A stretch of 64,000 nucleotides of DNA from Gemmatimonadaceae bacterium. GTDB lineage: Bacteria > Gemmatimonadota > Gemmatimonadetes > Gemmatimonadales > Gemmatimonadaceae. Positions 1 to 64,000 of the stretch are shown one piece after another. Below the pieces are notes generated by a model, which saw only the letters and a program-made list of their open reading frames with translations, was not told where the DNA came from and did no database searches. The translations under genes were made by a program, and so were the position numbers. Every line of letters starts with the position of its first letter. Within the stretch, counting starts at the first letter, position 1. The stretch spans positions 1 to 64,000 of the forward strand of contig DASYSS010000048.1 of the NCBI GenBank assembly GCA_036003045.1. Reading direction: 5' to 3'.

Positions 1-302
1 GTGGCCGACACCGGAACCGAAGGTGAAGACAGCATGTTGTCGGCGGCGATGTCCGCCTCGGACTGGCGCGCGCTGATCATTGCCGCGCCGGCGGCGAGGA
101 GAAGAACCGCCGCAGCCGCGAGCGCGGGGCGGACCCACCGATCGAGCTCCGTCCACCAGCCGAGCTCCACGTCGGAGACCCGCGCCATGATGCGCGCCTC
201 GAGCTCGTTCCAATACGCGTCGCCGCTCGGGGCCGCGTACAGCGAGCGGAGCCCGCGCACGACCTCGTCGTCATCGTCTGGAAAAAGTCGAATGTCGCTC
301 AT
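1..302 (-). CDS. Putative anti-sigma factor, N-terminal 100 residues (3' end outside window)
   Basis: The frame opens with ATG at 302, overlapping the stop codon of the upstream ECF sigma gene in an ATGA arrangement, and is still open at the window edge. The visible 100 residues are an acidic, soluble N-terminal stretch rich in D and E, followed by a single hydrophobic segment at about residues 58-76 and then a polar tail. A cytosolic sigma-binding part, one membrane span and an extracytoplasmic tail is the usual layout of membrane anti-sigma factors, and the translational coupling to a sigma gene supports that role. No HxxxCxxC zinc motif is visible in the part seen. The function is inferred from context, not from a conserved domain that I can name. 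Confidence 0.7.
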   Translation of the reverse strand, partial: MSDIRLFPDDDDEVVRGLRSLYAAPSGDAYWNELEARIMARVSDVELGWWTELDRWVRPALAAAAVLLLAAGAAMISARQSEADIAADNMLSSPSVPVSA

Positions 303-916
303 AAGTCACTCCGAACGTCCTTTAACATGCGGCGCAGTGCCGCACGCGCGTGATGCAGGTCCGAGCGGGCTGTACCCTCCGGAATGCCCAACATCGCGCC
401 GATCTCTCCGTGCGTAAATCCCTCGACATCATGCAACACGATCACGGACCGCTGCCGCTCGGTGAGCTTGGTCAGCGCCTCGTTGAGACGCCGCCGCAAC
501 TCGTCCGATTCGCCCGGGTCCCGGAATGGCATGGGAACCGTTTCCGGCAGCTCGTCCGCGTCGCGAACTTTCCGCCGCCGCACCAGGTCCAGCGACGCGT
601 TGGCCATGATGCGGTATAGCCAGGCGCCGAACGGTTGATCCGGAAGAAAACGATCCAGTGCCTTGAAGGCGTGGAGGAAACCCTCCTGAACCGCGTCCTC
701 CGCGTCTTCGTGCGTCAACACGATGGCGCGACACACGGCGTACGCCCGACGCTGATGCAGGCGAACGAGCTGCGCGAACGCATCGTTCGACCCGCGTTGC
801 GCCGCGACGACGAGGGCTCGCTCGTCCGGCTTGGCGTCAGCGCCTGGCGACATGCCGAACGGCAGCTCGATTGTGGTCGCAGCGGTCATCGAGACGTGGC
901 CGGTGTCCACTCTCAT
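299..916 (-). CDS. ECF-type RNA polymerase sigma factor
   Basis: A sigma-70 family protein of about 205 residues. Region 2 is recognisable in the stretch that contains HEDAEDAVQEGFLHAF, and region 4 in LTERQRSVIVLHDVEGFTHG with the helix-turn-helix just after it; there is no region 1 or 3, as expected for an ECF factor. An open frame extends upstream to a TTG at 973, but the ATG at 916 (reading MRVDTG) or the one at 889 leaves the normal short ECF N-terminus, so 916 is chosen. It overlaps the putative anti-sigma gene by 4 nt (ATGA). Such pairs normally hold the sigma factor at the membrane until an envelope signal releases it; the signal cannot be read from this sequence. Confidence 0.93.
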   Translation of the reverse strand: MRVDTGHVSMTAATTIELPFGMSPGADAKPDERALVVAAQRGSNDAFAQLVRLHQRRAYAVCRAIVLTHEDAEDAVQEGFLHAFKALDRFLPDQPFGAWLYRIMANASLDLVRRRKVRDADELPETVPMPFRDPGESDELRRRLNEALTKLTERQRSVIVLHDVEGFTHGEIGAMLGIPEGTARSDLHHARAALRRMLKDVRSDL

Positions 917-1006
917 TAACGGATCGCCGCGGGTGAACGTTGATCGCGCAATCGACGACTTCCCAAGGCTCAAAAGACGGGGTCAGCGTGGCCGCTCCTC
1001 GGCGGC

Positions 1007-1621
1007 TCACGCCGTAGGTGCGGAGGGATTCGCGGGCGCTCCAGCCAGGCCGAGCGTCGCTGCGACCCCACGCATCGCGCCGATCACGAATTGCGTGTGC
1101 TGCTCGAGGTCGACGCCCAGTTCTTGCGCGCCCAACGTCACGTCCTCGCGGCTGACGCCCTTGGCGAATGCTTTGTCCTTCATCTTTTTCAAAACCGATT
1201 TGGCCTCGACGTCGTGCACGCTCTTGGTCGGTTTGACGAGCGCGGTGGCCGTGATCAGTCCGGAGAGCTCGTCGACGGCGAACAATGTCCTCGCCATTCG
1301 CGTCTCGCGGGCTGTGCCTGTGTACGCCGCGTGTCCCATAATGGCGTCGAGGATGTCTTCGGGCCAGCCGCGTTCCCGCAGGATTCCCACCCCGGCCGAC
1401 GGATGTTCGCTGTCCGGCGAGCGGGACGCATTAGGAAATCGCTCATAGTCGAAGTCGTGAATCAGACCAGCCAGTCCCCACCGTTCCGGGTCCTCGCCGT
1501 ACTGGACGGCGTAGGCTCGCATGGCGGCCTCGACGGCGAGCATGTGTTTCCGCAGCGATTCGCTGGCGGTGTACTCGTGCATCAGCGCCAGCGCTTCGTC
1601 GCGCGAGGGGAGGGCGGGCAT
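1007..1621 (-). CDS. HD-domain phosphohydrolase-like protein
   Basis: A protein of 204 residues with an HD metal-binding arrangement: H26, the H55-D56 doublet in LIHDFDYERFP, further histidines H73 and H97, and an Asp near residue 117. This is the HDIG type that hydrolyses phosphate esters of nucleotides or other small substrates; the exact substrate cannot be told. The C-terminal third is lysine-rich and helical and resembles no second domain. The gene lies alone behind the sigma gene on the same strand. The ATG at 1621 has no Shine-Dalgarno sequence but has TAATAT 6 nt in front of it, which suggests a leaderless transcript. Confidence 0.85.
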   Translation of the reverse strand: MPALPSRDEALALMHEYTASESLRKHMLAVEAAMRAYAVQYGEDPERWGLAGLIHDFDYERFPNASRSPDSEHPSAGVGILRERGWPEDILDAIMGHAAYTGTARETRMARTLFAVDELSGLITATALVKPTKSVHDVEAKSVLKKMKDKAFAKGVSREDVTLGAQELGVDLEQHTQFVIGAMRGVAATLGLAGAPANPSAPTA

Positions 1622-1627
1622 CCGTAA

Positions 1628-1633
1628 ATATTA
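1628..1633 (-). promoter_or_regulatory. Candidate -10 element (TAATAT), leaderless promoter of the HD gene
   Basis: TAATAT on the minus strand is followed by TTACGG and then the ATG of the HD gene. With a normal spacing the transcript would begin at or within a base or two of the start codon. There is no clear -35 hexamer about 17 bp upstream. This is inference from sequence only. Confidence 0.4.
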
Positions 1634-1778
1634 CCACGCGGAGCGATGCTCGGCTGACGAAAAAGGCGCGGGAGCGGGCCGGCCGGTCTTGGGTCGAGGC
1701 GCCGGGCGGATGTTCGGCTGTGCACGAAGGCCGAGGAGCGCGTGGAGCCCGGGTTCGCTCCGCGATAGACTCCGGGGC

Positions 1779-2588
1779 ATGCCCCACCACCTCCGCTCCG
1801 TCGAACTGCGTCGGATTCCCCCCGCCGCCACGGACCGTTTCCCATACACCGTCCCCGTCATTCGCACGCTGCCCGTTCTCCGTTTGGACCGGCCGGTGAC
1901 CTTCCTCGTGGGCGAAAACGGATCGGGGAAGTCGACGCTGCTGGAAGGAATCGCCGTCGCCGCCAGTCTCCCGACCGTCGGGAGCATCGCCGCCAACAAG
2001 GACGAGACGCTCAAGTCCCAGTGGTTCCTCGGCAAGTCCCTCAAGCTGACGTGGGACCGACGCGCGTTTCGCGGCTTCTTCCTGCGCGCCGAGGACTTCT
2101 TCGGATTCACCAAGGCGCTGTCCCGAGAGCGCACGGAGTTGCTCGCCCGCCTCGACGAGATCGACGTCGAGTTCGCAGGACGGTCGGAGAAAGCCAAAGG
2201 GCTCGCCAAGGGTCCGATCACGGCGTCGCTCGCCGACATGGAGCGGCGCTACGGCGTCGACCTCGACGCCAACTCGCACGGCCAGAGCTTTCTCAAGCTC
2301 TTCCAGTCGCGGTTCGTGCCGGGCGGCCTCTACCTACTCGACGAGCCCGAAGCTCCTCTCTCGCCGCAAAGCCAGCTGGCGCTCATCGTGATGATCAGCG
2401 ACATGGTCGCGCAAGACTCGCAGTTCATCATCGCGACGCACTCGCCGATCCTACTCGGCTTTCCCGGCGCCCTGATCTACTCGTTCGACCGCACGCCGGT
2501 GGAAGCCGTGCCGTTCGAAGAGCTGGACCACGTGGTGATTACGCGAGATTTTCTGAACGCGCCGGAGAGGTTTCTGCGGCATTTGTAG
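1779..2588 (+). CDS. AAA-type ATPase (ABC-like predicted ATPase)
   Basis: A 269-residue soluble P-loop ATPase of the ABC/SMC-like 'predicted ATPase' type. The Walker A motif GENGSGKS lies at residues 45-52, the Walker B motif appears in GGLYLLDEPEAPLS, and the switch His follows in IIATHSPIL. There is no membrane domain or permease neighbour, so transport is unlikely; stand-alone members of this group are poorly characterised and some belong to nuclease or defence systems, but no nuclease gene lies beside it. The frame is open further upstream, but the ATG at 1779 gives the natural N-terminus (MPHHLRSVEL). It ends 2 nt before the GGTGGACCGG hairpin. Confidence 0.85.
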   Translation: MPHHLRSVELRRIPPAATDRFPYTVPVIRTLPVLRLDRPVTFLVGENGSGKSTLLEGIAVAASLPTVGSIAANKDETLKSQWFLGKSLKLTWDRRAFRGFFLRAEDFFGFTKALSRERTELLARLDEIDVEFAGRSEKAKGLAKGPITASLADMERRYGVDLDANSHGQSFLKLFQSRFVPGGLYLLDEPEAPLSPQSQLALIVMISDMVAQDSQFIIATHSPILLGFPGALIYSFDRTPVEAVPFEELDHVVITRDFLNAPERFLRHL

Positions 2589-2590
2589 GC

Positions 2591-2614
2591 GGTGGACCGG
2601 TCGCCCGGTCCACC
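2591..2614. repeat. Inverted repeat of the GTGGAC family (site A)
   Basis: Two perfect 10-bp arms, GGTGGACCGG (2591-2600) and CCGGTCCACC (2605-2614), are separated by the loop TCGC. The hairpin starts 2 nt after the ATPase stop codon and lies between convergent genes, so it could act as a terminator, but there is no U-tract in either direction. The same core recurs as multi-copy octamer arrays at 20.87 kb and 61.07 kb. Confidence 0.8.
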
Positions 2615-2624
2615 GGTCGCCCGC

Positions 2625-2804
2625 TTACTTCGTCGACTCCGCCGCCGGCGCTTCTCGCGCGTACTTCGCGTTCGTCAGCGCGATGATCGTGCGGACGATG
2701 CCGAACAGCACGATCGCGCCGATGATCAGGCCCAGGAAGGCGGCGCGGGTGTCGGCGCCGAAGGTGTGGGACTCGTGCGAGTGGTCGTTGTGGTCGTGTG
2801 CCAT
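2625..2804 (-). CDS. Small His-rich single-span membrane protein (59 aa)
   Basis: An ATG-started frame of 59 codons reading MAHDHNDHSHESHTFG at its N-terminus, with six histidines among the first 13 residues alternating with Asp, Asn, Ser and Glu. One hydrophobic helix follows at about residues 21-43 (AAFLGLIIGAIVLFGIVRTI) and then a short Lys/Glu/Ala-rich tail. The His cluster could bind Zn, Ni or Cu at the membrane surface. The gene sits 24 nt upstream of the cyclophilin stop region on the same strand. I do not recognise a family; coding status is supported by third-position GC bias and the coherent membrane-protein layout. Confidence 0.72.
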   Translation of the reverse strand: MAHDHNDHSHESHTFGADTRAAFLGLIIGAIVLFGIVRTIIALTNAKYAREAPAAESTK

Positions 2805-2828
2805 ATCGATCGAGTAAGCGCGTTCGCG

Positions 2829-3290
2829 TCAGGCGACGCGCACGGAGTTCATGACGTCGTTCTGTTTGATCTGCTTCATCACGTCGAGACCGGTTTTTAT
2901 CTGGCCGAAGACCGTGTGCACGCCGTTCAGGTGACGGGTGTTGTCTTCACTCAGCACCATGAAGAACTGGCTGCCGCCGGTGTCCTTGCCGGCGTGCGCC
3001 ATCGACAGCGCGCCGACTGCGTGCTTGTGCGGATTGCCGGCCGTCTCGCACTTGATCTTGTAGCCGGGTCCACCCGTGCCGATGCGGCGATCGCCCGCCG
3101 GCAGGTCGCGCGACAGCGGGTCGCCGCCCTGGACCACGAAATCGGCGATCACGCGGTGGAACTTCACTCCATCATAGAAGCCGTCGTTGGCGAGCTTCTC
3201 GAAGTTGGCGACCGTGTTCGGGGCTTCCTTGTCGAACAGCTCGGCGACGATGGTGCCTTTGTTCGTTTCGAAAGTGGCGGTTTTCGACAT
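2829..3290 (-). CDS. Cyclophilin-type peptidyl-prolyl cis-trans isomerase
   Basis: A single-domain cyclophilin of 153 residues without a signal peptide, so probably cytoplasmic. It catalyses cis-trans isomerisation of Xaa-Pro bonds. The catalytic Arg lies in [16 protein letters not shown], the substrate-pocket residues in GGSQFFMVL, and the C-terminal His in [11 protein letters not shown]. Length matches bacterial PpiB-type enzymes. It begins 13 nt before the stop of the TonB-C-like lipoprotein gene on the same strand, so the two probably share a transcript. Confidence 0.95.
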
Positions 3291-3303
3291 GCGTAGAACC
3301 TAG

Positions 3304-3786
3304 TCAGTCGCCGGATTTCGTGCGTGGCGGCGCCGACGCATAGAAATGATAGATGCGCGGCACCTTGCATCCGGCGAGCTGCGCCGGCGCGAACGTCCAT
3401 TTGCCGATGACGCTCTTCACGTTCGTAGCGAGCCACGGGCTCGACGCCGCCACCACCTTGAACGTCTTCAGATCCGCCCTGCCCAACGTGTCGATCAGGA
3501 TGTCGATCTTTACCTCGGCGCTGCCATCCTTTCGCAGCGCGCTGCGTGGCGGATTCTGCAGCGGCTTTGGTTTCGCCGTGACAAGGACGGGAAGCTGATC
3601 GACGACGAGGTCCGGTTTCTCCGCGGCACGCCGGAGCGCCTCGGCGCAGTTTCCCGTGGCCACGGGCATGGACCCCGGCGGCTCCGCGAGGACTTGCGGT
3701 TTGATCTCGGCCTCCGGCGGCGGAGACGACGAGCACGCGGCAACCACGCCCACCGCGCTGAGAAGGAGCAAGGACCGAAAAGTCAT
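3304..3786 (-). CDS. Lipoprotein with TonB C-terminal-like domain
   Basis: Starts MTFRSLLLLSAVGVVAACSS: a short signal peptide with a lipobox ending AAC, so a lipoprotein of 160 residues. After a proline-rich linker, the C-terminal 90 residues (beginning about LQNPPRSALRKDGSAEVKID) resemble the beta-alpha-beta fold of TonB C-terminal domains, with the typical 'SALR.DGSAEV...ID..G.ad...fkVv.ss' pattern. There is no membrane span or ExbB/ExbD neighbour, so it is not a classical TonB; such stand-alone domains are common in Gemmatimonadota and their role is unknown. An upstream in-frame start would destroy the signal peptide. Confidence 0.75.
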   Translation of the reverse strand: MTFRSLLLLSAVGVVAACSSSPPPEAEIKPQVLAEPPGSMPVATGNCAEALRRAAEKPDLVVDQLPVLVTAKPKPLQNPPRSALRKDGSAEVKIDILIDTLGRADLKTFKVVAASSPWLATNVKSVIGKWTFAPAQLAGCKVPRIYHFYASAPPRTKSGD

Positions 3787-3802
3787 GTGAGAGTTCGAAT
3801 TT

Positions 3803-4468
3803 CTAGACGGTCGAGGAAGGACAGATGTCGGAGAGGAAGCAGGACTCGCACTTCGGTCGGCGCGCCTCGCAGATGCGGCGGCCATGCTCGATCAGCAGGT
3901 GGGAAAGCATCGTCCAACGGTCGTTCGGAAACAGCTTCATCAGGTCTTGCTCGATCTTCACCGGGTCGGTCTGTCGCGTGAGACCCAGTCGTTTGCTTAC
4001 GCGCCCGACGTGCGTGTCGACGACCACGCCTTCGTTTTTATCGTACGCATTCCCCAGGACGACGTTCGCCGTTTTTCGTCCCACGCCGGGCAGCTTCACC
4101 AGATCTTCCATCGTGTCCGGGACTTTCCCGCCGTGTCGCTCGGCGACGGCGTCCGACATGCCGAGCAGGCTCTTGGTCTTGTTCCGAAAGAATCCGGTGG
4201 ACTTGATTATCTCCTCGAGCTCTTCGGGCTTCGCGGCGGCGAGGGCGGCCGGCGTCTTGTAGCGCTTGAACAGCGCCGGCGTGACCATGTTCACCCGCTT
4301 GTCGGTGCACTGGGCGCTCAGGATCGTCGCGATGAGCAGCTGGAACGGCGACTTGAAGTCGAGGGCGCAGTGCGCGTCGGGATAGTGCGCGGTGAGACGG
4401 TCGTAGATCTCGCGCGCGCGTTCGGGTGTCGCACTCCGTGCGCGTCGGCGTTTGGCGGCGGCGGGCAT
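3803..4468 (-). CDS. nth: Endonuclease III (DNA glycosylase/AP lyase)
   Basis: A 221-residue base-excision repair enzyme that removes oxidised pyrimidines and cleaves the abasic site. It has the helix-hairpin-helix LPGVGRKTANVVLG with the catalytic Lys, the catalytic Asp in VVDTHVGRVSKRLGL, and a C-terminal [4Fe-4S] cluster with C-x6-C-x2-C-x5-C spacing (CEARRPKCESCFLSDIC). The ATG at 4468 is chosen over an upstream one at 4516 because the latter would overlap the preceding gene. The gene follows an uncharacterised gene by 5 nt on the same strand, so it is co-transcribed. Confidence 0.97.
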   Translation of the reverse strand: MPAAAKRRRARSATPERAREIYDRLTAHYPDAHCALDFKSPFQLLIATILSAQCTDKRVNMVTPALFKRYKTPAALAAAKPEELEEIIKSTGFFRNKTKSLLGMSDAVAERHGGKVPDTMEDLVKLPGVGRKTANVVLGNAYDKNEGVVVDTHVGRVSKRLGLTRQTDPVKIEQDLMKLFPNDRWTMLSHLLIEHGRRICEARRPKCESCFLSDICPSSTV

Positions 4469-4473
4469 TCGGA

Positions 4474-4926
4474 TCAGCCTTCCAGACCGGCGTCGTCGCG
4501 CAGGCGCTGGATGCACTGGTGCAACTGATGCTCCGTGAGATCGATCTCCTGGTTGGCGCCTTCCTCGTCGAGCAAGCCGTTGCGCACCGAGGTCGCGATC
4601 TGGTTCAGATAGCGGATCTTCGTGAGGATCTCGTCGGTGTCGCGGCGGAGCTTGAGATAGCGGCGCTTGTCGGAGAGGGCGCGACGATACCGCAACAAGA
4701 GCTGTTCGTCAGAGAGCTCGCGCGCCTGCGACAACACGTCCTCGCGGCTCTTGCCGGGAATCGCGCCGCGATCGGGAAGCCCGGCGTCTTCCCACTCCTC
4801 TTCCGAAAACCAGAGGCGTCCCACGTACTCGACGCCGTCGAAGCCGACGCGACAGGTCACCTGATAGCGTCGTCCCGACGTCTCGATCGTTCCGATGAAC
4901 GGCTGGTTGTTCGGATCGGCCGGCAT
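4474..4926 (-). CDS. Uncharacterised soluble protein (150 aa)
   Basis: The start MPADPNNQPFIGTIETSGR (ATG 4926) is preferred because codons upstream of it read as low-complexity Arg/Ser/Pro sequence. The N-terminal 60 residues look like a small beta domain (RRYQVTCRVGFDGVEYVGRLWF), and the C-terminal 90 residues are strongly helical and charged (SEDVLSQARELSDEQLLLRYRRAL and onwards), suggesting a coiled coil or four-helix bundle. No signal peptide, no metal motif, no known domain that I recognise. It lies between an alpha/beta hydrolase and nth on the same strand. Confidence 0.7.
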   Translation of the reverse strand: MPADPNNQPFIGTIETSGRRYQVTCRVGFDGVEYVGRLWFSEEEWEDAGLPDRGAIPGKSREDVLSQARELSDEQLLLRYRRALSDKRRYLKLRRDTDEILTKIRYLNQIATSVRNGLLDEEGANQEIDLTEHQLHQCIQRLRDDAGLEG

Positions 4927-4969
4927 GCAAACTGAGGGAGGGATGGCGCGCGGTGACGCTCGGGAAGAC

Positions 4970-5848
4970 TTACCGCGAAGACAGGAAGGATCGAATCGCG
5001 GCGAACATTTCGGCGGGTCGTTCAACATATGGAACGTGTCCCGCGCCGTCGATGGTGACCAGGGGGGCATGGAGCGTTCGCGCGATCGTCTCGGACGATG
5101 CCAGCGGGATGGGGTCCTCGCGGCCGTGCACCACCAGCGTCGGTACCGTTACAGAATCCAACAACCCTGGGCGTGTCAGGTCGTAGTCGCCGAGGCTCTC
5201 CCAAACCGAATCCTGGATGCGAGCCATGACGCGGAAGGGCGTGAGGTCGTGCGCGGCCGACGGATCGGCGAAGTAGCCCGCGACGCTCAACTCGAACGAT
5301 CGCTGTCGAAACGCTTCCGGATTCGATTCGCGCAGCCCGCTCGCCGACAGCTCGGCGCGCAGCTTGGCCACCGTCTCGCTGTTCTGCCGGCGCGCGAACT
5401 CGGCCTCGAATTGGCCGCGGTACCTTCGGTTGACGGGAGCCGGGTCGAGGAGCACGAGCCTCGCGAGATGGCTCGTCGTCCGCCCGGCCGCGGATTCGAT
5501 GGCGAAGAGCATCGAGAGGAGCCCGCCCCACGAATAGCCGACGAGCGTCGCGGGATCGAGCGACATCTCTTGAATGAAGGCGTCGAGGTCGGCGACGTGC
5601 GTCCGCCACGTGATCGCGCTGCGGTCCGTCGTTTTCGAGCGACCGCCGCCCCGCTGGTCGTAAAAAATCAGGCGATAGTCCTCGGCGAGCGCGAGCAACT
5701 GCGGTAACAGATAATCGTGGTGCGCCCCGGGGCCCCCGTGCACGACGAGAAGCGGCGTCGCATCGGGCCGACCGTACTCGGCCCAGTAGAGCGGCACGGA
5801 AGTCCTCGTCGTGAATCCGGACGTTCGCGGCGGCGGAATCGGAGCCAT
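4970..5848 (-). CDS. Alpha/beta hydrolase, proline iminopeptidase-like
   Basis: A 292-residue alpha/beta hydrolase. The oxyanion motif HGGPGAHHD, the nucleophile elbow GYSWGG (Ser), the acid in VVHGREDPI and the final His in GAGHVPYVERP form a complete catalytic set. The HGGPG motif and overall layout are those of the prolyl aminopeptidase/epoxide hydrolase branch, so N-terminal proline peptide hydrolysis is possible but not proven. No signal peptide. The start at 5848 is the natural N-terminus; an upstream frame is Arg-rich and overlaps the deacetylase gene. Confidence 0.88.
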   Translation of the reverse strand: MAPIPPPRTSGFTTRTSVPLYWAEYGRPDATPLLVVHGGPGAHHDYLLPQLLALAEDYRLIFYDQRGGGRSKTTDRSAITWRTHVADLDAFIQEMSLDPATLVGYSWGGLLSMLFAIESAAGRTTSHLARLVLLDPAPVNRRYRGQFEAEFARRQNSETVAKLRAELSASGLRESNPEAFRQRSFELSVAGYFADPSAAHDLTPFRVMARIQDSVWESLGDYDLTRPGLLDSVTVPTLVVHGREDPIPLASSETIARTLHAPLVTIDGAGHVPYVERPAEMFAAIRSFLSSR

Positions 5849-5864
5849 GCGTCGACCAGCCGGG

Positions 5865-6782
5865 TTACGGTTGTCTTGCCGGCGATTGTGCAAACGACGC
5901 GGCGATGCGCGCCGTCGTCGCGTGAATTGCCACCGTGTCCGCGATCGGCTCGGCGTAGCCGCCCGCGATCGTGACGACGACCGGCAGTCCGACCTCGCGG
6001 CACTGGCCAAGCACGAACGCGTCGCGCCGAGCGAGTCCGTCGAACGAGAGCGCGAGCCGGCCGAGTCGATCGCCGACGTACGGATCGGCGCCCGCGAGGT
6101 ACACGACCACGTCGGGTCTCGCCGCGTTCAGCACTCGCGGCAGCACGTTCGCCAGCGACTCGAGGTATTCGTCGTCGCCGATGCGGTCATCCAACTCGAC
6201 GTCGAGCGAGCCGGGGACCTTGTGGAACGGATAGTTCTTGCGGCCGTGCATGCTGAAGGTGAAGACGCGGTCGTCGCCGGTGAACACGGCGTTCGTGCCG
6301 TTGCCTTGGTGCACGTCGAGGTCGACGATCGCGGCGCGGGCGATGCGACCGTCGCGTTGCAGCACGCGAACGGCGACCGCGACGTCGTTGAACACGCAGA
6401 AGCCTTCGCCGTGCGACGGAAACGCGTGGTGTGTGCCGCCCGCGAGATTCATGGCGATCCCGTCGTCGAGCGCGCGAACGGCCGCGTCGAGCGTGCCGCC
6501 GGCCGCGCGGTACGACCGCTCGACGAGCGCCTGTGACCACGGGAACCCGAGTCGGCGCTCCTCGTCACGGGTGAGCGCGCCGGACGTGAAGCGGTCCACA
6601 TAGTCCGGCGTGTGCACGAGCAGCAGCTCGTCGCGCGTCGACGGAGTCGGATCGTGGACGTGCTCAGCGGAAACGATCTCCTCGTCGATCACGCGCTGGC
6701 GGAGCAGCGCGTACTTCGCGATGGGAAACCGATGCCCGCTCGGCAGCGGAAACGTGTACCTCGCGCTCGACCAGACGTGCAC
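5865..6782 (-). CDS. Histone deacetylase-family (AcuC/HDAC11-like) deacetylase
   Basis: A 305-residue protein of the arginase/deacetylase fold. The key residues are present: the double His at 118-119 (GGTHHAFPSHGEGFCVFND), zinc ligands D156 and H158 in DLDVHQGNGT, the third ligand Asp in AGADPYVGDRLG, and the Tyr in TIAGGY. The GGTHHA form places it nearer class IV (HDAC11-like) than the acetoin-utilisation AcuC branch. It should remove acyl groups from lysine or a small amine; the bacterial substrate is unknown. It is 16 nt upstream of the alpha/beta hydrolase and 27 nt downstream of an M42 peptidase, all on the minus strand. Confidence 0.93.
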   Translation of the reverse strand: MHVWSSARYTFPLPSGHRFPIAKYALLRQRVIDEEIVSAEHVHDPTPSTRDELLLVHTPDYVDRFTSGALTRDEERRLGFPWSQALVERSYRAAGGTLDAAVRALDDGIAMNLAGGTHHAFPSHGEGFCVFNDVAVAVRVLQRDGRIARAAIVDLDVHQGNGTNAVFTGDDRVFTFSMHGRKNYPFHKVPGSLDVELDDRIGDDEYLESLANVLPRVLNAARPDVVVYLAGADPYVGDRLGRLALSFDGLARRDAFVLGQCREVGLPVVVTIAGGYAEPIADTVAIHATTARIAASFAQSPARQP

Positions 6783-6809
6783 GCCGCCGCAGGTCCCGGT
6801 TTCGTCGCG

Positions 6810-7880
6810 TCAGCGCGCGGCGAAGTCCATCTTGGCGGACACTTCGCGGCACGTCTCGGCGAGGAGGCTCGCGGTCTTGTCGACGTCCTCGAGGCTCACG
6901 AGCTCGTTCGGCGAGTGCATGTACCGGTTCGGCACGGACACGAGCGCCGTCGCGACGCCTTCGCGCGCGATGTGGATCGCGTCGGCGTTGGTGGACGTTT
7001 CGCGTCCCGCCGCGTGGACGGTGTACTTGATCTGATTGCGCTCGGCGGTCGTGCGCAGCAGGTCGAAAACGACCGGGGAGATGATCGAGCCGCGGGAGAT
7101 GACCGGGCCGCCGCCGATGCGGTGATCGCCGATCTCCTTCTTCTCCATACTCGGATGATCCGTGGCGAAGGTGACGTCGACGACGATGGCCAGCTGCGGA
7201 TTGATGCAGTTGGTGCACACGAGAGCGCCGCCGCCGTGGTAGGCGATCTCCTCCTGCGTGGTCGCCGCCGCGACGACGCGCGCCGTGCCCGGCCGCTGTG
7301 CGTAGCGCCGGAGCGCCTCGAGGACGACGAACGCGCCGATGCGGTCGTCGATCGAGCGCGACACGATACGGTTGTTCGGGAAGTCGACGGCCTTCGAGTC
7401 GATGACGCCCGGGTCACCGACGCTCAAGCGTCCCTCGGCTTCGGCGCGGCTCGAGGCGCCGATGTCGATCCAGAGATCGCCCAGCTTCGCGGCGTGCTCG
7501 CGATCGGCCACTTTGATCAGGTGGATCGGCTTTCGGCCGACGACGCCGAGCACGTCACCGCCGCGACCGAGAAACCGGATGCGCTGTCCGACGAGCACCT
7601 GCGGATCCCACCCGCCGATCGGCGAGAAGTACACGTACCCGTCGTCGTCGATGTACTGCACGATGACGCCGATCTCGTCGATGTGCCCGTCGAGCAGGAT
7701 CGTCGGCGAGCCGTCGGGATTCACCTCCGCCATGCTGTTGCCGCTGACGTCGCTCGTCACCTTGTCGGCGAACGAGCTCGCCTCCTCTCGCCAGACGCGG
7801 GCTGCCGGACCCTCGAACCCGGACGGAGCGGGCGTGTCGAGCAGCCGCTTGAGAAAGGCGAGCGAGGACGTGCTGAGCAT
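6810..7880 (-). CDS. M42-family metal-dependent aminopeptidase
   Basis: A 356-residue cytoplasmic glutamyl/leucyl aminopeptidase or endoglucanase-type (FrvX/PepA-like) M42 enzyme. Metal-site motifs are visible: LLDGHIDEIGVIV (His and Asp), SRSIDDRIGAFV (bridging Asp), TQEEIAYHGG (catalytic Glu), VVDVTFATDHP and the last His in NRYMHSPNE. The inserted PDZ-like domain lies at about residues 75-165. These enzymes form large tetrahedral complexes that trim peptides released by the proteasome or other proteases. It probably shares a transcript with the membrane protein upstream and the deacetylase downstream. Confidence 0.94.
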   Translation of the reverse strand: MLSTSSLAFLKRLLDTPAPSGFEGPAARVWREEASSFADKVTSDVSGNSMAEVNPDGSPTILLDGHIDEIGVIVQYIDDDGYVYFSPIGGWDPQVLVGQRIRFLGRGGDVLGVVGRKPIHLIKVADREHAAKLGDLWIDIGASSRAEAEGRLSVGDPGVIDSKAVDFPNNRIVSRSIDDRIGAFVVLEALRRYAQRPGTARVVAAATTQEEIAYHGGGALVCTNCINPQLAIVVDVTFATDHPSMEKKEIGDHRIGGGPVISRGSIISPVVFDLLRTTAERNQIKYTVHAAGRETSTNADAIHIAREGVATALVSVPNRYMHSPNELVSLEDVDKTASLLAETCREVSAKMDFAAR

Positions 7881-7919
7881 GTCGGGTGGGGACGAGAGCG
7901 GCGAAGGGCTCGAGCGCCC

Positions 7920-8375
7920 CTACATCGAGCGCCGGCGAATCGGAAACGCGAAAAAGCTCAGGCCAAAGATGACCAGCCCCGCAACGTACCAGCGGACGTC
8001 TTCCGTCAGGCCGTAGTACAGAATGCCGAACCACGCCACCATCTGGCCGAGCAGCCAGCCGTGCAGGCTGTCCGGAATGCCCATCGTCGCGCGCCGGCGC
8101 TGCGCCCAGCGGCTGTTATAGAACCTTAAATCAACCATCTGAACGAGCGCGTACAGCCACGTCAGCACGCCGAGTCCGCGCAGCTTGCGGACCAGTGTGG
8201 GCTGCGCCAGGTGCGCGACGCCGATCGTGTGAAACACGTACACGGCGAGCCCGAAAAACAGCGTCAGTCCGAGCAGGACGGCGCGTACGCGCGTGAGCCT
8301 GTCCGGAGACAACCAAGCAAACCGTTCGCTGACCGCCTCGGCCGGAGGGCCAAGCTCGGCAATGGGTGGTACCAT
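7920..8375 (-). CDS. Uncharacterised membrane protein, about four spans
   Basis: Starts MVPPIAELGPPAEA (ATG 8375); an in-frame start at 8444 would overlap the amidohydrolase. Of the 151 residues, hydrophobic segments occur at about 34-54 (VRAVLLGLTLFFGLAVYVFH), 70-88, 108-128 (LLGQMVAWFGILYYGL) and 132-147 (WYVAGLVIFGLSFFAF), with an Arg-rich loop (RWAQRRRATM) and an Arg-rich end that is likely cytoplasmic. I recognise no domain. It is in the same minus-strand run as the M42 peptidase. Confidence 0.75.
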   Translation of the reverse strand: MVPPIAELGPPAEAVSERFAWLSPDRLTRVRAVLLGLTLFFGLAVYVFHTIGVAHLAQPTLVRKLRGLGVLTWLYALVQMVDLRFYNSRWAQRRRATMGIPDSLHGWLLGQMVAWFGILYYGLTEDVRWYVAGLVIFGLSFFAFPIRRRSM

Positions 8376-8409
8376 TTCTCGCACAGGCTGGGAAACCGCG
8401 GGCGGCACC

Positions 8410-10104
8410 CTACCGGCCGCGTTCGTACACCGCTCGTCCTCCAATATACGTCGCGAGCACTTGAGTTCCGAGTATTTCGGACGCCGGCACGACCATGATG
8501 TCCCGGTCCAGGACGTCGAAATCGGCCAGCTTGCCGGGCGCGAGCGACCCCATGAGCTGTTCTTGAAACGCGGCGTACGCCGGCCAGATCGTCATCGACT
8601 TGAGAGCTTCGTCGCGGGTCATCCGCTGCTCCGGATACCACCCGCCGGGCGGCCAGTCGTGCTCGTCCTGGCGAGACACGGCGGCGTGGAACGAATACAG
8701 CGGGTTCACCCGCTCGACCGGAAAGTCGCTTCCGTTCGGGATGATCACCCCCGTCTGAAGAAGCGATCGCCAGGCGTACGCCCCGAGCACGTGCGAAGGC
8801 CCGACACGGGTCGCGGCCCAGTACATGTCGCTCGTCTGATGGACCGCTTGCATCGAGGGAATGACCCCCAGCTGCGCAAAGCGGGGCACGTCGGCGTGGT
8901 CGAGGATCTGGACATGCTCGATCCGGAAACGGTGGTCCACGGTCGGCACTTTCTCGAGCGCCGCCTGATACGCGTCGAGCGCCACACGGTTCCCGCGGTC
9001 GCCGATCGCGTGAGTCGCCACCTGGAATCCGTGCTGAAGCGCGCGGATGGAGACGTCGCGCAGATGCTCGGGGGTCGACTTGAGCAGCCCGACGTTTTTC
9101 GGGTCGTCGGCGTAGGGGTCGAGCAGCGCGGCGCCGCGTGAGCCGAGCGCGCCGTCAGCGTAGAGCTTGATGGCGCGGATCCAAAGATGGTTGTCGTAGA
9201 GGCCGCTCTGCGGCCCCTTCTGGAAGTAGTGCTCGATCGCTGCACTGTCGTCGGAAATCATTCCATACACGCGGAGATTGAACTTGCCGTCTTTGGCGAG
9301 CTCTTCGAACACGTCGAGGACTTTTTCCGGCTCACCCGGATCGTGAAGGCCGACCAGCCCCCACCGGTTGGATTCGGCGATCGCGGCGAGCGTCGCCGAT
9401 CGCATCTCGTCGTGCGACAGTGGCGGAACGACGCGTTCGACGAGCGACATGGCGTTGTCGACGAACACCCCGGTCGGTTCGCCCGAGGGCGTGCGCTCGA
9501 TGCGGCCGCCGGCCGGCTCGCGTGTGGCGGCAGTCACGCCGGCGGCCTTCATGGCGGCCGCGTTGGCGAGAATCGCATGTCCGTCGATCCGTCCGAGAAC
9601 GACCGGGTTGTTCGGGGTGACGCGTGAGAGCGCGTCGTGAGTGGGAAAGCGAGTGTCGCCCCACTTGTTCTGGTCCCACCCTCGCCCGATCACCCAGCGC
9701 CCCGCCGGGAGGTCCTTCACGCGGCCGGCGACCCTGGTCACTATCGCGTCGAACGATCGCGTGTCCGTGAGATCGATGTCGCGGAGGAAGGTCCCCAGCT
9801 CGAACAGGTGGGCGTGTGCGTCCACCATACCCGGGATCACCGTGCGCCCGGCGAGGTCCAACACCTGAGTGGACGGGCCGCGAAGAAGGAGCGCCTCTCG
9901 CGTCGAGCCGACGAACGCGACGCGTCCGCCGCGGACGGCCATCGCCTCAACGAATGGATGCGAGTCGTCGACGGTGTAGATCTTTGTATTGACGAGAATG
10001 AGATCGGCCGGCGCGGGTGCCTGGCGCTGGGCCGGCGCGCTCGCGGCACCGCACACGCTGGTGACCGCCAGCACAGTCGCAGCGAGACGTCGCACGACGA
10101 TCAT
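8410..10104 (-). CDS. Secreted amidohydrolase (YtcJ-like, amidohydrolase family 3)
   Basis: A 564-residue protein starting MIVVRRLAATVLAVTSVCGA, a signal peptide cleaved near SAPAQ. The mature part has the composite beta-sandwich start (ADLILVNTKIYTVDD), the metal motif VDAHAHLFELG, a long TIM-barrel with ATHAIGDRGNRVALD and RIEHVQILDH, and the late Asp in NGSDFPVE. These belong to the family-3 amidohydrolases that hydrolyse formamide-like or cyclic amide bonds; the substrate is not predictable. The signal peptide places it in the periplasm or outside. It is divergent from the M61 peptidase gene across a 200-bp control region. Confidence 0.92.
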   Translation of the reverse strand: MIVVRRLAATVLAVTSVCGAASAPAQRQAPAPADLILVNTKIYTVDDSHPFVEAMAVRGGRVAFVGSTREALLLRGPSTQVLDLAGRTVIPGMVDAHAHLFELGTFLRDIDLTDTRSFDAIVTRVAGRVKDLPAGRWVIGRGWDQNKWGDTRFPTHDALSRVTPNNPVVLGRIDGHAILANAAAMKAAGVTAATREPAGGRIERTPSGEPTGVFVDNAMSLVERVVPPLSHDEMRSATLAAIAESNRWGLVGLHDPGEPEKVLDVFEELAKDGKFNLRVYGMISDDSAAIEHYFQKGPQSGLYDNHLWIRAIKLYADGALGSRGAALLDPYADDPKNVGLLKSTPEHLRDVSIRALQHGFQVATHAIGDRGNRVALDAYQAALEKVPTVDHRFRIEHVQILDHADVPRFAQLGVIPSMQAVHQTSDMYWAATRVGPSHVLGAYAWRSLLQTGVIIPNGSDFPVERVNPLYSFHAAVSRQDEHDWPPGGWYPEQRMTRDEALKSMTIWPAYAAFQEQLMGSLAPGKLADFDVLDRDIMVVPASEILGTQVLATYIGGRAVYERGR

Positions 10105-10135
10105 TTCCAATGATCCTGGGTCAAAAAGGTATGGG

Positions 10136-10230
10136 GACAATTTGTCGGGGAATGTATGTCAGCGCGGCGAAAGGTGCCCAACCCTATGTTGGGGGCGGGG
10201 GGAGTGTAGGGAGAGTGTATGAGTTCTCCC
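10136..10230. promoter_or_regulatory. Divergent intergenic region with palindrome, hairpins and a direct repeat
   Basis: The 200-bp gap between the amidohydrolase and M61 genes (10105-10304) holds GACAA-T-TTGTC (10136-10146), an inverted repeat CCCAAC/GTTGGG (10177-10182 and 10188-10193), a G-rich run, the direct repeat GAGTGTA at 10202-10208 and 10213-10219 (11 bp apart, about one helical turn) and an inverted repeat GGGAGA/TCTCCC (10209-10214 and 10225-10230). These are candidate regulator sites for one or both genes. No good sigma-70 pair is evident. Confidence 0.4.
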
Positions 10231-10304
10231 AAAGCGCGCCGCGGCCGTGACATGACGCCGCACATGGGCGAATTTTGGTGCGCTATGTGCCAAGCATCCA
10301 CACG

Positions 10305-12113
10305 ATGAAACTCTTCTGGCTCGCGCTGGTCCCCTCGGTTCTGACCGCGCAGGTCGTCGTTCCCCAATCTCGCAGCGACAGCGTGTCGGCGCCGATCCGC
10401 GACGTGCGGTACGACGTCACGTTCATGCGCGCCAACGCTCAGTACCGGGTGGTGGACGTCTCCATGACGTTCATGACGTCGGGAACGTCGAACGTGGTCT
10501 TGTCGCTCCCCTCGTGGACTCCCGGCGCGTACGAGATCAGCAACTACGCACGCTGGCTCGGGGCCTTCGAGGCGACCGGCGACGGCGCGCCGCTCTCATG
10601 GGACAAACTCGACTTCGAAAAGTGGCGCATCCGCCCGGCCGGCGCGAAATCGATCCGCGTGAGCTTTCGCTATCGGGCCGACTCCCTGGACAACGCGATG
10701 TCCTGGGCGAAGCCCGATTTTCTGCTCTTCAACGGCACCAATCTCTTCTTGTACCCCGAGGGACAACCGTCCGACTTCCCGGCGACGGTGGCGGTCCACA
10801 CGGAGAGCGACTGGCGCTCGGTGAGCGCGATGACGCCGGGACCGACGCGCGGCATGTACACGGCGAGCAACTATCACGACCTCGTGGACATGCCGTTCTT
10901 CGTCGGCCGATTCGACTTGGACAGCACGCGCATCCTCGACCGGTGGGTGCGGTTCGCGAGCTATCCGGTGGGAGCCGTGACCGGCGCGCAGCGGATCGTC
11001 GTCTGGGACCAGCTCAAGCACGTGATTCCGCCGGAGGCCGCGGTGTTCGGCGAAGTTCCGTGGCAGAGCTACACCGTCATGGAAATCGCGGACTCGACGT
11101 ACGGCGGCGCGAGCGGACTGGAACACCAGAATTCGCACGTCGACATCTTCGGACCCGCGTACCTCGGCGGAGAGTTTCAGCCGTCGCTCTACGCGCACGA
11201 GATCTTCCATTCGTGGAACGTGAAGCGGCTCCGTCCCGCCGAGATGTGGCCGTACGACTATTCGCGCCCGCAACCGACGCCCTGGCTCTGGGTCTCCGAG
11301 GGGATCACCGACTACTACGCCGATCTCGCCGAGCTGCGCGGCGGTCTCGTGGATGAGAAAGGGTTCTACTCGCTCACGGCCGGCAAACTGAACGAAGTCG
11401 CAGAGGTGGGGTGGGGGGCCGTGTCGCTCGAGGACGCGTCACTCAACGCGTGGATCCATCCGGTGGACGGCACCGAATTCATCTACTATCCGAAAGGCTC
11501 GCTCGCCGGACTTCTGCTCGACATCATGATCCGCGACGGGAGCGACAACGCGCACTCGCTCGACGACGTCATGCGCGGGTTGTACCAGTCCGATTACAAG
11601 CACAGCCGCGGTTTCACGGCGTCGGACTGGTGGTCGGCGGTCAGCGCAGCCGCCGGCGGCAAATCGTTCGCCGCGTTCAGCGCCAAGTACATCGATGGCC
11701 GCGCGCCGTTTCCGATCGACAGCATCTTCCCACTTGCCGGCCTGCGGGCAAAGGCGGCGATGGTGCCTCGCCTCGGGGTAATGACCTCGCTCGATTCGAA
11801 TGGCGTCGTCGTGTCGCAGGTGCAGGAAGGGAGCGCGGCGGCGGCGGCCGGCGTGCGAGCCGGCGACTATCTCCTGACCGTGGGTGACGTCGCCGTACAG
11901 GACGCGCAGTTCGGCGCACGGCTGCGAGCCAAATTCGGGGCGTCGGTCGAAGGGTCGCCGCTTCCGATCAAAGTGCGGCGCGGATCGGAGACGATCACGC
12001 TCCCCGGGAAACTGCGCTTCGGCCCCGGGGATCTCATGGTGGAACGCGATCCGGGCGCGGGGCCAAAGGCGGTCAGAATCCGAAACGGGATTCTGAAAGG
12101 CACTACCGGCTAA
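10305..12113 (+). CDS. M61-family glycyl aminopeptidase-like peptidase with PDZ domain
   Basis: A 602-residue secreted peptidase; MKLFWLALVPSVLTAQ is a signal peptide. After an N-terminal beta-sandwich typical of M61 (about 20-190), the zinc site is H298-E299-x-x-H302 in AHEIFHSWNVKRLRP, with the conserved WNVKR that marks this family, and the downstream Glu in WVSEGITDYYADL. A PDZ domain follows at about residues 485-570 (GSAAAAAGVRAGDYLLTVGD). M61 enzymes release N-terminal Gly or Ala. An upstream ATG at 10275 would add 10 residues in front of the signal peptide and is not chosen. Confidence 0.94.
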   Translation: MKLFWLALVPSVLTAQVVVPQSRSDSVSAPIRDVRYDVTFMRANAQYRVVDVSMTFMTSGTSNVVLSLPSWTPGAYEISNYARWLGAFEATGDGAPLSWDKLDFEKWRIRPAGAKSIRVSFRYRADSLDNAMSWAKPDFLLFNGTNLFLYPEGQPSDFPATVAVHTESDWRSVSAMTPGPTRGMYTASNYHDLVDMPFFVGRFDLDSTRILDRWVRFASYPVGAVTGAQRIVVWDQLKHVIPPEAAVFGEVPWQSYTVMEIADSTYGGASGLEHQNSHVDIFGPAYLGGEFQPSLYAHEIFHSWNVKRLRPAEMWPYDYSRPQPTPWLWVSEGITDYYADLAELRGGLVDEKGFYSLTAGKLNEVAEVGWGAVSLEDASLNAWIHPVDGTEFIYYPKGSLAGLLLDIMIRDGSDNAHSLDDVMRGLYQSDYKHSRGFTASDWWSAVSAAAGGKSFAAFSAKYIDGRAPFPIDSIFPLAGLRAKAAMVPRLGVMTSLDSNGVVVSQVQEGSAAAAAGVRAGDYLLTVGDVAVQDAQFGARLRAKFGASVEGSPLPIKVRRGSETITLPGKLRFGPGDLMVERDPGAGPKAVRIRNGILKGTTG

Positions 12114-12140
12114 CGACAGATCGCGACGACGTCGCGTCGA

Positions 12141-12788
12141 TCAGGGCGGGAATTCGGACGCCGATGCCGCCCAAGGTCCCGACGTCTGCGAGACGCTGCG
12201 GATCAGCTTCCACACGGTGTTCAGCGCGTCGTCGTCGTCGATCGGGATCGAGATCCCGGCGACTCGCGTCGTGAGCAGGGAATAGTTGAGCGGCTGCTGC
12301 GAAGCATAGATCAGCAGATAGCCGCGCTGGTTGAACCCAATGCCCATGCCCAGCGTCGTGTCGCGCGCAAACCCGGATTGCCGGCCGATTCTGCCCTGTC
12401 CTTGTCCCTGCGGGGGCTGGCTCGGCGGCGTCGTACCGGGGGGCAAACGAGTCAGGCGCGACGTGTCGCTGAGCGCATTCGCCGCGGCTGCCGTTTCCAC
12501 GAGATGCGATCCTGCCTCGACGTACTGGCTCTGCAGCGAGTCCTGCGGGAAGAGCAACCTGCTGCCGCGACCCGGGACCACGAGAAAGACCGCGACGTTC
12601 GCGGGCTTCGCGAGTTGGACGGTCAGGTGGCGTGGCGTGCGTTCGCCCGCGGTGGGCGCGACCTTTGGCGCGAGGTCGTTGTACTGCCCATACAGGTGCG
12701 GACCGCTGTGAATGCAGCCCCCCGCCGCGACGATGACGACAAGGGCGCCGGACCATATTCTATCCCAGCGCACGAGAGCTCGGGACAC
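12141..12788 (-). CDS. Uncharacterised lipoprotein
   Basis: A 215-residue protein with N-terminal segment SGALVVIVAAGGC, a lipobox ending GGC. A GTG at 12788 is preceded by GAGGG at a spacing of 8 nt and gives a normal lipoprotein signal, so it is preferred over the ATG at 12812, which would abut the divergent gene's start. The mature part has a likely beta domain at about 40-110 (HLTVQLAKPANVAVFLVVPG), a Pro/Gln/Gly-rich linker (PPSQPPQGQGQGRIGRQ) and a C-terminal domain with YLLIYASQQPLN. A DUF4384-like fold is possible. It is convergent with the M61 gene. Confidence 0.7.
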   Translation of the reverse strand: MSRALVRWDRIWSGALVVIVAAGGCIHSGPHLYGQYNDLAPKVAPTAGERTPRHLTVQLAKPANVAVFLVVPGRGSRLLFPQDSLQSQYVEAGSHLVETAAAANALSDTSRLTRLPPGTTPPSQPPQGQGQGRIGRQSGFARDTTLGMGIGFNQRGYLLIYASQQPLNYSLLTTRVAGISIPIDDDDALNTVWKLIRSVSQTSGPWAASASEFPP

Positions 12789-12810
12789 TTTTTCGACCCT
12801 CAATTCTTTC

Positions 12811-15261
12811 ATGACCATCATCAAATCCGCGGTCGCGGGCATCGTTTCCTTGGTTACTACCGCGTACCTGCCGGTGCTGGCGCAAGTTCCAAGCGCGCCC
12901 GCACCTACCTCGAGCATTTCGGGACGCACGGCCGGCATGGAACGGCTCGACGGGTTCCTTCCAATCTATCTGGATCGGCACCAGGGTCGAATCCTGCTGG
13001 AAATTCCTCGTGACTCGACGCGTGCGCTCCTGCTCGTCTCGCAGGCGACGGGTCTCGGCTCGAACCCAATCGGGATCGATCGAGGCGCCAGTGGAGAGAC
13101 ACACGTCGCCCGGTTCGACCACGATGGCGACCGCGTCCTTCTCGTCCTGGAGAACTGGTCGTACCGCGGCGCTCCCACGAACCCGGACCATCTACGGGCA
13201 ATCGCCGAGGCGTTCCCGCCGAGCACGGTGGCGTCGATGCCGTTGTTGGCGGAGGAGAGTGGACGACTGCTGGTGGACGCGACGGACGTCGCGCTCCGAG
13301 ACTGGAACGACGTCGCGCGAACGCTGGCCCAGACTCAGCAGGGCGCGTACACCGTCGCTCGTGACCGATCGGGCGTCTATCGCGCGGACACCAAGGCATT
13401 TCCCGACAACACCGAGATCGACGCGTCGCTCACGTTCACCGCGACCGCCCGTCCCGGACCCGTCGTCGAAGCGATCGTGCCGGACGGCCGAGCGTTCACG
13501 GTGCGGCAGCATCTCAGTTTCGTGAAGCTTCCCGATGCCGGATTCCGGACGCGCGAGCGGGATCCCCGCGTCGGGTTCTTTGGCGTGACGTACAAGGACT
13601 ACGCGCGGCCGATCCAACAGTCGCTCTCCGTGACGCTCGCCTCACGACATCGCTTGCAACGCGTCGATCCGAACGATCCGCGCTCGCCGATCAAAGAGCC
13701 GATTCGCTACTACGTCGACCGGGGAATTCCCGAGCCGATTCGCTCGGCGACGCTCGAGGGCGTGAAGTGGTGGGAGCAGGCGTTCGACCGCGCGGGTCTC
13801 GTGGGCGGGTTCAAGGTCGAGTTGCTGCCCGAAGGCGTCGACCCCATGGACTCGCGTTACAACGTCGTGCAGTGGGAGAATCGCAACGAGCGCGGATGGT
13901 CCGTGGGCGGCGCGCTCACCGATCCGCGCACCGGCGAAATGATCAAGGGAATGGCGCGGCTCGACTCGCACCGCGCGCGCACGGACTACAACCTCTACGC
14001 GGCGCTGATGGGTGCCGACGCGTCGCCGGCGGACACGGCGTTCGTGCTGGCGCGCGTCCGCCAGGTGAGCGCGCACGAGGTTGGGCACACGCTGGGGCTC
14101 GAGCACAACTACATCGCGTCGACATACGAGCGCGCGTCGGTGATGGACTATCCGCCGCCGCGGGTACGGCTCGACGCGAGCGGCCGCATCGATCTCTCGC
14201 AGGCGTACGCCGTGGGACCCGGCGCATATGACATTTGGGCAATTCACTGGGGATACGGCGTGTTTCCCGCGGCCAGCGAGCGCGATTCGTTGCGCGCGAT
14301 CGTCGCCGACGGGTTGCGGCGCGGCTATCTGTTTCTCTCGGACGCCGACGCACGCCCGGAATACGGTTCGGACCCGCGAGTGAATCTGTGGGACGATGCG
14401 TCGTCGGCGTTCGACTTCATGAAGGCGGAGACGTCCGTGCGTCGCGTGGCGATGGCGAGGTTCGGCGACCGGAACATTCGCGCCGGCGAGCCGATCAATC
14501 TCCTCCAGGAACGCTTCGCCGCGCTGTACTTCATGCACCGCTTCGCGCTGAACGCGCTCTCGAAGACGATCGGCGGAATGGAGTACTCGAACGCCGTGCG
14601 CGGCGACGGACAGCAGGCGACGCGTCCGATTCCCTATCAGGAACAGTCGAACGCGCTGCGCGACATGCTCGCCGCGCTGAGACCGGAGGAGCTCGCGATT
14701 CCCGATACGGTGCTTTCGCTGATGTCGCCCAACGCCACCGCGGTGACGCCGTTCGTCGAGCTGTTCGGCAGCCGCACGCGCCCCGCGTTCGACGAGTTGG
14801 GCGCGGCGCAGACGTTGGCGCAGATGGTCGTCGACATGATCCTGCAGCGCGACCGGGCGGCGCGTCTCGTCGAGTTCGCGACGAGAGGCGCGGGGCCGCA
14901 TCTCACGTTGGCGGCGACGATCGACGCTCTCGTGGCTGCTACCTGGAATGGCGTCACGTCGACGCCGAAGCTGGCGGCGATTCAGCGCGTCACGCAGCGC
15001 GTCGTGACGGAGAAGCTGCTTTACCTCGCGGCTGACTCCGACGCGGCGCCGGAAGTGCGCGCGATGGCGGCGTTCAAGGTCGGCGATCTCCGCAACCGCG
15101 CGCGCGGCAAGCTCGCCGCCGCGAAGGACGACGACGAGAAGGCGCACTGGTTGTCGATCGTGAACGACTGTACTCGATGGATCGAGAAGGGCGAGCTGCC
15201 GAAAATCACGCGCTCGCTCGTCGCGCCGCCGGGGGATCCGTTTGGGGTCGACCCCGGCTGA
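12811..15261 (+). CDS. Secreted zinc metalloprotease (DUF5117/DUF5118 type)
   Basis: An 816-residue protein beginning MTIIKSAVAGIVSLVTTAYL, a signal peptide. The long N-terminal region (DUF5117/DUF5118-like) is followed by a metzincin-type zinc site H422-E423-x-x-H426-x-x-G-x-x-H432 in SAHEVGHTLGLEHNY and a Met-turn, VMDYPPP, 20 residues later. The C-terminal 350 residues are helical. The type is widespread in Bacteroidota, Acidobacteriota and Gemmatimonadota; substrates are unknown. Frames upstream of 12811 lack a signal peptide. No Shine-Dalgarno is visible, so initiation may be leaderless. Confidence 0.92.
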   Translation: MTIIKSAVAGIVSLVTTAYLPVLAQVPSAPAPTSSISGRTAGMERLDGFLPIYLDRHQGRILLEIPRDSTRALLLVSQATGLGSNPIGIDRGASGETHVARFDHDGDRVLLVLENWSYRGAPTNPDHLRAIAEAFPPSTVASMPLLAEESGRLLVDATDVALRDWNDVARTLAQTQQGAYTVARDRSGVYRADTKAFPDNTEIDASLTFTATARPGPVVEAIVPDGRAFTVRQHLSFVKLPDAGFRTRERDPRVGFFGVTYKDYARPIQQSLSVTLASRHRLQRVDPNDPRSPIKEPIRYYVDRGIPEPIRSATLEGVKWWEQAFDRAGLVGGFKVELLPEGVDPMDSRYNVVQWENRNERGWSVGGALTDPRTGEMIKGMARLDSHRARTDYNLYAALMGADASPADTAFVLARVRQVSAHEVGHTLGLEHNYIASTYERASVMDYPPPRVRLDASGRIDLSQAYAVGPGAYDIWAIHWGYGVFPAASERDSLRAIVADGLRRGYLFLSDADARPEYGSDPRVNLWDDASSAFDFMKAETSVRRVAMARFGDRNIRAGEPINLLQERFAALYFMHRFALNALSKTIGGMEYSNAVRGDGQQATRPIPYQEQSNALRDMLAALRPEELAIPDTVLSLMSPNATAVTPFVELFGSRTRPAFDELGAAQTLAQMVVDMILQRDRAARLVEFATRGAGPHLTLAATIDALVAATWNGVTSTPKLAAIQRVTQRVVTEKLLYLAADSDAAPEVRAMAAFKVGDLRNRARGKLAAAKDDDEKAHWLSIVNDCTRWIEKGELPKITRSLVAPPGDPFGVDPG

Positions 15262-15283
15262 GCGCGAGGCGGGAAGGGAACTG

Positions 15284-16462
15284 CTAGTGGTAGTACATCT
15301 CCGACCAAGAGCGCTGTTTGAGCTTGGTCGGAATCCCGGCGCCGATCATCGCGTCGGCGATCGCGCACGACGAGTAGGTGACGAGCGCGTTACCCAGCAG
15401 GTTGTTGAGCTCGAGGTCGACGTCGGCGGCCATCACGGCGCCGTTGAAGTGACCGCCCGTACCCTGCGTGGTGAGGTGGCCTTTGACGATGACCGGTCCG
15501 TACCACTGGAAGCCGCCTTCGACCTGAAGGTCGCCGTCGACGAGGAGTACGCCCTGACCCACTCCGCCGGTGATGTGCGTGTTCCCCGTGGTGTCGGAGA
15601 TATAGACGATCGGGAAGTACGTTTCGCACGGGCCGGCCGGCGTGTTCCGAATCGGGTCGCCCCAGTTCATTCTGTCGAGCGTATTGCAGCCGCCGCCGCC
15701 CGTGAGCGACGGATTTGGCGTGCTGCCGACGGCCGATGCCGGCATGCTGATCGTCGCCGCGGCCGTCAGCGTCGCCCAGGTGATTCCGTTGCCGTAGTCG
15801 AAGTACGTGCTGTCGTTACCGGCGGCCGGATTTACCTGGACGTCAGGGTTTCCTTCGACGCACGTGAAGTTCTTGCAGCCGGAGAGGCTGATCGTGCCGC
15901 TGTCGCCCCTCGTCGCCGCGATGCCGGGCTGCTCGGAGGTCGTGGGGCCGCAGTCGGTCCAACCTGTGGGCGGCGTGTCGCGGCCGTCGATGAACGAGCT
16001 ACCGCCGAGCTTCAAGGCGCCTCGCAGCGTCAGCGCGGCCAGCACGTTGATCTGCGGGAAATTCAAGCGCATCACGTTGCTCGTCCGGTGGAGCGCCTGC
16101 GTGCTGCCCGAGCCGGCGTATCCAGTCGAGACCAGCAGGTACGTGTTGGTGTTCAAATGGGTGACTCTTACGGTGTCGGCGAAGCCGCGTGAAGGCTGCT
16201 TGTCGCCGATCGTCGCGACGGCGCCCGTCGCCAACTTGCTCATCGTCGAGTTGTTCCAGTTCGCGTAGGCGTTGTTCAGCCCATACTCCGCCGCACGAAA
16301 CGCACGTTCCTGCGTGATCGTGTTCCGCCCGACGCGATTCTCCTGCGTCGCGGTGAAGAACACGCCGGCGAGGATCATGCCGATCAACACGATCGCTCCG
16401 ATCGCCATCGGCAGTGCAAGCCCCTTACGGGACGAAAATCGCAAACGTCGGCTTCTATTCAT
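15284..16462 (-). CDS. Type IV pilus assembly protein, PilX N-terminal domain
   Basis: A 392-residue minor pilin-like protein, last gene of the pseudopilin operon. The N-terminus MNRSRRLRFSSRKGLALPMA is followed by a hydrophobic helix (AIGAIVLIGMILAGVFFTATQ) as in PilX; the RKGLALPM context replaces the classical GFT[LI]xE cleavage motif, which is usual for this family. The large C-terminal part is Ser/Thr/Gly/Asn-rich with several Cys, like an extracellular beta domain. It starts 14 nt after pilW with AGGAG 7 nt ahead of the ATG. It is convergent with the metalloprotease gene (22 nt gap). Confidence 0.88.
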   Translation of the reverse strand: MNRSRRLRFSSRKGLALPMAIGAIVLIGMILAGVFFTATQENRVGRNTITQERAFRAAEYGLNNAYANWNNSTMSKLATGAVATIGDKQPSRGFADTVRVTHLNTNTYLLVSTGYAGSGSTQALHRTSNVMRLNFPQINVLAALTLRGALKLGGSSFIDGRDTPPTGWTDCGPTTSEQPGIAATRGDSGTISLSGCKNFTCVEGNPDVQVNPAAGNDSTYFDYGNGITWATLTAAATISMPASAVGSTPNPSLTGGGGCNTLDRMNWGDPIRNTPAGPCETYFPIVYISDTTGNTHITGGVGQGVLLVDGDLQVEGGFQWYGPVIVKGHLTTQGTGGHFNGAVMAADVDLELNNLLGNALVTYSSCAIADAMIGAGIPTKLKQRSWSEMYYH

Positions 16463-16476
16463 CGTCAGGCTCCTGG

Positions 16477-17421
16477 TCAGCTTCTGTTGCGAAGGGCGAT
16501 GCTCGTGGACAGCGAATCGTGGTACACGCCCTTGGTCATGCCCTGGATGTGGACATACCCCGTCGTTTGTCCGCGAATCGTGATGTCGATCCGCGCCACC
16601 TGCGACGCCGTCGCCGTGACCGTGCCGGTGGAGTCGTAGTACGTCATCCGGATTCCGCTCGTGTCCGGGGTCGATGACGGCGCATATGATCGGAACGGAC
16701 CGGCGATCGGGTTGATCGCGATCCCCGCGCCACACGTGGAAGTTGCGGGGCTGCAGTACCCGAGGTACCACAGGCCATCCGAGAACTGGTGGAGGCTGTA
16801 GTGCGCCGTGCGTAGGAAGTGAATCGGCGCGCCCTCGAGGATCGTGGACTTGAGGCTACTTGAAAGGGCGAGCGTGATGCCGCTCGGCGAGTTGAACGCG
16901 GCGTCGCAGTTCCCCGTGTTGAGACTTGGGGTCGCGCTCACGGTGTACTGCCGCCAGGCGTCGTCGGTCGCCTTCGTCGTCGTATCATTTTCGTCGAAAA
17001 CGGCTACCTGATCGCCGGCGCCCGGCAAGGTGATCCACGAGGTGAGCGTATTGCCGTTCGTGAGCGTGCCGGTCTGCGGGATGATGATCGAGGGGCCGCC
17101 AGGTGACGCGCAGATGACCGACGTACCGATCGTATAGTTGAAGTCGATCGACGAGTCGGTCATGGTCGTGATGTCGCCGCCCGAGCTCGAGATGCCGCGA
17201 AGGTCGCCGCTGAGAATCGCTTCCGCCTGGCGGAGCTGCGTGCGCATCTGAATCAAGTCGCTGGTGCCGCTGTAGAACTGCTGCTGCTTGGTCAGCACGT
17301 TCATCAGCGAGCCGCCCACGATCGCGAGCAGCACGAGCACGACGAGTGTTTCCGCCATCGTGAAACCGCTGCGCGAGCGCGCCGCCCGACTGGAATTCAC
17401 CGCTCGATATGTCATGCGCAT
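16477..17421 (-). CDS. PilW-like minor pseudopilin
   Basis: A 314-residue protein with a class III signal: SRSGFTMAETLVVLVLLAIV, with cleavage after the Gly and the conserved Glu at +5. The hydrophobic helix continues to about residue 45. The remainder is an extracellular, Ser/Thr/Asp-rich domain with paired Cys (NTGNCDAAF, CSPATSTCG). Two ATGs are possible: 17421 (MRMTY) and 17415 (MTYRAV); the latter makes an ATGA overlap with the pilV stop codon. PilW with PilV and PilX forms the priming complex for type IV pili. Confidence 0.88.
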   Translation of the reverse strand: MRMTYRAVNSSRAARSRSGFTMAETLVVLVLLAIVGGSLMNVLTKQQQFYSGTSDLIQMRTQLRQAEAILSGDLRGISSSGGDITTMTDSSIDFNYTIGTSVICASPGGPSIIIPQTGTLTNGNTLTSWITLPGAGDQVAVFDENDTTTKATDDAWRQYTVSATPSLNTGNCDAAFNSPSGITLALSSSLKSTILEGAPIHFLRTAHYSLHQFSDGLWYLGYCSPATSTCGAGIAINPIAGPFRSYAPSSTPDTSGIRMTYYDSTGTVTATASQVARIDITIRGQTTGYVHIQGMTKGVYHDSLSTSIALRNRS

Positions 17422-17837
17422 GGCACCACCGATCGCATCTCGACGTACCGCGTGAGTCCCGCGCGCGGCACGTAGGTCACCGACTCGACCACGGCCGAGC
17501 CTTTTCCGTTGATCTGCGTGATTACCCATTTCTCCGGCATGCCTCGCGTGGTCGCCGTGCCGCCGGTGCCGATCACGTTGCAGCCCTGGCTGCGGATGGT
17601 TTCCATGCGCTGCGTGGCCACGATGGCGGCGATCGCCGATTGATTGCCCCAGCGCATCTGCCGCAGGACGCCTACCGCGCCGCCGGCGAGCGACAGCAAG
17701 CCGACCGTGATCACGATGATCGCGATCATCAGCTCCGGCAGGGTGAAGCCCTCACGAGCGCGCGGTCCGAGCTTCGCCGGCGCCCGTCGGCTTACTGACC
17801 GCACCGTCGCGCGATGAGACCGAGTCGAGTGACGCAT
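17412..17837 (-). CDS. PilV-like type IV pilus modification protein
   Basis: A 141-residue pseudopilin with signal REGFTLPELMIAIIVITVGL, a cleavage Gly and Glu at +5, followed by a short globular domain. The ATG at 17837 has AAGGA at 6 nt, so it is preferred even though it overlaps the fimT-like gene by 46 nt in another frame; a GTG at 17804 would cut the overlap to 13 nt. It overlaps pilW by up to 10 nt. The tight packing implies translational coupling through the four-gene operon. Confidence 0.85.
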   Translation of the reverse strand: MRHSTRSHRATVRSVSRRAPAKLGPRAREGFTLPELMIAIIVITVGLLSLAGGAVGVLRQMRWGNQSAIAAIVATQRMETIRSQGCNVIGTGGTATTRGMPEKWVITQINGKGSAVVESVTYVPRAGLTRYVEMRSVVPCA

Positions 17838-18292
17838 ACGGAATCCTTGAAGCCGTTTCGAGTGAAGACGTAGGTGTGAGCGACGGTGGTGCCCATACCT
17901 CGCGAATCGAACACGATCGAGTCCTGGCTCGGCGCAGACCCGCCGAGGGTGACGGCCACCCCGCGCGCCGTCATCAGCGATACCGCCTTCGAGACGTTGG
18001 CCACCGTGCCGTCGGGCTGGTTGACCGAAGACCAGATGGTGTTGTTGTTCGCGTGGAAGTGTCCTGACTGCGACTGGCGGATCGCGGCGGCCCGCGCCGT
18101 GGCGAGGTAGCTGGTGAACTGCTGCTTCGCCGAGCGCACGGCCACGCGATCGCGCATGCCGGCGAACTTGGGCATCGAGATCGCCATCGCGATGCCCATG
18201 ATGACCAGCACGACCATCGTCTCGATGAGGCTGAAGCCTCGGCGAGATCGCAGGCCGTCGCGCACGCGCGTGTAAGTGGCAAACGATGTCAT
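17792..18292 (-). CDS. GspH/FimT-family pseudopilin
   Basis: A 166-residue protein with a prepilin signal, RRGFSLIETMVVLVIMGIAM, at residues 18-37, Glu at +5, and the GspH/FimT-type C-terminal domain with the characteristic 'IVFDSRGMGT' segment and two Cys near the end. It is the first gene of the minor pseudopilin operon (fimT, pilV, pilW, pilX). The promoter should lie in the 251-bp region shared with the divergent fadN-type gene (18293-18543). No major pilin, assembly ATPase or secretin is in this window. Confidence 0.9.
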   Translation of the reverse strand: MTSFATYTRVRDGLRSRRGFSLIETMVVLVIMGIAMAISMPKFAGMRDRVAVRSAKQQFTSYLATARAAAIRQSQSGHFHANNNTIWSSVNQPDGTVANVSKAVSLMTARGVAVTLGGSAPSQDSIVFDSRGMGTTVAHTYVFTRNGFKDSVCVTRLGLIARRCGQ

Positions 18293-18543
18293 TCTGGGAT
18301 GCTCGGGTGCGAAAACGAGATAGGCCGCCTCGACGCAGCCCGACCACACTCAGTGGACTGGACCCGCGCCGGTTCGGTAACCCCAAATGATCGGCACGAG
18401 TTGTCACTGCCAAAGCGGCCTGCCAGCCGCGTAAACGTTCGTCGAGCAACATGTTGAGGACGGTTCCGCGCGCGGCGCCGTCACGGATTTTCACACCCTC
18501 GTATTGTTCTAAAACGTGACAGTTCGCTTGGGAGAACTAGGTC

Positions 18544-20868
18544 ATGCGCATTCGCAGGTTGGGTGTGATCGGGGCGGGGACCATGGGGGGCGGCATCGCG
18601 GCGCTCGCGGCGTCGGCCGGCATCCCCGTGCTGCTGCTCGATGTGCCAGCCCCGCTGGGGGGGGCAGACCGGAACGCCGTCGCGCGCGGCGGCGTCGAGC
18701 GCGCGAAAAAAGCGAAGCCCGCGGCGTTCATGGCCGCCGGCCGCGCCGCACTGATCGAAATTGGAAACACCGACGACGACTTGGAGCGCCTCGCGGAGTG
18801 CGACCTGGTCGTCGAAGCGATTGTAGAACAGGTCGCGCCCAAGCGCGACCTGTATGCGCGCCTCGAGAAGGTGCTGCCGTCACACACGATCGTCGCGTCG
18901 AACACGTCCAGCATCCCGATGAGCATGCTCGTCGACAAACTGGGCGTGGATCTGCGGTCGCGTTTCGTCGGCATGCACTTCTTCAATCCGCCGCGATACC
19001 TCCATCTGTTGGAGATCATTCCCGGTCCGCAGACGTCGAGCGAAACGCTCGACACGGTGCGCCGTTTCAGCGATCGCGTCCTGGGGAAGGGAATCGTGCT
19101 CGCCTGCGACGTCCCCGGATTCGTCGCCAACCGGCTCGGCGTGTTCGGGATGGTGCTCGCCATCCGCCAGATGGAAAAGCACGACCTCAGCATCGATGAA
19201 ACCGACGCCCTTACGGGCGTCTTAACCGGCCGCTCGAAGTCGGCGACGTTCCGTACGGCCGATCTGTCCGGCATCGACGTGATCGCGCACGTGACCAAGG
19301 AATTGAGCGAGGCGACGGGCGAGGATTTCACTCTCTCGCCGTGGGTCGTCGATCTGGTGAAAGCGGGCCGACTCGGCGAAAAGAGCGGCGCGGGTTTCTA
19401 TCGCCGCGTCGGCAAAGAGATCCAGACGCTCGACTGGAAAACGGGAGAATACGCGCCGCAGTCCAAGCCCGGGTCTCCGGAGTTGGCGACCCTCTCGGCC
19501 ATGCCACTGGCCGACCGATTCACCGTGATCCGCGATTGGAAGGCAGACGACCGATACGGCGCGTTCGTGCAGGAGTACCTGCTGCGCTTTTCCCACTACG
19601 TGCTGACCACCGGTCCGTTGGTCGCGCGCGACATTCCATCGATCGATGACGCGATGGCCTGGGGCTACGCGTGGGACGCGGGTCCCTTCGCGCAGATGGA
19701 CCTGCTGGGCAACGAGTTTCTCGCCCGCGGCTTCTCTCGCCTATCGCTCGGCGAGCCGGACCTGCTGCGCCGCGCGAAGGACGGCTTCTTCAGTGACGAC
19801 GGCACGAAAGTCCTCTCGTTCAAGGGCGGGTACGAGCCGATCGAGCGTCCGGCGGGGGAGATTCGTCTCGCCGACTTCCATCGTCCGTCGAATCGGTCTC
19901 ACCTGCTCGAGGACTCGCGCGATGCGTCGCTGATCGACGTCGGCGGCGGCGTGGCGGTGCTCGAATACCATAGTAAGCTCAACACGCTCGGCGAGGGCGT
20001 GATCGCGATGATCCACCGCGCGCTCGACCGCGTAGAGCGAGACGGGCTCACCGGCCTCGTGATCGGCAACGACGATCCGCGTACGTTCACCGCGGGCGCC
20101 GATCTGGCGTACATGCTGTCGCTCGTCGATGAAAAAGACTGGTCGCGCGCGGCGGAGGCCTGCCGGCACTTTCAGAACACGGCGCTGCGGATTCGACAAT
20201 CGCCGTTTCCCGTCGTCGCGGCACCGTTCGGTCTCGCGCTCGGCGGCGGATGCGAGTTTTCACTCTACGCGGATCGCATTCAAGCGCACGCCGAGCTGTA
20301 CATGGGGCTGGTCGAAGTCGGCGTGGGAATCATTCCCGCCGGCGGCGGTACGACGGAGCTGCTTTTCCGATTCGCGAGCGAGCTCACGCCGTACATCGAG
20401 GCCGATCCGTTCGAGGGAGTGCGGCGCGCGTTCCAAGTGATCGCCATGGCGACGACGAGCACGAGCGCTCTCGACGCGCGAGCAATCGGTTATCTGCGCC
20501 CGACCGATCGCATCACGATGAACCGCGATCGCCTGATCGCCGACGCGGTGGCCCGCGTGACGGATCTGGCACCCGACTACGTGCCCTCCGTGTCCCGTCG
20601 AATCACGGCGATGGGAAAGGACGCGCTGGGCAACCTTCAATACGCCGCGTGGTCGATGAAAGAAGCCGGCCAGATCTCCGACCACGACGTTCGCATCGCG
20701 CACGAGCTGGCGTACGTGCTCACCGGCGGCGACGGTCCTCCGCGCCAGGTGACCGAGCAGGACATTCTCGACCTGGAGCGCGAGGCGTTCCTCAAGCTCC
20801 TGGGTACGAAAGAGACGCAGGAGCGAATCAAGTACATGCTGAGGACGGGGAAGCCGCTCAGGAACTGA
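18544..20868 (+). CDS. 3-hydroxyacyl-CoA dehydrogenase/enoyl-CoA hydratase (FadN-type)
   Basis: A 774-residue bifunctional beta-oxidation enzyme. The dehydrogenase half comes first, with the NAD fold GAGTMGGGIAALAAS at residues 8-22 and the catalytic region FVGMHFFNPP; the hydratase half follows from about residue 470, with FTAGADLAYM and ALGGGCEFSL at the oxyanion hole. Dehydrogenase-then-hydratase is the order of FadN, the reverse of FadB/FadJ. GGGAG lies about 9 nt before the ATG. The 250-bp gap upstream holds no other gene. The thiolase gene follows after an array of inverted octamers, so the two presumably form one fatty-acid degradation operon. Confidence 0.95.
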   Translation: MRIRRLGVIGAGTMGGGIAALAASAGIPVLLLDVPAPLGGADRNAVARGGVERAKKAKPAAFMAAGRAALIEIGNTDDDLERLAECDLVVEAIVEQVAPKRDLYARLEKVLPSHTIVASNTSSIPMSMLVDKLGVDLRSRFVGMHFFNPPRYLHLLEIIPGPQTSSETLDTVRRFSDRVLGKGIVLACDVPGFVANRLGVFGMVLAIRQMEKHDLSIDETDALTGVLTGRSKSATFRTADLSGIDVIAHVTKELSEATGEDFTLSPWVVDLVKAGRLGEKSGAGFYRRVGKEIQTLDWKTGEYAPQSKPGSPELATLSAMPLADRFTVIRDWKADDRYGAFVQEYLLRFSHYVLTTGPLVARDIPSIDDAMAWGYAWDAGPFAQMDLLGNEFLARGFSRLSLGEPDLLRRAKDGFFSDDGTKVLSFKGGYEPIERPAGEIRLADFHRPSNRSHLLEDSRDASLIDVGGGVAVLEYHSKLNTLGEGVIAMIHRALDRVERDGLTGLVIGNDDPRTFTAGADLAYMLSLVDEKDWSRAAEACRHFQNTALRIRQSPFPVVAAPFGLALGGGCEFSLYADRIQAHAELYMGLVEVGVGIIPAGGGTTELLFRFASELTPYIEADPFEGVRRAFQVIAMATTSTSALDARAIGYLRPTDRITMNRDRLIADAVARVTDLAPDYVPSVSRRITAMGKDALGNLQYAAWSMKEAGQISDHDVRIAHELAYVLTGGDGPPRQVTEQDILDLEREAFLKLLGTKETQERIKYMLRTGKPLRN

Positions 20869-20871
20869 ACG

Positions 20872-20972
20872 GGTGGACAGGTGGACAGGTGGACAGGTGG
20901 ACAGGCACTGCGACCGACGCTCTTCGTCTTTGCTCTTCCCGTCCACCCGTCCACCTGTCCACCCGTCCACCG
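20872..20972. repeat. Inverted GTGGACAG octamer array between fadN-type gene and thiolase (site B)
   Basis: Four tandem copies of the octamer GTGGACAG occupy 20873-20904. After a 36-nt gap, four inverted copies, GTCCACC followed by C, T, C and G, occupy 20941-20972. The arms can pair over about 32 bp with a few A:C or G:T mismatches at the eighth base, making a long hairpin with a 36-nt loop. It starts 3 nt after the fadN-type stop codon and ends 22 nt before the thiolase ATG, so it is intercistronic in a likely operon. Confidence 0.9.
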
Positions 20973-20994
20973 CTTCAATCGAGGTACCCAACCA

Positions 20995-22167
20995 ATGAAA
21001 GAAGTCGTAATCGTTTCCGCCGTTCGCAGTCCCGTCGCCCGTGGCAAGAAAGACGGGGCTCTCGCGGACGTTCACGCCGTCGATCTCTCTGCGGCGATGA
21101 TGAAAGCGGCGATCGATCGTGTGGGGATTGATCCCGCGGCGATCGACGACGTGTACTGGGGGTGCGCGATGCCCGAGGCGACGCAGGGGCTCAACGTCGC
21201 GCGGCTCGCGTGGTTGCGCGCGGGACTGCCGGTCAGCGTGCCCGCCGCGACCATCAACCGATTCTGCTCTTCGGGCTTACAAACGGTCGCACTCGCCGCC
21301 CAAGAAATCATGAGCGACATGGCGGACGTCGCGCTCGCGGGCGGTGTGGAGATGATGAGCCAGGTGCCGATGTCGGGCTATCACACGCGGCTCGATCCCG
21401 AGATCACCGAGTCGTACATCGGCATGGGCTACACGGCGGAGCGCGTCGCCGAGCGATGGAAGGTGACGCGCGAGGACCAGGACCGTTGGGCTTTGGGGAG
21501 TCAGCAAAAGGCTGCGCGCGCCTTGAGCAGCGGAGCGTTCGACGGGCAGATCGTGCCCGTCGACGTAGAGCGCGCGACGTGGAATGGCGCCGAGAAAACC
21601 GAGACCACGACGAAGTTCGAGCGCGACGAGCTTCCGCGTCCCGACACGACGATCGAGGGTCTCGCAAAGCTGCGACCGGCGTTCAAGGTCAACGGCACGG
21701 TCACCGCCGGTAACGCGAGCCCCTACTCGGATGGTGCGGCGGCGGTTCTGCTGATGACGGCGGAACGAGCGAACGAGTTGGGACTCAAGCCGCTCGCCCG
21801 CTTCATCAAGTTCGCGGCGGCGGGCGTCGAGCCGGACGTGATGGGGGTCGGCCCGATCAAGGCGGTGCCGAAGGCGCTCAAGCGTGCCGGCATCAAGCTC
21901 GACGACGTGAAGCTGATCGAGTTCAACGAGGCGTTCGCGGCGCAGGTCGTGGCGGTCGTGCGCGAGCTCGGGTTCGACGAGTCGAAGGTGAACGTGAACG
22001 GCGGCGCGATCGCGCTGGGGCATCCGTTGGGCGCGACGGGCGCGAAGCTGACGACGCAGCTCGTCCACGAGCTAGGGAAGCGCGGCGGCGGGACGGGTCT
22101 CGTGACGATGTGCATCGGCGGCGGGATGGGCGCCGCGGGATTGTTCGAGGTCTACGCGGCGGCCTGA
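20995..22167 (+). CDS. fadA: Acetyl-CoA C-acyltransferase (thiolase)
   Basis: A 390-residue degradative thiolase. The nucleophilic Cys lies in [12 protein letters not shown], the active-site motif is in [11 protein letters not shown], the His in [15 protein letters not shown] and the second Cys in [13 protein letters not shown]. It cleaves 3-ketoacyl-CoA to acetyl-CoA and a shortened acyl-CoA, completing the cycle begun by the upstream FadN-type enzyme. The start at 20995 is the first ATG after the octamer array; frames upstream of it translate the array. Distance to the next gene is 65 nt. Confidence 0.96.
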
Positions 22168-22232
22168 CGCCGCGTCTGGAATCCAGCGGCGACCCGCGGT
22201 ATTGTCTCTCGGTCTCACCCGAGAGAATCGTC

Positions 22233-23504
22233 ATGCGCTCGCTGCTCGCGCTGTTCGCCGCCGCCGTCCCCGCGTTCGCGTCCGCCCAACCGGTCTCGGT
22301 GACGTTCCCGAATCCGCTCAGTCGCTCGCGCAACTACTACATGAACGCTCAATCCGCTCCGATCATCATCCGCGCCGACCGAATCGTCGACGGCAAGGGC
22401 AACGTGATCCAGGGCGGAGACGTCGTCGTCGAGAACGGGAAGATCGTTCGCATCGACAAGACCGCGAGCGGAACGCCGACCTACGATCTGAAGGGCTACA
22501 CGCTCCTACCCGGCCTGATCGACGCGCATGCGCACCTGTCGTGGTACTTCAATAGACAGGGGCGTTACCACACGCGCGCCGATGGCGACACGCCCGTCGA
22601 ATCGATGTTGTCGATGGCCGCCAACGCCTACGCGACGCTCATGGCCGGGTTCACGACGATTCAGAGCCCGGGCGATCCCGAGGACAAGGATCTGCGCGAG
22701 TGGATCGCGAGCGGCGGCGTGCCTGGTCCCCGCGTGCTCACATCGCTCAGCCCGTTCAACAACGAGCGACTGGAGCCCGACACGCTTCGCGCGCTCGTGC
22801 GACAGCGCAAAACGCAAGGCGCCGACGTCATCAAGATCTTCGCCTCGAAGAGCATCCGCGACGGCGGCGCACAGACCATGAGCGACGCGCAGCTTTCGGC
22901 GCTCTGCGGCGAAGCGAAAGCGCAGGGGATGCGCACGATGGTCCACGCGCACAGCTCGGAGAGCATCAAGGCGTCCGTGAACGCGGGTTGCAATCAGATC
23001 GAGCACGGCGTGTTCGCCAACGACGAAGTGCTCAAGTTGATGGCCGACAAGGGCGTCTACTTCGACCCGCAGGTGTGCCTCGTCTTCCGCAACTACCTCG
23101 ACAATCGCGCCAAGTACGAAGGGATCGGCAATTACAACGAGGCCGGTTTCGCGGCGATGGAAAAGGCGCTGCCGCTGGCCGCCGCGATGTACAAGCGTGC
23201 GATTCACACGCCGGGCCTCAAGGTGATCTTCGGGACCGACGCCGTCGCCGGCGCGCACGGCCGAAACGCCGAGGAGCTGGTGTGCCGTGTGAAAGACGGC
23301 GGGCAGTCGCCATTGGACGCGATCACGTCGGCGACGTCGCTCACGGCCGAGTCCATGCACCTCGGCAACGAGATCGGCGCGATCGCGCTCGGGTTGCAGG
23401 CGGACATCATCGCGGTTCGCGGCGATCCGACGAAAGACATCACGACCCTGCGGAACGTGCAGTTCGTGATGAAGGGCGGGAAAGTCTACAAGAACGAGCG
23501 CTGA
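22233..23504 (+). CDS. Secreted amidohydrolase (imidazolonepropionase/prolidase-like)
   Basis: A 423-residue protein starting MRSLLALFAAAVPAFASAQP, a signal peptide. Amidohydrolase-superfamily metal motifs are present: LIDAHAHLSW (HxH), MVHAHSSESI, NQIEHGVF and the Asp in IFGTDAVAG. It resembles the Xaa-Pro dipeptidase/organophosphate acid anhydrolase-like amidohydrolases. A substrate cannot be named. The 22233 ATG is preferred because upstream codons overlap the thiolase and lack a signal. It converges with the AhbA/B-like gene at a 4-nt gap. Confidence 0.92.
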   Translation: MRSLLALFAAAVPAFASAQPVSVTFPNPLSRSRNYYMNAQSAPIIIRADRIVDGKGNVIQGGDVVVENGKIVRIDKTASGTPTYDLKGYTLLPGLIDAHAHLSWYFNRQGRYHTRADGDTPVESMLSMAANAYATLMAGFTTIQSPGDPEDKDLREWIASGGVPGPRVLTSLSPFNNERLEPDTLRALVRQRKTQGADVIKIFASKSIRDGGAQTMSDAQLSALCGEAKAQGMRTMVHAHSSESIKASVNAGCNQIEHGVFANDEVLKLMADKGVYFDPQVCLVFRNYLDNRAKYEGIGNYNEAGFAAMEKALPLAAAMYKRAIHTPGLKVIFGTDAVAGAHGRNAEELVCRVKDGGQSPLDAITSATSLTAESMHLGNEIGAIALGLQADIIAVRGDPTKDITTLRNVQFVMKGGKVYKNER

Positions 23505-23508
23505 GCGT

Positions 23509-24639
23509 TCAGCCGCGCATCGTCGCGGCGTCGATCCTCATCGCCTCGCACCAGCGCACGTAAGCGGCGGGCGAGATCTCCGACGGCTTGATCTCGCTTC
23601 GCCCGCCCCAGAACACGTTCGTGTAGGACACCGGCATGCCGATCGCCTCGAGATGCGCGTCGATCGCCGCCTTGTGGGCGAGCACCGTCGGCTTCTCGGT
23701 GCCGTGCGCGACCGCCATGATGTTCACGTGGGCGAAGTCGGGCCCGCCCTCGCGCCAATATGCGTGCGTGAGGATGTGATGACGTCCGATCTCGCGCCCC
23801 GCTTCGATCTCGCGGCCCGGCGGTACCCGCCAGTGGAAGAGCGCGTTGTAGCGCGTGACGCGTGTCCCGCCGGCCGACGGCTTCACGTGCTCGAGGAAGG
23901 TCGAGAAGCGTCCGATCACGCCGCGCTCGTTGAGCGAGCGCGCGACCATCGCGAACATGTGCAGCGGCAACCGCGCTTCGGCCGCGCGGCCCTGCCAGGG
24001 GTCGTCGACGATCTCATCTACGGCGAACTCACGCTTGAGCGGCTCGAGCACGCGCCACTCGAGGTCGCTCAACTCGACGATATTCGTGTCGATCACCTGT
24101 CCGGGTTCGTCGGTCTTGCTTCCCGGTTCGATGCCCCGTCGCCGGACGTGGCCGACGCCGAGCGCGAACAGCCGTTTCGCCGGCATGACGCGGAAGGTCT
24201 CCGCGCCGACTCGTGCCGCGAGCACGTCACAGTGGCGCGACATCGAAAATCCCTGCGGTATCTTGAGCGTGGTCCAGAGACGAAACGCCGATCCGGTCGT
24301 TTCGGCGTCGGTCGAACGGATCACGATGTGCCCGGAGAACGGATCTTCCTTCCACATGAAGTCGAACGCCGCGTCGAGGCGATCGGCCGGCACGCGCCAG
24401 GCAACCAGCGCCCCGGGCGCGAGGTTGGTCGCCATGAGCGTCTGCCGGATTCGGCGGATCGTCTTCGCGGCGAGCATCGCGCGGAGGCGCTCGTGGACCG
24501 TCGCGACGTCGAGCTCGGCGAGGCGCGCGATCTCGACGAACGGGTCGATCAAAAAGCCCGCGATGCGATCCTCGGAAACGGCGAGGATGCGCGCGTTGAC
24601 TGGGTCGGTGATTTCGGTCGGAACGGAAGCGACTTCCAT
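23509..24639 (-). CDS. Fused AhbA/AhbB-like siroheme decarboxylase or Lrp/AsnC-like protein
   Basis: A 376-residue protein built from two tandem Lrp/AsnC-like halves. Each half has an N-terminal winged helix (PVNARILAVSEDRIAGFLID near residue 12; DLEWRVLEPLKREFAVDEIV near residue 195) followed by an AsnC-type ferredoxin-like domain. The segment LTHAYWREGGPDFAHVNIMAVAHG matches the 'HxYxR...yNlyaMvHg' block of siroheme decarboxylases (AhbA/AhbB, NirD/L/G/H). In those enzymes the two halves are usually separate proteins, so this is a natural fusion. Decarboxylase activity is inferred; a regulator role remains possible. No other ahb, nir or siroheme gene lies in the window. Confidence 0.75.
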   Translation of the reverse strand: MEVASVPTEITDPVNARILAVSEDRIAGFLIDPFVEIARLAELDVATVHERLRAMLAAKTIRRIRQTLMATNLAPGALVAWRVPADRLDAAFDFMWKEDPFSGHIVIRSTDAETTGSAFRLWTTLKIPQGFSMSRHCDVLAARVGAETFRVMPAKRLFALGVGHVRRRGIEPGSKTDEPGQVIDTNIVELSDLEWRVLEPLKREFAVDEIVDDPWQGRAAEARLPLHMFAMVARSLNERGVIGRFSTFLEHVKPSAGGTRVTRYNALFHWRVPPGREIEAGREIGRHHILTHAYWREGGPDFAHVNIMAVAHGTEKPTVLAHKAAIDAHLEAIGMPVSYTNVFWGGRSEIKPSEISPAAYVRWCEAMRIDAATMRG

Positions 24640-24667
24640 GCTACAAAGCTAGCCGCCGGGTGCGCCG

Positions 24668-27175
24668 TCAGTTGCCCATCGGGAGCGGCGTGGGCAGCCA
24701 CACGGTGAATCGCGAGCCTTCGCCCAGCACGCTTTCGACCGTGATGTCGCCGCCCATCATCTGAGCGAGATTCCGGCTGATCGTGAGTCCGAGGCCGGTG
24801 CCGCCGTGTGAGCGGGTGTAGCCGCCGTCCACCTGCACAAACGGCTGAAAGATCCGCTCGAGATCGCTCGGAGCGATTCCCACGCCCGTGTCTTGGACGG
24901 TGATCGTCGCCCACGGCGAGGCCGGCCGCTCCTCGACGACGGTCTTCTTGGCGCTGCCGCAGGCGATCGACACGCAGCCGCCGGCAGGCGTGAACTTGAC
25001 CGCGTTGCCGAGGAGGTTCGTGAGAATTTGCTGAACGCGCTGCGGGTCGCCCACATAGGTCGTCCTCGGGATACCCTGGAGCCGAGCGTCGAGATCGACG
25101 CCTTTGGTCGTGGCGGCCGGGCGAATGAGCCCGAGCGCCGCTTCCGCCACGTCGCCGACGACTCCGACCGCGGATTCCACGCCCATGCGGCCGGCTTCGA
25201 TCTTCGACAGGTCGAGAATCTCGCCGATCATCGACGTCAGGTGTTCGCCGCTGGCGCGGATGCGCGAGAGCTGCGTCGCCTGCGCCGCCGTCACGGGACC
25301 GGCGATCCCCATTTGCAGCAGCTCGGCGTAGCCCATCATCGCGTTGATCGGCGTGCGAATCTCGTGGCTCATCTTCGCGAGGAAATCCGATTTGGCGTTG
25401 CTCGCCGATTCCGCTTCCAGTCGCAGATCGAGAGACCGCCGATAGATGAGGGTGTTGTCGATCGCCACCGCGGTGCGGCGCACGACTTCGGTGGCGATCT
25501 CGAGATCTTCTTCGCTGAAACGGCGTCCCGAGGTCGTCATCGTGAACGACATCGCGCCGAATGCACGGCCCCGCGCGATGAGCGGGATGCACATGAAGGA
25601 GTTCGGGGCGACCTGCTGAAGCAATCGCTTCATGTCCTCCGAGTCGATCGATGCGCGAACGGCCTCGCGATCGATGACCGGAACGATCATCGGCCGCTGC
25701 GTGCGGATGACCTCGGGAACTTCGCCCGGCCCGTCGACGCGATACTTGAACCGCCGAACGAGGTCGACGACCGCCTCCTGCTTGAGCCGATCGCGATGCA
25801 CCGTGGCGATGCGACGAACCGTTCCGTCGTCCTCCGCGACGTGGATCGTGCAGTAGTCGGCGAGGCGCGGCACGCAGTGACGAGCCAAATCGGCGAGAAG
25901 CCGCTCATCGGAAAGCGAGCCGGCGACGATGCGGCTCGCCTCGGCGAGAAACTCCTGCGTGTCGACCGATTTGGTGAGTCGCGCGACGGCGCCGGCCGAC
26001 GCGGCGGCGGAATCCTCGACGCGTTGCACCATCCGGTTGAACACCGCGCCCAGACGGCCGATCTCGTCCGTGCGGCCGACGTCCACTCGCCAAGCGACTT
26101 CGCCGTTGGCGATCGCTTCCGCGGCGTCGGTGAGCTCCGTGAGCGGACGGACGAGACGTCGCGTCGCAATCCAGGAGAGGAACGCGCCGGTTGCGGCGAA
26201 GAGAAGCGCGAGGCCGCCGAGGATGCGGAGCGAAGCGGTCTGCGTGGACAGAATGGTGGCGAGAGGCTCTTCGATCGACACGAGCAAAGGCGAACCATGC
26301 ACGGGCGCCGTCGCGCTGAGCATCGTGCCGACTCCAGGTCGCTCCACGAGACCGAGGCTGTCGAACAACTCACGGTGCCTGAGTGGCGCGGTCACCGGTT
26401 CACCGCTGACCAGCACCCAATTGGAACCGCTCACATTGTGGACGTAGACCGAGCCGCCGGCACCCACGAGGTCGTGCATCCGTTGATTGATCTGTGTCGT
26501 CGCACCGAACCGGCGGTGCTGCACGACGTATCCGACGCGGTTGCCGTCGGCGTCGCGCGCGACCGCGACCATCCACACATTCGACTGGCGACCACTGGTG
26601 TAGATCCCGCTGACGAGACTCGAGTCGCGAGCGCCCGGCGGAAAACGCAGCAGGCTGTCGCGAAACGCGCGCGTCGCCGGCGGCAGCTCGGCGTCGAGGT
26701 TTCCGACGACGCGTCCGTCAGCGGTCCAGAGCTGGGCGGCGGCAGGTTGCGGTGTGGCCGCAAACGATGCGTTCGCGGCTGGTGCCGGTGCCGGCGAGAG
26801 CGCGCGTTCCACCGCTGGCGTGAGCGGACGGCCAGGAGAGCGAAGCGCCGAGAGAACCGCGGTGTCGCGCGCGGCCGATAGGAGCGTGCCGAGGCGCATC
26901 GTGTTGAGTCCCTCGACGGTCGTACCGACGATTCGCGCGAGGCTCGACAACCGCTCAGCGGCGGCCGTTTCGGCCGCGCGGCGCGTCTCGTAGTACGACA
27001 CGATCGCCCAGGCGCCCAGGATCACGCTGAAGAGAGCGAGCACCAGCAACGGCAGCTTCCGCTCCAGGGGAAGTTGCGTTGGTGAAGCCCGTTCAGCGAA
27101 GCTCGGCGCCGGTAGAGTCGTCGCGGTCACGTCTCGCCGTGCGGCACCGTCAGGTCGCGCCCCCACCTTGGCCAT
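24668..27175 (-). CDS. Membrane sensor histidine kinase (HAMP-GAF-HisKA-HATPase)
   Basis: An 835-residue kinase. TM1 is at about 41-60 and TM2 at about 317-338, enclosing a 250-residue periplasmic sensor; then HAMP (about 339-392), GAF (about 409-575), the phospho-acceptor H604 in KMSHEIRTPINAMMGYAE, and a HATPase with NLLGNAVKFTPAGG, DTGVGI and GTGLGLTISRN. There is no receiver domain and no response-regulator gene next to it, so it is an orphan. The start at 27175 (MAKVGARPDG) overlaps alkA by 26 nt; an upstream in-frame ATG at 27286 would lie deeper inside alkA. A GTG at 27166 is also possible. Confidence 0.92.
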   Translation of the reverse strand: MAKVGARPDGAARRDVTATTLPAPSFAERASPTQLPLERKLPLLVLALFSVILGAWAIVSYYETRRAAETAAAERLSSLARIVGTTVEGLNTMRLGTLLSAARDTAVLSALRSPGRPLTPAVERALSPAPAPAANASFAATPQPAAAQLWTADGRVVGNLDAELPPATRAFRDSLLRFPPGARDSSLVSGIYTSGRQSNVWMVAVARDADGNRVGYVVQHRRFGATTQINQRMHDLVGAGGSVYVHNVSGSNWVLVSGEPVTAPLRHRELFDSLGLVERPGVGTMLSATAPVHGSPLLVSIEEPLATILSTQTASLRILGGLALLFAATGAFLSWIATRRLVRPLTELTDAAEAIANGEVAWRVDVGRTDEIGRLGAVFNRMVQRVEDSAAASAGAVARLTKSVDTQEFLAEASRIVAGSLSDERLLADLARHCVPRLADYCTIHVAEDDGTVRRIATVHRDRLKQEAVVDLVRRFKYRVDGPGEVPEVIRTQRPMIVPVIDREAVRASIDSEDMKRLLQQVAPNSFMCIPLIARGRAFGAMSFTMTTSGRRFSEEDLEIATEVVRRTAVAIDNTLIYRRSLDLRLEAESASNAKSDFLAKMSHEIRTPINAMMGYAELLQMGIAGPVTAAQATQLSRIRASGEHLTSMIGEILDLSKIEAGRMGVESAVGVVGDVAEAALGLIRPAATTKGVDLDARLQGIPRTTYVGDPQRVQQILTNLLGNAVKFTPAGGCVSIACGSAKKTVVEERPASPWATITVQDTGVGIAPSDLERIFQPFVQVDGGYTRSHGGTGLGLTISRNLAQMMGGDITVESVLGEGSRFTVWLPTPLPMGN

Positions 27176-27785
27176 CTCCGTTCTCGAGCGATCGCCATAG
27201 GTACCAACACGCGACTGTGCTGTGCGGACTCCACTTCGCGCCGATCGCGCGGACTTGTTTGGGGCTCGGTCGCTTTCGCTTCCCATACGCGCGTCGGATC
27301 GCGTTTTGAATCCCCAGATCGAGTTCCGGCAGTACGTTGCGACGACCGAGGCGGAACATCAAGAACATTTGTGCCGTCCAGCGACCAATTCCTTTCACTT
27401 GAACGAGGTGAGCGATGAGCTCGTCATCGTTCATGCGGTCGACCTCGTCCAGCGGCAAGCCACCGGCGACAACCTTTTCAGCCAGATCGCGCAGATACCC
27501 GATCTTTTGCCGTGACAGTCCGACACCACGCAACTGGGCGTCCGTGAACTCGAGCAGTGAAACCGGCTCGGGTCCTTCGCTCGCGAAGAGCGCGGCGAAG
27601 CGGCCATGGATCGTTCCAGCCGCCTTTCCTGAGAGTTGTTGAAATACGATCGACCGCGCGAGCGCCTGGAAGTGTGTCCCTTCGCGGCGGAGCGGCAGGC
27701 GGCACGGACCGACCTGCTCGATCACGCGGGCGAGCACCGGATCGACCTTCTTGAGATGTCTGACGGAGGCGCGATAATCGGGCAT
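27150..27785 (-). CDS. DNA-3-methyladenine glycosylase II-like (AlkA, HhH-GPD)
   Basis: A 211-residue HhH-GPD base-excision enzyme. The helix-hairpin-helix is VKGIGRWTAQMFLMF and the catalytic Asp is in LPELDLGIQNA; FQQLSGKAAGTIHGRF is the family's N-terminal signature. It removes alkylated purines from DNA. It is shorter than E. coli AlkA because the N-terminal beta domain is missing, as in many single-domain members. The ATG at 27785 (MPDYRAS) has no Shine-Dalgarno and follows TAAATT by 6 nt, a likely leaderless start. Confidence 0.94.
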   Translation of the reverse strand: MPDYRASVRHLKKVDPVLARVIEQVGPCRLPLRREGTHFQALARSIVFQQLSGKAAGTIHGRFAALFASEGPEPVSLLEFTDAQLRGVGLSRQKIGYLRDLAEKVVAGGLPLDEVDRMNDDELIAHLVQVKGIGRWTAQMFLMFRLGRRNVLPELDLGIQNAIRRAYGKRKRPSPKQVRAIGAKWSPHSTVACWYLWRSLENGDGQGGGAT

Positions 27786-27791
27786 CGGCAA

Positions 27792-27797
27792 AATTTA
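27792..27797 (-). promoter_or_regulatory. Candidate -10 element (TAAATT), leaderless promoter of alkA-like gene
   Basis: TAAATT on the minus strand is followed by TTGCCG and the ATG. A start point 6-7 nt downstream of the hexamer would fall on the start codon. No Shine-Dalgarno is present. Part of a set of five similar sites in this window. Confidence 0.4.
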
Positions 27798-27881
27798 CGC
27801 GTCACCAACGCCTATTGTGGAACCGTGGAGCTCGTGTTCGGATAGGCTGAACATGCAGACAATTGGGCCGCCGACAGTTTG

Positions 27882-29213
27882 ATGTCCCTCCGAATGCTCG
27901 TGCTCGCTGTGCTGTTGCCGGCGGCGCTCGAGCCAACGATCGCGCCGCTCGCTGCGCAGCACGACATGATGCACATGGGGACGAATTCTGGTCCGACACT
28001 CCCGCTCGGGCTCGCGGCAGCCAAGCCGGGATCCGGAACGTCGTGGCTTCCCGATTCGTCCCGCGTACCGATGTTCCACGCCGCGATCGGCGGATGGAGC
28101 GTGATGCTGCACGGCGCGGTCTTCGCGCAATACGACACGCAGACGACGATACACGGCGGGCGGCAGTTCGGCCTCGTCGACTGGGAGATGGCGCACGCGC
28201 TCCGAGCGGTTGGCCCCGGCGTGATCGGCGTCACGTTGGGAACGAGCCTCGAGTCGTTCGTCGACGGGCCGCGCGGATATCCCGAGCTGCTGCAGAGCGG
28301 AGGCTCGTACCAGGATTCGCGCATCTCCAACCGGCAGCACCCGCATCCCGCCGTCATGCAGCTGTCCCTCGAGTACGACCAGCCGATCATTCGAGGAGTA
28401 GCCGTCGAGGCGTACGCCGCCGCGGTTGGCGAGCCGGCGATCGGTCCCGTCGCATTCACGCACCGGCCGTCGGCGGCGGACGATCCGTTCGCTCCGCTGG
28501 CCCATCACTGGGAGGATGCGACCCACGACCAGAACGGCGTCGTTACCGCGGGGCTTTACACGAGCCGGGTGAAGATCGAAGGCTCGGCGTTCAACGCACG
28601 CGAGTCTGACGCGGGTGACAATCTCCCGGACTACGCAGGCGGGCGACTCGATTCATACTCGGCGCGCCTTTCGGTCGCCGCGACCGATCGAGTGGTGCTC
28701 TCGGCGTGGAGCGGATACCTGTTCGATCACGATCCACTCGATCCGGGCACCGGCATGCAGCGCTACGGCGCGTCCGTCCTTACGGCGCTCCGAGGCGTAA
28801 ACGGGGGAACATGGTCCACCGCGTTGGTGTGGGGGCTCGACGTCCACCACCACGGGGCGCGCGAGCACGTCCACGATCCCAGTGCCGTCGCACCCCTTCA
28901 TCACCTTGGCGCCAGCGCTTTGTTGGAGACCACGCTGGAGCTGGGATCGAAATCGGCGGTGTTCGGCCGGGTCGAGCAGGTGCAGAAGACGGCCGACGAC
29001 CTCGGATTCCTTGGCGGCGATCTCTCGCAGTCGTTTACGATTCGCGAGGTCACGATCGGCGTCACGCGAGACCTGATCGCGGGCGACCGAGGACGCATCG
29101 GCGTGGGCGTGCGGGCGATGATGGCGCGACTTCCCGAGTCGCTCAGGCTCGCATATGGAACCCTCACGCCGACCGGGGGCGCGGTGTACCTCACCCTCAA
29201 GCCACCGCGCTAG
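27882..29213 (+). CDS. Secreted, probably outer-membrane beta-barrel protein with His clusters
   Basis: A 443-residue protein starting MSLRMLVLAVLLPAALEPTI, a signal peptide with cleavage near LAAQ. The mature part is rich in alternating hydrophobic and polar residues with aromatic belts (SARLSVAATDRVVLSAWSGY, GGAVYLTLKPPR at the C-terminus), suggesting an outer-membrane beta-barrel. Histidine clusters occur at HDMMHMG, WEDATHDQNG and DVHHHGAREHVHDP, which hints at copper or another metal. I recognise no named family. It stands alone; the 96-bp gap before it is shared with the divergent alkA-like gene. Confidence 0.75.
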   Translation: MSLRMLVLAVLLPAALEPTIAPLAAQHDMMHMGTNSGPTLPLGLAAAKPGSGTSWLPDSSRVPMFHAAIGGWSVMLHGAVFAQYDTQTTIHGGRQFGLVDWEMAHALRAVGPGVIGVTLGTSLESFVDGPRGYPELLQSGGSYQDSRISNRQHPHPAVMQLSLEYDQPIIRGVAVEAYAAAVGEPAIGPVAFTHRPSAADDPFAPLAHHWEDATHDQNGVVTAGLYTSRVKIEGSAFNARESDAGDNLPDYAGGRLDSYSARLSVAATDRVVLSAWSGYLFDHDPLDPGTGMQRYGASVLTALRGVNGGTWSTALVWGLDVHHHGAREHVHDPSAVAPLHHLGASALLETTLELGSKSAVFGRVEQVQKTADDLGFLGGDLSQSFTIREVTIGVTRDLIAGDRGRIGVGVRAMMARLPESLRLAYGTLTPTGGAVYLTLKPPR

Positions 29214-29236
29214 CCGCGTCCGGTTATCGGGCGCGT

Positions 29237-29242
29237 TAATAT
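29237..29242 (+). promoter_or_regulatory. Candidate -10 element (TAATAT) of the DUF502 gene
   Basis: TAATAT lies 10 nt before the DUF502 start codon at 29253 with no Shine-Dalgarno in between, so the leader would be three nucleotides or so. Sequence inference only. Confidence 0.4.
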
Positions 29243-29252
29243 TGGCCTCTGC

Positions 29253-29816
29253 ATGGCGCGCCTTCTCAACTACTTCCTCCGGGGCCTGGTTGTCGTCGCC
29301 CCGCTCGCGATTACCGTCTACGTCTGCGTCCTGGTCTTCAGGACGATCGACGGATGGCTCGGCCTGACGATCCCGGGCGTCGGCTTCCTGATCACCATCG
29401 TGCTGATCACGGTCGTCGGGTATTTCGCGTCGGGGCTCATTACGCGCGGCGTACTCGGCGCGCTCGACGAAGTGTTCGAGAAGCTGCCTTTCGTGCGACT
29501 TCTGTATTCGTCGGCAAAGGACATGCTGAACGCGTTCGTCGGGGAGAAACGGCGCTTCGACAAGCCTGTGCTCGTTTCTCTGTCGGCGGATGGCTCGCTC
29601 AAGGTGCTCGCGTTCTTGACCTCCGACTCGCTCGCGTCATTGGGCGTGTCGGGACACGTATCGGTATACATGCCGCAATCATATGGATTGGCCGGACACA
29701 TCCTCGTCGTTCCAGCCGATCGGGTACAGCGCATCGAGGCCGATGCCGCGGCGGTGATGGCGTTCATCATCTCGGGCGGCGTGACCCACGTTCAATCCCG
29801 CCACACGCCGACGTGA
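29253..29816 (+). CDS. DUF502 membrane protein
   Basis: A 187-residue protein of the DUF502 family. Two hydrophobic helices lie at about residues 9-30 (LRGLVVVAPLAITVYVCVLVF) and 40-64 (IPGVGFLITIVLITVVGYFAS), followed by the conserved GALDEVFEKLPFVRLLYSSAKDMLN and a soluble C-terminal beta domain (VYMPQSYGLAGHILVVPAD). The family's function is unknown. Its stop codon overlaps the GTG start of the SET-domain gene (GTGA), so the two are translationally coupled. Confidence 0.93.
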   Translation: MARLLNYFLRGLVVVAPLAITVYVCVLVFRTIDGWLGLTIPGVGFLITIVLITVVGYFASGLITRGVLGALDEVFEKLPFVRLLYSSAKDMLNAFVGEKRRFDKPVLVSLSADGSLKVLAFLTSDSLASLGVSGHVSVYMPQSYGLAGHILVVPADRVQRIEADAAAVMAFIISGGVTHVQSRHTPT

Positions 29817-30322
29817 GACGCACGCGCGACCGCGCGCCGAGAGCCGCGCCGAGGCACGTCGGGCCGGTGCAAAAAGAGTTGCCGTTCGAGATCCGGTCCT
29901 CGCCGATCCAAGGAGTTGGGGCGTTCGCCACGCGGCCCATCCGCAAAGGCACGCGCCTCATCGAATACACCGGCGAACGGATCTCGACCGAAGAGGCCGA
30001 CTCGCGCTATCCGGACGACGAGTCCCAGGCGCGTCACCACACCTTTTTGTTCGCGATCGACGACGACGTCGTGATCGACGCGGCCGTCGACGGCAACGAG
30101 GCGCGCTTCATCAACCACTCATGCACGCCGAATTGCGACGCGGTGATCGACGACGCGCGCATCTTCATCGAGGCGATCCGGGACATCGCACCGGGCGAGG
30201 AGTTGGCGTACGACTACGCTTTCGTACTCGAGGAGCGGCACACTCCGGCGGCCAAGCGTCGCTATCCGTGCAACTGCGGCGCGCGCGCGTGCCGCGGGAC
30301 GATTCTCGCGAAGAAGCGCTGA
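29813..30322 (+). CDS. SET-domain protein-lysine methyltransferase with post-SET motif
   Basis: A 169-residue SET-domain protein. The N-terminal SET motif IQGVGAFATRPIRKGTRLIEY, the SAM/catalytic motifs RFINHSCTPNC and ELAYDYAF, and a post-SET zinc motif CNCGARACRGTI (C-x-C-x4-C) are all present. It should transfer methyl groups from SAM to lysine; the substrate is unknown, as bacteria of this type lack nucleosomal histones. The GTG at 29813 forms a GTGA overlap with the DUF502 gene; a second GTG at 29867 is possible. Convergent to the DHFR-like gene at 4 nt. Confidence 0.92.
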   Translation: MRRTRDRAPRAAPRHVGPVQKELPFEIRSSPIQGVGAFATRPIRKGTRLIEYTGERISTEEADSRYPDDESQARHHTFLFAIDDDVVIDAAVDGNEARFINHSCTPNCDAVIDDARIFIEAIRDIAPGEELAYDYAFVLEERHTPAAKRRYPCNCGARACRGTILAKKR

Positions 30323-30326
30323 CCGC

Positions 30327-31028
30327 TTACGCGCGCGGCGAGCTCAGACCGGCGGACTCGGGGATTCGGCTTTCCTCGCGCGCCTCGGTTCTCCGCAGGA
30401 TCACGTGAGTCGCGCGTCGCCCCGGAATGGATTCGACTCCCTGATAGCCGAGCGCGCGCAGGTCGAGCCCCTGAAAGAGATTCTCGCCTTGGCCGAGTAA
30501 GATCGGTCGCACCGCGAGGTGCAGCTCGTCGATGAGTTGCGCTTGCAAATACTGGCGGATGGTCGAGACGCCGCCGCCCACGCGGACGTCGCGTCCGCCG
30601 GCCGCGGCTCTTGCCTGCTCGAGCGCCGATTGAATTCCGTCGGTGACGAAACGGAATTCCGTGCCGCCGGCCATTTGGATCGGGTCTCGCGCATGATGCG
30701 TGAGCACGAAGACCGGTACGTGATACGGCGGTTCATCTCCCCACCAGCCTTTCCATTTGTCGTCGGGCCAAGGACCGCGAATCGGTCCGAACATGTTCCG
30801 GCCGAGGATCCATGCGCCGAGGTTGTCGAACGCCTTCGTCGCCATGTCGTTGTCGACGCCCGTTTCTCCTTCCGACTCGCCGTGCATCTGCTGCCACATG
30901 CGCGTATGGAAGAACCACTCCATGAGCTCGGGGCCTCGCACGCCGAGCGGGTGCTCGAGGTCTTGATGCGTGCCGGCGCCGTAGCCGTCGAGGGAGACGG
31001 CAAAGCATCGAACGACGAGTCTGGACAT
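30327..31028 (-). CDS. RibD C-terminal/DHFR-like reductase
   Basis: A 233-residue protein of the dihydrofolate-reductase fold family that includes the RibD reductase domain. Motifs are LVVRCFAVSLDGYGAG at the N-terminus, AWILGRNMFG in the middle, and the NADPH-binding VGGGVSTIRQYLQAQLIDEL plus AVRPILLGQGENLF near the C-terminus. It lacks the N-terminal deaminase of RibD, and similar stand-alone proteins are annotated only as DHFR-family reductases. No riboflavin genes lie nearby. Confidence 0.9.
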   Translation of the reverse strand: MSRLVVRCFAVSLDGYGAGTHQDLEHPLGVRGPELMEWFFHTRMWQQMHGESEGETGVDNDMATKAFDNLGAWILGRNMFGPIRGPWPDDKWKGWWGDEPPYHVPVFVLTHHARDPIQMAGGTEFRFVTDGIQSALEQARAAAGGRDVRVGGGVSTIRQYLQAQLIDELHLAVRPILLGQGENLFQGLDLRALGYQGVESIPGRRATHVILRRTEAREESRIPESAGLSSPRA

Positions 31029-31076
31029 GGCCGCAAGTTGATCCCAACCCTTCGCGCCGTCGAGGTGTCGAAACGG

Positions 31077-31097
31077 CTATAGTCGGATTGACTCTAG
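31077..31097. promoter_or_regulatory. Candidate PadR operator: inverted repeat before padR/ADOP operon 1
   Basis: CTATAGTC (31077-31084) and GACTCTAG (31090-31097) are inverted with 7 of 8 bases matching and a 5-nt spacer, ending 12 nt before the padR ATG. TATAGT within the left arm could itself be a -10 box, so a protein bound here would block transcription. A PadR-type autoregulatory site is the natural reading but is unproven. Confidence 0.45.
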
Positions 31098-31109
31098 CCA
31101 CCGCACCCA

Positions 31110-31478
31110 ATGACGCCCGCCCGATCCGAGCCGTCGTTCGAGTCGTCGCTGCCGCTCAAACCGGTCGAAACGCTGATCCTCACGATGCTCACGGCCGGCG
31201 ACCGCCACGGCTACGGCATCCGCCAGGACATTCTCGATCACAGTGAAGGACGCATCGAGCTCGAGGCGGGCGGTCTGTATCGCCACATTCGCCGCCTCGA
31301 ATCCGACGGACTGATCGAGCCGGCCTCGGCGCGGCGCACGGCCGCCGAGGATCCTCGCCGCATCCACTACAAGTTGACGACCCGCGGCCGGCGCGTGCTC
31401 GCCGCCGAGATGCTGCGCATGCGCGAGCTGGTCCGTTTGGCCGAAGAGCGCCGTATCATCGCGCCGGCCCGCACATGA
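31110..31478 (+). CDS. PadR-family transcriptional regulator
   Basis: A 122-residue winged-helix regulator of the PadR family: LKPVETLILTMLTAGDRHGY starts the first helix pair and LEAGGLYRHIRRLESDGLIE is the recognition helix and following region. The C-terminal helix is short, as in subfamily 2. It overlaps the ADOP permease gene by 4 nt (ATGA), the arrangement typical of these modules. It likely represses its own operon through the inverted repeat immediately upstream. Confidence 0.92.
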   Translation: MTPARSEPSFESSLPLKPVETLILTMLTAGDRHGYGIRQDILDHSEGRIELEAGGLYRHIRRLESDGLIEPASARRTAAEDPRRIHYKLTTRGRRVLAAEMLRMRELVRLAEERRIIAPART

Positions 31479-34183
31479 CCGACCCCACGCCTCCGGTGAA
31501 GGGAGGGGACGCGCCGGGGCTCATTCGCGCGCTCATGCGCCTCTATCCGCCGGATTTTCGGCGGCGGTACGGGGAGGCGATGCTCGCGTTTCAGCGCGAG
31601 CGGTTCGACGAGGCGACAAGGGCGGGCGAATCGCGCCTCCGCGTGTGGCGGCGTGCGCTCGGCGACGTCACGGCGACGCTCATCGCCGAGTGGGCGCGCG
31701 AGCTGCGCGCCGGAGAGACCGTTTACGAATCGAGCCGGGCGCCGCTCGGCATGGGAGAGCGCATGTCGTTCATCGGACGTGAAATCGTGCAGACCGTGCG
31801 GTCGCTTCGCCGGAGCGTCGGCTTCAGCGTCGCTACGATCACGACGCTGGCGCTGGGGATCGGGGCGACGACCGCGATTTTCAGCGTCGTGCATTCCGTG
31901 TTGCTCGCTCCGCTGCCGTTCGAACACCCCGAGCGCATCGTGATCCCGGAAGCACAGCTGATGACGACGGGAAATGCCTGGGGCCTCACGTACGCCGACT
32001 TCATGGACTGGCGCGACAACCATGTGTTCGACGCGGTCGCCGCGTATCAAGGCACCGACATGGATCTGACCGGCGCGGGCGAACCCGTGCGCGTGTCGGT
32101 CGCGGCGGTGTCGCCGCAGTTCTTCGACGCGCTCGGAACGCCACCGGCGAAGGGCCGCGCCCTTCGAGCCGTCGACTTCGACGTCAACGCGCCGCGCGCC
32201 ATCGTCGTCTCGGACCGCTTCTGGCGCGACCAATTCGGCGCGCGCGCCGACGCCGTCGGCTCGACCATCGAGATGAACGGTCTCAAACGGCAGATCGTCG
32301 GCGTGTTGCCCGCCGGCGCACGCTGGCCGATCGACGTCGACGTCTGGGTTCCTCTTCGTTTCACGACCGAGCAGGACCCCGACCTTCAGCGGCGCGACAA
32401 CTTCATATTCCAAGGGATCGCGCGTCTCAAGTCCGGCGTGTCGATCGAGCACACGCGAACCGTGATGGCGGCGCTCGCCGCCCGTGTCGCGGCGGAGCAG
32501 CCGGCGATTCGCAAGGACATCACGATGGTTCCGACGCCGATCATGGAGTCGCTGCTTGGTGCGACCACGCCGCGCGTACTCTGGATCCTGCTCGGCGCCG
32601 TGAGCTTCTTGTTGCTGATCGGTTGCGTGAACGCCGCGAACCTGCAACTCGCTCGGGCGACGGCGCGCCAACGCGAGCTCGCCGTGCGCCGCGCGCTCGG
32701 CGCGAGCCGTTGGCGCATCGTGCGGCAGGCGTTCATCGAGAGCGGGGCGCTCGCGCTCGCCGGCGGCGCGCTTGGCGTGCTCATGGCGCGTTTGCTCGTG
32801 ACAGTCGTCGTCGCCGCGGCCCCACCCGACGTGCCACGGATCGAGCAAGCCACGCTCGATCTGACGGCGCTCGTCTTCGCTCTCGCCGCTTCGGTGGCCG
32901 TGGCGCTCGTTTTCGGCGTCGTGCCGGCAGTGCACGCCGCGCGCGGTGACCCGCACGGCGTGCTCGCGGACGGCGGTACGCGCGCCAGCGGGCGACGGGG
33001 GGCCAAGACGCGCCGCACCCTCGTGGTGGTCGAGTTGGCGTTGTCCGTGATACTGCTCTGCGGCGCCGGCCTCGCGACTCGGAGCATGATGCGGCTGCGC
33101 GGCGCCGATCCGGGTTTCCAGACGCGCGGCGTTCTCACCGCGTCCATCTCACTGCCGGGCGTCCGCTACAACACCAGCGCGAAAACCATTTCGCTCATCT
33201 ATGGGTTACGCGACCGCCTCGCGGCGTCGCCCGGCGTGGATGCCGCGGGCATCGCCAGCGCGAGTCCGCTCGGCGCCGGAGGGTTCTATCTCGGTCGTTC
33301 GATGGTCGCCGAAGGCCGGGAGCCGTCGCCGGCGAACGAGGTGACGATCAACTGGACGGTCGTGACGCCGGGCTATTTCGCCGCCCTCGGCATGCCGATC
33401 GTCCGGGGCCGGGACTTCACCGCGCGCGACGATTCGGCGTCGGCGCCCGTGATGATCGTGAACGAGTATTTCGCGAAGAAGATGTTCCCCGGCGAGAATG
33501 CCCTGGGAAAGCGCGCGATGTCTTCTCGCGACGAGAAGATCGAACGCGAGATCGTCGGGGTTGTGAACGACGTGAAATACTACGGCGCGCGCGACACGGC
33601 CCGCTCACTCGTCTGGGTACCCTACGCGCAGAGGAACGCGTGGCATGGGGGGATCATCACGGTGCGCGCGCGCGGCGGCCCGGCGGCCACGCTGGCGCTG
33701 ATCAAGCGAGAGCTGCGGACGTTCGACGGTGCGATCGCGCTCGCCAACGTCACGACGATGGACGACGCGCTCACGCGCTCGATGGCGAGCAATCGGTTCG
33801 TCGCCATCCTGCTCGGCGGATTCGCCGCGCTTGCCGTGCTGTTGGCCGCCGTCGGTGTATTGGGCGTTCTGTCGTACACCGTGGAACGTCGAACGCACGA
33901 ACTCGGAATCCGAATCGCGCTCGGCGCGGCGCGCGCCGACGTGGTGCGGCTCGTGATGATCGAAACGCTGGGCATGGCCGCGGTCGGCGTCGCGCTGGGG
34001 CTCGGAGCGGCGCTGGCTCTCACGCGGCTGGCGGGATCCATCTTGTACCAGGTTCGCGCCGACGACCCACTCACGTTCGCGACCGTCGGCGTGGTGCTCG
34101 CCGCGGTTGCCGTCGTCGCCGCGATCGTACCCGCGCGGCGCGCCGCGCGGGTCGATCCGGCTATTGCATTACGGTCCGAGTGA
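31475..34183 (+). CDS. ADOP-type (MacB/FtsX-like) ABC permease
   Basis: A 902-residue 'duplicated orphan permease' with two FtsX-type halves. A cytoplasmic N-terminus with a helical region precedes the first TM (about 125-150, VGFSVATITTLALGIGATTAIF); a long periplasmic MacB core follows; three TMs lie around 360-500, then a second TM/periplasmic/three-TM set to the C-terminus. No ATPase subunit is encoded here, which is usual for ADOPs, described in Acidobacteriota and relatives. Export of an antibiotic or lipid substrate is inferred from MacB homology. Co-transcribed with padR. Confidence 0.93.
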   Translation: MTDPTPPVKGGDAPGLIRALMRLYPPDFRRRYGEAMLAFQRERFDEATRAGESRLRVWRRALGDVTATLIAEWARELRAGETVYESSRAPLGMGERMSFIGREIVQTVRSLRRSVGFSVATITTLALGIGATTAIFSVVHSVLLAPLPFEHPERIVIPEAQLMTTGNAWGLTYADFMDWRDNHVFDAVAAYQGTDMDLTGAGEPVRVSVAAVSPQFFDALGTPPAKGRALRAVDFDVNAPRAIVVSDRFWRDQFGARADAVGSTIEMNGLKRQIVGVLPAGARWPIDVDVWVPLRFTTEQDPDLQRRDNFIFQGIARLKSGVSIEHTRTVMAALAARVAAEQPAIRKDITMVPTPIMESLLGATTPRVLWILLGAVSFLLLIGCVNAANLQLARATARQRELAVRRALGASRWRIVRQAFIESGALALAGGALGVLMARLLVTVVVAAAPPDVPRIEQATLDLTALVFALAASVAVALVFGVVPAVHAARGDPHGVLADGGTRASGRRGAKTRRTLVVVELALSVILLCGAGLATRSMMRLRGADPGFQTRGVLTASISLPGVRYNTSAKTISLIYGLRDRLAASPGVDAAGIASASPLGAGGFYLGRSMVAEGREPSPANEVTINWTVVTPGYFAALGMPIVRGRDFTARDDSASAPVMIVNEYFAKKMFPGENALGKRAMSSRDEKIEREIVGVVNDVKYYGARDTARSLVWVPYAQRNAWHGGIITVRARGGPAATLALIKRELRTFDGAIALANVTTMDDALTRSMASNRFVAILLGGFAALAVLLAAVGVLGVLSYTVERRTHELGIRIALGAARADVVRLVMIETLGMAAVGVALGLGAALALTRLAGSILYQVRADDPLTFATVGVVLAAVAVVAAIVPARRAARVDPAIALRSE

Positions 34184-34192
34184 GCTGCGTCG

Positions 34193-36199
34193 TCACCGTG
34201 GCCAGACGTTGTTCGACCGGTCGGTGTCCACGCTCCGCTTGTCGGGGTCGACCTCGATCTTGGTGATCTTCTTTCCCTTCCACCCGTACAGTCGGTCGTA
34301 GCTGATCGCGTCCGTGCTCCAGATCTCGGCCGGATAGTCGACGTTCTCCGTGGAGCCGTCGCTGAACGTGAAGCGCGCGTGCAAGGGCAGCACGCCGCGC
34401 GCGTGGTTTCCGTAGAAGACCTGCACCGAATCGATGTCGCCGACCTGTTTTTGGCGAACCGAGTCGACGGCGACGTCGAAGTGCGGATTCTCGATGAACC
34501 ATTGGCGGAAGAACCAGTCGAGCCGCCTGCCGCTCACATTCTCCATCGTCCGGTAGAAGTCGGCCGGACTCGGATGTTTGAACGCCCAGCGGCGGGTGTA
34601 TTCGCGGAACGCGTCGTCGAACGCCTCCGGACCGAGCACTTCGTCGCGCAGGAGCGCGAGGCCAACCGCCGTCTTCACGTACGCGTTCTCGCCGAGCAGC
34701 TGCGGCTCGATGCGATCGGGTTGCACCTCGAGCGGCTCATCGACGTTGTGCTGCATGAACGCCTCGACCTCGCGTCGATCGTGCGCTACGCGCTGATCGT
34801 ACGAGCCCTTCTCCGGGAAGCGCCGCGCCTCCGAGAAATAGTTGATGAAGGTGTTGAACCCTTCATCCTGCCACATGTGCATCCGCTCGTTCGACCCGAC
34901 GATCATCGGGTACCACATGTGCCCGATCTCGTGGGTGATCACGTTGTAGAGCGAGTACTTCTCCGGATTCCGGTCTTCCATCGCGAGCATCGGGTATTCC
35001 ATGCCGCTGATCGGCCCCTCGACGGCGCTGATCTGCGGATAGGGATACGCGAACCACCTGTCGGAGTACTCGTTGATCGACATGCGAGACATGTCCGCCG
35101 CGTCCTTCCACGGCTCGATCGCGCTCGGCCGATAGTACGCGAAGGCCATGTGTCCCTGCCAGCTCGACGCGTCCCACATGTAGTCGGGCGATGCCGCCCA
35201 CACCGCGTCGCGCACGTTGTGTGAGGTGAACCGCCAGGTGAGCATTCCGGCGGTGCCCTTGGGGCGCGCCGTGCCGTTCTTCAACTCGTCCTGCGTGATG
35301 ATGTGCACCGGCGTGTCGGACTTCGACGCCTGCGCCAAACGCGATATCTGTGTCGGCGTGAGCACTTCGGTCGGGTTCTGAAGCGTCCCGGTCGCGGCGA
35401 CGATGTACCCCGCGGGCACGGTCACGGAGAGGTTGAAGTCTCCGTACTCGAGATAAAACTCGCCCTGCCCGAGATACGGCTCGGTGTTCCATCCGCGCAG
35501 ATCGTCGAAGACGCAGACGCGCGGATACCACTGCGCGAGCTCGTACAGCGCGCCGTCGCGCCCCATGCGGTCGGCGCCGTGCTCGGGGATGTTGAAGTGC
35601 CAGGCGACGTCGAACGTGGTCGTCTGCCCCGGTGGAAGCGGGGTCGCGAGATCCGCCTTCATCACCGTGCCTTCGACGCGAGTCTTGAGGGGAACGCCCG
35701 CGCCTTTGGCCGCGCCGTTCTTCGCCGCGCCCGAAACCTGGTTGAAATGGTCGATGAAGTCGCCGCCCTCGAAGTTCCGTGCGCCAAACCGCGACTCGGC
35801 CGGGAACACGTATGAGTTCAGCGACTTGTCCTTGAACGCGTTTTGCTCGACCTGGAACCAGACGAATCGCAGCGTGTCCGGCGAGTTGTTCGTGTAGCGC
35901 AGCAGCATCTCGCCCTTGAGCGCCTTCGCGGCGGTGTCGAGCGTTCCATGCAGGTCGTAGTCGGCGTGCTGCTGCCAGTACTTCGGCCCCGGCGATCCGT
36001 CACCGCTCCGATAGATGTTTCCGTTCGGAAGGTTGAGCGGCGCGAAGATCGAAGTGTCGGGGGCGCCCGTCGGGTCGAACCGGTTGATCGGGTTGACTGT
36101 TCCGGCGCGCGTTGCTTGACCCGCGGACTGTGCTCCCAGCGGAACGGCGGCAACCAAGGCGGCGACGAACGCCGCGGCGTGCGATCTCAAAATTGTCAT
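34193..36199 (-). CDS. M1-family metallopeptidase, secreted
   Basis: A 668-residue peptidase starting MTILRSHAAAFVAALVAAVP, a signal peptide ending near GAQ. The M1 zinc site is H423-E-x-x-H427 in ITHEIGHMWYPMIVGSN, with the third ligand in WQDEGFNTFINYF about 19 residues on; the exopeptidase GxMEN motif is altered to GMEYPMLAMED, as in the Gemmatimonadota/Bacteroidota branch. It is paralogous to the lipoprotein M1 at 54.9-56.9 kb. It converges with the ADOP gene at 9 nt. Its 221-bp upstream region is shared with the O-antigen-ligase-like gene. Confidence 0.94.
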   Translation of the reverse strand: MTILRSHAAAFVAALVAAVPLGAQSAGQATRAGTVNPINRFDPTGAPDTSIFAPLNLPNGNIYRSGDGSPGPKYWQQHADYDLHGTLDTAAKALKGEMLLRYTNNSPDTLRFVWFQVEQNAFKDKSLNSYVFPAESRFGARNFEGGDFIDHFNQVSGAAKNGAAKGAGVPLKTRVEGTVMKADLATPLPPGQTTTFDVAWHFNIPEHGADRMGRDGALYELAQWYPRVCVFDDLRGWNTEPYLGQGEFYLEYGDFNLSVTVPAGYIVAATGTLQNPTEVLTPTQISRLAQASKSDTPVHIITQDELKNGTARPKGTAGMLTWRFTSHNVRDAVWAASPDYMWDASSWQGHMAFAYYRPSAIEPWKDAADMSRMSINEYSDRWFAYPYPQISAVEGPISGMEYPMLAMEDRNPEKYSLYNVITHEIGHMWYPMIVGSNERMHMWQDEGFNTFINYFSEARRFPEKGSYDQRVAHDRREVEAFMQHNVDEPLEVQPDRIEPQLLGENAYVKTAVGLALLRDEVLGPEAFDDAFREYTRRWAFKHPSPADFYRTMENVSGRRLDWFFRQWFIENPHFDVAVDSVRQKQVGDIDSVQVFYGNHARGVLPLHARFTFSDGSTENVDYPAEIWSTDAISYDRLYGWKGKKITKIEVDPDKRSVDTDRSNNVWPR

Positions 36200-36303
36200 T
36201 TGCCTGGTGCGAATGAGGAGCTTCGAGGGTGTTGTGCCTGCCCGACCTCTTACCCCGTCGCGGCGGCGGGGAGCCCAGCCGCCGATGGGCGAAAGCTAGC
36301 GGC

Positions 36304-36330
36304 GCCATCCGTGCCGAGCCCTCGGATGGC
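36304..36330. other. Perfect 8-bp hairpin in the divergent leader region
   Basis: GCCATCCG (36304-36311) and CGGATGGC (36323-36330) flank an 11-nt loop, TGCCGAGCCCT. A second weaker fold, GCCCA/TGGGC, sits in 36270-36290. The element lies in the 221 bp between the M1 peptidase and the O-antigen-ligase-like gene. It might be a structured leader or a chance product of high GC; no known riboswitch core is matched convincingly. Confidence 0.35.
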
Positions 36331-36421
36331 TTCAGCTTCTTACAACAGCCGTACCACGTGGCATTTCTTGCGCTCGTCCGTGCTGGCGCCGGGCGCGGCC
36401 GCCTGATTTGTTTCCGAGCAC

Positions 36422-38056
36422 ATGCACGTCCCGCCCTACACGAACCCGCCCGCCGAGACTACCGGCGATCGCCGGCCGCTAAGAATTCTGCAGTTCGGCG
36501 CGATCGCCATCGTCCTGGCCGCGACGACGTACAAACCCTTCGACCTCGACCGTTACTTCGTCCCGAAGGAGCTCGTGCTGCTGCTCTGCGCCGCCGCCGC
36601 GTCGCTGCTCGTCGTCGCGCGGCTCGTCCGCGTTTCGCTGACGATGGTGGATCTCGCGCTCGTGCTGTTCCTCGTGGCCGGGCTGGTGTCGGCGTTCGCC
36701 GCAGCCAATCCGTGGGCCGCCGAACGCGCGCTCGCGATCTCGGCCGGGGGCGCCGCCCTGTTCTGGTGCGCGGTCGCGATCCGGCGTGCCGGCCTCGCAC
36801 GGCCGCTGCTCACGGCGCTCGCCGCCGCGGTCATAATCGGCGCGCTGACCGCGCTCGCGCAGGCGTACGGACTCCGCAGCGACTACTTCAGCCTGAACCG
36901 CGCTCCTGGTGGAACGTTCGGCAACAGGAACTTCGTCGCGCATCTGTGCGCGATCGGCATCCCGGTCATCGTGTTCACGACGGTGACGGCGCGCCGGCCG
37001 GCGACCGTCGTGATCGGCATTGTCGGAAGCGTGGCGGTTGCCGCGGTGCTCGCCATGTCGCGGAGCCGGGCGGCGTGGCTCGCCGTCATCGTGTCGATCG
37101 GCGCGGTGGTCGTCGCCGCGGCGCTGAGTCACGGCCAGTGGAAAGGCGCGAGAACGTTGCCGCGTCTTTCGTACCTCGGCATCGCGGCCCTCCTCGGCGC
37201 GCTGGCGGCGATCTTCCTGCCGAACCGGCTCGAATGGAAAAGCGACACGCCGTACATCGACTCGGCCGTCGGTTTAGTGAACTACAAAGAGGGAAGTGGA
37301 CACGGCCGCCTCATCCAGTACACGAATTCGCTCCACATGACCGAGACGCATCCGTTGCTCGGCGTGGGTCCGGGGAATTGGCCGGTGGTGTATCCCAAAT
37401 ACGCGTCGCGCAACGACCCGTCGCTGTCGCAGGACGAAAGCACGACGGCGAATCCATGGCCGAGCAGCGATTGGGTCGCGTATCTGTCGGAACGCGGCGT
37501 CATCGGGCTCGGCGCGCTGGCGGTCGTCCTTCTAGGGTTGCTCCGGCGGGCCTACATGGACGTGCGGTCGACGCGGCCGCGCACCGAGATGGCGGACGCG
37601 GAGCACGTGATGATGTCGATGGCCCTCGTCGGCACGCTCACGGCCGCGATCGTCGTCGGTTCGTTTGACGCGGCCTTGATCATAGCGACGCCGGCGTATT
37701 TCGTCTGGACGCTGGCAGGCGCTTTGGCTCCGCTCTCCGACCGCACGATCATCGCGCGTCCCGCGCTCCGATTCGCGGCGCTGCTGGTGACGACGGTGTT
37801 CGGCATCGTCGCCGTCGGGCGCAGTGCCTTGCAACTGGCCGCGATCGCGACGTTCAGCGCGAACTCTCGCTTGGCGACGATCGAGCGCGCCGCGCGGCTC
37901 GATCCAGGCTCGTACCGAATACGCCTCAAGTTGGCGGAGGCGTACGTGGCGCGCGGCGAGTGCGCGAAGGCGAAACCGCAGGCACGCGCGTCTCGAGCGC
38001 TCTTACCGAGCGCGGTCGAGCCGAAACGAGTGCTCGCGCAATGCGGTTCGCGTTAG
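36422..38056 (+). CDS. O-antigen ligase-family (Wzy_C) membrane protein
   Basis: A 544-residue polytopic membrane protein with about eleven hydrophobic segments starting ILQFGAIAIVLAATTY. The WaaL/Wzy_C signature lies in the periplasmic loop around residues 295-345 (GHGRLIQYTNSLHMTETHPLLG, GVGPGNWPVVYPKYASRND). The C-terminal 60 residues are TPR-like (ATIERAARLDPGSYRIRLKLAEAYVARG). It probably ligates or polymerises a surface glycan. No other glycan gene is adjacent. The gene ends 1 nt before the convergent cytochrome gene's stop. Confidence 0.88.
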   Translation: MHVPPYTNPPAETTGDRRPLRILQFGAIAIVLAATTYKPFDLDRYFVPKELVLLLCAAAASLLVVARLVRVSLTMVDLALVLFLVAGLVSAFAAANPWAAERALAISAGGAALFWCAVAIRRAGLARPLLTALAAAVIIGALTALAQAYGLRSDYFSLNRAPGGTFGNRNFVAHLCAIGIPVIVFTTVTARRPATVVIGIVGSVAVAAVLAMSRSRAAWLAVIVSIGAVVVAAALSHGQWKGARTLPRLSYLGIAALLGALAAIFLPNRLEWKSDTPYIDSAVGLVNYKEGSGHGRLIQYTNSLHMTETHPLLGVGPGNWPVVYPKYASRNDPSLSQDESTTANPWPSSDWVAYLSERGVIGLGALAVVLLGLLRRAYMDVRSTRPRTEMADAEHVMMSMALVGTLTAAIVVGSFDAALIIATPAYFVWTLAGALAPLSDRTIIARPALRFAALLVTTVFGIVAVGRSALQLAAIATFSANSRLATIERAARLDPGSYRIRLKLAEAYVARGECAKAKPQARASRALLPSAVEPKRVLAQCGSR

Positions 38057-38057
38057 G

Positions 38058-38720
38058 CTAGGCCCCGGGTGGCTTCGTGGCCGGCGGAGGAGTGGTCGTG
38101 CCGCGAGGAGGGGGAAACGGAAGTCCGCCCGGCTTTCCGCGTTCCGGAATCATATACTCGGGCGGCGGCGGCTCGTTGTAGCCGCGATGACAGGTCGCGC
38201 ACGTGACCTTCGGGGTGTCCTTTGGGTAAAGCTTGGGCAGCGTCACGAGGTTGATGTCGTTCGTCATCTGCTGCATGAAGCGCGCGCGCTTCTTGTCCTG
38301 CGCCGTGTCGCTCGCCCAGTTCCCCTGGTTCGCGAGGCGATGGCAGTTCGTGCAATTCCAGCTGAGCGGCGTCGCGTACTCCTTGTCCATCTTGTGCACG
38401 AGCTCCGCCGCGGTGATTCCCTTCAGCACCTGAATGTTCTTGAACACCTGCTCCGCCGGCTGATTCTCCTTGCCGGCGATCTCGCCCATGATCTGCGCGA
38501 CGTAGACGGCGCGCAGCTTTTCCAGGCTGTCGCGCGACGGCGGTAGACGGCGGGGAGCGAGTGTCGTGATCTGCTGCCCGGACGACGGCTGTCCGGCCGC
38601 GGTTTGGGACGGCGAGCTCGGGGCCCGTGCCGGCGCCGGCGTCGAGCTCGCGCCTCCGTGCCCGCACGACAACGCGATGAACGACGCAACTGCACCCAAC
38701 AGAGTTCGTCGACCAGCCAT
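38058..38720 (-). CDS. Dihaem c-type cytochrome lipoprotein, reaction-centre cytochrome-like
   Basis: A 220-residue lipoprotein: MAGRRTLLGAVASFIALSCG has a lipobox ending LSC. After a Ser/Pro/Ala-rich linker there are two haem-binding motifs, CTNCH and CATCH, each followed by the short spacing of the photosynthetic-reaction-centre cytochrome family (SWNCTNCHRLANQGNW; VTCATCHRGYNEPPPPEY). A Met in each half could be an axial ligand. It has half the four haems of a true PufC subunit. The C-terminus is Pro-rich. The ATG at 38720 is chosen by the signal peptide. Confidence 0.9.
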   Translation of the reverse strand: MAGRRTLLGAVASFIALSCGHGGASSTPAPARAPSSPSQTAAGQPSSGQQITTLAPRRLPPSRDSLEKLRAVYVAQIMGEIAGKENQPAEQVFKNIQVLKGITAAELVHKMDKEYATPLSWNCTNCHRLANQGNWASDTAQDKKRARFMQQMTNDINLVTLPKLYPKDTPKVTCATCHRGYNEPPPPEYMIPERGKPGGLPFPPPRGTTTPPPATKPPGA

Positions 38721-38784
38721 TTGAGTCCTCGTCCGGGGGATGACGCGAGAGTCGACGGCGGGGAAAGCGTGCCGACTCGTTGAG

Positions 38785-39837
38785 TTACGGCTTCTTCGCG
38801 GCGGGCGTTGGTGACCACTTGGCGATTCGGCCGCGCGGACCGGCTGCCCATCCATCGCCGTTTGGAGCGAACGTTATCGAGTTATAGGGGACGGTGTCCA
38901 CCATCGCCCACGTCTCGCCCGCGTCATCAGACCGCGCGGTACCGGCCAATCCCACGGCGACAAGCTGTCGCCCACCTGACGCCGGGACGAAAGCGACGGC
39001 CGACATGAAGCCGCGCGGCAACGGACCGCGCGCTCGCCGCCAGGTCGCGCCGCCGTCGTCGCTGATCGCGACGTTGTCGAACTCCCCCTTCGGCTTGGAA
39101 TACTCACCGCCGACGGCCACACCGTGCCGCGCGTCGCTGAACGCGACCGAGAAGACTCCCGAGGCGGCGTTGCCGGCGTGGATCGGTGTATCGGCGACTT
39201 GCCATGTGCGTCCACGGTCGGTCGATCGGAAGATGCGAGCGCGCTCCGCGCCGCCCGTTGCGATCCAGGCATTCGACGAACCTTGCACGATGAGGCACGT
39301 TCCGCTCGCCGCGAAGGCGCCCTCTCCGGTGAGCGCGGGAGGCGCCGCGTCAGTCGAAACCTGACTCCATGTCGTGCCGCCGTCATCCGTGGCCAGGATG
39401 AACAGTTTCCCGCCGACCGGATCGCTCAAGGCGATTCCATGTTGGTCATCCCAGAACGCGATCGCGTCGAGGAACACGCCGGCTTGTGAGGTCGTGAATT
39501 GCCTGACCCAGTTCTTGGCGTCGGTCGTGCGAAAGATCTGCGCTTGCCCCTGCTCGGCCGGCCCGGCGCTGACCACCCAGGCGAGGCGGTCGTTGCGTGG
39601 CGCGATGGCGCGAAAGTCGAGGCCCGACGCGCCCGGAACGGAATCCACCGTCCAGGTTGCACCGCCGTCGGTCGTGCGCGCGACGCGGCCGCGGGTCCCA
39701 CTTGCCCAGACGACCGATGCGCTGGTCGCGACCAGGCCTCGAAACTCGGCGTTCGTTCCGCTTTGCTGCGGAACCCACTGCGCGCCCACGTTCGTCGCGA
39801 GTGCGGCCAGGATCGTCAACGCGTTCAGCGCCTTCAT
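38785..39837 (-). CDS. Secreted BNR/Asp-box repeat protein (Ycf48-like)
   Basis: A 350-residue beta-propeller-type protein. MKALNALTILAALATNVGAQ is a signal peptide. Asp-box motifs recur: TTDGGATWTV, TTDAKNW, TDDGGTTWSQ, STDRGRTWQV, SDDGGATWRR and SDDAGETWAM, about one per 40-50 residues, consistent with a six- or seven-bladed propeller. Such proteins resemble Ycf48/HCF136 photosystem-assembly factors and sortilin; no assembly client is apparent here. It precedes the cytochrome gene by 64 nt on the same strand, which raises the possibility of a functional pair. Confidence 0.88.
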   Translation of the reverse strand: MKALNALTILAALATNVGAQWVPQQSGTNAEFRGLVATSASVVWASGTRGRVARTTDGGATWTVDSVPGASGLDFRAIAPRNDRLAWVVSAGPAEQGQAQIFRTTDAKNWVRQFTTSQAGVFLDAIAFWDDQHGIALSDPVGGKLFILATDDGGTTWSQVSTDAAPPALTGEGAFAASGTCLIVQGSSNAWIATGGAERARIFRSTDRGRTWQVADTPIHAGNAASGVFSVAFSDARHGVAVGGEYSKPKGEFDNVAISDDGGATWRRARGPLPRGFMSAVAFVPASGGRQLVAVGLAGTARSDDAGETWAMVDTVPYNSITFAPNGDGWAAGPRGRIAKWSPTPAAKKP

Positions 39838-39861
39838 CGCAATGTCCCCCGGAGTCGAGTC

Positions 39862-40926
39862 TCATCCCCACCAGAACGCCGCGGCGATAATGCCGTACAG
39901 CCCCATGAGCGCAACCCCTTCGATCCACGTGGCCTCGCCGTCGTTGACGATGATCGCCGACGTCAGCGTGCTCAGAAGAAGCGCCGCGATGAACAGGGGC
40001 GGCAAGACCAGCGTCAGCGCTCCGCCGCCGAAGACAACTGAGTAGAGAACGAGAATCGGGATGACGACCAGCGCGATGAGCAGCGAGCTGTTGAGGACGA
40101 CGCTCATCGCGTACTGAGGCCGGTTTTTCGCCGCGAGCCGGATTCCGGCCACGTTCTCGACGGCGTTACCGGCGATGGCCACGACGACGATTCCCGCGAA
40201 TGCCTCCGAGATGTGCAGCGCGCGAATCGCCGGCTCCAGGGCTTCCACAAACCAGTCGGACACGACGGCCGCGCCGACCGATGCGCAGGCGAGCGTCGCG
40301 GTGGCCAGCATGATCGACCACTCGGGTTCCCCCGCTGTGACCTTCACGTGGCGAGCCGAGCGTTCGGGATTCGAGCCGAGGGAGAAGGGAAGGCTCGCCA
40401 CGAACACGGCGATGAGCAGCAGCGAGCAAGCAACGCTCAGCGCTTTTTCATGCCCCGCCGCCGGCGTGTGCAGTTCGGCGGCAAGCGTCGGAATCGTCAG
40501 CGCGGCGACGGCGAGCATCATCAGCGACACGATGAGCCGTGGCGACTCCGAGTCGTACAGCATGCGGCCGTGTTTGAGTCCGCCGACGAGAATCGCCAGC
40601 CCGAGGATCAACAGTGAGTTCGCGAGGATCGAGCCGATCAGCGCGCCCTGGACGACTGACACGAGCCCCGCCCGCAGCGCGAACGTGCAGACGAGTAACT
40701 CGGGAAGATTGCCGAGCGCGGCCTGCAAGATCCCCGTCGCGGCCGGGCCGAGGTGGCCGCCCAGCTGCTCGGTGCCGCGCGAAACGTTCATCGCGAGCAG
40801 CGAGAGCGCCGCCGCCGTGGCGATGAATCGCAACACGTCGTTCGCCCCGCCAATGCGCAGCGCGGCGGTGAGGATGACCGCGGCGATGGTACCGGCGAAG
40901 ACGATCCGGTCCTGTCGTGTGAGCAC
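39862..40926 (-). CDS. Ca2+/H+ exchanger (CaCA family)
   Basis: A 354-residue membrane protein with about eleven TMs and the two internally repeated alpha motifs of the CaCA family: GNLPELLVCTFALRAGLVS with GSILANSLLI in the first half and GNAVENVAGIRLAAKNRPQ with SVVLNSSLLIAL in the second. It should exchange cytosolic Ca2+ for H+. It starts with GTG at 40926; TACATT lies 5 nt upstream with no Shine-Dalgarno, a likely leaderless start. Divergent from threonine ammonia-lyase across 82 bp. Confidence 0.93.
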   Translation of the reverse strand: MLTRQDRIVFAGTIAAVILTAALRIGGANDVLRFIATAAALSLLAMNVSRGTEQLGGHLGPAATGILQAALGNLPELLVCTFALRAGLVSVVQGALIGSILANSLLILGLAILVGGLKHGRMLYDSESPRLIVSLMMLAVAALTIPTLAAELHTPAAGHEKALSVACSLLLIAVFVASLPFSLGSNPERSARHVKVTAGEPEWSIMLATATLACASVGAAVVSDWFVEALEPAIRALHISEAFAGIVVVAIAGNAVENVAGIRLAAKNRPQYAMSVVLNSSLLIALVVIPILVLYSVVFGGGALTLVLPPLFIAALLLSTLTSAIIVNDGEATWIEGVALMGLYGIIAAAFWWG

Positions 40927-40931
40927 GTGCC

Positions 40932-40937
40932 AATGTA
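40932..40937 (-). promoter_or_regulatory. Candidate -10 element (TACATT), leaderless promoter of exchanger gene
   Basis: TACATT on the minus strand is followed by GGCAC and the GTG start. Divergent partner of the site at 40997-41002. Confidence 0.35.
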
Positions 40938-40996
40938 ATCACACCGGCCCTTCCCACATCGTCGCGCGCCGGGTGGTTGCTCGCGGCGGCGAGTCT

Positions 40997-41002
40997 CATA
41001 TT
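40997..41002 (+). promoter_or_regulatory. Candidate -10 element (CATATT), leaderless promoter of threonine ammonia-lyase
   Basis: CATATT is followed by TCAGCG and the ATG at 41009. No Shine-Dalgarno is visible. Confidence 0.35.
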
Positions 41003-41008
41003 TCAGCG

Positions 41009-41962
41009 ATGATCGGACTGAACGAAATACGCGACGCCCGTCAACGCATCGCCGGCCGCGTCCACGTCACGCCCACCGTGTCGGCAACCCGGGTCGGGGA
41101 ACGCGTCGGCGTTCATCTGGTTCTCAAATGCGAGAACCTGCAAAAGACCGGATCCTTCAAGGTTCGCGGGGTGCTGAACAAACTGAGCCGGCTGAGCGCC
41201 GCGGAGCGGGATCGCGGCGTCGTGACGGTGTCGGCGGGAAATCACGCGCAGGCGCTCGCGTGGGGCGCGCGCTCCGCCGGGATCCGCGCCGTCGTCGTCA
41301 TGCCGGAGGCCGCGTCGCCCGCCAAGATCGAGGCGAGCCGCGGATACGGCGCCGAAGTCGTGCTCTACGGCGAGACGAGCATTCAGGCGATCGCGCGCGC
41401 CCGGGAGCTCGAGAAGGAACGCAACCTCGTCTTCGTCCACCCGTTCGATGACGAAGTCGTGTGCGCCGGCGCCGGCACGGCCGGCATGGAGCTCGTGGAG
41501 CAGGCGGGAGACCTCGACACCGTGGTGATTCCCATCGGCGGCGGCGGTTTGATCTCGGGCATGGCCGTGGCGATCAAGGAGATGAACCCCGGCATTCGTG
41601 TGTTCGGCGTCGAACCGCGCGGCGCGCCGTCGACGCGGCTCAGCCTCGATGCGGGACGCGCCGTGACGCTCGAGTCGGTGAACACGATCGCTGACGGGCT
41701 CGCGGCGCCGATGACGGGCCAGGTGAACTTCGAGATCATCCGCCGTTACGTCGACGACGTCGTACTGATCGACGACGACGTGATCGCCGACGCGGTGCGC
41801 GAGCTTCTCGTCAGTGCCAAGCTGCTCGCGGAACCGGCCGGCGCGGCGGCGACAGCCGCGGTGCTCACCCGCGCGGTGCCGGTGCGCGAGGGCCAGCGAG
41901 TGGCCGCGGTCGTGAGCGGCGGCAACATCGCGCTCGACAAACTGAAAACGCTGCTCGGCTGA
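41009..41962 (+). CDS. Threonine ammonia-lyase (PLP-dependent, short form)
   Basis: A 317-residue fold-type II PLP enzyme that deaminates threonine (or serine) to 2-oxobutyrate and ammonia. The PLP lysine is K51 in NLQKTGSFKVRG, and the phosphate-binding loop is PIGGGGLISG. SAGNHAQALAWGA completes the signature. It has no C-terminal ACT regulatory domain, so it is of the catabolic (TdcB-like) or serine racemase-like type rather than the feedback-inhibited IlvA. It is divergent from the Ca2+/H+ exchanger and converges with the thioesterase at 9 nt. Confidence 0.93.
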   Translation: MIGLNEIRDARQRIAGRVHVTPTVSATRVGERVGVHLVLKCENLQKTGSFKVRGVLNKLSRLSAAERDRGVVTVSAGNHAQALAWGARSAGIRAVVVMPEAASPAKIEASRGYGAEVVLYGETSIQAIARARELEKERNLVFVHPFDDEVVCAGAGTAGMELVEQAGDLDTVVIPIGGGGLISGMAVAIKEMNPGIRVFGVEPRGAPSTRLSLDAGRAVTLESVNTIADGLAAPMTGQVNFEIIRRYVDDVVLIDDDVIADAVRELLVSAKLLAEPAGAAATAAVLTRAVPVREGQRVAAVVSGGNIALDKLKTLLG

Positions 41963-41971
41963 TCCGCGACG

Positions 41972-42424
41972 TCAATCGGTGAGACCGCGGTCGCGCACGG
42001 TCATCATCGTGCCGACCATCGTCGCCACCAATCGCTCGCCGTCAGCCGAGTGCGCGACGACGTCTCCGCGACACACCGTGATCGTCTTGCCGGCTCGCAG
42101 CACGCGGCCGTGGGCGACGACGCGATCGCCCTTCGCCGGCGCGAGCATGTTGATCTTGAACTCGATGCTCAAGACCGCGGCGCCCGGCGGCATCAGCGAG
42201 AGCGCCGCGTAGCCGCACGCGCTGTCGGCGACGGTCGCCAGCGCGCCGGCGTGAAGAAAGCCGTGCTGTTGGGTGAGCTCGTCGCGCACGGCGAGCTCGA
42301 TGTCCACTTCGCCCGGCTCGACGCGGGTCAACCGCGCGCCGAGCGTTCCCATGAAGCGTTGCCGGTCGAAGCTGCCGCGAACGCGGCGCTCGAAGTCCGG
42401 ATCCTGCGGCTCGGTGCGGCTCAC
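41972..42424 (-). CDS. PaaI-like hotdog thioesterase
   Basis: A 150-residue single hotdog domain. The catalytic-loop motif QQHGFLHAGALATVADSACG is the PaaI/4HBT signature and SIEFKINMLAPAKGDRVVAHG the central helix-strand. It hydrolyses an acyl- or phenylacetyl-type CoA thioester, specificity unknown. The GTG at 42424 (reading VSRTEPQDPDFERRV) makes a GTGA overlap with the zinc-binding gene upstream; the longer open frame is Arg-rich and lies in that gene. Confidence 0.9.
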   Translation of the reverse strand: MSRTEPQDPDFERRVRGSFDRQRFMGTLGARLTRVEPGEVDIELAVRDELTQQHGFLHAGALATVADSACGYAALSLMPPGAAVLSIEFKINMLAPAKGDRVVAHGRVLRAGKTITVCRGDVVAHSADGERLVATMVGTMMTVRDRGLTD

Positions 42425-42636
42425 ACTCCGGGCGTCTGGCGGCAGGTGACGCACACGGCGGAGGCGCCGAAATCGACGGCGAGGCGCCGCAGCCACGAGC
42501 CGTAGAGGTGCCGCGCGCAGAGCACGCGCCTGCACTTCACGCACGCGCCGCCCGACGTGATGTGAAACCGGGCGCCGCAGGCGTCGCACTCCGTCGCGAT
42601 CTCGCTGTGCGCGAAGACGCGGACGCGAGGGCTCAC
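42421..42636 (-). CDS. Small zinc-binding (treble-clef-like) protein
   Basis: A 71-residue protein with three Cys pairs: CDAC, CVKC and CVTC, plus CARH between the second and third pair. That is enough ligands for two zinc sites, as in rubredoxin-like, treble-clef or FYVE-type ribbons. It has no signal peptide and no known function. The stop codon overlaps the GTG of the thioesterase (GTGA), so the two are translationally coupled. An aspartate- and cysteine-rich short frame of this kind is unlikely to be a chance ORF. Confidence 0.78.
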   Translation of the reverse strand: MSPRVRVFAHSEIATECDACGARFHITSGGACVKCRRVLCARHLYGSWLRRLAVDFGASAVCVTCRQTPGV

Positions 42637-42657
42637 GCCGAGCGGCTCCGCGTCACG

Positions 42658-44139
42658 TTAGGGCCTCTTGTTCGGTGTGCTGCGGATGCGCGCCCGCGTC
42701 CACGCGACGACCGTGGCGCAGCTCGACTGGCCCGGCGTCGTGTACTGCGCCGGCGCCTCCGAGCCGTGATAGATCTCGACGGCCACCAGCTCGTCCGGGC
42801 GCACGTAGGTGTCGATGTCGCCGGGGGTGACTTCGGTCCAGCGCGTCCCATCCACGTAGAAGTTCACGCAGCCCTGTCCCGCCGGGTTGCGCGAGTCGGT
42901 GATCACGTACGTGCGGCCGTCGCCCAGCGGCATCACTTTGAGGCCCGGTGCCACCCGCATCACGTCGGCGAAAGAGATCGCGTCCTTGTTGATCTGATCG
43001 CCGTCCATGAAGTAGCCCATGCCGGTTTGTTTGCGCCCCAGGTAACCGACGTCCGAGAGCGCCTTGTCCTGGGCCGCTTCAATGCGCATCGTCGGCAGCA
43101 GCGGAGCGGCATCACTCATCGTGATGGTCGTCTGCGCCGGCTCTCGCGCCGACAACTCGACCGCGACCTCGGTCACGGAGTATCCGAGTCTCCGGACCTG
43201 GAGCGCCTGCGTCCCCGACGGCAGGCTGTCGAGCGTGAACTGGCCGGCTGCGTTGGTCAGCGCGACGTTGCCGCCGCCTTGCAGCATAACGCGCGCGTCC
43301 TTGAGCGGCGCTCCCTTCTTGTCGAGCACTCGGCCCGAGACGCGCGCCGCACCCTTCGCCACCATCTTGGTCTTTCCGCTGTCGCCCGTCACGGCGACCA
43401 TCGCGGCGTGCTTGCCAACGATGCTGAATCCTCGCAGCGCGAGGAACCCGTTGGTCACTTCGGCGGGCACTTCACCCGAGCTCACGCCGTTGCGAAAGAC
43501 CTGCACCTTGCCGCTCATGTCGCCGGGAAGGCCGCAGATCTTGTACAAGCCCGAAGAGTCGACCGTGGTCTCACGGACGCGATCCTGCGGCTTGCCGATG
43601 ATTTGCGCCTCCTTGAAGACGAGCTGCACCTTCGAGCCGATCGCGGGCTCCTTGGTGTCGGGGTCGCGAACGAAACCGACCATCACCGCCGGACCGCGCA
43701 TGCGCTGCGCCGACGGACAGATCGCGGTCGCGATACGTTCCGGACTCGGAATGCTGAGGTCGACTTCGTTCGTCTTGTCGGCGGTGAAGGTGTACGCCGG
43801 CGTCCGCATCGACAGCCCGAGCGTGTCGAGAACGGGCGACAACACCATGATGCGGTGTTGGCCCGGCGGAATGCTGTCGATGATAAATCGCCCGTCCATG
43901 TCCGTCATGGCCTGGCGGGACGCCCCTTCGATCAACACAACCGCCTTAGACAACGGCCCATTGTGCACGCTGTCGATCACGAAGCCTTGTACTTTCGCGA
44001 ACCCGGCGGTGGGCGGGGTGGCGGCTTGTGCGCGCAGTGCGCCGGGCACGCAGACCGCCGCGGCGAGCAGAGCCGTGATCCAGGGACCGAGCGCCGCGCG
44101 CGCGGCGCGTGGATGCATCGTTGGGTTGTATGCCTTCAT
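42658..44139 (-). CDS. Secreted carboxypeptidase-regulatory/plug protein without a beta-barrel
   Basis: A 493-residue protein. A signal peptide (ALGPWITALLAAAVCVPGAL) is followed by carboxypeptidase-regulatory-like Ig domains at about 47-120 (AKVQGFVIDSVHNGPLSKAV), 150-235 and 275-345 (ARVSGRVLDKKGAPLKDARV), and a C-terminal domain resembling the TonB-dependent receptor plug (FADVMRVAPGLKVMPLGDGR, NFYVDGTRW, VAVEIYHGSEAPAQY). It stops there: no 22-strand barrel follows. A plug-like outer-membrane accessory is inferred. ATG 44139 or the Met 7 codons later may be the true start. Confidence 0.82.
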   Translation of the reverse strand: MKAYNPTMHPRAARAALGPWITALLAAAVCVPGALRAQAATPPTAGFAKVQGFVIDSVHNGPLSKAVVLIEGASRQAMTDMDGRFIIDSIPPGQHRIMVLSPVLDTLGLSMRTPAYTFTADKTNEVDLSIPSPERIATAICPSAQRMRGPAVMVGFVRDPDTKEPAIGSKVQLVFKEAQIIGKPQDRVRETTVDSSGLYKICGLPGDMSGKVQVFRNGVSSGEVPAEVTNGFLALRGFSIVGKHAAMVAVTGDSGKTKMVAKGAARVSGRVLDKKGAPLKDARVMLQGGGNVALTNAAGQFTLDSLPSGTQALQVRRLGYSVTEVAVELSAREPAQTTITMSDAAPLLPTMRIEAAQDKALSDVGYLGRKQTGMGYFMDGDQINKDAISFADVMRVAPGLKVMPLGDGRTYVITDSRNPAGQGCVNFYVDGTRWTEVTPGDIDTYVRPDELVAVEIYHGSEAPAQYTTPGQSSCATVVAWTRARIRSTPNKRP

Positions 44140-44309
44140 AAGGGGAGTGCCACCAGTGAAAGAGCCGACTCGGCAAAAGCTACGAGCGGATCGCGGGCGC
44201 TACTACCCCTATAACCCCGGTTCGGTCGCCCGGGTCAAACGCAGGGCGTAACCTTAATCTTCCCAAGGCCTTCGCGGACCGCGTCGATTTTGGATGGCTC
44301 CGTTCGACT

Positions 44310-44336
44310 AGTTGTCGGCTGCAGCATACGACAACT
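44310..44336. promoter_or_regulatory. Candidate operator: 8-bp inverted repeat before the DGPF-ECF42 operon
   Basis: AGTTGTCG (44310-44317) and CGACAACT (44329-44336) are perfectly inverted around an 11-nt spacer, GCTGCAGCATA, which itself contains the palindrome GCTGCAGC. The element ends 22 nt before the YCII ATG. Centre-to-centre spacing of 19 bp fits a dimeric regulator on one DNA face. The rest of the 219-bp gap (44140-44358) shows nothing further. Confidence 0.5.
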
Positions 44337-44358
44337 CACTTTCACAGGAGACGGCCCC

Positions 44359-44721
44359 ATGCAGTACCTCTTGCTCATCTATCTCAACGAAGCCGATCGC
44401 GTCACGGCGGACACCGCGGCCAGGGAAATGTCGAACGAGTACCGCGAATACACCGAGAGCATCGTCGCAAGCGGCAATTACAAAGGTGGAAACGCGCTCC
44501 AGTCGACGAAGTCGGCGACGACGGTCCGCGTGCGAGGCGGAAAGCGTCAGACGACCGACGGTCCGTTCGCCGAAACCCGTGAGCAGCTCGCCGGCTATTA
44601 CCTCGTAGACGCGCCCGACCTCGACGCGGCCATCTCTCTCGCCGCACGGATTCCCGGTGCGCGCTTCGGAGCCATCGAAGTGCGTCCGATCCAGGAAATG
44701 ACGGCGCCCGTCCCGGCATGA
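44359..44721 (+). CDS. DGPF-motif YCII-family protein
   Basis: A 120-residue YCII-fold protein. [18 protein letters not shown] opens the domain and [18 protein letters not shown] carries the DGPF motif that names the group, with the [16 protein letters not shown] segment after it. AGGAG lies about 8 nt before the ATG. It overlaps the downstream sigma gene by 4 nt (ATGA). DGPF proteins are the standard genomic partners of ECF42 sigma factors; their biochemical role is unknown. Confidence 0.94.
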
Positions 44722-46034
44722 CGGCGACCGCCCCGCCCCAGGACCGAATCGCGTGGCTGTACCGCGAGGAGTCCGGGCGCGTACGGGCGACGCTGATCCG
44801 CCTCCTCGGCGACTTCGATGCCGCCGAGGAGGCGACGCAGGACGCGTTCGCGCTAGCCGTCGAAAAGTGGCCGACCACCGGCTGGCCGGAGAATCCGCGC
44901 GCGTGGCTGGTGAGCACGGGCCGGCATCGCGCGATCGATCGCATGCGAAAAGAGTCGCGGCTCCTCGAGCGAAGCCCGTTCATCGCCGCATCGATGCTCG
45001 AGAGTACAACAGAGGAAGCGTTCGACGTCGAGAACGAACAGGAGCTCGACGACGATCGCCTCCGCTTGATCTTCACCTGCTGTCACCCGGCGCTGTCGCG
45101 CGACGCGCAGGTCGCGCTGACGCTGCGCACCGTCTGCTCGATCACGACCGACGAGATCGCGCGCGCCTTTCTCGTTCCGCCGGCGACGATGGCGCAGCGG
45201 CTGGTGCGAGCGACCGCCAAAATCCGCGAAGCACGGATTCCGTATCGCGTCCCGCCGGCGGTCGAGTTGCCCGAACGGCTCGACTCCGTGCTGACCGTCA
45301 TCTACCTCGTGTTTACCGAAGGCTACGCGGCCACGGCCGGTGACGCGCTCGTGCGCCGTGAGCTGTGCGCCGAGGCAATCCGCCTCGCTCGGCTGCTGGT
45401 GACGCTGATGCCCGACGAGCGCGAGGTCGCGGCCCTCCTCGCGTTGATGCTGCTGCACGATGCCCGTCGCGAAGCCCGCAGCTCGCCCGACGGCGGGTTG
45501 ATCCTGCTCGAGGACCAGGATCGGTCGCGCTGGAATCGGGCGCAGATCGATGAGGGGCTGGCGCTGGTCGAACACACACTGCGACGCGGGCGCGCCGGGC
45601 CGTATGCGATCCAGTCGGCGATCGCCGCGCTACACGCGCGCGCTCTGTCGCCCGTAGAGACCGATTGGCGTCAGATCGCCGGCCTATATGCGTTGCTGAT
45701 GTCGCAGACGTCGAGTGCCGTCGTCGAATTAAACCATGCGGTTGCCGTCGCGATGGTCGACGGGCCGGCCGCGGCACTTCTGCTCGTCGACGCGATTCAC
45801 GCACGCGGCGAGCTCGCCGACTACCATCTGCTCTATGCCGTTCGCGCCGATCTGCGCCGCCGTCTCGGAAAGTTCGAGGCCGCGGCGCGCGATTATCGAA
45901 AGGCGCTGGCGCTCGCGACGCTCGAGCCCGAGCGCCGCTTCATCGACAAGCGACTCGCCGAGCTGCGCGCCAACGCTTCCGACGTCAACGGCGCACGCGC
46001 GCCTGACTCCCGGTCAAGCCTTCCTGAACCGTGA
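44718..46034 (+). CDS. ECF42-type sigma factor with C-terminal TPR-like extension
   Basis: A 438-residue sigma factor, much longer than a plain ECF. Regions 2 ([20 protein letters not shown] and the segment with [19 protein letters not shown]) and 4 ([20 protein letters not shown] with the HTH after) occupy residues 1-180. The long C-terminal half (about 185-438) has a DUF6596-like first part and TPR-like repeats ([20 protein letters not shown]). ECF42 factors of this layout need the extension for activity. Its last 50 nt overlap the 3' end of the convergent lipoprotein gene. Confidence 0.93.
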
Positions 46035-46404
46035 GGTCGATCGACTCGCCCGGTCCGGCGGCGAGAGGTCCCACGACCACACGCTGGCCTCCAGCCTGGG
46101 CGAACGCGGCGATGAAGAGATTCGCCGTCGGAAAGAGCGTCCGATCCATCGGGATGCTGCTCGTATCGTGCGCACTGACGGCCCCGAGGAACCTCGATCG
46201 CCCATCCACAATGGAGCGAAGTTCGATTGTGGACATCCCGAGATTCTCGACGTGTAGCACCACAGTTTCGGCCGCCTCTTGAGCGCTGATCACCTCTCCG
46301 GCGGCGGACGACTCGTGGTAGCGGGCGCACGCTCCGCCCAGCAGGCCGGCGACGAGTAGCGCCGCGGCTCCTTGCATTCGAATTCGTTGCATTCCTTTCC
46401 CCAT
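45985..46404 (-). CDS. Small uncharacterised lipoprotein
   Basis: A 139-residue protein with signal [14 protein letters not shown], a lipobox ending GAC. The mature part is a compact beta-rich domain ([40 protein letters not shown]), perhaps a small Ig-like fold. Three in-frame ATGs (46404, 46392, 46377) are possible; all give a signal peptide. The gene overlaps the 3' end of the ECF42 gene by 50 nt tail to tail. No relation to the sigma factor can be read from the sequence. Confidence 0.7.
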
Positions 46405-46497
46405 CCTACCGGCCTCGCGTGTTCCGCGGACCGGTTCATTGAGGAAAGGCAGATTCGATGCCGCGCCGTTGATTCCGGACCGGGTATTGTCGGGCGT

Positions 46498-46959
46498 CTA
46501 CTGATCGCGACGCGTGTACTGAATGAAATCGGTGTACGGCGGCTCGAGTCCACCCGAGCGCAGCTGTCGCGCGATCTGCCCGCGATGGTAGCTGCCGTGC
46601 ATTGCGACGTGCGTCACCACGTCGGACACGCGGCTGAGGAAGTCGCGACCGGCGCTGTTGCGATAGGGAATTCGCCGAGCCAACTGCTCGGCGCTCGCGC
46701 CTTCGACCAGGCGTTGATAGAGGTCCGCGTGTTCCGCGGCGAGCGCCGCGGCCTCACTCGGCGTCATCGCTGTCGGCCAAACGGCATGCTCGGCCGGCCG
46801 ACCCTCGATGCGCGCATACCAGAGATGCTCGGCGGACGCGATGTGCGCGAAGAGCCGCGCTGCCTCGGGATCGGGCGGCGGGTTTCGCTGCAGCGACTCG
46901 CCGACGATCGCGTCGGCCCAGCGCATGTGATCGACGAGTGAAAGCAGTAGTTCTTTCAT
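46498..46959 (-). CDS. DinB-family metal-binding four-helix protein
   Basis: A 153-residue DinB/YfiT-like four-helix bundle. The metal ligand histidines are in MKELLLSLVDHMRWADAIV (helix 1), ASAEHLWYARIEGRP and TIHVAMHGSYHRGQIARQL-like VVTHVAMHGSYHRGQ near the C-terminus. Members are thiol-transferases or hydrolases of the bacillithiol/mycothiol type, but most are uncharacterised. The gene is divergent from the Asp-box protein across 95 bp. Confidence 0.9.
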   Translation of the reverse strand: MKELLLSLVDHMRWADAIVGESLQRNPPPDPEAARLFAHIASAEHLWYARIEGRPAEHAVWPTAMTPSEAAALAAEHADLYQRLVEGASAEQLARRIPYRNSAGRDFLSRVSDVVTHVAMHGSYHRGQIARQLRSGGLEPPYTDFIQYTRRDQ

Positions 46960-47054
46960 GACTGTAATCTCTTGCCGCCGGGAACCGCGCGTGCGACAAT
47001 CCGGCGCGGCCACGACTCCCGCCGCATCTCCTTCCTCGAAAACGAGTCACCACA

Positions 47055-50000
47055 GTGGACTTCTCGCGCTTCTCGCTCGCTCTCTTGGCGGCGTTTCCGA
47101 TGGCGCTCGCCGCGCAGCGCATCGACCCGTCGATGTACTCGGAGATGCGTTGGCGGATGATCGGTCCGTTTCGCGCCAGCCGCACGAAAGCCGCGGCTGG
47201 GATTCCGAACCAGCCCAACGTGTTCTATGTGGGCGTGGTGAACGGCGGCGTCTGGAAGACGACCGACTTCGGGCGCACGTGGAATCCGGTCTTCGACGAA
47301 CAGCCGACCGGCTCGATCGGCGCGATCGCGGTCGCGCCGTCGAATCCGAACGTCGTCTACGTCGGCAGCGGAGAAGGGTTGCAGCGCCCCGACCTCTCGG
47401 TCGGCGACGGCATCTACAAATCCACCGACGCGGGCGCGACGTGGACCCACCTCGGCCTGCGCGACGGCCAGCAAATCCCGCAAATCGCCGTCGACCCGCG
47501 CGACGCGGATCGCCTGTACGTCGCGGTGCTCGGTCATCCGTACGGCCCGAACGCCGAGCGCGGACTCTTCAAATCGACCGACGGCGGAAAGACGTTTCAG
47601 AAAATTCTCTACAAGGACGAGAACACGGGCGCGGTGGACGTCGTTCTCGATCCGATGAACCCGGACGTCGTCTACGCGGTCCTGTGGGAAGCGCGGCAGG
47701 GCCCCTGGGAAAACGGCGCCTTTTCCGGACCGGGCAGTGGCCTCTTCAAGTCGACGGACGGCGGCGCGACGTGGAAGCGGCTCACCAACGGCCTGCCGAC
47801 GTTCGAACAGGATGGACTGGGCCGCATCGGCATCACCGTCGCGCCGAGCATGCCGAGCAGAATGTTCGCCTCGGTCGAGGCGCGGCGGGGCGGCGGTCTC
47901 TATCGGTCGGACGACGCCGGCGAGACGTGGCACCTGTCGACGACGGACGACCGCGTGACCACTCGCCCGTCGGACGCCGCGGAGGTGAAGGTCGATCCCA
48001 AGAATCCGGACGTCGTCTACACGGCGACGGTCGTGTCGTGGAAGTCGACCGACGGCGGCAAGACGTTCAAGGCGTTTCGCGGCGCGCCCGGCGGCGACGA
48101 CTATCAGCGTCTTTGGATCAACCCCAACGATCCGAACATCATTCTGCTCGTCGGCGATCAGGGGGCGATCGTCACCGTGAACGGCGGTGCGACGTGGAGC
48201 TCGTGGCTCAATCAACCGACGGCCGCGTTCTATCATGTCTCGACCGACAACGCGTTTCCGTATCGCGTGTGCAGCGGCCAGCAAGAATCCGGGTCGGCGT
48301 GTGTGCGCAGCCGAGGCGACGACGGACGGATTCTCGCGTGGGATTGGCATCCCGTCGGCGTGGAGGAATACGCCTACGTCGCGCCCGATCCGCTCGATCC
48401 CGACATCGTCTACGGCGGTAAGGTCACTCGCTTCGATCGTCGCACCGGGTTGGTGGAGCAAGTCGGCCCACGCGTCGGGCGCGGTGGGGGCGCGCCGCTG
48501 CCCGGCGGTGTGAGCGACTATCGAACCCTGCGCACCGCTCCGCTCGTCTTCTCGACCGTCGATCCGCACACGTTGTTCTTCGCGTCGAACGTCGTATGGA
48601 AGACCACGAACGGCGGCAAGACGTGGGCGGCGATCAGTCCAGACCTCACGCGCAACGACTCGATCGTTCCGCCGAACGTCGGCGTCTACTCCAACTCGGC
48701 GACGGCAAAGGCGCGGCATGCGGGCGTGGTGTACACCGTCGCGCCGTCGTACGTCGACATCAAGCGCATCTGGGCCGGGAGTGACGACGGGCTGATTCAC
48801 ACGACGGCGGACGGCGGTTTGCACTGGACCGACGTGACGCCGCCCGAGCTGCGCGACCATCCGTGGAGCAAAGTGTCGATCATGGATGCCGGGCGCTTCG
48901 ACGCGCAGACCGCGTACGCGGCGGTGAACACCATCCGCCTCGACGACATGCGCCCTCACGTTTTCCGCACGCACGACGGCGGCAAGACGTGGACGCAAAT
49001 CACGAACGGCATTCCCGACGGCGCGACCGTGAACGTCGTGCGCGAGGACTCGAAGCGCCGCGGACTGCTCTTCGCCGGCAGTGAGACGCAGGTCTGGGTG
49101 TCGTTCGACGACGGTGATCATTGGTCGTCGCTGCGGCTCAACATGCCCGCGACGTCGATTCGCGACCTCGTGCTCAAAGACGACGACATCGTCATCGGCA
49201 CGCACGGCCGGTCATTCTGGATTCTCGACGACATCGAGCCTTTGCGGCAAATCGCCGCCACGACGACGTCCGCCGCGCTCACGCTCTTCAAGGCGGCGAC
49301 GACGATTCGCTTCCGCTCGGCCAAGTACACCGACACCCCGATTCCACCGGACGAACCCGGCGGTCAGAACCCGCCCGACGGCGCGATCATCGATTACTTC
49401 ATCGGTCCGGGCACGAGCGGTGACGCGTCGCTCGAGGTGCTCGACGCGAGCAATCGTGTCATTCGCCGTTACTCGAGCCGAGACACGTCGATGGCGCCGG
49501 CCGACATCGGTGAGACACCGTCGTACTGGATCCGTCCGACCAGAGTTCTCTCGGCGGGGCAGGGTTTCCACCGCTTCGTGTGGGATTTGCACTACTCGCC
49601 GCCGGCGGGGACGAGCGCGCAGCCGGGGCAGTATCCGATTTCGGCGGTTCCCTTCGACACGCCGCGTGAGCCGCGCGGCCCGTATGCAATCCCGGGCACC
49701 TACAAGATTCGCCTCACGGTCGGTGGCAAGACGCAGACGCAGGCGCTCACCATCAAGATGGATCCACGCGTGAAGACGCCGGCCGAGATCCTCGCTCGGC
49801 AGCACGCGGTGGCCGTCGCGATCTGGGACGACGTCGCGCGCGATTCGGCGGCGACGTCCCAGATTCGCGATCTCCGTGCGAAGATCGCCGACGTTCGGGG
49901 CCGTGCCGACGCGTCCCTCGCGCAGACCCTGACCGCGCTCGACGACAAGCTCGTTGCGCTCGTCGGTCAGGGCGGCGGCGGCCGTCGAGGTGGCGGCGGA

Positions 50001-50270
50001 GGCGGTGCACCGGCGGGCGGACGCGGAGGACGCGGCGCCGCGGCTCAACCGAGCATCGCTTCGACAAATGGGGAGCTGTTGTCGGCGCTTTCACTCCTCG
50101 AGGGAACGGACACCGAGCTGACGTCTCAGGGCATGGCGACGGTGCTCGACGCGCGCCGCGCGGCCGATGACTTGAACGCGCGTTGGACGGCGCTCCGGAC
50201 GACGGAGCTCGCCGCGGTCAACGCGAAGCTGCGGGCTGCCGGCCTGCCGGCACTGGACGTCGCGCGGTAA
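47055..50270 (+). CDS. Secreted Asp-box (VPS10/sortilin-like) beta-propeller protein
   Basis: A 1071-residue secreted protein beginning with GTG; the signal peptide MDFSRFSLALLAAFPMALAA supports this start. Residues 20-720 form one or two large propellers with many Asp boxes (TTDFGRTWNP, STDAGATWTH, STDGGKTFQK, STDGGATWKR, SDDAGETWHL). The region after about 740 looks like a separate Ig-like and helical part (FHRFVWDLHYSPPAG), interrupted by a Gly/Arg-rich stretch at about 976-995. Annotated in relatives as 'glycosyl hydrolase' on weak grounds; no catalytic residues are evident. Its last 53 nt overlap the DUF4105 gene. Confidence 0.92.
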   Translation: MDFSRFSLALLAAFPMALAAQRIDPSMYSEMRWRMIGPFRASRTKAAAGIPNQPNVFYVGVVNGGVWKTTDFGRTWNPVFDEQPTGSIGAIAVAPSNPNVVYVGSGEGLQRPDLSVGDGIYKSTDAGATWTHLGLRDGQQIPQIAVDPRDADRLYVAVLGHPYGPNAERGLFKSTDGGKTFQKILYKDENTGAVDVVLDPMNPDVVYAVLWEARQGPWENGAFSGPGSGLFKSTDGGATWKRLTNGLPTFEQDGLGRIGITVAPSMPSRMFASVEARRGGGLYRSDDAGETWHLSTTDDRVTTRPSDAAEVKVDPKNPDVVYTATVVSWKSTDGGKTFKAFRGAPGGDDYQRLWINPNDPNIILLVGDQGAIVTVNGGATWSSWLNQPTAAFYHVSTDNAFPYRVCSGQQESGSACVRSRGDDGRILAWDWHPVGVEEYAYVAPDPLDPDIVYGGKVTRFDRRTGLVEQVGPRVGRGGGAPLPGGVSDYRTLRTAPLVFSTVDPHTLFFASNVVWKTTNGGKTWAAISPDLTRNDSIVPPNVGVYSNSATAKARHAGVVYTVAPSYVDIKRIWAGSDDGLIHTTADGGLHWTDVTPPELRDHPWSKVSIMDAGRFDAQTAYAAVNTIRLDDMRPHVFRTHDGGKTWTQITNGIPDGATVNVVREDSKRRGLLFAGSETQVWVSFDDGDHWSSLRLNMPATSIRDLVLKDDDIVIGTHGRSFWILDDIEPLRQIAATTTSAALTLFKAATTIRFRSAKYTDTPIPPDEPGGQNPPDGAIIDYFIGPGTSGDASLEVLDASNRVIRRYSSRDTSMAPADIGETPSYWIRPTRVLSAGQGFHRFVWDLHYSPPAGTSAQPGQYPISAVPFDTPREPRGPYAIPGTYKIRLTVGGKTQTQALTIKMDPRVKTPAEILARQHAVAVAIWDDVARDSAATSQIRDLRAKIADVRGRADASLAQTLTALDDKLVALVGQGGGGRRGGGGGGAPAGGRGGRGAAAQPSIASTNGELLSALSLLEGTDTELTSQGMATVLDARRAADDLNARWTALRTTELAAVNAKLRAAGLPALDVAR

Positions 50271-51522
50271 TCAGAGCGAGGGCGAGAGTGGGCGGCAGGC
50301 CGAGGGCGATCATCGCAAGGTTGTTCTGCGAGGATAGACCGACGAAATGAGCGGCCAAGGCGATCAGGCCGAGCGCGGCAAGCGCTTGGGCGATCAGCCG
50401 CGTCGATCCTGCCGCCCGCCCCGAGATCAGGAACATCGGCACCAGCACGACGAACGCGAGCCAGAGCGGATTGAAGATCAGCAAGTTCTCATTCTGATGC
50501 GCGAACACATGGTCGGTCACGGCCCATAGCAGAACGAGGATCGTGCCCAACAGCCCCACGGCCAGCGACCAAACGCCGATCAAGACGCTCGCCGCGACGC
50601 GCGTCCAGTCCCGCCGGTTCGTCGCGGCGACGCCGAGCCAGAGAAACAGCGCGGCCACGACGATGCCGCCGATCAGCGTCCAGATGCCGAACCGCGGCGG
50701 CGCGTCGGGCTCGATGCCTCGACCCGTCGCCTGAAAGAGCACCGACTCGCGGCGCACCAGCGGGCGCTTCGCGCCGTCGCCGTCCTCGAGGACGATGCCG
50801 GCGACGAAGTCGTGCAGCTGCCTCGGCAAAAACATCTCTTGCCACTTCGAGAGGTCGACGTCCGACGGCCGGCCGAGTCCGAGGTCCACGCCGAGCATGA
50901 TCGCCGGCTGGACCTGCATCAGCCGGAGCGCGTGCCATCGATACGTCGTTCCCGTGAGCCCCGCGGACTCTTTTCGCAGCGCGCCGCCCATCGCGTGGTC
51001 GAGGATGTCGCGCACGCGCGTCGAGCAGTTGTCGCGGAAGTAGTCGTAGCGATACTGGATGTTCTCCGGCTGTGCGTTCCGCTGGATCGTCGCCAGAATC
51101 GTGTCTCTCTGCTCGGCGGTGAGATCGAGCTCCTGTGCGACGACCGAACGGTTCCAGTAGTGGTATTCGAGAAGAATGTTGTCCATGGTGTCGCCGCCCA
51201 CGGAGTAGAGCATCGTTCCCTTCAGGAAGCGCTGGATGAAATGCGGCTGGCGAAAATCGAACACGCCCCAGTTGAACACGGTGTCGCGGTTCGTGACCAG
51301 GTCGTGGATCCAGATCGCGTTGTGCCCGAACAGTTCCCACACCTGCGTCCCGTTGCCCATCGTCAGCAACGAGATCCTGACGTTGCGCCCGGTTTGGTGG
51401 AGCGGATCCACTTGCGAGGCCAGCGCGGCTTGTCGACCGCCCGCGGCTCGCGCGGACGCCGGCGTCGTCAACGCGACGGCCGACGCTCCGAGGAGAAGGG
51501 CGCGCAGCAGAGTTCGAGGCAT
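50218..51522 (-). CDS. DUF4105-family membrane protein
   Basis: A 434-residue protein with a signal peptide (MPRTLLRALLLGASAVALTT). The DUF4105 (Lnb N-terminal-like) domain spans about residues 40-200, with ISLLTMGNGTQVWELFGHNA and the conserved Cys in YDYFRDNCSTRVRDILD, a permuted papain-like (NlpC/P60-type) layout. Four or five TMs follow from about residue 280. Its relatives in lipoprotein N-acyl transfer (Lnb) use this Cys, so an acyltransferase role is possible. It overlaps the Asp-box gene by 53 nt and follows the GMC gene by 19 nt. Confidence 0.88.
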   Translation of the reverse strand: MPRTLLRALLLGASAVALTTPASARAAGGRQAALASQVDPLHQTGRNVRISLLTMGNGTQVWELFGHNAIWIHDLVTNRDTVFNWGVFDFRQPHFIQRFLKGTMLYSVGGDTMDNILLEYHYWNRSVVAQELDLTAEQRDTILATIQRNAQPENIQYRYDYFRDNCSTRVRDILDHAMGGALRKESAGLTGTTYRWHALRLMQVQPAIMLGVDLGLGRPSDVDLSKWQEMFLPRQLHDFVAGIVLEDGDGAKRPLVRRESVLFQATGRGIEPDAPPRFGIWTLIGGIVVAALFLWLGVAATNRRDWTRVAASVLIGVWSLAVGLLGTILVLLWAVTDHVFAHQNENLLIFNPLWLAFVVLVPMFLISGRAAGSTRLIAQALAALGLIALAAHFVGLSSQNNLAMIALGLPPTLALALITARRPVPAGRQPAASR

Positions 51523-51541
51523 CGACCGACGAATCCTAGCG

Positions 51542-53539
51542 TCACTCCTCACCGTTCGCGATTCCCTCGGCGACGCACGTTGCGATCGCGACCACGGTGA
51601 CCATCGGGTTCACCCCGCTCGAAGCCGGAAACGCGCTGGCGTCCGCGACATAGAGACCGGATACACCGAACACCTGGCCGCGTTCGTCGCACACGGCCGT
51701 CGACGCGTCGCTCCCCATGCGGCACGTCCCCATCTGATGGGCGCTGAACAGCGACGACCAGTTCCGATCCACCGGCTCGCTCTCGATGCGGCGATAAAAT
51801 GCGTCCACGTCCGCGGCCGCCGCGGATTTCGCGAGCGACAAGCCGCGAGTGTGCAACGTGTGCACCTCGTCGGCTCCGGCAGCCAAATGCATTCGCGCCG
51901 CGGCGGCGATTCCCTGCGCGACCAGCGTTCGCTCCGCCTTGCCGAGGCTGTAGTCGACGCGGACGCTGCCGTCGCCCCGCGTGCGTACCCGACCGCTGGA
52001 CGCGTCGCGTGTCAGCGCGATCGTCGACGCGACGTGCGAGGCGCGTTGCATTATTCGCCGATGCGCCCTGGCCGAAGCCCACGGCGCCGCGAGCGCGAGA
52101 AGGCCGGGATGCGTCGGCGCCGCCTCGAGCCGAAAACCGAAGTTGCCGTTCACGCGCGCGAACTGCGCGGACATGATCGATTGTGGCGGGCCGCGCCACG
52201 CTTCGACGGGGTCCGCGTATACGCCCGCGACGGCGGTCGTCGGATGCAAGAACAGGTTGCGGCCCAATTGCGGCAGCGAGACCCCGGAACGTTCGAGCAG
52301 CGCCGGCGTGCCGAGTCCGCCCGCGCACACGACGACCACTTTTGCCCTGATCTCCGTGGTGACGAGCGAGCCGGCCGCGACCACGGTCTTCGCGACGACG
52401 CCCTCGACTCGGTTGCGCTCTATTATGAGCCGGTCCGCCCGGCAGTCGGTGACGATCGTGGATTTGCCCCTGCGCGGCAGTGCCTGCAGATACGTCGCGA
52501 CGGTCGACTGCTTTCCGCCCGCTCGACACCCGAACACGCAGTAGCCGCACTGGTCGAGGTCGCAGCCGCGGGCGTTTCGCTCCGTGACCGACCACTCGTA
52601 GCCGAGGGCGTGACAGCCCCGCTGAATCACCGCGTTGTTCGGATTGACTTCACTTTCGTCGCGCGACGCGCCGAGTCGTAACGACGCGACGTCGAGCGCG
52701 CGCGTGAACTGATCGCTCGTGAATAGCCCGCACCCCGACCGTTCCGTCCATTCATCGCGAATGTAGTCCGGCGTGCGAAGGCAGGTCTGCCAGTTCACCG
52801 TCGTGCCCCCGCCGAGGCACGAGCCGGCGAGAATCGCCACTCCGAGGTCGTGCGACGACGTGAGACCGCTGTCGAGATACAAGCGCCGCGTTCCGTCGAG
52901 CTCACCCTGGGAGAAGTTCGGCGCCTGGTCGCCCGGCCCGCTTTCTATCAGCACGACCTTGTACCCGCGCGTCGAGAGCTCTCCCGCGACGGTCCCGCCG
53001 CCCGCCCCCGATCCGACGACACACACGTCGCAGTCGACAATCGCGTCGGTGTCGTAGCGCATGCTCCGCACGGCGCTCGCTCCGACCATTCCGCGCGGCG
53101 ACGGTGTGTACCCGATGCGCGGCCACACGGCGTTGTGCCCGGTCTTGTCGGTCGCGCTGTAGTACAAGAAACTCGAAAGACGCTTGAGCGCCTGGAATCC
53201 GCTGCGGAGCGGCGAGAGGCGGCTCGCGGACATCGAGCGAAGCAGGCGCTCTCGGTCAGCCGGTTTCATCGCCGAGAAGCCGCGTGGCTTTCCAATCGTT
53301 AGGCCGACGAGCGGTCCTTCCAACAGGCGCAACAGCCGCAGCAGCTGCCGGCGATCCGCCGGCGCGAGAAGCTCGAGCGCCTCCTCGGCCGCGCGAGGGA
53401 CACCCTGGCTGGTCGCGCTTGCCGCGAATAGGGTGGGGTCGTCCGCTCCCTCAGGAGAGAGAGAGGGATGCAATGCATCGCAGACCGCGGTCAGCGCAGT
53501 CCGTTCGCGTTCGGAGAGTGGGCGGGGTGAGCCCGTCAT
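51542..53539 (-). CDS. GMC-family oxidoreductase (long-chain alcohol oxidase-like)
   Basis: A 665-residue FAD enzyme. The N-terminal 165 residues are a helical domain (LSERERTALTAVCDALHPSL) as in fatty-alcohol oxidases; then the FAD fold CDVCVVGSGAGGGTVAGEL, the GMC motif around GGGTTVNWQTCLRTPDYI, a Cys-rich CDLDQCGYCVFGC segment, and the C-terminal active-site and FAD part in HQMGTCRMGSDAS and GVNPMVTVVAIA. It oxidises an alcohol group; long-chain alcohols are the best guess. No signal peptide. Confidence 0.9.
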   Translation of the reverse strand: MTGSPRPLSERERTALTAVCDALHPSLSPEGADDPTLFAASATSQGVPRAAEEALELLAPADRRQLLRLLRLLEGPLVGLTIGKPRGFSAMKPADRERLLRSMSASRLSPLRSGFQALKRLSSFLYYSATDKTGHNAVWPRIGYTPSPRGMVGASAVRSMRYDTDAIVDCDVCVVGSGAGGGTVAGELSTRGYKVVLIESGPGDQAPNFSQGELDGTRRLYLDSGLTSSHDLGVAILAGSCLGGGTTVNWQTCLRTPDYIRDEWTERSGCGLFTSDQFTRALDVASLRLGASRDESEVNPNNAVIQRGCHALGYEWSVTERNARGCDLDQCGYCVFGCRAGGKQSTVATYLQALPRRGKSTIVTDCRADRLIIERNRVEGVVAKTVVAAGSLVTTEIRAKVVVVCAGGLGTPALLERSGVSLPQLGRNLFLHPTTAVAGVYADPVEAWRGPPQSIMSAQFARVNGNFGFRLEAAPTHPGLLALAAPWASARAHRRIMQRASHVASTIALTRDASSGRVRTRGDGSVRVDYSLGKAERTLVAQGIAAAARMHLAAGADEVHTLHTRGLSLAKSAAAADVDAFYRRIESEPVDRNWSSLFSAHQMGTCRMGSDASTAVCDERGQVFGVSGLYVADASAFPASSGVNPMVTVVAIATCVAEGIANGEE

Positions 53540-53617
53540 CGCCCACAAAGTTTCCGAGACATGGCCTCGAATGGAAGGCGGCGCGCCTATCTCGGTCGCG
53601 CGATCGCTATCGAGTCG

Positions 53618-54382
53618 TCATTCGTAGAGGTCGTCCAGCGATACGGCCGCGAGCTCGACGAGGAAGTCGCCGATCCGCTCTACGGCGGCCGTCACGTACG
53701 CCTCACCCTTTTCGGCCGTCGACTTGGACGGGTCGCCTACGCCAGTGTCCGACGTGACCTGCGTCCATCGGCGGGGAGCCCACGCCCATCCCTCGCGAAT
53801 GCCGCGGAGACGCGACGCTTTGGCGCGACCGGCCCCCGCCTCGCCGAGCGGTCGGACGAGGGCCGGCGCGAGGTGGAGCATCGCGCTCGTCTCGGCCTCG
53901 CCGGCGTGGTCGCCGGGCTCCGAGATGAAGCGGCTCACGTCCACGCACGACCACCAGTTGATCACCGACATGTACACGCGAGTTCTCGGCTGCAGCTCGC
54001 GTACGATTTGCCGAAAGTCGTTGCCGCCGTGCCCGTTCAGAATCAGCAGCTTGTGCACGCCCTGTCCGTCGAGCGATGCCACGAGATCGGTGAGCAGCGC
54101 GAGTTGCGTGCTCGGATTCACATTGAGGCAAAGTGGGATGTCGAGCTGGGTGGTGTTCACCCCGAACGGAACGGTCGGCAGCACGACGACGCGGGCCCCC
54201 TTCGCCCATGCTCTTTCGGCGGCGCGAATGGCGACCTGCTCCGCTTGAACGTTGTCCGTCGCGTAGGGCAGGTGATAGTTGTGCGCCTCCGTCGCGCCCC
54301 AGGGGAGCACGGCGGCGGAATACTCGATTGCGCGAACCTGTTTCCACGTGCTCTCGGCGAGCACGTATGGACGTTCTGTCAC
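53618..54382 (-). CDS. Creatininase-family amidohydrolase
   Basis: A 254-residue protein of the creatininase/ArfB/MftE fold. Metal motifs are AVLPWGATEAHNYHLPYATD (Glu and His), ILNGHGGNDFRQIVREL and DHAGEAETSAMLHL (Asp/His/Glu), in the order expected for two-metal members. It probably opens a cyclic amide or hydrolyses a formamide; substrate unknown. It overlaps the DoxX gene by 4 nt (ATGA), so both are co-translated. The GMC gene follows after 78 nt. Confidence 0.93.
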   Translation of the reverse strand: MTERPYVLAESTWKQVRAIEYSAAVLPWGATEAHNYHLPYATDNVQAEQVAIRAAERAWAKGARVVVLPTVPFGVNTTQLDIPLCLNVNPSTQLALLTDLVASLDGQGVHKLLILNGHGGNDFRQIVRELQPRTRVYMSVINWWSCVDVSRFISEPGDHAGEAETSAMLHLAPALVRPLGEAGAGRAKASRLRGIREGWAWAPRRWTQVTSDTGVGDPSKSTAEKGEAYVTAAVERIGDFLVELAAVSLDDLYE

Positions 54383-54864
54383 GCCCGAAGTTTAACGGGC
54401 CAGAGTCGCTTGGCGATCAGCGCGTCCAGGCTCCACGGTCCCGCCCCGGCGAAAATGAGCAGCAGGAAGATGAAGCACAGCAGGACGGGCGTTTCACCCA
54501 TGTTGTTGATCGGGAAAAACCCGCGCGGGAAGTGCGCCTTGAAATAGGCGACCGCCATCTCGCCGCAGGTGATGAACGCGACGGGACGGGTCAACAGACC
54601 GAGAATCAGCAGGACTCCCGCGAACGTTTCGATGACCCCGGCGACGCCGATCAGCGAATCGAACACGAACGGCATCGGTCCGCGCGGCGACGGCGGAAAG
54701 TTGAACAGCTTCTGCAATCCGTGTTGCCAATAGACGAGCGCGGCGACGATCCGGAGGACGCTGAGCGCCTCGGGCGCTCCGCGAGCCAACGCGGGCGCGG
54801 CAGCGGGAAGTCGCTCTTCAGGCGGTTCGACGACCGGCGGATAGCGATGTGCGCGAAAAGCCAT
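54379..54864 (-). CDS. DoxX-family membrane protein
   Basis: A 161-residue membrane protein with four TMs. The family signature VLRIVAALVYWQHGLQKLFNF opens TM1, followed by the loop and FDSLIGVAGVIETFAGVLLI (TM2), LLTRPVAFITCGEMAVAYFK (TM3) and ETPVLLCFIFLLLIFAGAG (TM4). The first 33 residues are Pro-rich and may not be translated if a later start is used. DoxX proteins act in respiratory or thiol-linked membrane redox complexes. It is translationally coupled to creatininase. Confidence 0.92.
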   Translation of the reverse strand: MAFRAHRYPPVVEPPEERLPAAAPALARGAPEALSVLRIVAALVYWQHGLQKLFNFPPSPRGPMPFVFDSLIGVAGVIETFAGVLLILGLLTRPVAFITCGEMAVAYFKAHFPRGFFPINNMGETPVLLCFIFLLLIFAGAGPWSLDALIAKRLWPVKLRA

Positions 54865-54940
54865 GCTCGCGTTCGTCGCAAGTCGCCGGCCATGCGCGCC
54901 GGAAACTCAGAAACCTTCGTCGTTCAATTCGCCAACTCGT

Positions 54941-56917
54941 TCAGCGTCGCACCCACTTGTTGTTGGAGCGGTCGATGTCGGGGAAAGCCGACTCCGGATC
55001 GATCTCGATGGCCGTGACGGTCTCTGGCGCGTCGAGCGTCAGCGAGTAGCGCTTCGCGCCGGTCAGCCAAACGTCTACGGGAATCTCACGGCGCTCCACG
55101 CGGCCGTCGCGGCGGGTGACCGCCAAACGGACGGGCATCGGCGCGAGTCCGCGGTCTTCGACGGTCACGTCCAGCTTGCCGTTCACCGTTTGCACGGCGC
55201 CGATCGCCTGATCGAGCGTCCACGTCTCGTACCACCAGGTGCGCCAAAACCACGACAGATCGCGCCCCGCGAGCGAATTGAATGTGTTGAAGAAGTCATA
55301 TGGCGTGGGGTGCTTGTATTGCCATCGCAGGCCGTACGTGCGATACGCCGAGAGAAAGACCGAGTCGCCGAGCAGCGCCCTCAGTGCGCGCATGTTCGTC
55401 GCCATCTTGTCGTACGACGCGACGCTGTACGCCCGCCCGTCGTACGGATATTGATCGCCGGGGCGCATGAGCGGCACTTCGCCGTCGGTCCGCGCGAGCT
55501 GCAGGTAACTGTCGCGCGCGGGCCCCTCGCGGTCGTACCCCTTGAAGAACGCCTGCATTCCCTGCGCTTGGTTGAATCGCGTGAGCCCTTCGTCCTGCCA
55601 CGCGTACCGCCGCTCGTCCGATCCGACCTGCATCGGGAACCACATGTGTGCCGTCTCGTGCACCTGCACCGAGTAGAGAAGCAGCGTGTCGCGCGGGCCG
55701 CCGATGCACGTGAGCATCGGATACTCCATGCCCGCGCACGAAACCGGGCCTTCGAGTGCGGTCATCTGTGGCCACGGGTAGGGCCACAGATAGCGCGACA
55801 AGAATTCGATGACGTCGCGCTCGTAGTCGCCGGACAGGTCCCACGACCACTTTCGCGCGGCAGGCCGGTAAAAGGTGTTGATCCGCGTCGTGTCCGGTTT
55901 GCCGTCGCCGTCCCGATCGCCGACGACGGCGACGGTCGCGTCCCAGAGATAATTCGGCGACGCGCCCCAGTCGAAGTCGCGCACGTTGCGAGCGCGAAAA
56001 CGCCAGGTGAGCGCTTTGTCGAACCCGGTCAGCGTCGCTTTCGTCGCGCCGACGCCTCGGTCCTGCTCGCGCACGACGTGCACGACGTCCTTCGATCGCC
56101 GCGCTTCGGTGAGCCGATCGCGCGTCTGCTTCGAGAGAACCTGATCCGCGTTCGTCAGCTCGCCGGTCGCCGCGACCAACCAACCCTGCGGCACGCTGAG
56201 GTTCACGTCGTAGTCCGCGTACCCCATGTAGAACTCGGCCGCGCCGAGGTACGGGTCGTTCTGCCAACCACCGACGTCGTCGTAGACGGCGAGACGCGGA
56301 TACCAGTACGCCACCATGAAGACGTCGCCGGTCGTGCCTTCGCGCGGCGCGCCGTCGGGAGGGAGTTGAAACGCCCACGCGATGTCGAGGTCGACCGAAT
56401 CCTGCGGCGCAAGCGTGCGAGGAAGCCGAAGCTCCATGTTCGTTGCGCGCACCGAATAGCCCGTGCCGGTGTCGCGGCTCGCCAACGCTTGCCCAAACGC
56501 GGCGACGCGCAGAATCTCCGTGCCTCCGGTGACCGGCGTCGCGACAACGCGCGGCGAGGAAGGCGCGAAGAGATTCTGATCGAGCTCGATCCACAGCGTG
56601 CGCAACGTGTCCGGCGACCGGTTGTAGTACCGCACCGACTCACGGCCGTTGATCCGGCTCGTCGCGGGGACGAGCTCGGCGTCGATCGTATAGTGCGCGT
56701 ACTGCTGCCAATATGTCGGCCCGGGCTCGCCCGTCCGCGTGCGTGTGCCGCGCTCCACCGCCTTCGCGAACGCGTGCGTCTCGAACACGGGGTAGGGCGT
56801 GGGACGCTGCGCGGGAGTCGCGACCGGCGCGGGAGCGGGCGGCGCGCGCCGAGGCCAACGCAGCTGCGAACAGCCGCCGATCGCGAGCGCCGCGAGCAAC
56901 GCGAGGACTCTTCTCAT
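54941..56917 (-). CDS. M1-family metallopeptidase, lipoprotein
   Basis: A 658-residue lipoprotein: MRRVLALLAALAIGGCSQLR has a lipobox ending GGC. The M1 zinc site is H420-E-x-x-H424 in VHETAHMWFPMQVGSDERR, with the third ligand Glu in WQDEGLTRFNQAQ. The mature N-terminus starts with the motif GPTYWQQYAHYTIDAELV, matched by GPKYWQQHADYDLHGTLD in the M1 peptidase at 34 kb, which shows that they are paralogues. It follows the metallo-beta-lactamase gene by 2 nt, so they share a transcript. Confidence 0.94.
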   Translation of the reverse strand: MRRVLALLAALAIGGCSQLRWPRRAPPAPAPVATPAQRPTPYPVFETHAFAKAVERGTRTRTGEPGPTYWQQYAHYTIDAELVPATSRINGRESVRYYNRSPDTLRTLWIELDQNLFAPSSPRVVATPVTGGTEILRVAAFGQALASRDTGTGYSVRATNMELRLPRTLAPQDSVDLDIAWAFQLPPDGAPREGTTGDVFMVAYWYPRLAVYDDVGGWQNDPYLGAAEFYMGYADYDVNLSVPQGWLVAATGELTNADQVLSKQTRDRLTEARRSKDVVHVVREQDRGVGATKATLTGFDKALTWRFRARNVRDFDWGASPNYLWDATVAVVGDRDGDGKPDTTRINTFYRPAARKWSWDLSGDYERDVIEFLSRYLWPYPWPQMTALEGPVSCAGMEYPMLTCIGGPRDTLLLYSVQVHETAHMWFPMQVGSDERRYAWQDEGLTRFNQAQGMQAFFKGYDREGPARDSYLQLARTDGEVPLMRPGDQYPYDGRAYSVASYDKMATNMRALRALLGDSVFLSAYRTYGLRWQYKHPTPYDFFNTFNSLAGRDLSWFWRTWWYETWTLDQAIGAVQTVNGKLDVTVEDRGLAPMPVRLAVTRRDGRVERREIPVDVWLTGAKRYSLTLDAPETVTAIEIDPESAFPDIDRSNNKWVRR

Positions 56918-56919
56918 CG

Positions 56920-57828
56920 TCAGCGGCCGGTTCCTTTTTCCTTGGCGATTCGCTCGTCGAGCTGACGACGAGCGTCCTTCGCGAGGCGCCGGCACGCGTC
57001 GGGGTCGACGAATGCATTCGCATTTCCGGAGTCGCGCGACGCGAGGCGCTCGAAAACGTTCGAGGCGCCGGGATGCGGAGTCAACAAGATGTCACACGAG
57101 AGACTCTCGAGCACCGAGAACGAGTGCTCGAAATCGGCGACGGCGCTCGGGTATGTCGTATTCCTCGTGAACAGAAAATCGTCCGCCGAAACGGGCGATT
57201 GACTGTCCGCGTAGACGAGGTCCGCGCACCGCCCGCCTTCGCAGGATCTCCATGTCCACGTGGTTCCACCGGGAGTGTGGCCGCCGGTGAAGTGCGCGGT
57301 GAGCGCGACGTCCCCGCCTCGGAGGACCTCGCCGTCGGAGATCGGGCGCACGGTGGGAACGGATGGATAGGGCAAGACGATGCTGAGCTGCGGATCGCCG
57401 GGAATCCCTTTGCCGGCTTCGATCGTGCTCGCGCTCCAGCGGCTCGCCGCGACGGTCGCGCCCGTCGCCTCTCGCAGCGCCTCGATACCGCCCGCGTGGT
57501 CGTAATGGGCGTGCGAGTTGAGGATGAGTTTCACATCCTCCGGTCGAAAGCCGAGGGCGCGAATGTTGGACAGAATGAGTGGCGCGGATTCCGGCAGCGC
57601 GCCGTCGATCAGAACGTGTCCGTGTGGCGACGTGATCAGAATCGACGAAAGTCCGTGCGTGCCGACGTAGTACGCGTTGCCGAAGATTCGAAAGGGCTTC
57701 TGCCGCACGTTCCACACTGCGCAACTCGAACACTCGCGAGCGCGCCGGGCGGAATCAGTTGGACTCTGGGCAGCCAGCGAAGAGCGACCCAACAGCGCGA
57801 ACGCGAGCAGGGCGACCGATGTACGCAT
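56920..57828 (-). CDS. Subclass B3-like metallo-beta-lactamase
   Basis: A 302-residue secreted MBL-fold hydrolase; MRTSVALLAFALLGRSSLAA is a signal peptide ending near AQ. The zinc motif LNSHAHYDHAGGIEAL has the H116-x-H118-x-D120-H121 pattern of subclass B3, with H196 in TGGHTPGGTTW and H263 in LLTPHPGASN. A short CSSC pair is near the mature N-terminus. It should hydrolyse beta-lactams if true to family, but many environmental B3-like proteins are not resistance determinants. The M1 lipoprotein gene starts 2 nt after its stop codon. Confidence 0.9.
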   Translation of the reverse strand: MRTSVALLAFALLGRSSLAAQSPTDSARRARECSSCAVWNVRQKPFRIFGNAYYVGTHGLSSILITSPHGHVLIDGALPESAPLILSNIRALGFRPEDVKLILNSHAHYDHAGGIEALREATGATVAASRWSASTIEAGKGIPGDPQLSIVLPYPSVPTVRPISDGEVLRGGDVALTAHFTGGHTPGGTTWTWRSCEGGRCADLVYADSQSPVSADDFLFTRNTTYPSAVADFEHSFSVLESLSCDILLTPHPGASNVFERLASRDSGNANAFVDPDACRRLAKDARRQLDERIAKEKGTGR

Positions 57829-57933
57829 CGCATGAACTTGGCGAGCGCGGAGCGATTCGCGTAGCCCGCCGCGGGGATCGCCCCCGAGCGGAGACTCGGC
57901 GGCCCGTTCAGCCTCGAGCCGCCTCCCCGCGAA

Positions 57934-60642
57934 CTACTCGTCTCTTAGCGCCACGTTCGGATCCACACGCGCCGCGCGCGAAGCCGGGATCGCACTCGCC
58001 AGCGTTCCGACGATGAGCAGCGTTCCGACCACCGCGAGGTAAACAACGGGATCGCGCGGCGACTCCTGAAAAAGAAGCGATCCGATCTTCCCAGCGCCGA
58101 AAACGGCGAGGACCACACCGACGACCACGCCGGCGGCGGTGACCTTCAGGCCTTCACCCACGACCAGCCGCATCACGTCGCCCGACTCGGCGCCGAGCGC
58201 GATCCGCACACCGATCTCCCGGTTTCGCTGCGCGACGGAGAACGCCATCACGGCATAAAGACCCACGCCCGCGAGAGCCAGCGCGAGCGCGCCGAATCCG
58301 AGGAACATCGTGGCGCCGGACCGCCACGCCCGTGTCTCCGGGTCGATGATCCCTTGCAACGGACGCGCGCGCAACGCAGCGGGTGGCGGCATCAGCGGCT
58401 GCAACCGAGTGCGGAGCGGCCCACTTACGTCTTCAGGCCGGCGGTGGACGCGCACGAACATCGCGAGCATCGGCGGATCGAACGAGGCGGTGTACTGCGC
58501 CATCGGCAGGTAGTACATCAGATCGGCCTCCGAGCTGCGAAGCGCGCGTGACTTGATGTTCTCGGCAATGCCGACGACTGTGGTACAGGGAACGGTGTCG
58601 TTCGAGATCCGGAAGCACTTTCCGATCGCGTCTTGTCCGGGCCAGAGAACCTTGGCCATGGCTTCGCTGACCACCGCGATTCGCGGCGCGTCGGCGCGGT
58701 CTTCGACGGAGAAGCCCCTGCCGCGCAGGATTCGCGTGCCCATCGTCGCGAAGTAGCCGGGCGATCCGGCCTGCAACGCGAAGCGTCCGAGCCTGCGGAC
58801 GGAGTCGATCCCCGCGACGTACAGACTGCGCCCTTCCGACGAATAAAACGGCACCGAGACGACCAGCGTCGCGTCGTCGACGCCCGGCGTACTGCTCGCT
58901 GTTTGCACGAGATCATTCGCCAACGCGCGCTGACGCTCGCGCGGCAACTTCACCCCGCGCATGCTTCCCTCGACGTACACGATTCGATCGACGTCGTAGC
59001 CGAGGTGGAGCTCACGCACGGCCTGAAGGCTTCGCACGAACAGGCCGGCGCCGACGAGGAGTACGACCGAGAGCGCCGTCTGCGTGACGAGAAGGATCGA
59101 CCGAGAGCGCGATTGCCGATAGCCGTCCTCGCGCGTCCCCGCCTTGAGCGACCCGGCAAGGTCGCCGCGCCCCGCGTCGAGCGCGGGTAGAATGCCGGCG
59201 AGGATCGCGGTCGCCGCCGTCAGTGCGACGGCGAAGAGGAGAGTGCGCGTGTCGCTCACCACGGGCCAGTCATCGGCCGTCGCGACGAGCATTCTCTGAA
59301 ACGTTTTCGCGGCGAGTTGAGCGCCGACCAAGCCGGCGATCGTGCCGAAGCCGGCCAGCACCGCCATTTCGGTGAGCAGTTGCTGGACCAGTCGACCTCG
59401 CGTTCCACCGATCGCGCGCCGCACGGCGAGCTCGCGTCGTCGCCGCAGGGCGCGCGCCAGAAGCAGATTCGCCACGTTTGCGCAAGCGATCAGCAATACG
59501 ACCAATGCGACTACGCCGATCAAGCCGAGCACCCTGGCCTCCGGTCCAGCCATCGGCCCGCGCGCCAGCTGCAGCGGCCCCGCCTTGACCTCGGGGCGCG
59601 CGACGTCGACCGGCGCCACGTCGCCGCTCGTCGATCGCTCGACCTCCCAGCTCAGACGATAGGAGTTCGTGAGATCGGCGGTCGCGTCGGCACTGCTGAC
59701 GCCGGGCTTGCGGCGGACAATGACATCGAGCCAGCTCCAGCCGTAGTTCTGGTAAAAATCGGGCGCGACGGACGCCGCGTGCGTCGTCAGTGGCATGAAC
59801 GCGATCGGCAAGCGACCGTCGCTCACGCCCTCGAAGCCCGGCGGTGCGACACCGATGATCGTATAGAGGCGCGTCCCGAGACGGATCGACTTCCCGAGAA
59901 CGTCGCGGCCTCCGCCGTACTCCGTCTGCCAGAACCCGTAGCCGATCACCGTCACCGCGGCGCCGGCCGGCAGCGAGTCCTCCTGTGCCGTGTAGAACCG
60001 GCCGAGGACAGGGCGGGCATCGAAGAAGTCGAAGTAGCTCGCGCTGGCGATCGCCACGACCCGTGGCTGCGTCGCTTCGCCGTCGCCCACCGCCATCTGC
60101 CGATATCCGAACGCCGCCGCCTGCGCGATGGACGCGCTCGTCCGCGCCAAATCCTGATAGCGTTTGTACTCGAGGCTTCGGTCGAAAAACCGCTCTCCCT
60201 GCGCGTTCGAGAACCTGTAGTAGACGCGATTCACCGAGCTCGGATCGATCAGATACTTCGGCGCCCGGAACAGGACACGATCCACCACACCGAACATCGC
60301 GGCGTTGACGCCGACGCCGAGTCCGAGCGTCGCGACGACGACCGCGGTGAATGCCGGCCGATTGCGCATGCCGCGCAGCGCATACTTGGCGTCCTGCGAT
60401 ACGTGCTCGAGCCACGTCACACCGCGAGCGTCGCGCGAGTCTTCTTTGAAGCGATCGACGCCGCCGAACGCGATCGCCGCCGCGCGAAGCGCCGCGTCGC
60501 GCGGCATTCCACCGCGCTGGAGCTTCTCAGCCTCGCGCTCGATGTGGTCTCTCAGCTCGGCGTCCAACTCGCGCTCGACATCCGCGCGGTGAAAGAGCGC
60601 GCGGAGGCGAAAACGCAGGTCACTCCAGAATTCGACAATCAT
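57934..60642 (-). CDS. ADOP-type (MacB/FtsX-like) ABC permease
   Basis: A 902-residue duplicated permease like the one at 31.5 kb. The N-terminal 80 residues (FWSDLRFRLRALFHRADVERELDAEL) form the cytoplasmic permease-associated domain; MRNRPAFTAVVVATLGLGVG is TM1. Two MacB periplasmic cores and two sets of three TMs follow, ending in the VALRDE C-terminus usual for this group. No ATPase is encoded alongside. It follows the padR gene by 32 nt on the same strand. The ATG at 60642 is chosen because earlier codons read as Arg/Gly-rich sequence in padR. Confidence 0.93.
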   Translation of the reverse strand: MIVEFWSDLRFRLRALFHRADVERELDAELRDHIEREAEKLQRGGMPRDAALRAAAIAFGGVDRFKEDSRDARGVTWLEHVSQDAKYALRGMRNRPAFTAVVVATLGLGVGVNAAMFGVVDRVLFRAPKYLIDPSSVNRVYYRFSNAQGERFFDRSLEYKRYQDLARTSASIAQAAAFGYRQMAVGDGEATQPRVVAIASASYFDFFDARPVLGRFYTAQEDSLPAGAAVTVIGYGFWQTEYGGGRDVLGKSIRLGTRLYTIIGVAPPGFEGVSDGRLPIAFMPLTTHAASVAPDFYQNYGWSWLDVIVRRKPGVSSADATADLTNSYRLSWEVERSTSGDVAPVDVARPEVKAGPLQLARGPMAGPEARVLGLIGVVALVVLLIACANVANLLLARALRRRRELAVRRAIGGTRGRLVQQLLTEMAVLAGFGTIAGLVGAQLAAKTFQRMLVATADDWPVVSDTRTLLFAVALTAATAILAGILPALDAGRGDLAGSLKAGTREDGYRQSRSRSILLVTQTALSVVLLVGAGLFVRSLQAVRELHLGYDVDRIVYVEGSMRGVKLPRERQRALANDLVQTASSTPGVDDATLVVSVPFYSSEGRSLYVAGIDSVRRLGRFALQAGSPGYFATMGTRILRGRGFSVEDRADAPRIAVVSEAMAKVLWPGQDAIGKCFRISNDTVPCTTVVGIAENIKSRALRSSEADLMYYLPMAQYTASFDPPMLAMFVRVHRRPEDVSGPLRTRLQPLMPPPAALRARPLQGIIDPETRAWRSGATMFLGFGALALALAGVGLYAVMAFSVAQRNREIGVRIALGAESGDVMRLVVGEGLKVTAAGVVVGVVLAVFGAGKIGSLLFQESPRDPVVYLAVVGTLLIVGTLASAIPASRAARVDPNVALRDE

Positions 60643-60674
60643 GATCCGTCTCCCTCCAACCCGACGCCTTGGCG

Positions 60675-61007
60675 TCAATCCATTCGAAGCACGAGCGCGA
60701 CGGCCGCGGTGAGGCGCGCCCAATCTTCGGCTTCGGTCGCGAGCTGCTTGCGCCCGACCTTGGTCAGCTCGTAGTACTTCGCCTTGCGGTTGTTGTCCGA
60801 CGCGCCCCACTCGGCGCGGATCCACCCCCGGCGCTCGAGCCGGTGGAGCGCGGGGTAGAGCGACCCCTGCGGGATCTGCAGCGTCGCCCGCGATACATCG
60901 TGGATGCGCTCGGAGATCGCCCAGCCATGCATCGGCTCGAGCGAGAGCGCTTTGAGAATCAGGAGATCGAGTGTCCCCTGCGGTAGGTCGAGTTTGTCGT
61001 CGCCCAT
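60675..61007 (-). CDS. PadR-family transcriptional regulator (acidobacterial PadR type)
   Basis: A 110-residue winged-helix regulator with the signature LDLPQGTLDLLILKALSLEP and LYPALHRLERRGWIRAEWG, the subfamily that accompanies ADOP permeases. AAGGGGAG lies 6 nt upstream of the ATG, and a perfect palindrome begins 17 nt upstream, so autorepression is likely. It is the first gene of the padR-ADOP operon. Confidence 0.95.
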   Translation of the reverse strand: MGDDKLDLPQGTLDLLILKALSLEPMHGWAISERIHDVSRATLQIPQGSLYPALHRLERRGWIRAEWGASDNNRKAKYYELTKVGRKQLATEAEDWARLTAAVALVLRMD

Positions 61008-61023
61008 GGAAGCTCCCCTTGCA

Positions 61024-61057
61024 CTTCTACAAGACGGTACAAGCCGTCTTGTAGAAG
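61024..61057. promoter_or_regulatory. Perfect 14-bp-arm palindrome, candidate PadR operator
   Basis: Arms CTTCTACAAGACGG (61024-61037) and CCGTCTTGTAGAAG (61044-61057) are perfectly inverted around TACAAG (61038-61043). TACAAG occurs at 61028 and 61038, exactly 10 bp apart, and its complement CTTGTA at 61048, another 10 bp on. Three half-sites one helical turn apart lie on one face of the DNA. The site covers the likely promoter of padR, whose start codon is 17 nt away. Confidence 0.75.
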
Positions 61058-61068
61058 CGCAAGGGGGC

Positions 61069-61174
61069 GGTGGACAGGTTGACGGGTGGACCGGTGGACC
61101 GGAACTGTTTGAGGCGTGAGAGTCGGGCGCTCAGACGTCCGATGTCTGATTACTCGCGGTCCACCCGTCCACCC
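61069..61174. repeat. GTGGAC octamer array between padR and amidase (site C)
   Basis: The left arm holds four octamers with phase 8: GTGGACAG, GTTGACGG, GTGGACCG and GTGGACCG (61070-61101). The right arm holds two inverted copies, GTCCACCC twice (61159-61174). The loop is 57 nt. The right arm ends 1 nt before the amidase stop codon (61176-61178). Together with sites at 2591 and 20872 this forms one repeat family, always touching a stop codon. Confidence 0.85.
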
Positions 61175-61175
61175 G

Positions 61176-62864
61176 CTACGGCCGCAGCGTACTCCCCAGA
61201 ACCACCGTCTCCTCAAACGTCGGCCTCCGCCGCGCCGGCGCCGCTTGCTCGAATGCGTACGCCAGCTTGAGCAGCGTGGCCTCGCTCCATGCGCGGCCGA
61301 CGAACGAGATCCCGACCGGAAGTCCCCGCACTTGGCCCATCGGCACAGTGACGTGCGGGTAGCCGGCGACCGCGGCGGGTGCGGTGAACGATCCGCCGCC
61401 GCCGGCGTCTCCGTTCACCAGATCGATGAGCCACGCCGGGCCCTGCGTCGGCGCGACGATCGCGTCGAGTTTGTGCTTGCCAATTGTCGCGTCGATTCCC
61501 TGCGCGCCCATCAAGCGACGGTTGTTCGCCAGATCGTCCAGGTACTTCTTCTCGGTGAGTGGCCCCTTCTTCTCCGCTTGCTCCATGATTTCCTGGCCGA
61601 AGTAGCGCAGCTCGCGCGACGCGTTCTTCGTATTGAACGCCATCACGTCGGCCAGCGATTTGATCCCGACACTCGGCTCGACGCCCGCGAGGTACGCGTT
61701 CAAATCGGCCTTGAACTCGTAGAGCAGCAGCTCGAACTCGGAGTCCTCCGTCTTTCCCGCGGTCTCGATGTCGGCCGGGTCGACGATCGTCGCGCCATGC
61801 TGCCGCATGAGATCGAGTGCCGCCGCGAACACCTTGTCAGTCTCGGGCGAATAGCCGGTGTATCGCTTGCGCGCGACGCCGATCCGCGCTCCGCGCAAGC
61901 CGTCTTTGTCGAGCGATGTTCGGTAGTCCGTCTGTGAACGTCCCCCCCCGATGCTCGCCCGCGTCGCCGAGTCGTGCGGATCGACGCCGGTGAGTGCGCC
62001 GAGCAGAATGGCCGCATCGCGGACGGTGCGCGCCATCGGCCCGGCCGTATCCTGGCTGTGCGCGATCGGGATGATTCCGGCGCGGCTGATGAGCCCGACC
62101 GTCGGCTTGATGCCGACGAGCGCCGACGCCGCGGACGGCGACGTGACCGACCCATCCGTTTCCGTACCGATGGCGACCGCGCAGCAGTTCGCCGCCGTCG
62201 CCGCGCCCGATCCGGAGCTCGAGCCGGATGGCGTTCGATCGAGCACGTACGGATTGCGCGTCTGCCCGCCGCGTCCGCTCCACCCGCTCGACGAGTGCGT
62301 CGAACGGAAGTTCGCCCACTCGCTCAAGTTCGTCTTGCCGATGATCACCGCGCCGGCCGCTTTCAAGCGCTCGGCGACCCACGAATCCTTCGCGGCGATG
62401 TGACCAGCCAACGCGAGAGAGCCGGCGGTCGTATGCATGTGGTCGGCGGTGTCGATGTTGTCCTTGATCAACACCGGAATGCCGTGCAGCGGCCCGCGAG
62501 TCTTGCCGGCTTTACGCTCTTCGTCGCGCAGTCGCGCGATCGCCAGCGCGTCGGGATTGAGCTCGATGACCGAGTTGATGGAGGGGCCGCGCTGATCGAT
62601 GGCGGCGATGCGCTCGAGATACTGTCGTGAGAGCGATTGCGCCGTGTCCTGCCCGGACTGCATGCGTCCCTGCAGCTCTTCGATCGTCAGCTCGTCGAGA
62701 GCGAACGCCGGGACCTGCTGCTTCGCGCCGGATGTCGGCGCGGTGGAGGCACCGCCCGCGGCCGATCCGCCGAGCGTCGACCCGCCCATCACGGCGGCGG
62801 CGAGCGTCGCGCCGACGAACCCGCGACGGGTGATTGTGGTCTTGTCGTCGCGGTCGTCGGTCAC
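61176..62864 (-). CDS. Secreted amidase (amidase-signature, Tat-exported)
   Basis: A 562-residue amidase-signature protein. TRRGFVGATLAAAVMGG at the N-terminus is a twin-arginine signal. The catalytic Lys is in GIPVLIKDNIDT, the cis-Ser in TPSGSSSGSGAATAA, and the nucleophilic Ser in GTETDGSVTSPSAASALVG, the complete Ser-cisSer-Lys triad. It hydrolyses an amide or peptide amide; substrate unknown. It follows the second plug protein gene by 18 nt. Confidence 0.94.
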   Translation of the reverse strand: MTDDRDDKTTITRRGFVGATLAAAVMGGSTLGGSAAGGASTAPTSGAKQQVPAFALDELTIEELQGRMQSGQDTAQSLSRQYLERIAAIDQRGPSINSVIELNPDALAIARLRDEERKAGKTRGPLHGIPVLIKDNIDTADHMHTTAGSLALAGHIAAKDSWVAERLKAAGAVIIGKTNLSEWANFRSTHSSSGWSGRGGQTRNPYVLDRTPSGSSSGSGAATAANCCAVAIGTETDGSVTSPSAASALVGIKPTVGLISRAGIIPIAHSQDTAGPMARTVRDAAILLGALTGVDPHDSATRASIGGGRSQTDYRTSLDKDGLRGARIGVARKRYTGYSPETDKVFAAALDLMRQHGATIVDPADIETAGKTEDSEFELLLYEFKADLNAYLAGVEPSVGIKSLADVMAFNTKNASRELRYFGQEIMEQAEKKGPLTEKKYLDDLANNRRLMGAQGIDATIGKHKLDAIVAPTQGPAWLIDLVNGDAGGGGSFTAPAAVAGYPHVTVPMGQVRGLPVGISFVGRAWSEATLLKLAYAFEQAAPARRRPTFEETVVLGSTLRP

Positions 62865-62882
62865 GGAGCGTTCACCTGCGCA

Positions 62883-63731
62883 TCAGCGCGGATTGGTTTT
62901 GTTGTCGGTGCTCGAATCGACGACGAAACTACCGACGTCCCGCTGAAACGCCACACCCGGTTTGAGCGTGACGAACAGCGCGTTCACGCTCCCCACGGCC
63001 GCCATCGAGTGGTCGAAGCAGTCGTGGTACATCATCTCCTGGACGTGTTCGGGCGCGATGTCCGAGAGAACGGAAATCGGGATGTAGCTGACGCGCGTGT
63101 CCGGCGGCGCGCCGACGAACGCGCGCGTCTTGGCCATGCCGATCGGCTCCAGCGGCAACACGATGCGCTTGCCGTTGATCCACACTTCCTGCACACCGGT
63201 CGCGCATCCGCCGCGACTGCGCAGAATGTCCGGCCGCAGCCGCTTCACGACGTCCCACGCGTCGGTGAATGGCGCATCGCTGTTCGCGATGTCGTCGGCG
63301 TCGAGGTGATAGCTCTTCCATCGCAGGTCGGTCGCGGCGCGCACCTCCATCGTCGGCAGCCGCGCCGACACGACACCGACGACGATCTTGACGTTCACGG
63401 TGTCGTGCGGGTAGAGCGGGAAGAAATGATCGCCCCGCTGGTACCCGATCTTGCGCATCACGACCTGAAGATCGGTGGAGTCGCGCAGCCCCTCCACGCT
63501 CAACACGGCGCCGCCCGCCGAGTCGGTGGCGCCGTGCGCGATGACGTCGTGCAGGCCGCGCACGACGGCGAGCTCCGCGTTTCGAATCGGGGCGCCGCTC
63601 GAGTCGCGCGCCGTCACTCGAATGAAAGCGCGCGTTCCTTGGGCCGACGCGATGGTGTAAAACGGCGCGGCGCCGGCCAATGCGGCCACCATGAGCGCAC
63701 GACGCGGCGAAAACGAGACGCGAGTAGGCAC
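62883..63731 (-). CDS. Secreted plug-like protein without a beta-barrel
   Basis: A 282-residue protein from the GTG at 63731, which has a strong GGAGG 4 nt upstream. VSFSPRRALMVAALAGAAPF is a signal peptide. One carboxypeptidase-regulatory Ig domain (RAFIRVTARDSSGAPIRNAE) is followed by a plug-like segment (DAWDVVKRLRPDILRSRGGC, VWINGKRIVLPLEP). There is no barrel. It resembles the C-terminal half of the larger plug protein at 42.7 kb and is probably an outer-membrane accessory. Neighbours give no further clue. Confidence 0.75.
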   Translation of the reverse strand: MPTRVSFSPRRALMVAALAGAAPFYTIASAQGTRAFIRVTARDSSGAPIRNAELAVVRGLHDVIAHGATDSAGGAVLSVEGLRDSTDLQVVMRKIGYQRGDHFFPLYPHDTVNVKIVVGVVSARLPTMEVRAATDLRWKSYHLDADDIANSDAPFTDAWDVVKRLRPDILRSRGGCATGVQEVWINGKRIVLPLEPIGMAKTRAFVGAPPDTRVSYIPISVLSDIAPEHVQEMMYHDCFDHSMAAVGSVNALFVTLKPGVAFQRDVGSFVVDSSTDNKTNPR

Positions 63732-63822
63732 GAAACCTCCGACCTGTTCCGACCGGCGGCGAGCCGGCGGTTGCACTAGGCGCACGTACCCCGGCCGATG
63801 CCGGAAGGGTTCGTGGCGCCCG

Positions 63823-64000
63823 TCAGCCGGGCAAGAGCAGTACCTTGCCCGTCGTTTGTCGCCCCTCGAGCGCGCGATGCGCGTCGGCGGCGCGCGCCAG
63901 TGGGAATTCGGCCCCGATACGCACGTGCAGATGCCCGCTGCCCAGCCAATCGAACAGGTCCTTGGCGCGCTGCTCCAGCTCGGCGCGTGTCGCGACGTAG
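63823..64000 (-). CDS. Zinc-type alcohol dehydrogenase/quinone oxidoreductase, C-terminal 59 residues
   Basis: The frame is open at the window edge. It reads through HLHVRIGAEFPLARAADAHR and ends ALEGRQTTGKVLLLPG, the C-terminal signature of the NADPH:quinone oxidoreductase branch of medium-chain dehydrogenases, where 'Ea..Ah..le.r.t.GKvvl' closes the substrate domain. The N-terminal part is outside the window. Confidence 0.85.
   Translation of the reverse strand, partial: YVATRAELEQRAKDLFDWLGSGHLHVRIGAEFPLARAADAHRALEGRQTTGKVLLLPG

Follow-up and report, generated by a model that had tools for sequence, protein, structure and literature searches.

Introduction

The GGGNATC heptamers of Xanthomonas and Nostoc are G-rich short tandem repeats that are dispersed and mostly intergenic, prefer arrays of four units, and place the sense G-rich strand within 50 bp of stop codons; their function was left open (Rehm et al. 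2015, PMC4692102). In Xanthomonas they form 70-75 convergent inverted pairs, and the unit GGGAATC is common to two Xanthomonas species (PMC4692102). The repeats avoid divergent gaps and show no tie to mobile elements, and the 2015 study of these convergent G-rich repeats emphasised quadruplex formation (PMC4692102). REP, BIME and REPIN elements are likewise dispersed noncoding palindromes that lie chiefly downstream of co-directional or convergent genes; they are characterized by a fixed palindrome of 20-40 nt, a GTAG/CGTC tag and a RAYT (PMC3733652). TAACTGA heptamers of Beggiatoaceae, Cyanobacteria and Bacteroidetes are high-copy, short intergenic tandem units with tight placement at gene ends, although they lie upstream of start codons, are direct rather than inverted, and consist of one heptamer across phyla (PMC4679880). 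Bacterial satellites of constant size and variable sequence keep their unit length while the sequence differs by family or species (PMC8161180). The satellite units are 20-21 or 52 nt long, and the available portion of that account mentions neither inverted arms nor placement at stop codons.

Here we describe an octamer foldback element in a Gemmatimonadaceae genome, for which the GGGNATC type is the closest known case. Both are G-rich short tandem repeats, dispersed and mostly intergenic, with four units preferred, with convergent pairs, with the sense G-rich strand near stop codons (mostly within 15 nt in our genome), with divergent gaps avoided and with no tie to mobile elements. Our family fails on two features of that type, namely the quadruplex-forming tracts and the shared unit. 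Its unit is an octamer rather than a heptamer and is private to the species, whereas two Xanthomonas species share theirs; the units of congeners differ, and unrelated units occupy orthologous gaps within the genus. Unlike REP, BIME and REPIN elements, it has no fixed palindrome, GTAG/CGTC tag or RAYT, each arm consists of tandem octamers that differ in number from copy to copy, and its loops are mostly unrelated.

Results

An octamer foldback fills the space between a FadN-type and a thiolase gene

We analysed a 64-kb stretch of DNA (64,000 nt; hereafter, the window). The first-pass annotation, made from the sequence alone, had described four direct and four inverted octamers in the gap between two beta-oxidation genes. 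This observation is real: the gap is filled by a foldback at positions 20873-20970, and a second foldback copy spans window positions 61070-61172. The features at the two sites are as follows.

18544-20868, plus strand: upstream gene, FadN/FadB type 3-hydroxyacyl-CoA dehydrogenase / enoyl-CoA hydratase (Pfam 3HCDH_N, 3HCDH, ECH_1)
20866-20868, plus strand: TGA stop codon of the FadN-type gene; the array starts 4 nt downstream
20866-20977, plus strand: whole extended stem-loop (RNA MFE -75.8 kcal/mol, z -9.35)
20873-20904, plus strand: G-rich arm, four units of GTGGACAG, all perfect
20905-20938, plus strand: loop of 34 nt, unique to this copy
20939-20970, minus strand: C-rich arm, four inverted units, which on the minus strand read as three GTGGACGG and one GTGGACAG
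20995-22167, plus strand: downstream gene, FadA type thiolase, starting 24 nt past the C-rich arm
61070-61101, plus strand: left arm of the second copy, GTGGACAG GTTGACGG GTGGACCG GTGGACCG
61157-61172, minus strand: right arm of the second copy, two units, 3 nt past the stop codon of an amidase gene
61176-61178, minus strand: stop codon of the amidase gene

Read in order along 20939-20970, the units of the C-rich arm are CCGTCCAC, CCGTCCAC, CTGTCCAC and CCGTCCAC. Mismatches between the two arms are confined to the free base of the octamer, base 7 of GTGGACNG; the loop, annotated as 36 nt, measures 34 nt. The inverted repeat extends beyond the arrays, with a 40-nt left half (20866-20905) that is 88% complementary to 20938-20977. 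The predicted RNA fold of this stem-loop is far more stable than those of its shuffles (-75.8 versus -39.5 kcal/mol). Across the window, GTGGACNG occurs 26 times where 11.1 copies are expected, a number that no shuffle reached.

Next to the second copy is a separate near-perfect inverted repeat of 23 nt with a 6-nt spacer (CCCCTTGCACTTCTACAAGACGG / CCGTCTTGTAGAAGCGCAAGGGG, window 61015-61066). It adjoins the octamer element and lies directly upstream of a gene for a PadR-family regulator (60675-61007, minus strand), of which it is possibly the operator.

The element is one of a genome-wide family

The annotation had proposed a search of the genome for tandem units, and had set three copies as the number against which to judge it. 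We found far more. Over the 5.37-Mb genome the tandem dimer GTGGACNGGTGGACNG was matched 339 times, 189 times in forward and 150 times in reverse orientation; a control with the pattern reversed was matched 22 times (11 + 11). With a mismatch-tolerant detector, 1.13 Mb of our genome yielded 111 octamer arrays, and a Markov-1 control yielded none; the stretches in this sample, which covers 208 of the 339 dimers, were partly picked for holding arrays, such that the count is not an estimate of density. In a 0.84-Mb subset, a period of 8 was dominant, with 67 tandem arrays, as compared to between 1 and 25 at the other periods from 4 to 13. These results support the reading as a dispersed element made of inverted tandem octamers. 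As had been suggested, the number of units varies: arrays contain from 2 to 9, with four the commonest size (52/111).

Paired arrays have a uniform polarity. All 34 of the 34 pairs of arrays less than 250 nt apart are convergent, with the G-rich arm leading. The foldback copies have stem energies of -46 to -129 kcal/mol, and their loops range from 14 to 163 nt. By BLAST the loops are mostly unrelated. The sequence AACNRC is found 26 times at inner array edges, with 2.4 expected; a core common to the copies thus exists, but it is degenerate and weak. An HMM of the loop core motif (AACNRC, CTCAGA/TCTGAG) recovered few additional copies. We rejected a shared mobile loop as the basis of the family, given the mostly unrelated loops and in spite of the weak inner-edge core.

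Degenerate palindromic words, CTCAGA/TCTGAG (e.g. CTGAGAACTCAGGCCTGAGATCTCAG), recur in the loops of L203, L271, L197 and L198. The same set of words occurs in the congener G003 (L360, position 14551), and without arms at L194, position 6025. One G003 element has a CTGAGAACTCAGGCCTGAGATCTCAG-like stretch between the arms of another octamer.

Several contigs end in or beside octamer arrays (L339, L341 and L348 of G004), as do two contig starts in our own genome (L275, L277). It is likely that short-read assembly is interrupted by octamer arrays, some of which may be longer than what is visible; the assembly is fragmented, with some contigs ending in arrays, and long arrays may go uncounted.

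Each species has its own unit

The GTGGACNGGTGGACNG dimer has no matches in five congeners (G001-G005), and among 395 genomes of the phylum none but our own exceeds three matches. Congeners have private units in its place: GTRTGGGC in G004 (108 matches, 0 in the other five genomes of the genus), GGTGGAAC in G003 (182 matches, 1 elsewhere in the genus) and GGGGCGT in G002 (64 matches, 0 elsewhere in the genus). In G004, from which, as from G002, several stretches were picked for holding arrays, all five of five pairs are convergent and 11 of 25 elements lie behind stop codons (2.8 expected, maximum 8). Small samples from eleven other genera of the family mostly show no arrays; the exceptions include an octamer foldback, AGGGCAAG, in G020, and several heptamer or hexamer arrays in G010.

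Other repeats were seen along the way. Further G-rich arrays of heptamers and hexamers are present in G001 (L353, L355) and G002 (L284, L367), with the units GGTGGGT, CGGGCGG, telomere-like TTTAGGG, and GTGGGGC, the last repeated up to about 14 times. A second type of dispersed hairpin in congeners, with the word GTCATCCCGAGC or GAGTCGAGGGATC, is found in G004 (L040) and G005 (L298, L300). The matches listed from a contig-wide scan across genomes were mostly isolated chance matches, bar some arrays in Bacteroidales. The Bacteroidales records (L082, L091, L092, L098 and L101) hold related octamer arrays of GTGGACGG, GCGGACAG and the like, some of them directly behind the stop of an open reading frame.

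Elements lie immediately behind stop codons

Placement behind stop codons is a point beyond the first-pass annotation. Genes were called with a simple, home-made, hexamer-based caller, whose start positions are rough. Of 65 noncoding clusters of elements, 37 have the sense G-rich arm no more than 15 nt behind a stop codon; when elements of the same lengths were placed at random in the same intergenic gaps, the mean was 5.2 and the maximum 11 (400 trials). No stop codon was called within 15 nt of the remaining 28, and a further 12 clusters fall within called genes. The two sides of the array differ: a stop codon is found no more than 15 nt away from 38 of 91 outer edges and from 3 of 91 inner edges. 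In several copies the array abuts the stop codon, reading TAG|GTGGAC. By type of gap, elements are found in 11 of 62 convergent, 27 of 263 co-directional and 9 of 124 divergent gaps.

Sister species carry different units in the same gaps

We compared orthologous gaps across the genus. Downstream of a gene of the pyruvate dehydrogenase E1-beta type (Pfam Transket_pyr, Transketolase_C), hereafter the pdhB gap, four species have a foldback that starts no more than about 4 nt after the stop codon, and each has a different unit: GTGGACNG in our genome, GAGAGTR in G005, GGGTTTA in G002 and GGCGTCGR in G004. All three sister elements are full foldbacks. The pdhB gap of G003, at 12 nt, has no element.

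The annotation had proposed to align the orthologous fadN gaps. Directly behind the stop codon, G005 carries an array of CCRTGGA-like heptamers, and G003 an array whose heptamers are CTRGYRG-like and come with an incomplete inverted arm. The octamer of our genome is in neither, and the gaps of G001 and G002 have no element. In G004 (L040), an unrelated GTCATCCCGAGC hairpin stands where our genome has the octamer element. Since the same gaps are empty in some congeners (fadN in G001 and G002; pdhB in G003), the element is not essential.

A gap that carries an element in our genome may tend to carry an array in a sister. Using only stretches that had not been selected for arrays, and gaps that measure 30 nt or more in our genome, we found that a sister array followed the stop codon in 5 of the 9 pairs whose gap has an element in our genome and in 8 of the 89 pairs whose gap has none (Fisher p 0.002), the positive side of this test resting on only two independent genes. 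Arrays of different units at the same orthologous gaps in sister species are absent from the first-pass annotation, and we found no description of such unit turnover in the open-licence literature.

Substitutions do not favour pairing

The annotation had suggested that pairing between the arms is conserved. Selection on pairing was not borne out. There is no covariation between arms at the free base, which forms Watson-Crick pairs at a frequency of 0.37, as compared to 0.41 in shuffles. The absence of covariation is weak evidence, because any unit pairs with any opposite unit and compensation is perhaps needless. Substitutions, too, show no pair-keeping bias: there are 15 G>A changes in the stop-proximal arm and 6 in the distal arm. 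Only G>A changes in the distal arm keep G-U pairs in the sense RNA; hence, the observed bias is opposite in sign, and we rejected an RNA-directed substitution bias. Both findings weigh against a simple role in RNA structure.

Discussion

The feature between the FadN-type and thiolase genes very probably belongs to a family of foldback simple-sequence elements that are dispersed in this genome and private to the species. Taking the evidence together, the explanation we favour, and consider probable, is a species-private foldback whose units are remade and whose stem is a candidate 3'-end structure.

Much of what we observed would also be expected of neutral or selfish microsatellite foldbacks that are born by slippage and spread without benefit, and that persist chiefly in the stretch from a coding sequence to the following start because selection purges them from genes and promoters. 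Covariation and pair-keeping substitution bias are both absent, the presence of elements varies among congeners, array and loop lengths are variable, and co-directional and convergent gaps are richer in elements than divergent ones. Harder to reconcile with neutrality are the placement within 15 nt of stop codons, about sevenfold above random placement in the same gaps, and the recurrence of the same architecture, made of unrelated units, at the same gaps. We regard a neutral origin as a substantial possibility that falls well short of an even chance, and a barrier role for the hairpin, at the 3' end or between cistrons, as slightly more likely when judged from sequence. Long intrinsic (Rho-independent) terminators would account for strong GC-rich stems directly behind stop codons and for elements being commonest between convergent genes. 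Only 2 of 68 stem ends, however, have TTTT within 15 nt, and elements lie inside the likely operons fadN-fadA and pdhB-pdhC. With so few T-runs the elements are therefore not intrinsic terminators, as the annotation had held for the fadN gap, and we consider an unusual terminator of this kind improbable. The annotation's view that this is no standard element also holds for Rfam, in which no family matches above the gathering score. The only Rfam matches were sub-threshold ones to long-hairpin miRNAs; we rejected identity as a miRNA precursor since these are below threshold and any long hairpin gives such matches.

Formation of a G-quadruplex by the G-rich arm, as proposed for GGGNATC of Xanthomonas and Nostoc, would fit the sense G-rich strand after the stop codon and the preference for exactly four units seen here, as in PMC4692102. 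Of the 111 arrays, however, no more than 16 contain a three-tetrad motif. The fadN-gap copy, all four units of which are GTGGACAG, does not have one, the GAGAGTR unit in the G005 pdhB gap lacks runs of three Gs, and the presence of an inverted arm speaks for a duplex stem; we think a quadruplex very unlikely to be the explanation. Dispersed palindromes at gene 3' ends, as for REPs (PMC3733652), and the degenerate AACNRC core at inner edges could suggest REP/REPIN elements mobilised by a RAYT (Y1 HUH) transposase. However, Y1_Tnp (PF01797) is unmatched in our 98.5% complete genome, while control genomes do match, and on this basis we rejected mobilisation by a RAYT. The arms, moreover, are tandem arrays of varying unit number with mostly unrelated loops, and each congener uses another unit. 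We consider a REP/REPIN identity very unlikely.

How might the favoured foldback arise and act? Arrays would lengthen and shorten by slipped-strand replication, template switching across the inverted repeat would copy one arm to the other and keep one unit in both, and copies would spread within the genome by some route. We offer this origin by slippage and template switching tentatively; it has perhaps one chance in three of being right. Once transcribed, the element would form a long stem directly after the coding sequence. This stem would serve as a 3'-end or intercistronic barrier that protects the transcript of the upstream gene against 3'-5' exonucleases or sets the stability of segments, much as REPs do. 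Such a role in the 3' UTR, proposed from the position and predicted fold of the element, has in our view a little under an even chance. The effects put forward in the annotation, uncoupling of fadA expression from fadN or a part in mRNA processing, are candidates at this site. Because the barrier would be indifferent to the unit word, any word would fit, which would explain how units turn over while architecture and position persist.

A stronger proposal is that an active, sequence-agnostic process in the genus writes, or rewrites, tandem 7-8-mers into both arms of gene-end hairpins, giving each species private units while the architecture and positions stay fixed. Candidates for such writing are a dedicated polymerase, a mechanism that uses a template, and concerted copying from arm to arm. 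We consider this proposal unlikely. More generally, our findings suggest that hairpins at the ends of genes are continually rebuilt by a force that is still poorly understood.

This genus separates the quadruplex reading from the stem reading, since its arrays are placed and paired like the GGGNATC repeats and likewise prefer four units, yet most of them could not form a three-tetrad quadruplex. The private units of congeners at the same gaps amount to a natural experiment, which asks if it is the stem and not its sequence that is kept, and the same set of congeners bears on the birth and homogenisation of arrays.

Follow-up and report, generated by a model that had tools for sequence, protein, structure and literature searches.

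A two-armed inverted repeat at the predicted padR promoter as a probable autoregulatory operator of a padR-ADOP operon

What recognises the long inverted repeat in front of padR in this 64-kb window (the whole stretch of DNA analysed, 64,000 nucleotides), and is it the entire palindrome or a part of it that forms the recognition unit? The padR gene (60675–61007, minus strand) encodes a predicted repressor of 110 aa that exceeds the curated cut-off of the padR_acidobact family (TIGR03433, 150.5 bits against 101.8) and has the PadR winged-helix domain (PF03551, 73.6 bits). Next to it lies the gene for an ADOP permease (57934–60639, minus strand), a full-length duplicated FtsX/MacB permease (TIGR03434, 694.4 bits against a cut-off of 622.3) with perm_prefix_1, MacB_PCD and FtsX matches. 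These soil bacteria have an expanded set of ADOP permeases and PadR partners, with dozens in each genome. The genome that contains the window (G000, 5.37 Mb) has 70 TIGR03433 matches, 55 of them over the cut-off, and at least 67 ADOP genes over the cut-off, a lower bound because scoring covered 67 of 147 candidates and the list lacks the ADOP of the window itself. The 5' neighbour of padR is an amidase gene (61176–62864, minus strand), and a terminator scan found no terminator after it. Directly 3' of the ADOP gene lies a gene for a subclass B3 metallo-beta-lactamase (56920–57828, minus strand; NF033105, 336.7 bits against a cut-off of 240). It was considered as a part of the module and rejected: the 8.5 kb surrounding padR at each of five orthologous loci contained no match to it, and it therefore gives no hint as to the ligand.

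The inverted repeat and the predicted padR promoter

The sequence-only reading had described 61024–61057 as a perfect palindrome with 14-bp arms around a TACAAG spacer. The letters, CTTCTACAAGACGG-TACAAG-CCGTCTTGTAGAAG, bear this out, and the repeat extends further than was described: the 34 bp are the perfect core of an inverted repeat at 61015–61066 (no strand assigned), in which two arms of 23 nt, complementary at 22 of 23 positions with one mismatch, flank TACAAG (61038–61043, likewise unstranded). A scan of the whole window ranked it first among inverted repeats with a score of 20, against a best of 15 and a mean of 11.8 in 200 dinucleotide-preserving shuffles. The second strongest inverted repeat, near 20921 (arms of ~32 nt, spacer of ~20 nt, score 17), also scores above every shuffle. 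The edge of the 61015–61066 repeat is 8 bp from the padR ATG (61007, minus strand).

The left, promoter-proximal arm spans 61044–61066 (minus strand), with the core CTTCTACAAG at 61048–61057, and the right arm spans 61015–61037 (minus strand), with the core CTTGTAGAAG at 61024–61033. A predicted -35 element, TTGCGC (61057–61062, minus strand), is followed at 17 bp by a predicted -10 element, TACCGT (61034–61039, minus strand), and a Shine-Dalgarno-like AAGGGGAG (61013–61020, minus strand), identified by sequence, lies partly within the right arm. The predicted promoter is enclosed by the inverted repeat at a fixed geometry: among the 35 distinct sites described below, TTG is found in all 35 and a -10-like [TC]ANNNT at exactly 17 bp in 29, the next best spacing occurring in 4/35. 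A strict sigma-70 scan called no promoter at the repeat; the -35 element is weak, and the case for a promoter rests on conservation. Since the conserved TTG, 17 bp and [TC]ANNNT geometry places TTGCGC at 61057–61062, the left arm is predicted to supply the -35 element, and the right arm would lie over the predicted start of transcription and over much of the Shine-Dalgarno sequence. The dyad thus overlaps the predicted padR promoter, and the earlier proposal of a promoter-overlapping operator for the adjacent padR-ADOP operon gains support from the predicted promoter inside the repeat and from its conservation.

Conservation and genomic context of the site

Conservation was scored at relatives of PadR chosen by protein identity, blind to the site. 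A search of 179 genomes of the same family with an E threshold of 1e-40 gave 32 PadR matches, spread over 27 genomes. Of the 30 that were read, 24 are at least 75% identical (rounded), a number that includes the window PadR. The left arm, CTTCTACARG, stands before the gene with at most one mismatch in 23 of these 24, and both arms, with at most one mismatch in all, in 19. Five orthologues are without two well-matched arms: four have the left arm without the right (L353, L354, L356 and L358), and one (L359) has a good right arm and three mismatches in the left. The six PadRs at 62–68% identity have 3 or 4 mismatches of 20. Over all promoters, the lowest value in 50 shuffles of each was 3 to 6. 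Absence of the palindrome upstream of orthologous padR genes had been named as an observation that would count against an operator; 22 of the 23 other PadRs of at least 75% identity retain at least the left arm.

A scan of public genomes, a set that partly overlaps the family set (some genomes are common to both), gave the same picture. The 22 closest PadRs (67–85% identity) all match with at most 4/20 mismatches, two of their promoters (L189 and L192) being without the right arm, and of the next 58 two (L218 and L225) reach 4/20 or fewer, the others having 5 to 9. Records titled Gemmatimonadaceae, Acidobacteria, Vicinamibacteria and Edaphobacter are included among the 22, and two that are titled Acidobacteria (L200 and L201) have zero mismatches. 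The candidate site recurs before related regulator genes in two bacterial phyla.

The opposite approach was to choose sites by DNA pattern, blind to the genes. The pattern CTTCTACA-N10/32-TGTAGAAG, the 16-base form of the site, is carried by only 19 of the 179 family genomes, in which it occurs at 30 sites; the reversed pattern gave 13. The stricter CTTCTACARG-N6/34-CYTGTAGAAG yielded 20 sites from 15 of the 394 class genomes, five of these sites being new, against 1 for the reversed pattern. Among the resulting 35 distinct sites, 24 are directly 5' of padR, and 11 directly 5' of an ADOP gene in a locus where no padR was detected; the loci span about 1.2–2 kb either side of the site, and a padR could sit farther away. 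All 11 of these ADOP genes were confirmed by TIGR03434 at E 2.1e-65 or better, scoring below the full-length cut-off because all of them run off the end of the locus. They are spread over seven genomes, six of which also have a padR with both arms; the padR of the seventh (G018) has the left arm alone. The protein-identity and DNA-pattern searches, opposite in what they were blind to, agree on the operator reading. Since all 35 sites stand before padR or a padR-less ADOP gene, PadR probably also acts in trans on the padR-less ADOP genes of related genomes.

Putative trans control is seen only in these relatives because the genome of the window has no second site. The 26-bp core has a single exact copy there, and the regulon search that had been suggested, with TACAAGACGG-N6, was run and recovers the window site alone. 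An own-genome regulon defined by TACAAGNCG-N8-CGNCTTGTA with up to three mismatches was rejected, with 44 matches against 97 for the reversed control and the window site alone real; no second site was found in the own genome, relaxed pattern included. At the family level, TACAAGAC-N10-GTCTTGTA with 1 mismatch occurs at two further places (L111 and L112).

Arms, spacing and the recognition unit

The conserved element is CTTCTACARG, which continues outwards as far as about CCCCTTGCRC. This outer consensus of the left arm has a weaker counterpart, GYGCAAGGGG, on the right. CTTG-N8-CARG is contained in each arm, and the arms do not match the canonical PadR box ATGT-N8-ACAT, having neither ATGT nor ACAT. 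The distance between the 10-bp cores is 11 to 24 bp at padR sites and 21 to 25 bp at ADOP sites, and spacings of at least 21 bp account for 5/24 of the former and 11/11 of the latter (Fisher p 1e-5). Arm spacing across this 11–25 bp range shows no helical phasing.

A second class of padR operator was observed, a dyad CCCATCGNNNATCGATGGG that is often doubled, ~50 bp apart, around -35 (L029, L012, L338 and L340). It shows two complete 19-bp dyads, 50–51 bp apart, in the same genomes. A control search with CCCATCGNNNATCGATGGG found 10 sites in 7/179 genomes, against 0 for the reversed control; 8 are at padR or ADOP genes (one of them, L334, at an ADOP gene whose locus has no padR) and 2 are elsewhere (L336 and L339).

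The variable spacing, the one-armed orthologues, the presence of CTTG-N8-CARG in each arm and the two-dyad second class argue that the recognition unit is more likely the arm than the 34-bp palindrome, with one PadR dimer per arm fitting best. The sequence-only reading had proposed a single palindromic operator of 34 bp, in which three TACAAG half-sites, at 61028, 61038 and 61048, lie one helical turn apart and more than one PadR dimer could bind cooperatively in a fixed 10-bp register. The arrangement of three half-sites is present in the window as described, with the correction that the copy at 61048 reads CTTGTA and faces opposite to the other two, and LmrR, also a PadR protein, occupies one operator as two dimers (PMC5428041). 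The copy in the spacer does read TACAAG, but this 6-nt stretch is not self-complementary. The model fails because TACAAG is found exactly in the spacer of 1/35 sites, the arms are 11–25 bp apart without helical phasing and 4/24 orthologues have the left arm alone, and we regard it as unlikely.

We instead favour, with a probability of roughly 0.86, the reading in which the palindrome serves the padR-ADOP operon as an autoregulatory operator, its two arms being two PadR sites from which bound PadR would repress until a ligand releases it. The adjacent PadR would bind CCCCTTGCGCTTCTACAAG, most simply as one dimer per arm, at two sites placed head to head around -10, one over -35 and the other over the start and the ribosome-binding site. 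Bound PadR would block RNA polymerase, and the ligand, presumably an ADOP substrate, would release it; in related genomes PadR would also control padR-less ADOP genes in trans. What the data show directly is where the site lies, its promoter geometry, its conservation, its exclusive context in the genomes and its co-variation with the PadR clade; binding, repression, dimer stoichiometry and ligand release we infer from sequence comparison.

A hairpin in the 5' leader could also act as RNA, hiding the Shine-Dalgarno sequence and controlling or insulating padR translation, for instance against transcripts that read through from the amidase gene, which stops 168 bp upstream with no terminator found. 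The repeat as RNA does fold strongly (-47.3 kcal/mol, z -9.66), and the Shine-Dalgarno sequence is partly inside its right arm. However, transcription is predicted to start within the repeat, and the leader that would then remain is not unusually structured (-5.8 kcal/mol, z -0.12). In addition, what the arms preserve across two phyla is one particular sequence, beyond complementarity alone, and four orthologues retain just the arm over -35. Control by such a hairpin therefore seems distinctly improbable, and folding of any transcripts that read through may be incidental.

Co-variation of padR promoters with PadR clades

Promoters were compared across PadR proteins of differing identity. Of 240 loci, 238 had a PadR hit; dropping hits of less than 60 bits or with less than 200 bp upstream left 234, and removing near-duplicates left 228. 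Promoter similarity was measured as the best ungapped shared block, a score of 13 or more counting as shared. It rises with PadR identity across the 228 PadRs, a set in which relatives of the window PadR are over-represented and pairs are not independent of one another (Mantel r 0.463, 0/999 permutations as high), against a plain correlation of -0.023 for the next region upstream, which served as the control stretch. PadR pairs of at least 75% identity share a block in 88.1% of 469 cases (control stretch 3.8%), and pairs below 35% identity in 0.3% of 912. Between Gemmatimonadota and Acidobacteriota, a split that is approximate because it was assigned by locus number from record titles, 51.3% of 236 pairs at 65–80% identity share a block, against 0.4% for the control. 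When identity in the rest of the protein is held at 65–75%, sharing climbs with identity of the recognition helix, from 0.170 (n=47) through 0.316 (376) and 0.563 (355) to 1.000 (25). Promoter similarity follows PadR identity, which argues that different PadR clades have different putative operators.

These data bear on whether a regulator other than the adjacent PadR binds the site. The proteins were identified by similarity alone, which leaves room for this, but all 35 sites stand exclusively before padR or ADOP genes, and operator sharing grows with PadR identity and also with recognition-helix identity at equal identity elsewhere. A different regulator has, in our estimate, a small chance of being the right explanation. 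The long intergenic hairpin could suggest a mobile repeat of the REP or MITE type, or else a terminator. Copy number and position refute this: the site has a single copy in the genome and is always placed at a promoter, with no T-run and no terminator call.

For the autoregulatory reading of the padR-ADOP site, cdPadR1 of Clostridium difficile R20291 is the nearest arrangement among the described systems compared here. This small PadR recognises two separate inverted-repeat elements in its own promoter. Their form is TACT-N11/12-AGTA, the core is AT-rich, and some 200 copies are predicted in the genome (PMC5050560). Location at the own promoter, two separate elements and loose spacing within the element are common to both systems, whereas the present element is GC-richer, occurs once or a few times per genome and is confined to padR or ADOP genes. 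LmrR of Lactococcus lactis is likewise an autoregulated PadR-family repressor adjoining a transporter gene, with two dimers on one operator, and CTTG-N8-CARG resembles the 4-8-4 half-site spacing of the PadR consensus ATGT-N8-ACAT given in the LmrR paper; the half-site sequence differs, and the LmrR target is the ABC exporter LmrCD, not an ADOP permease (PMC5428041). LftR of Listeria monocytogenes is also a short PadR (PadR-2) and binds a partial palindrome in its own promoter, but operator and target differ (PMC6457526). The local regulons of the LacI family offer a parallel of many local autoregulated paralogues with motifs diverging by clade, in another family, with sugar regulons and mostly one palindrome per dimer (PMC4052901). 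No paper describing operators of ADOP or padR_acidobact genes turned up in the open-access literature that was searched. The putative operator described here behaves like a PadR autoregulatory operator, yet it differs from the canonical ATGT-N8-ACAT box.

We consider it reasonably probable that the padR_acidobact paralogues of one genome, of which there are dozens, form a natural set of largely insulated repressor-operator pairs. Each PadR clade would then have an operator class to itself, which changes along with the recognition helix yet is conserved between phyla, and some PadRs would also govern orphan ADOPs in trans. If this is true, insulated pairs and the orphan ADOPs that they command would make up small transporter regulons. 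A defined operator would provide a ready assay for the ligands of an ADOP module and would assign padR-less ADOP genes to a regulator. It would also offer a large natural series in which to work out how PadRs select their DNA sites and from which to design repressors insulated from one another. The diversity of operators from clade to clade and the putatively trans-controlled ADOP genes are the more interesting part.

A possible residue-base code was sought by mutual information in 26 PadR representatives of less than 70% identity, using a TTG-N3-[TA]TC frame that is found in 60/228 promoters against 10 control regions. W29, which aligns with a tyrosine of LmrR, is at or near the top against arm positions 7–8 (z 3.4 and 5.0), and helix columns weakly exceed the rest (p 0.02); since several hundred tests were made with 100 shuffles each, this is a lead rather than a result.

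Within the genome of the window, 32/56 padR promoters have a dyad or repeat at p 0.05 or less against shuffles, compared with 9/56 for the adjacent upstream stretch. A relative of at least 70% identity outside the genome exists for 34 of the 56 PadRs, and a promoter block is shared in 29 of these 34 (control block 2/34). Within the genome a block is common to 36/1540 pairs, some of them via a GGTGGACC repeat, and GGTGGACC-like repeats, which also stand 5' of other padR genes of the same genome (L043 and L049), raise promoter similarity artificially. In the window, eight-base repeats of the GGTGGACC type are found at 61069–61100 and 61157–61175, where they are inverted and flank a short stretch.
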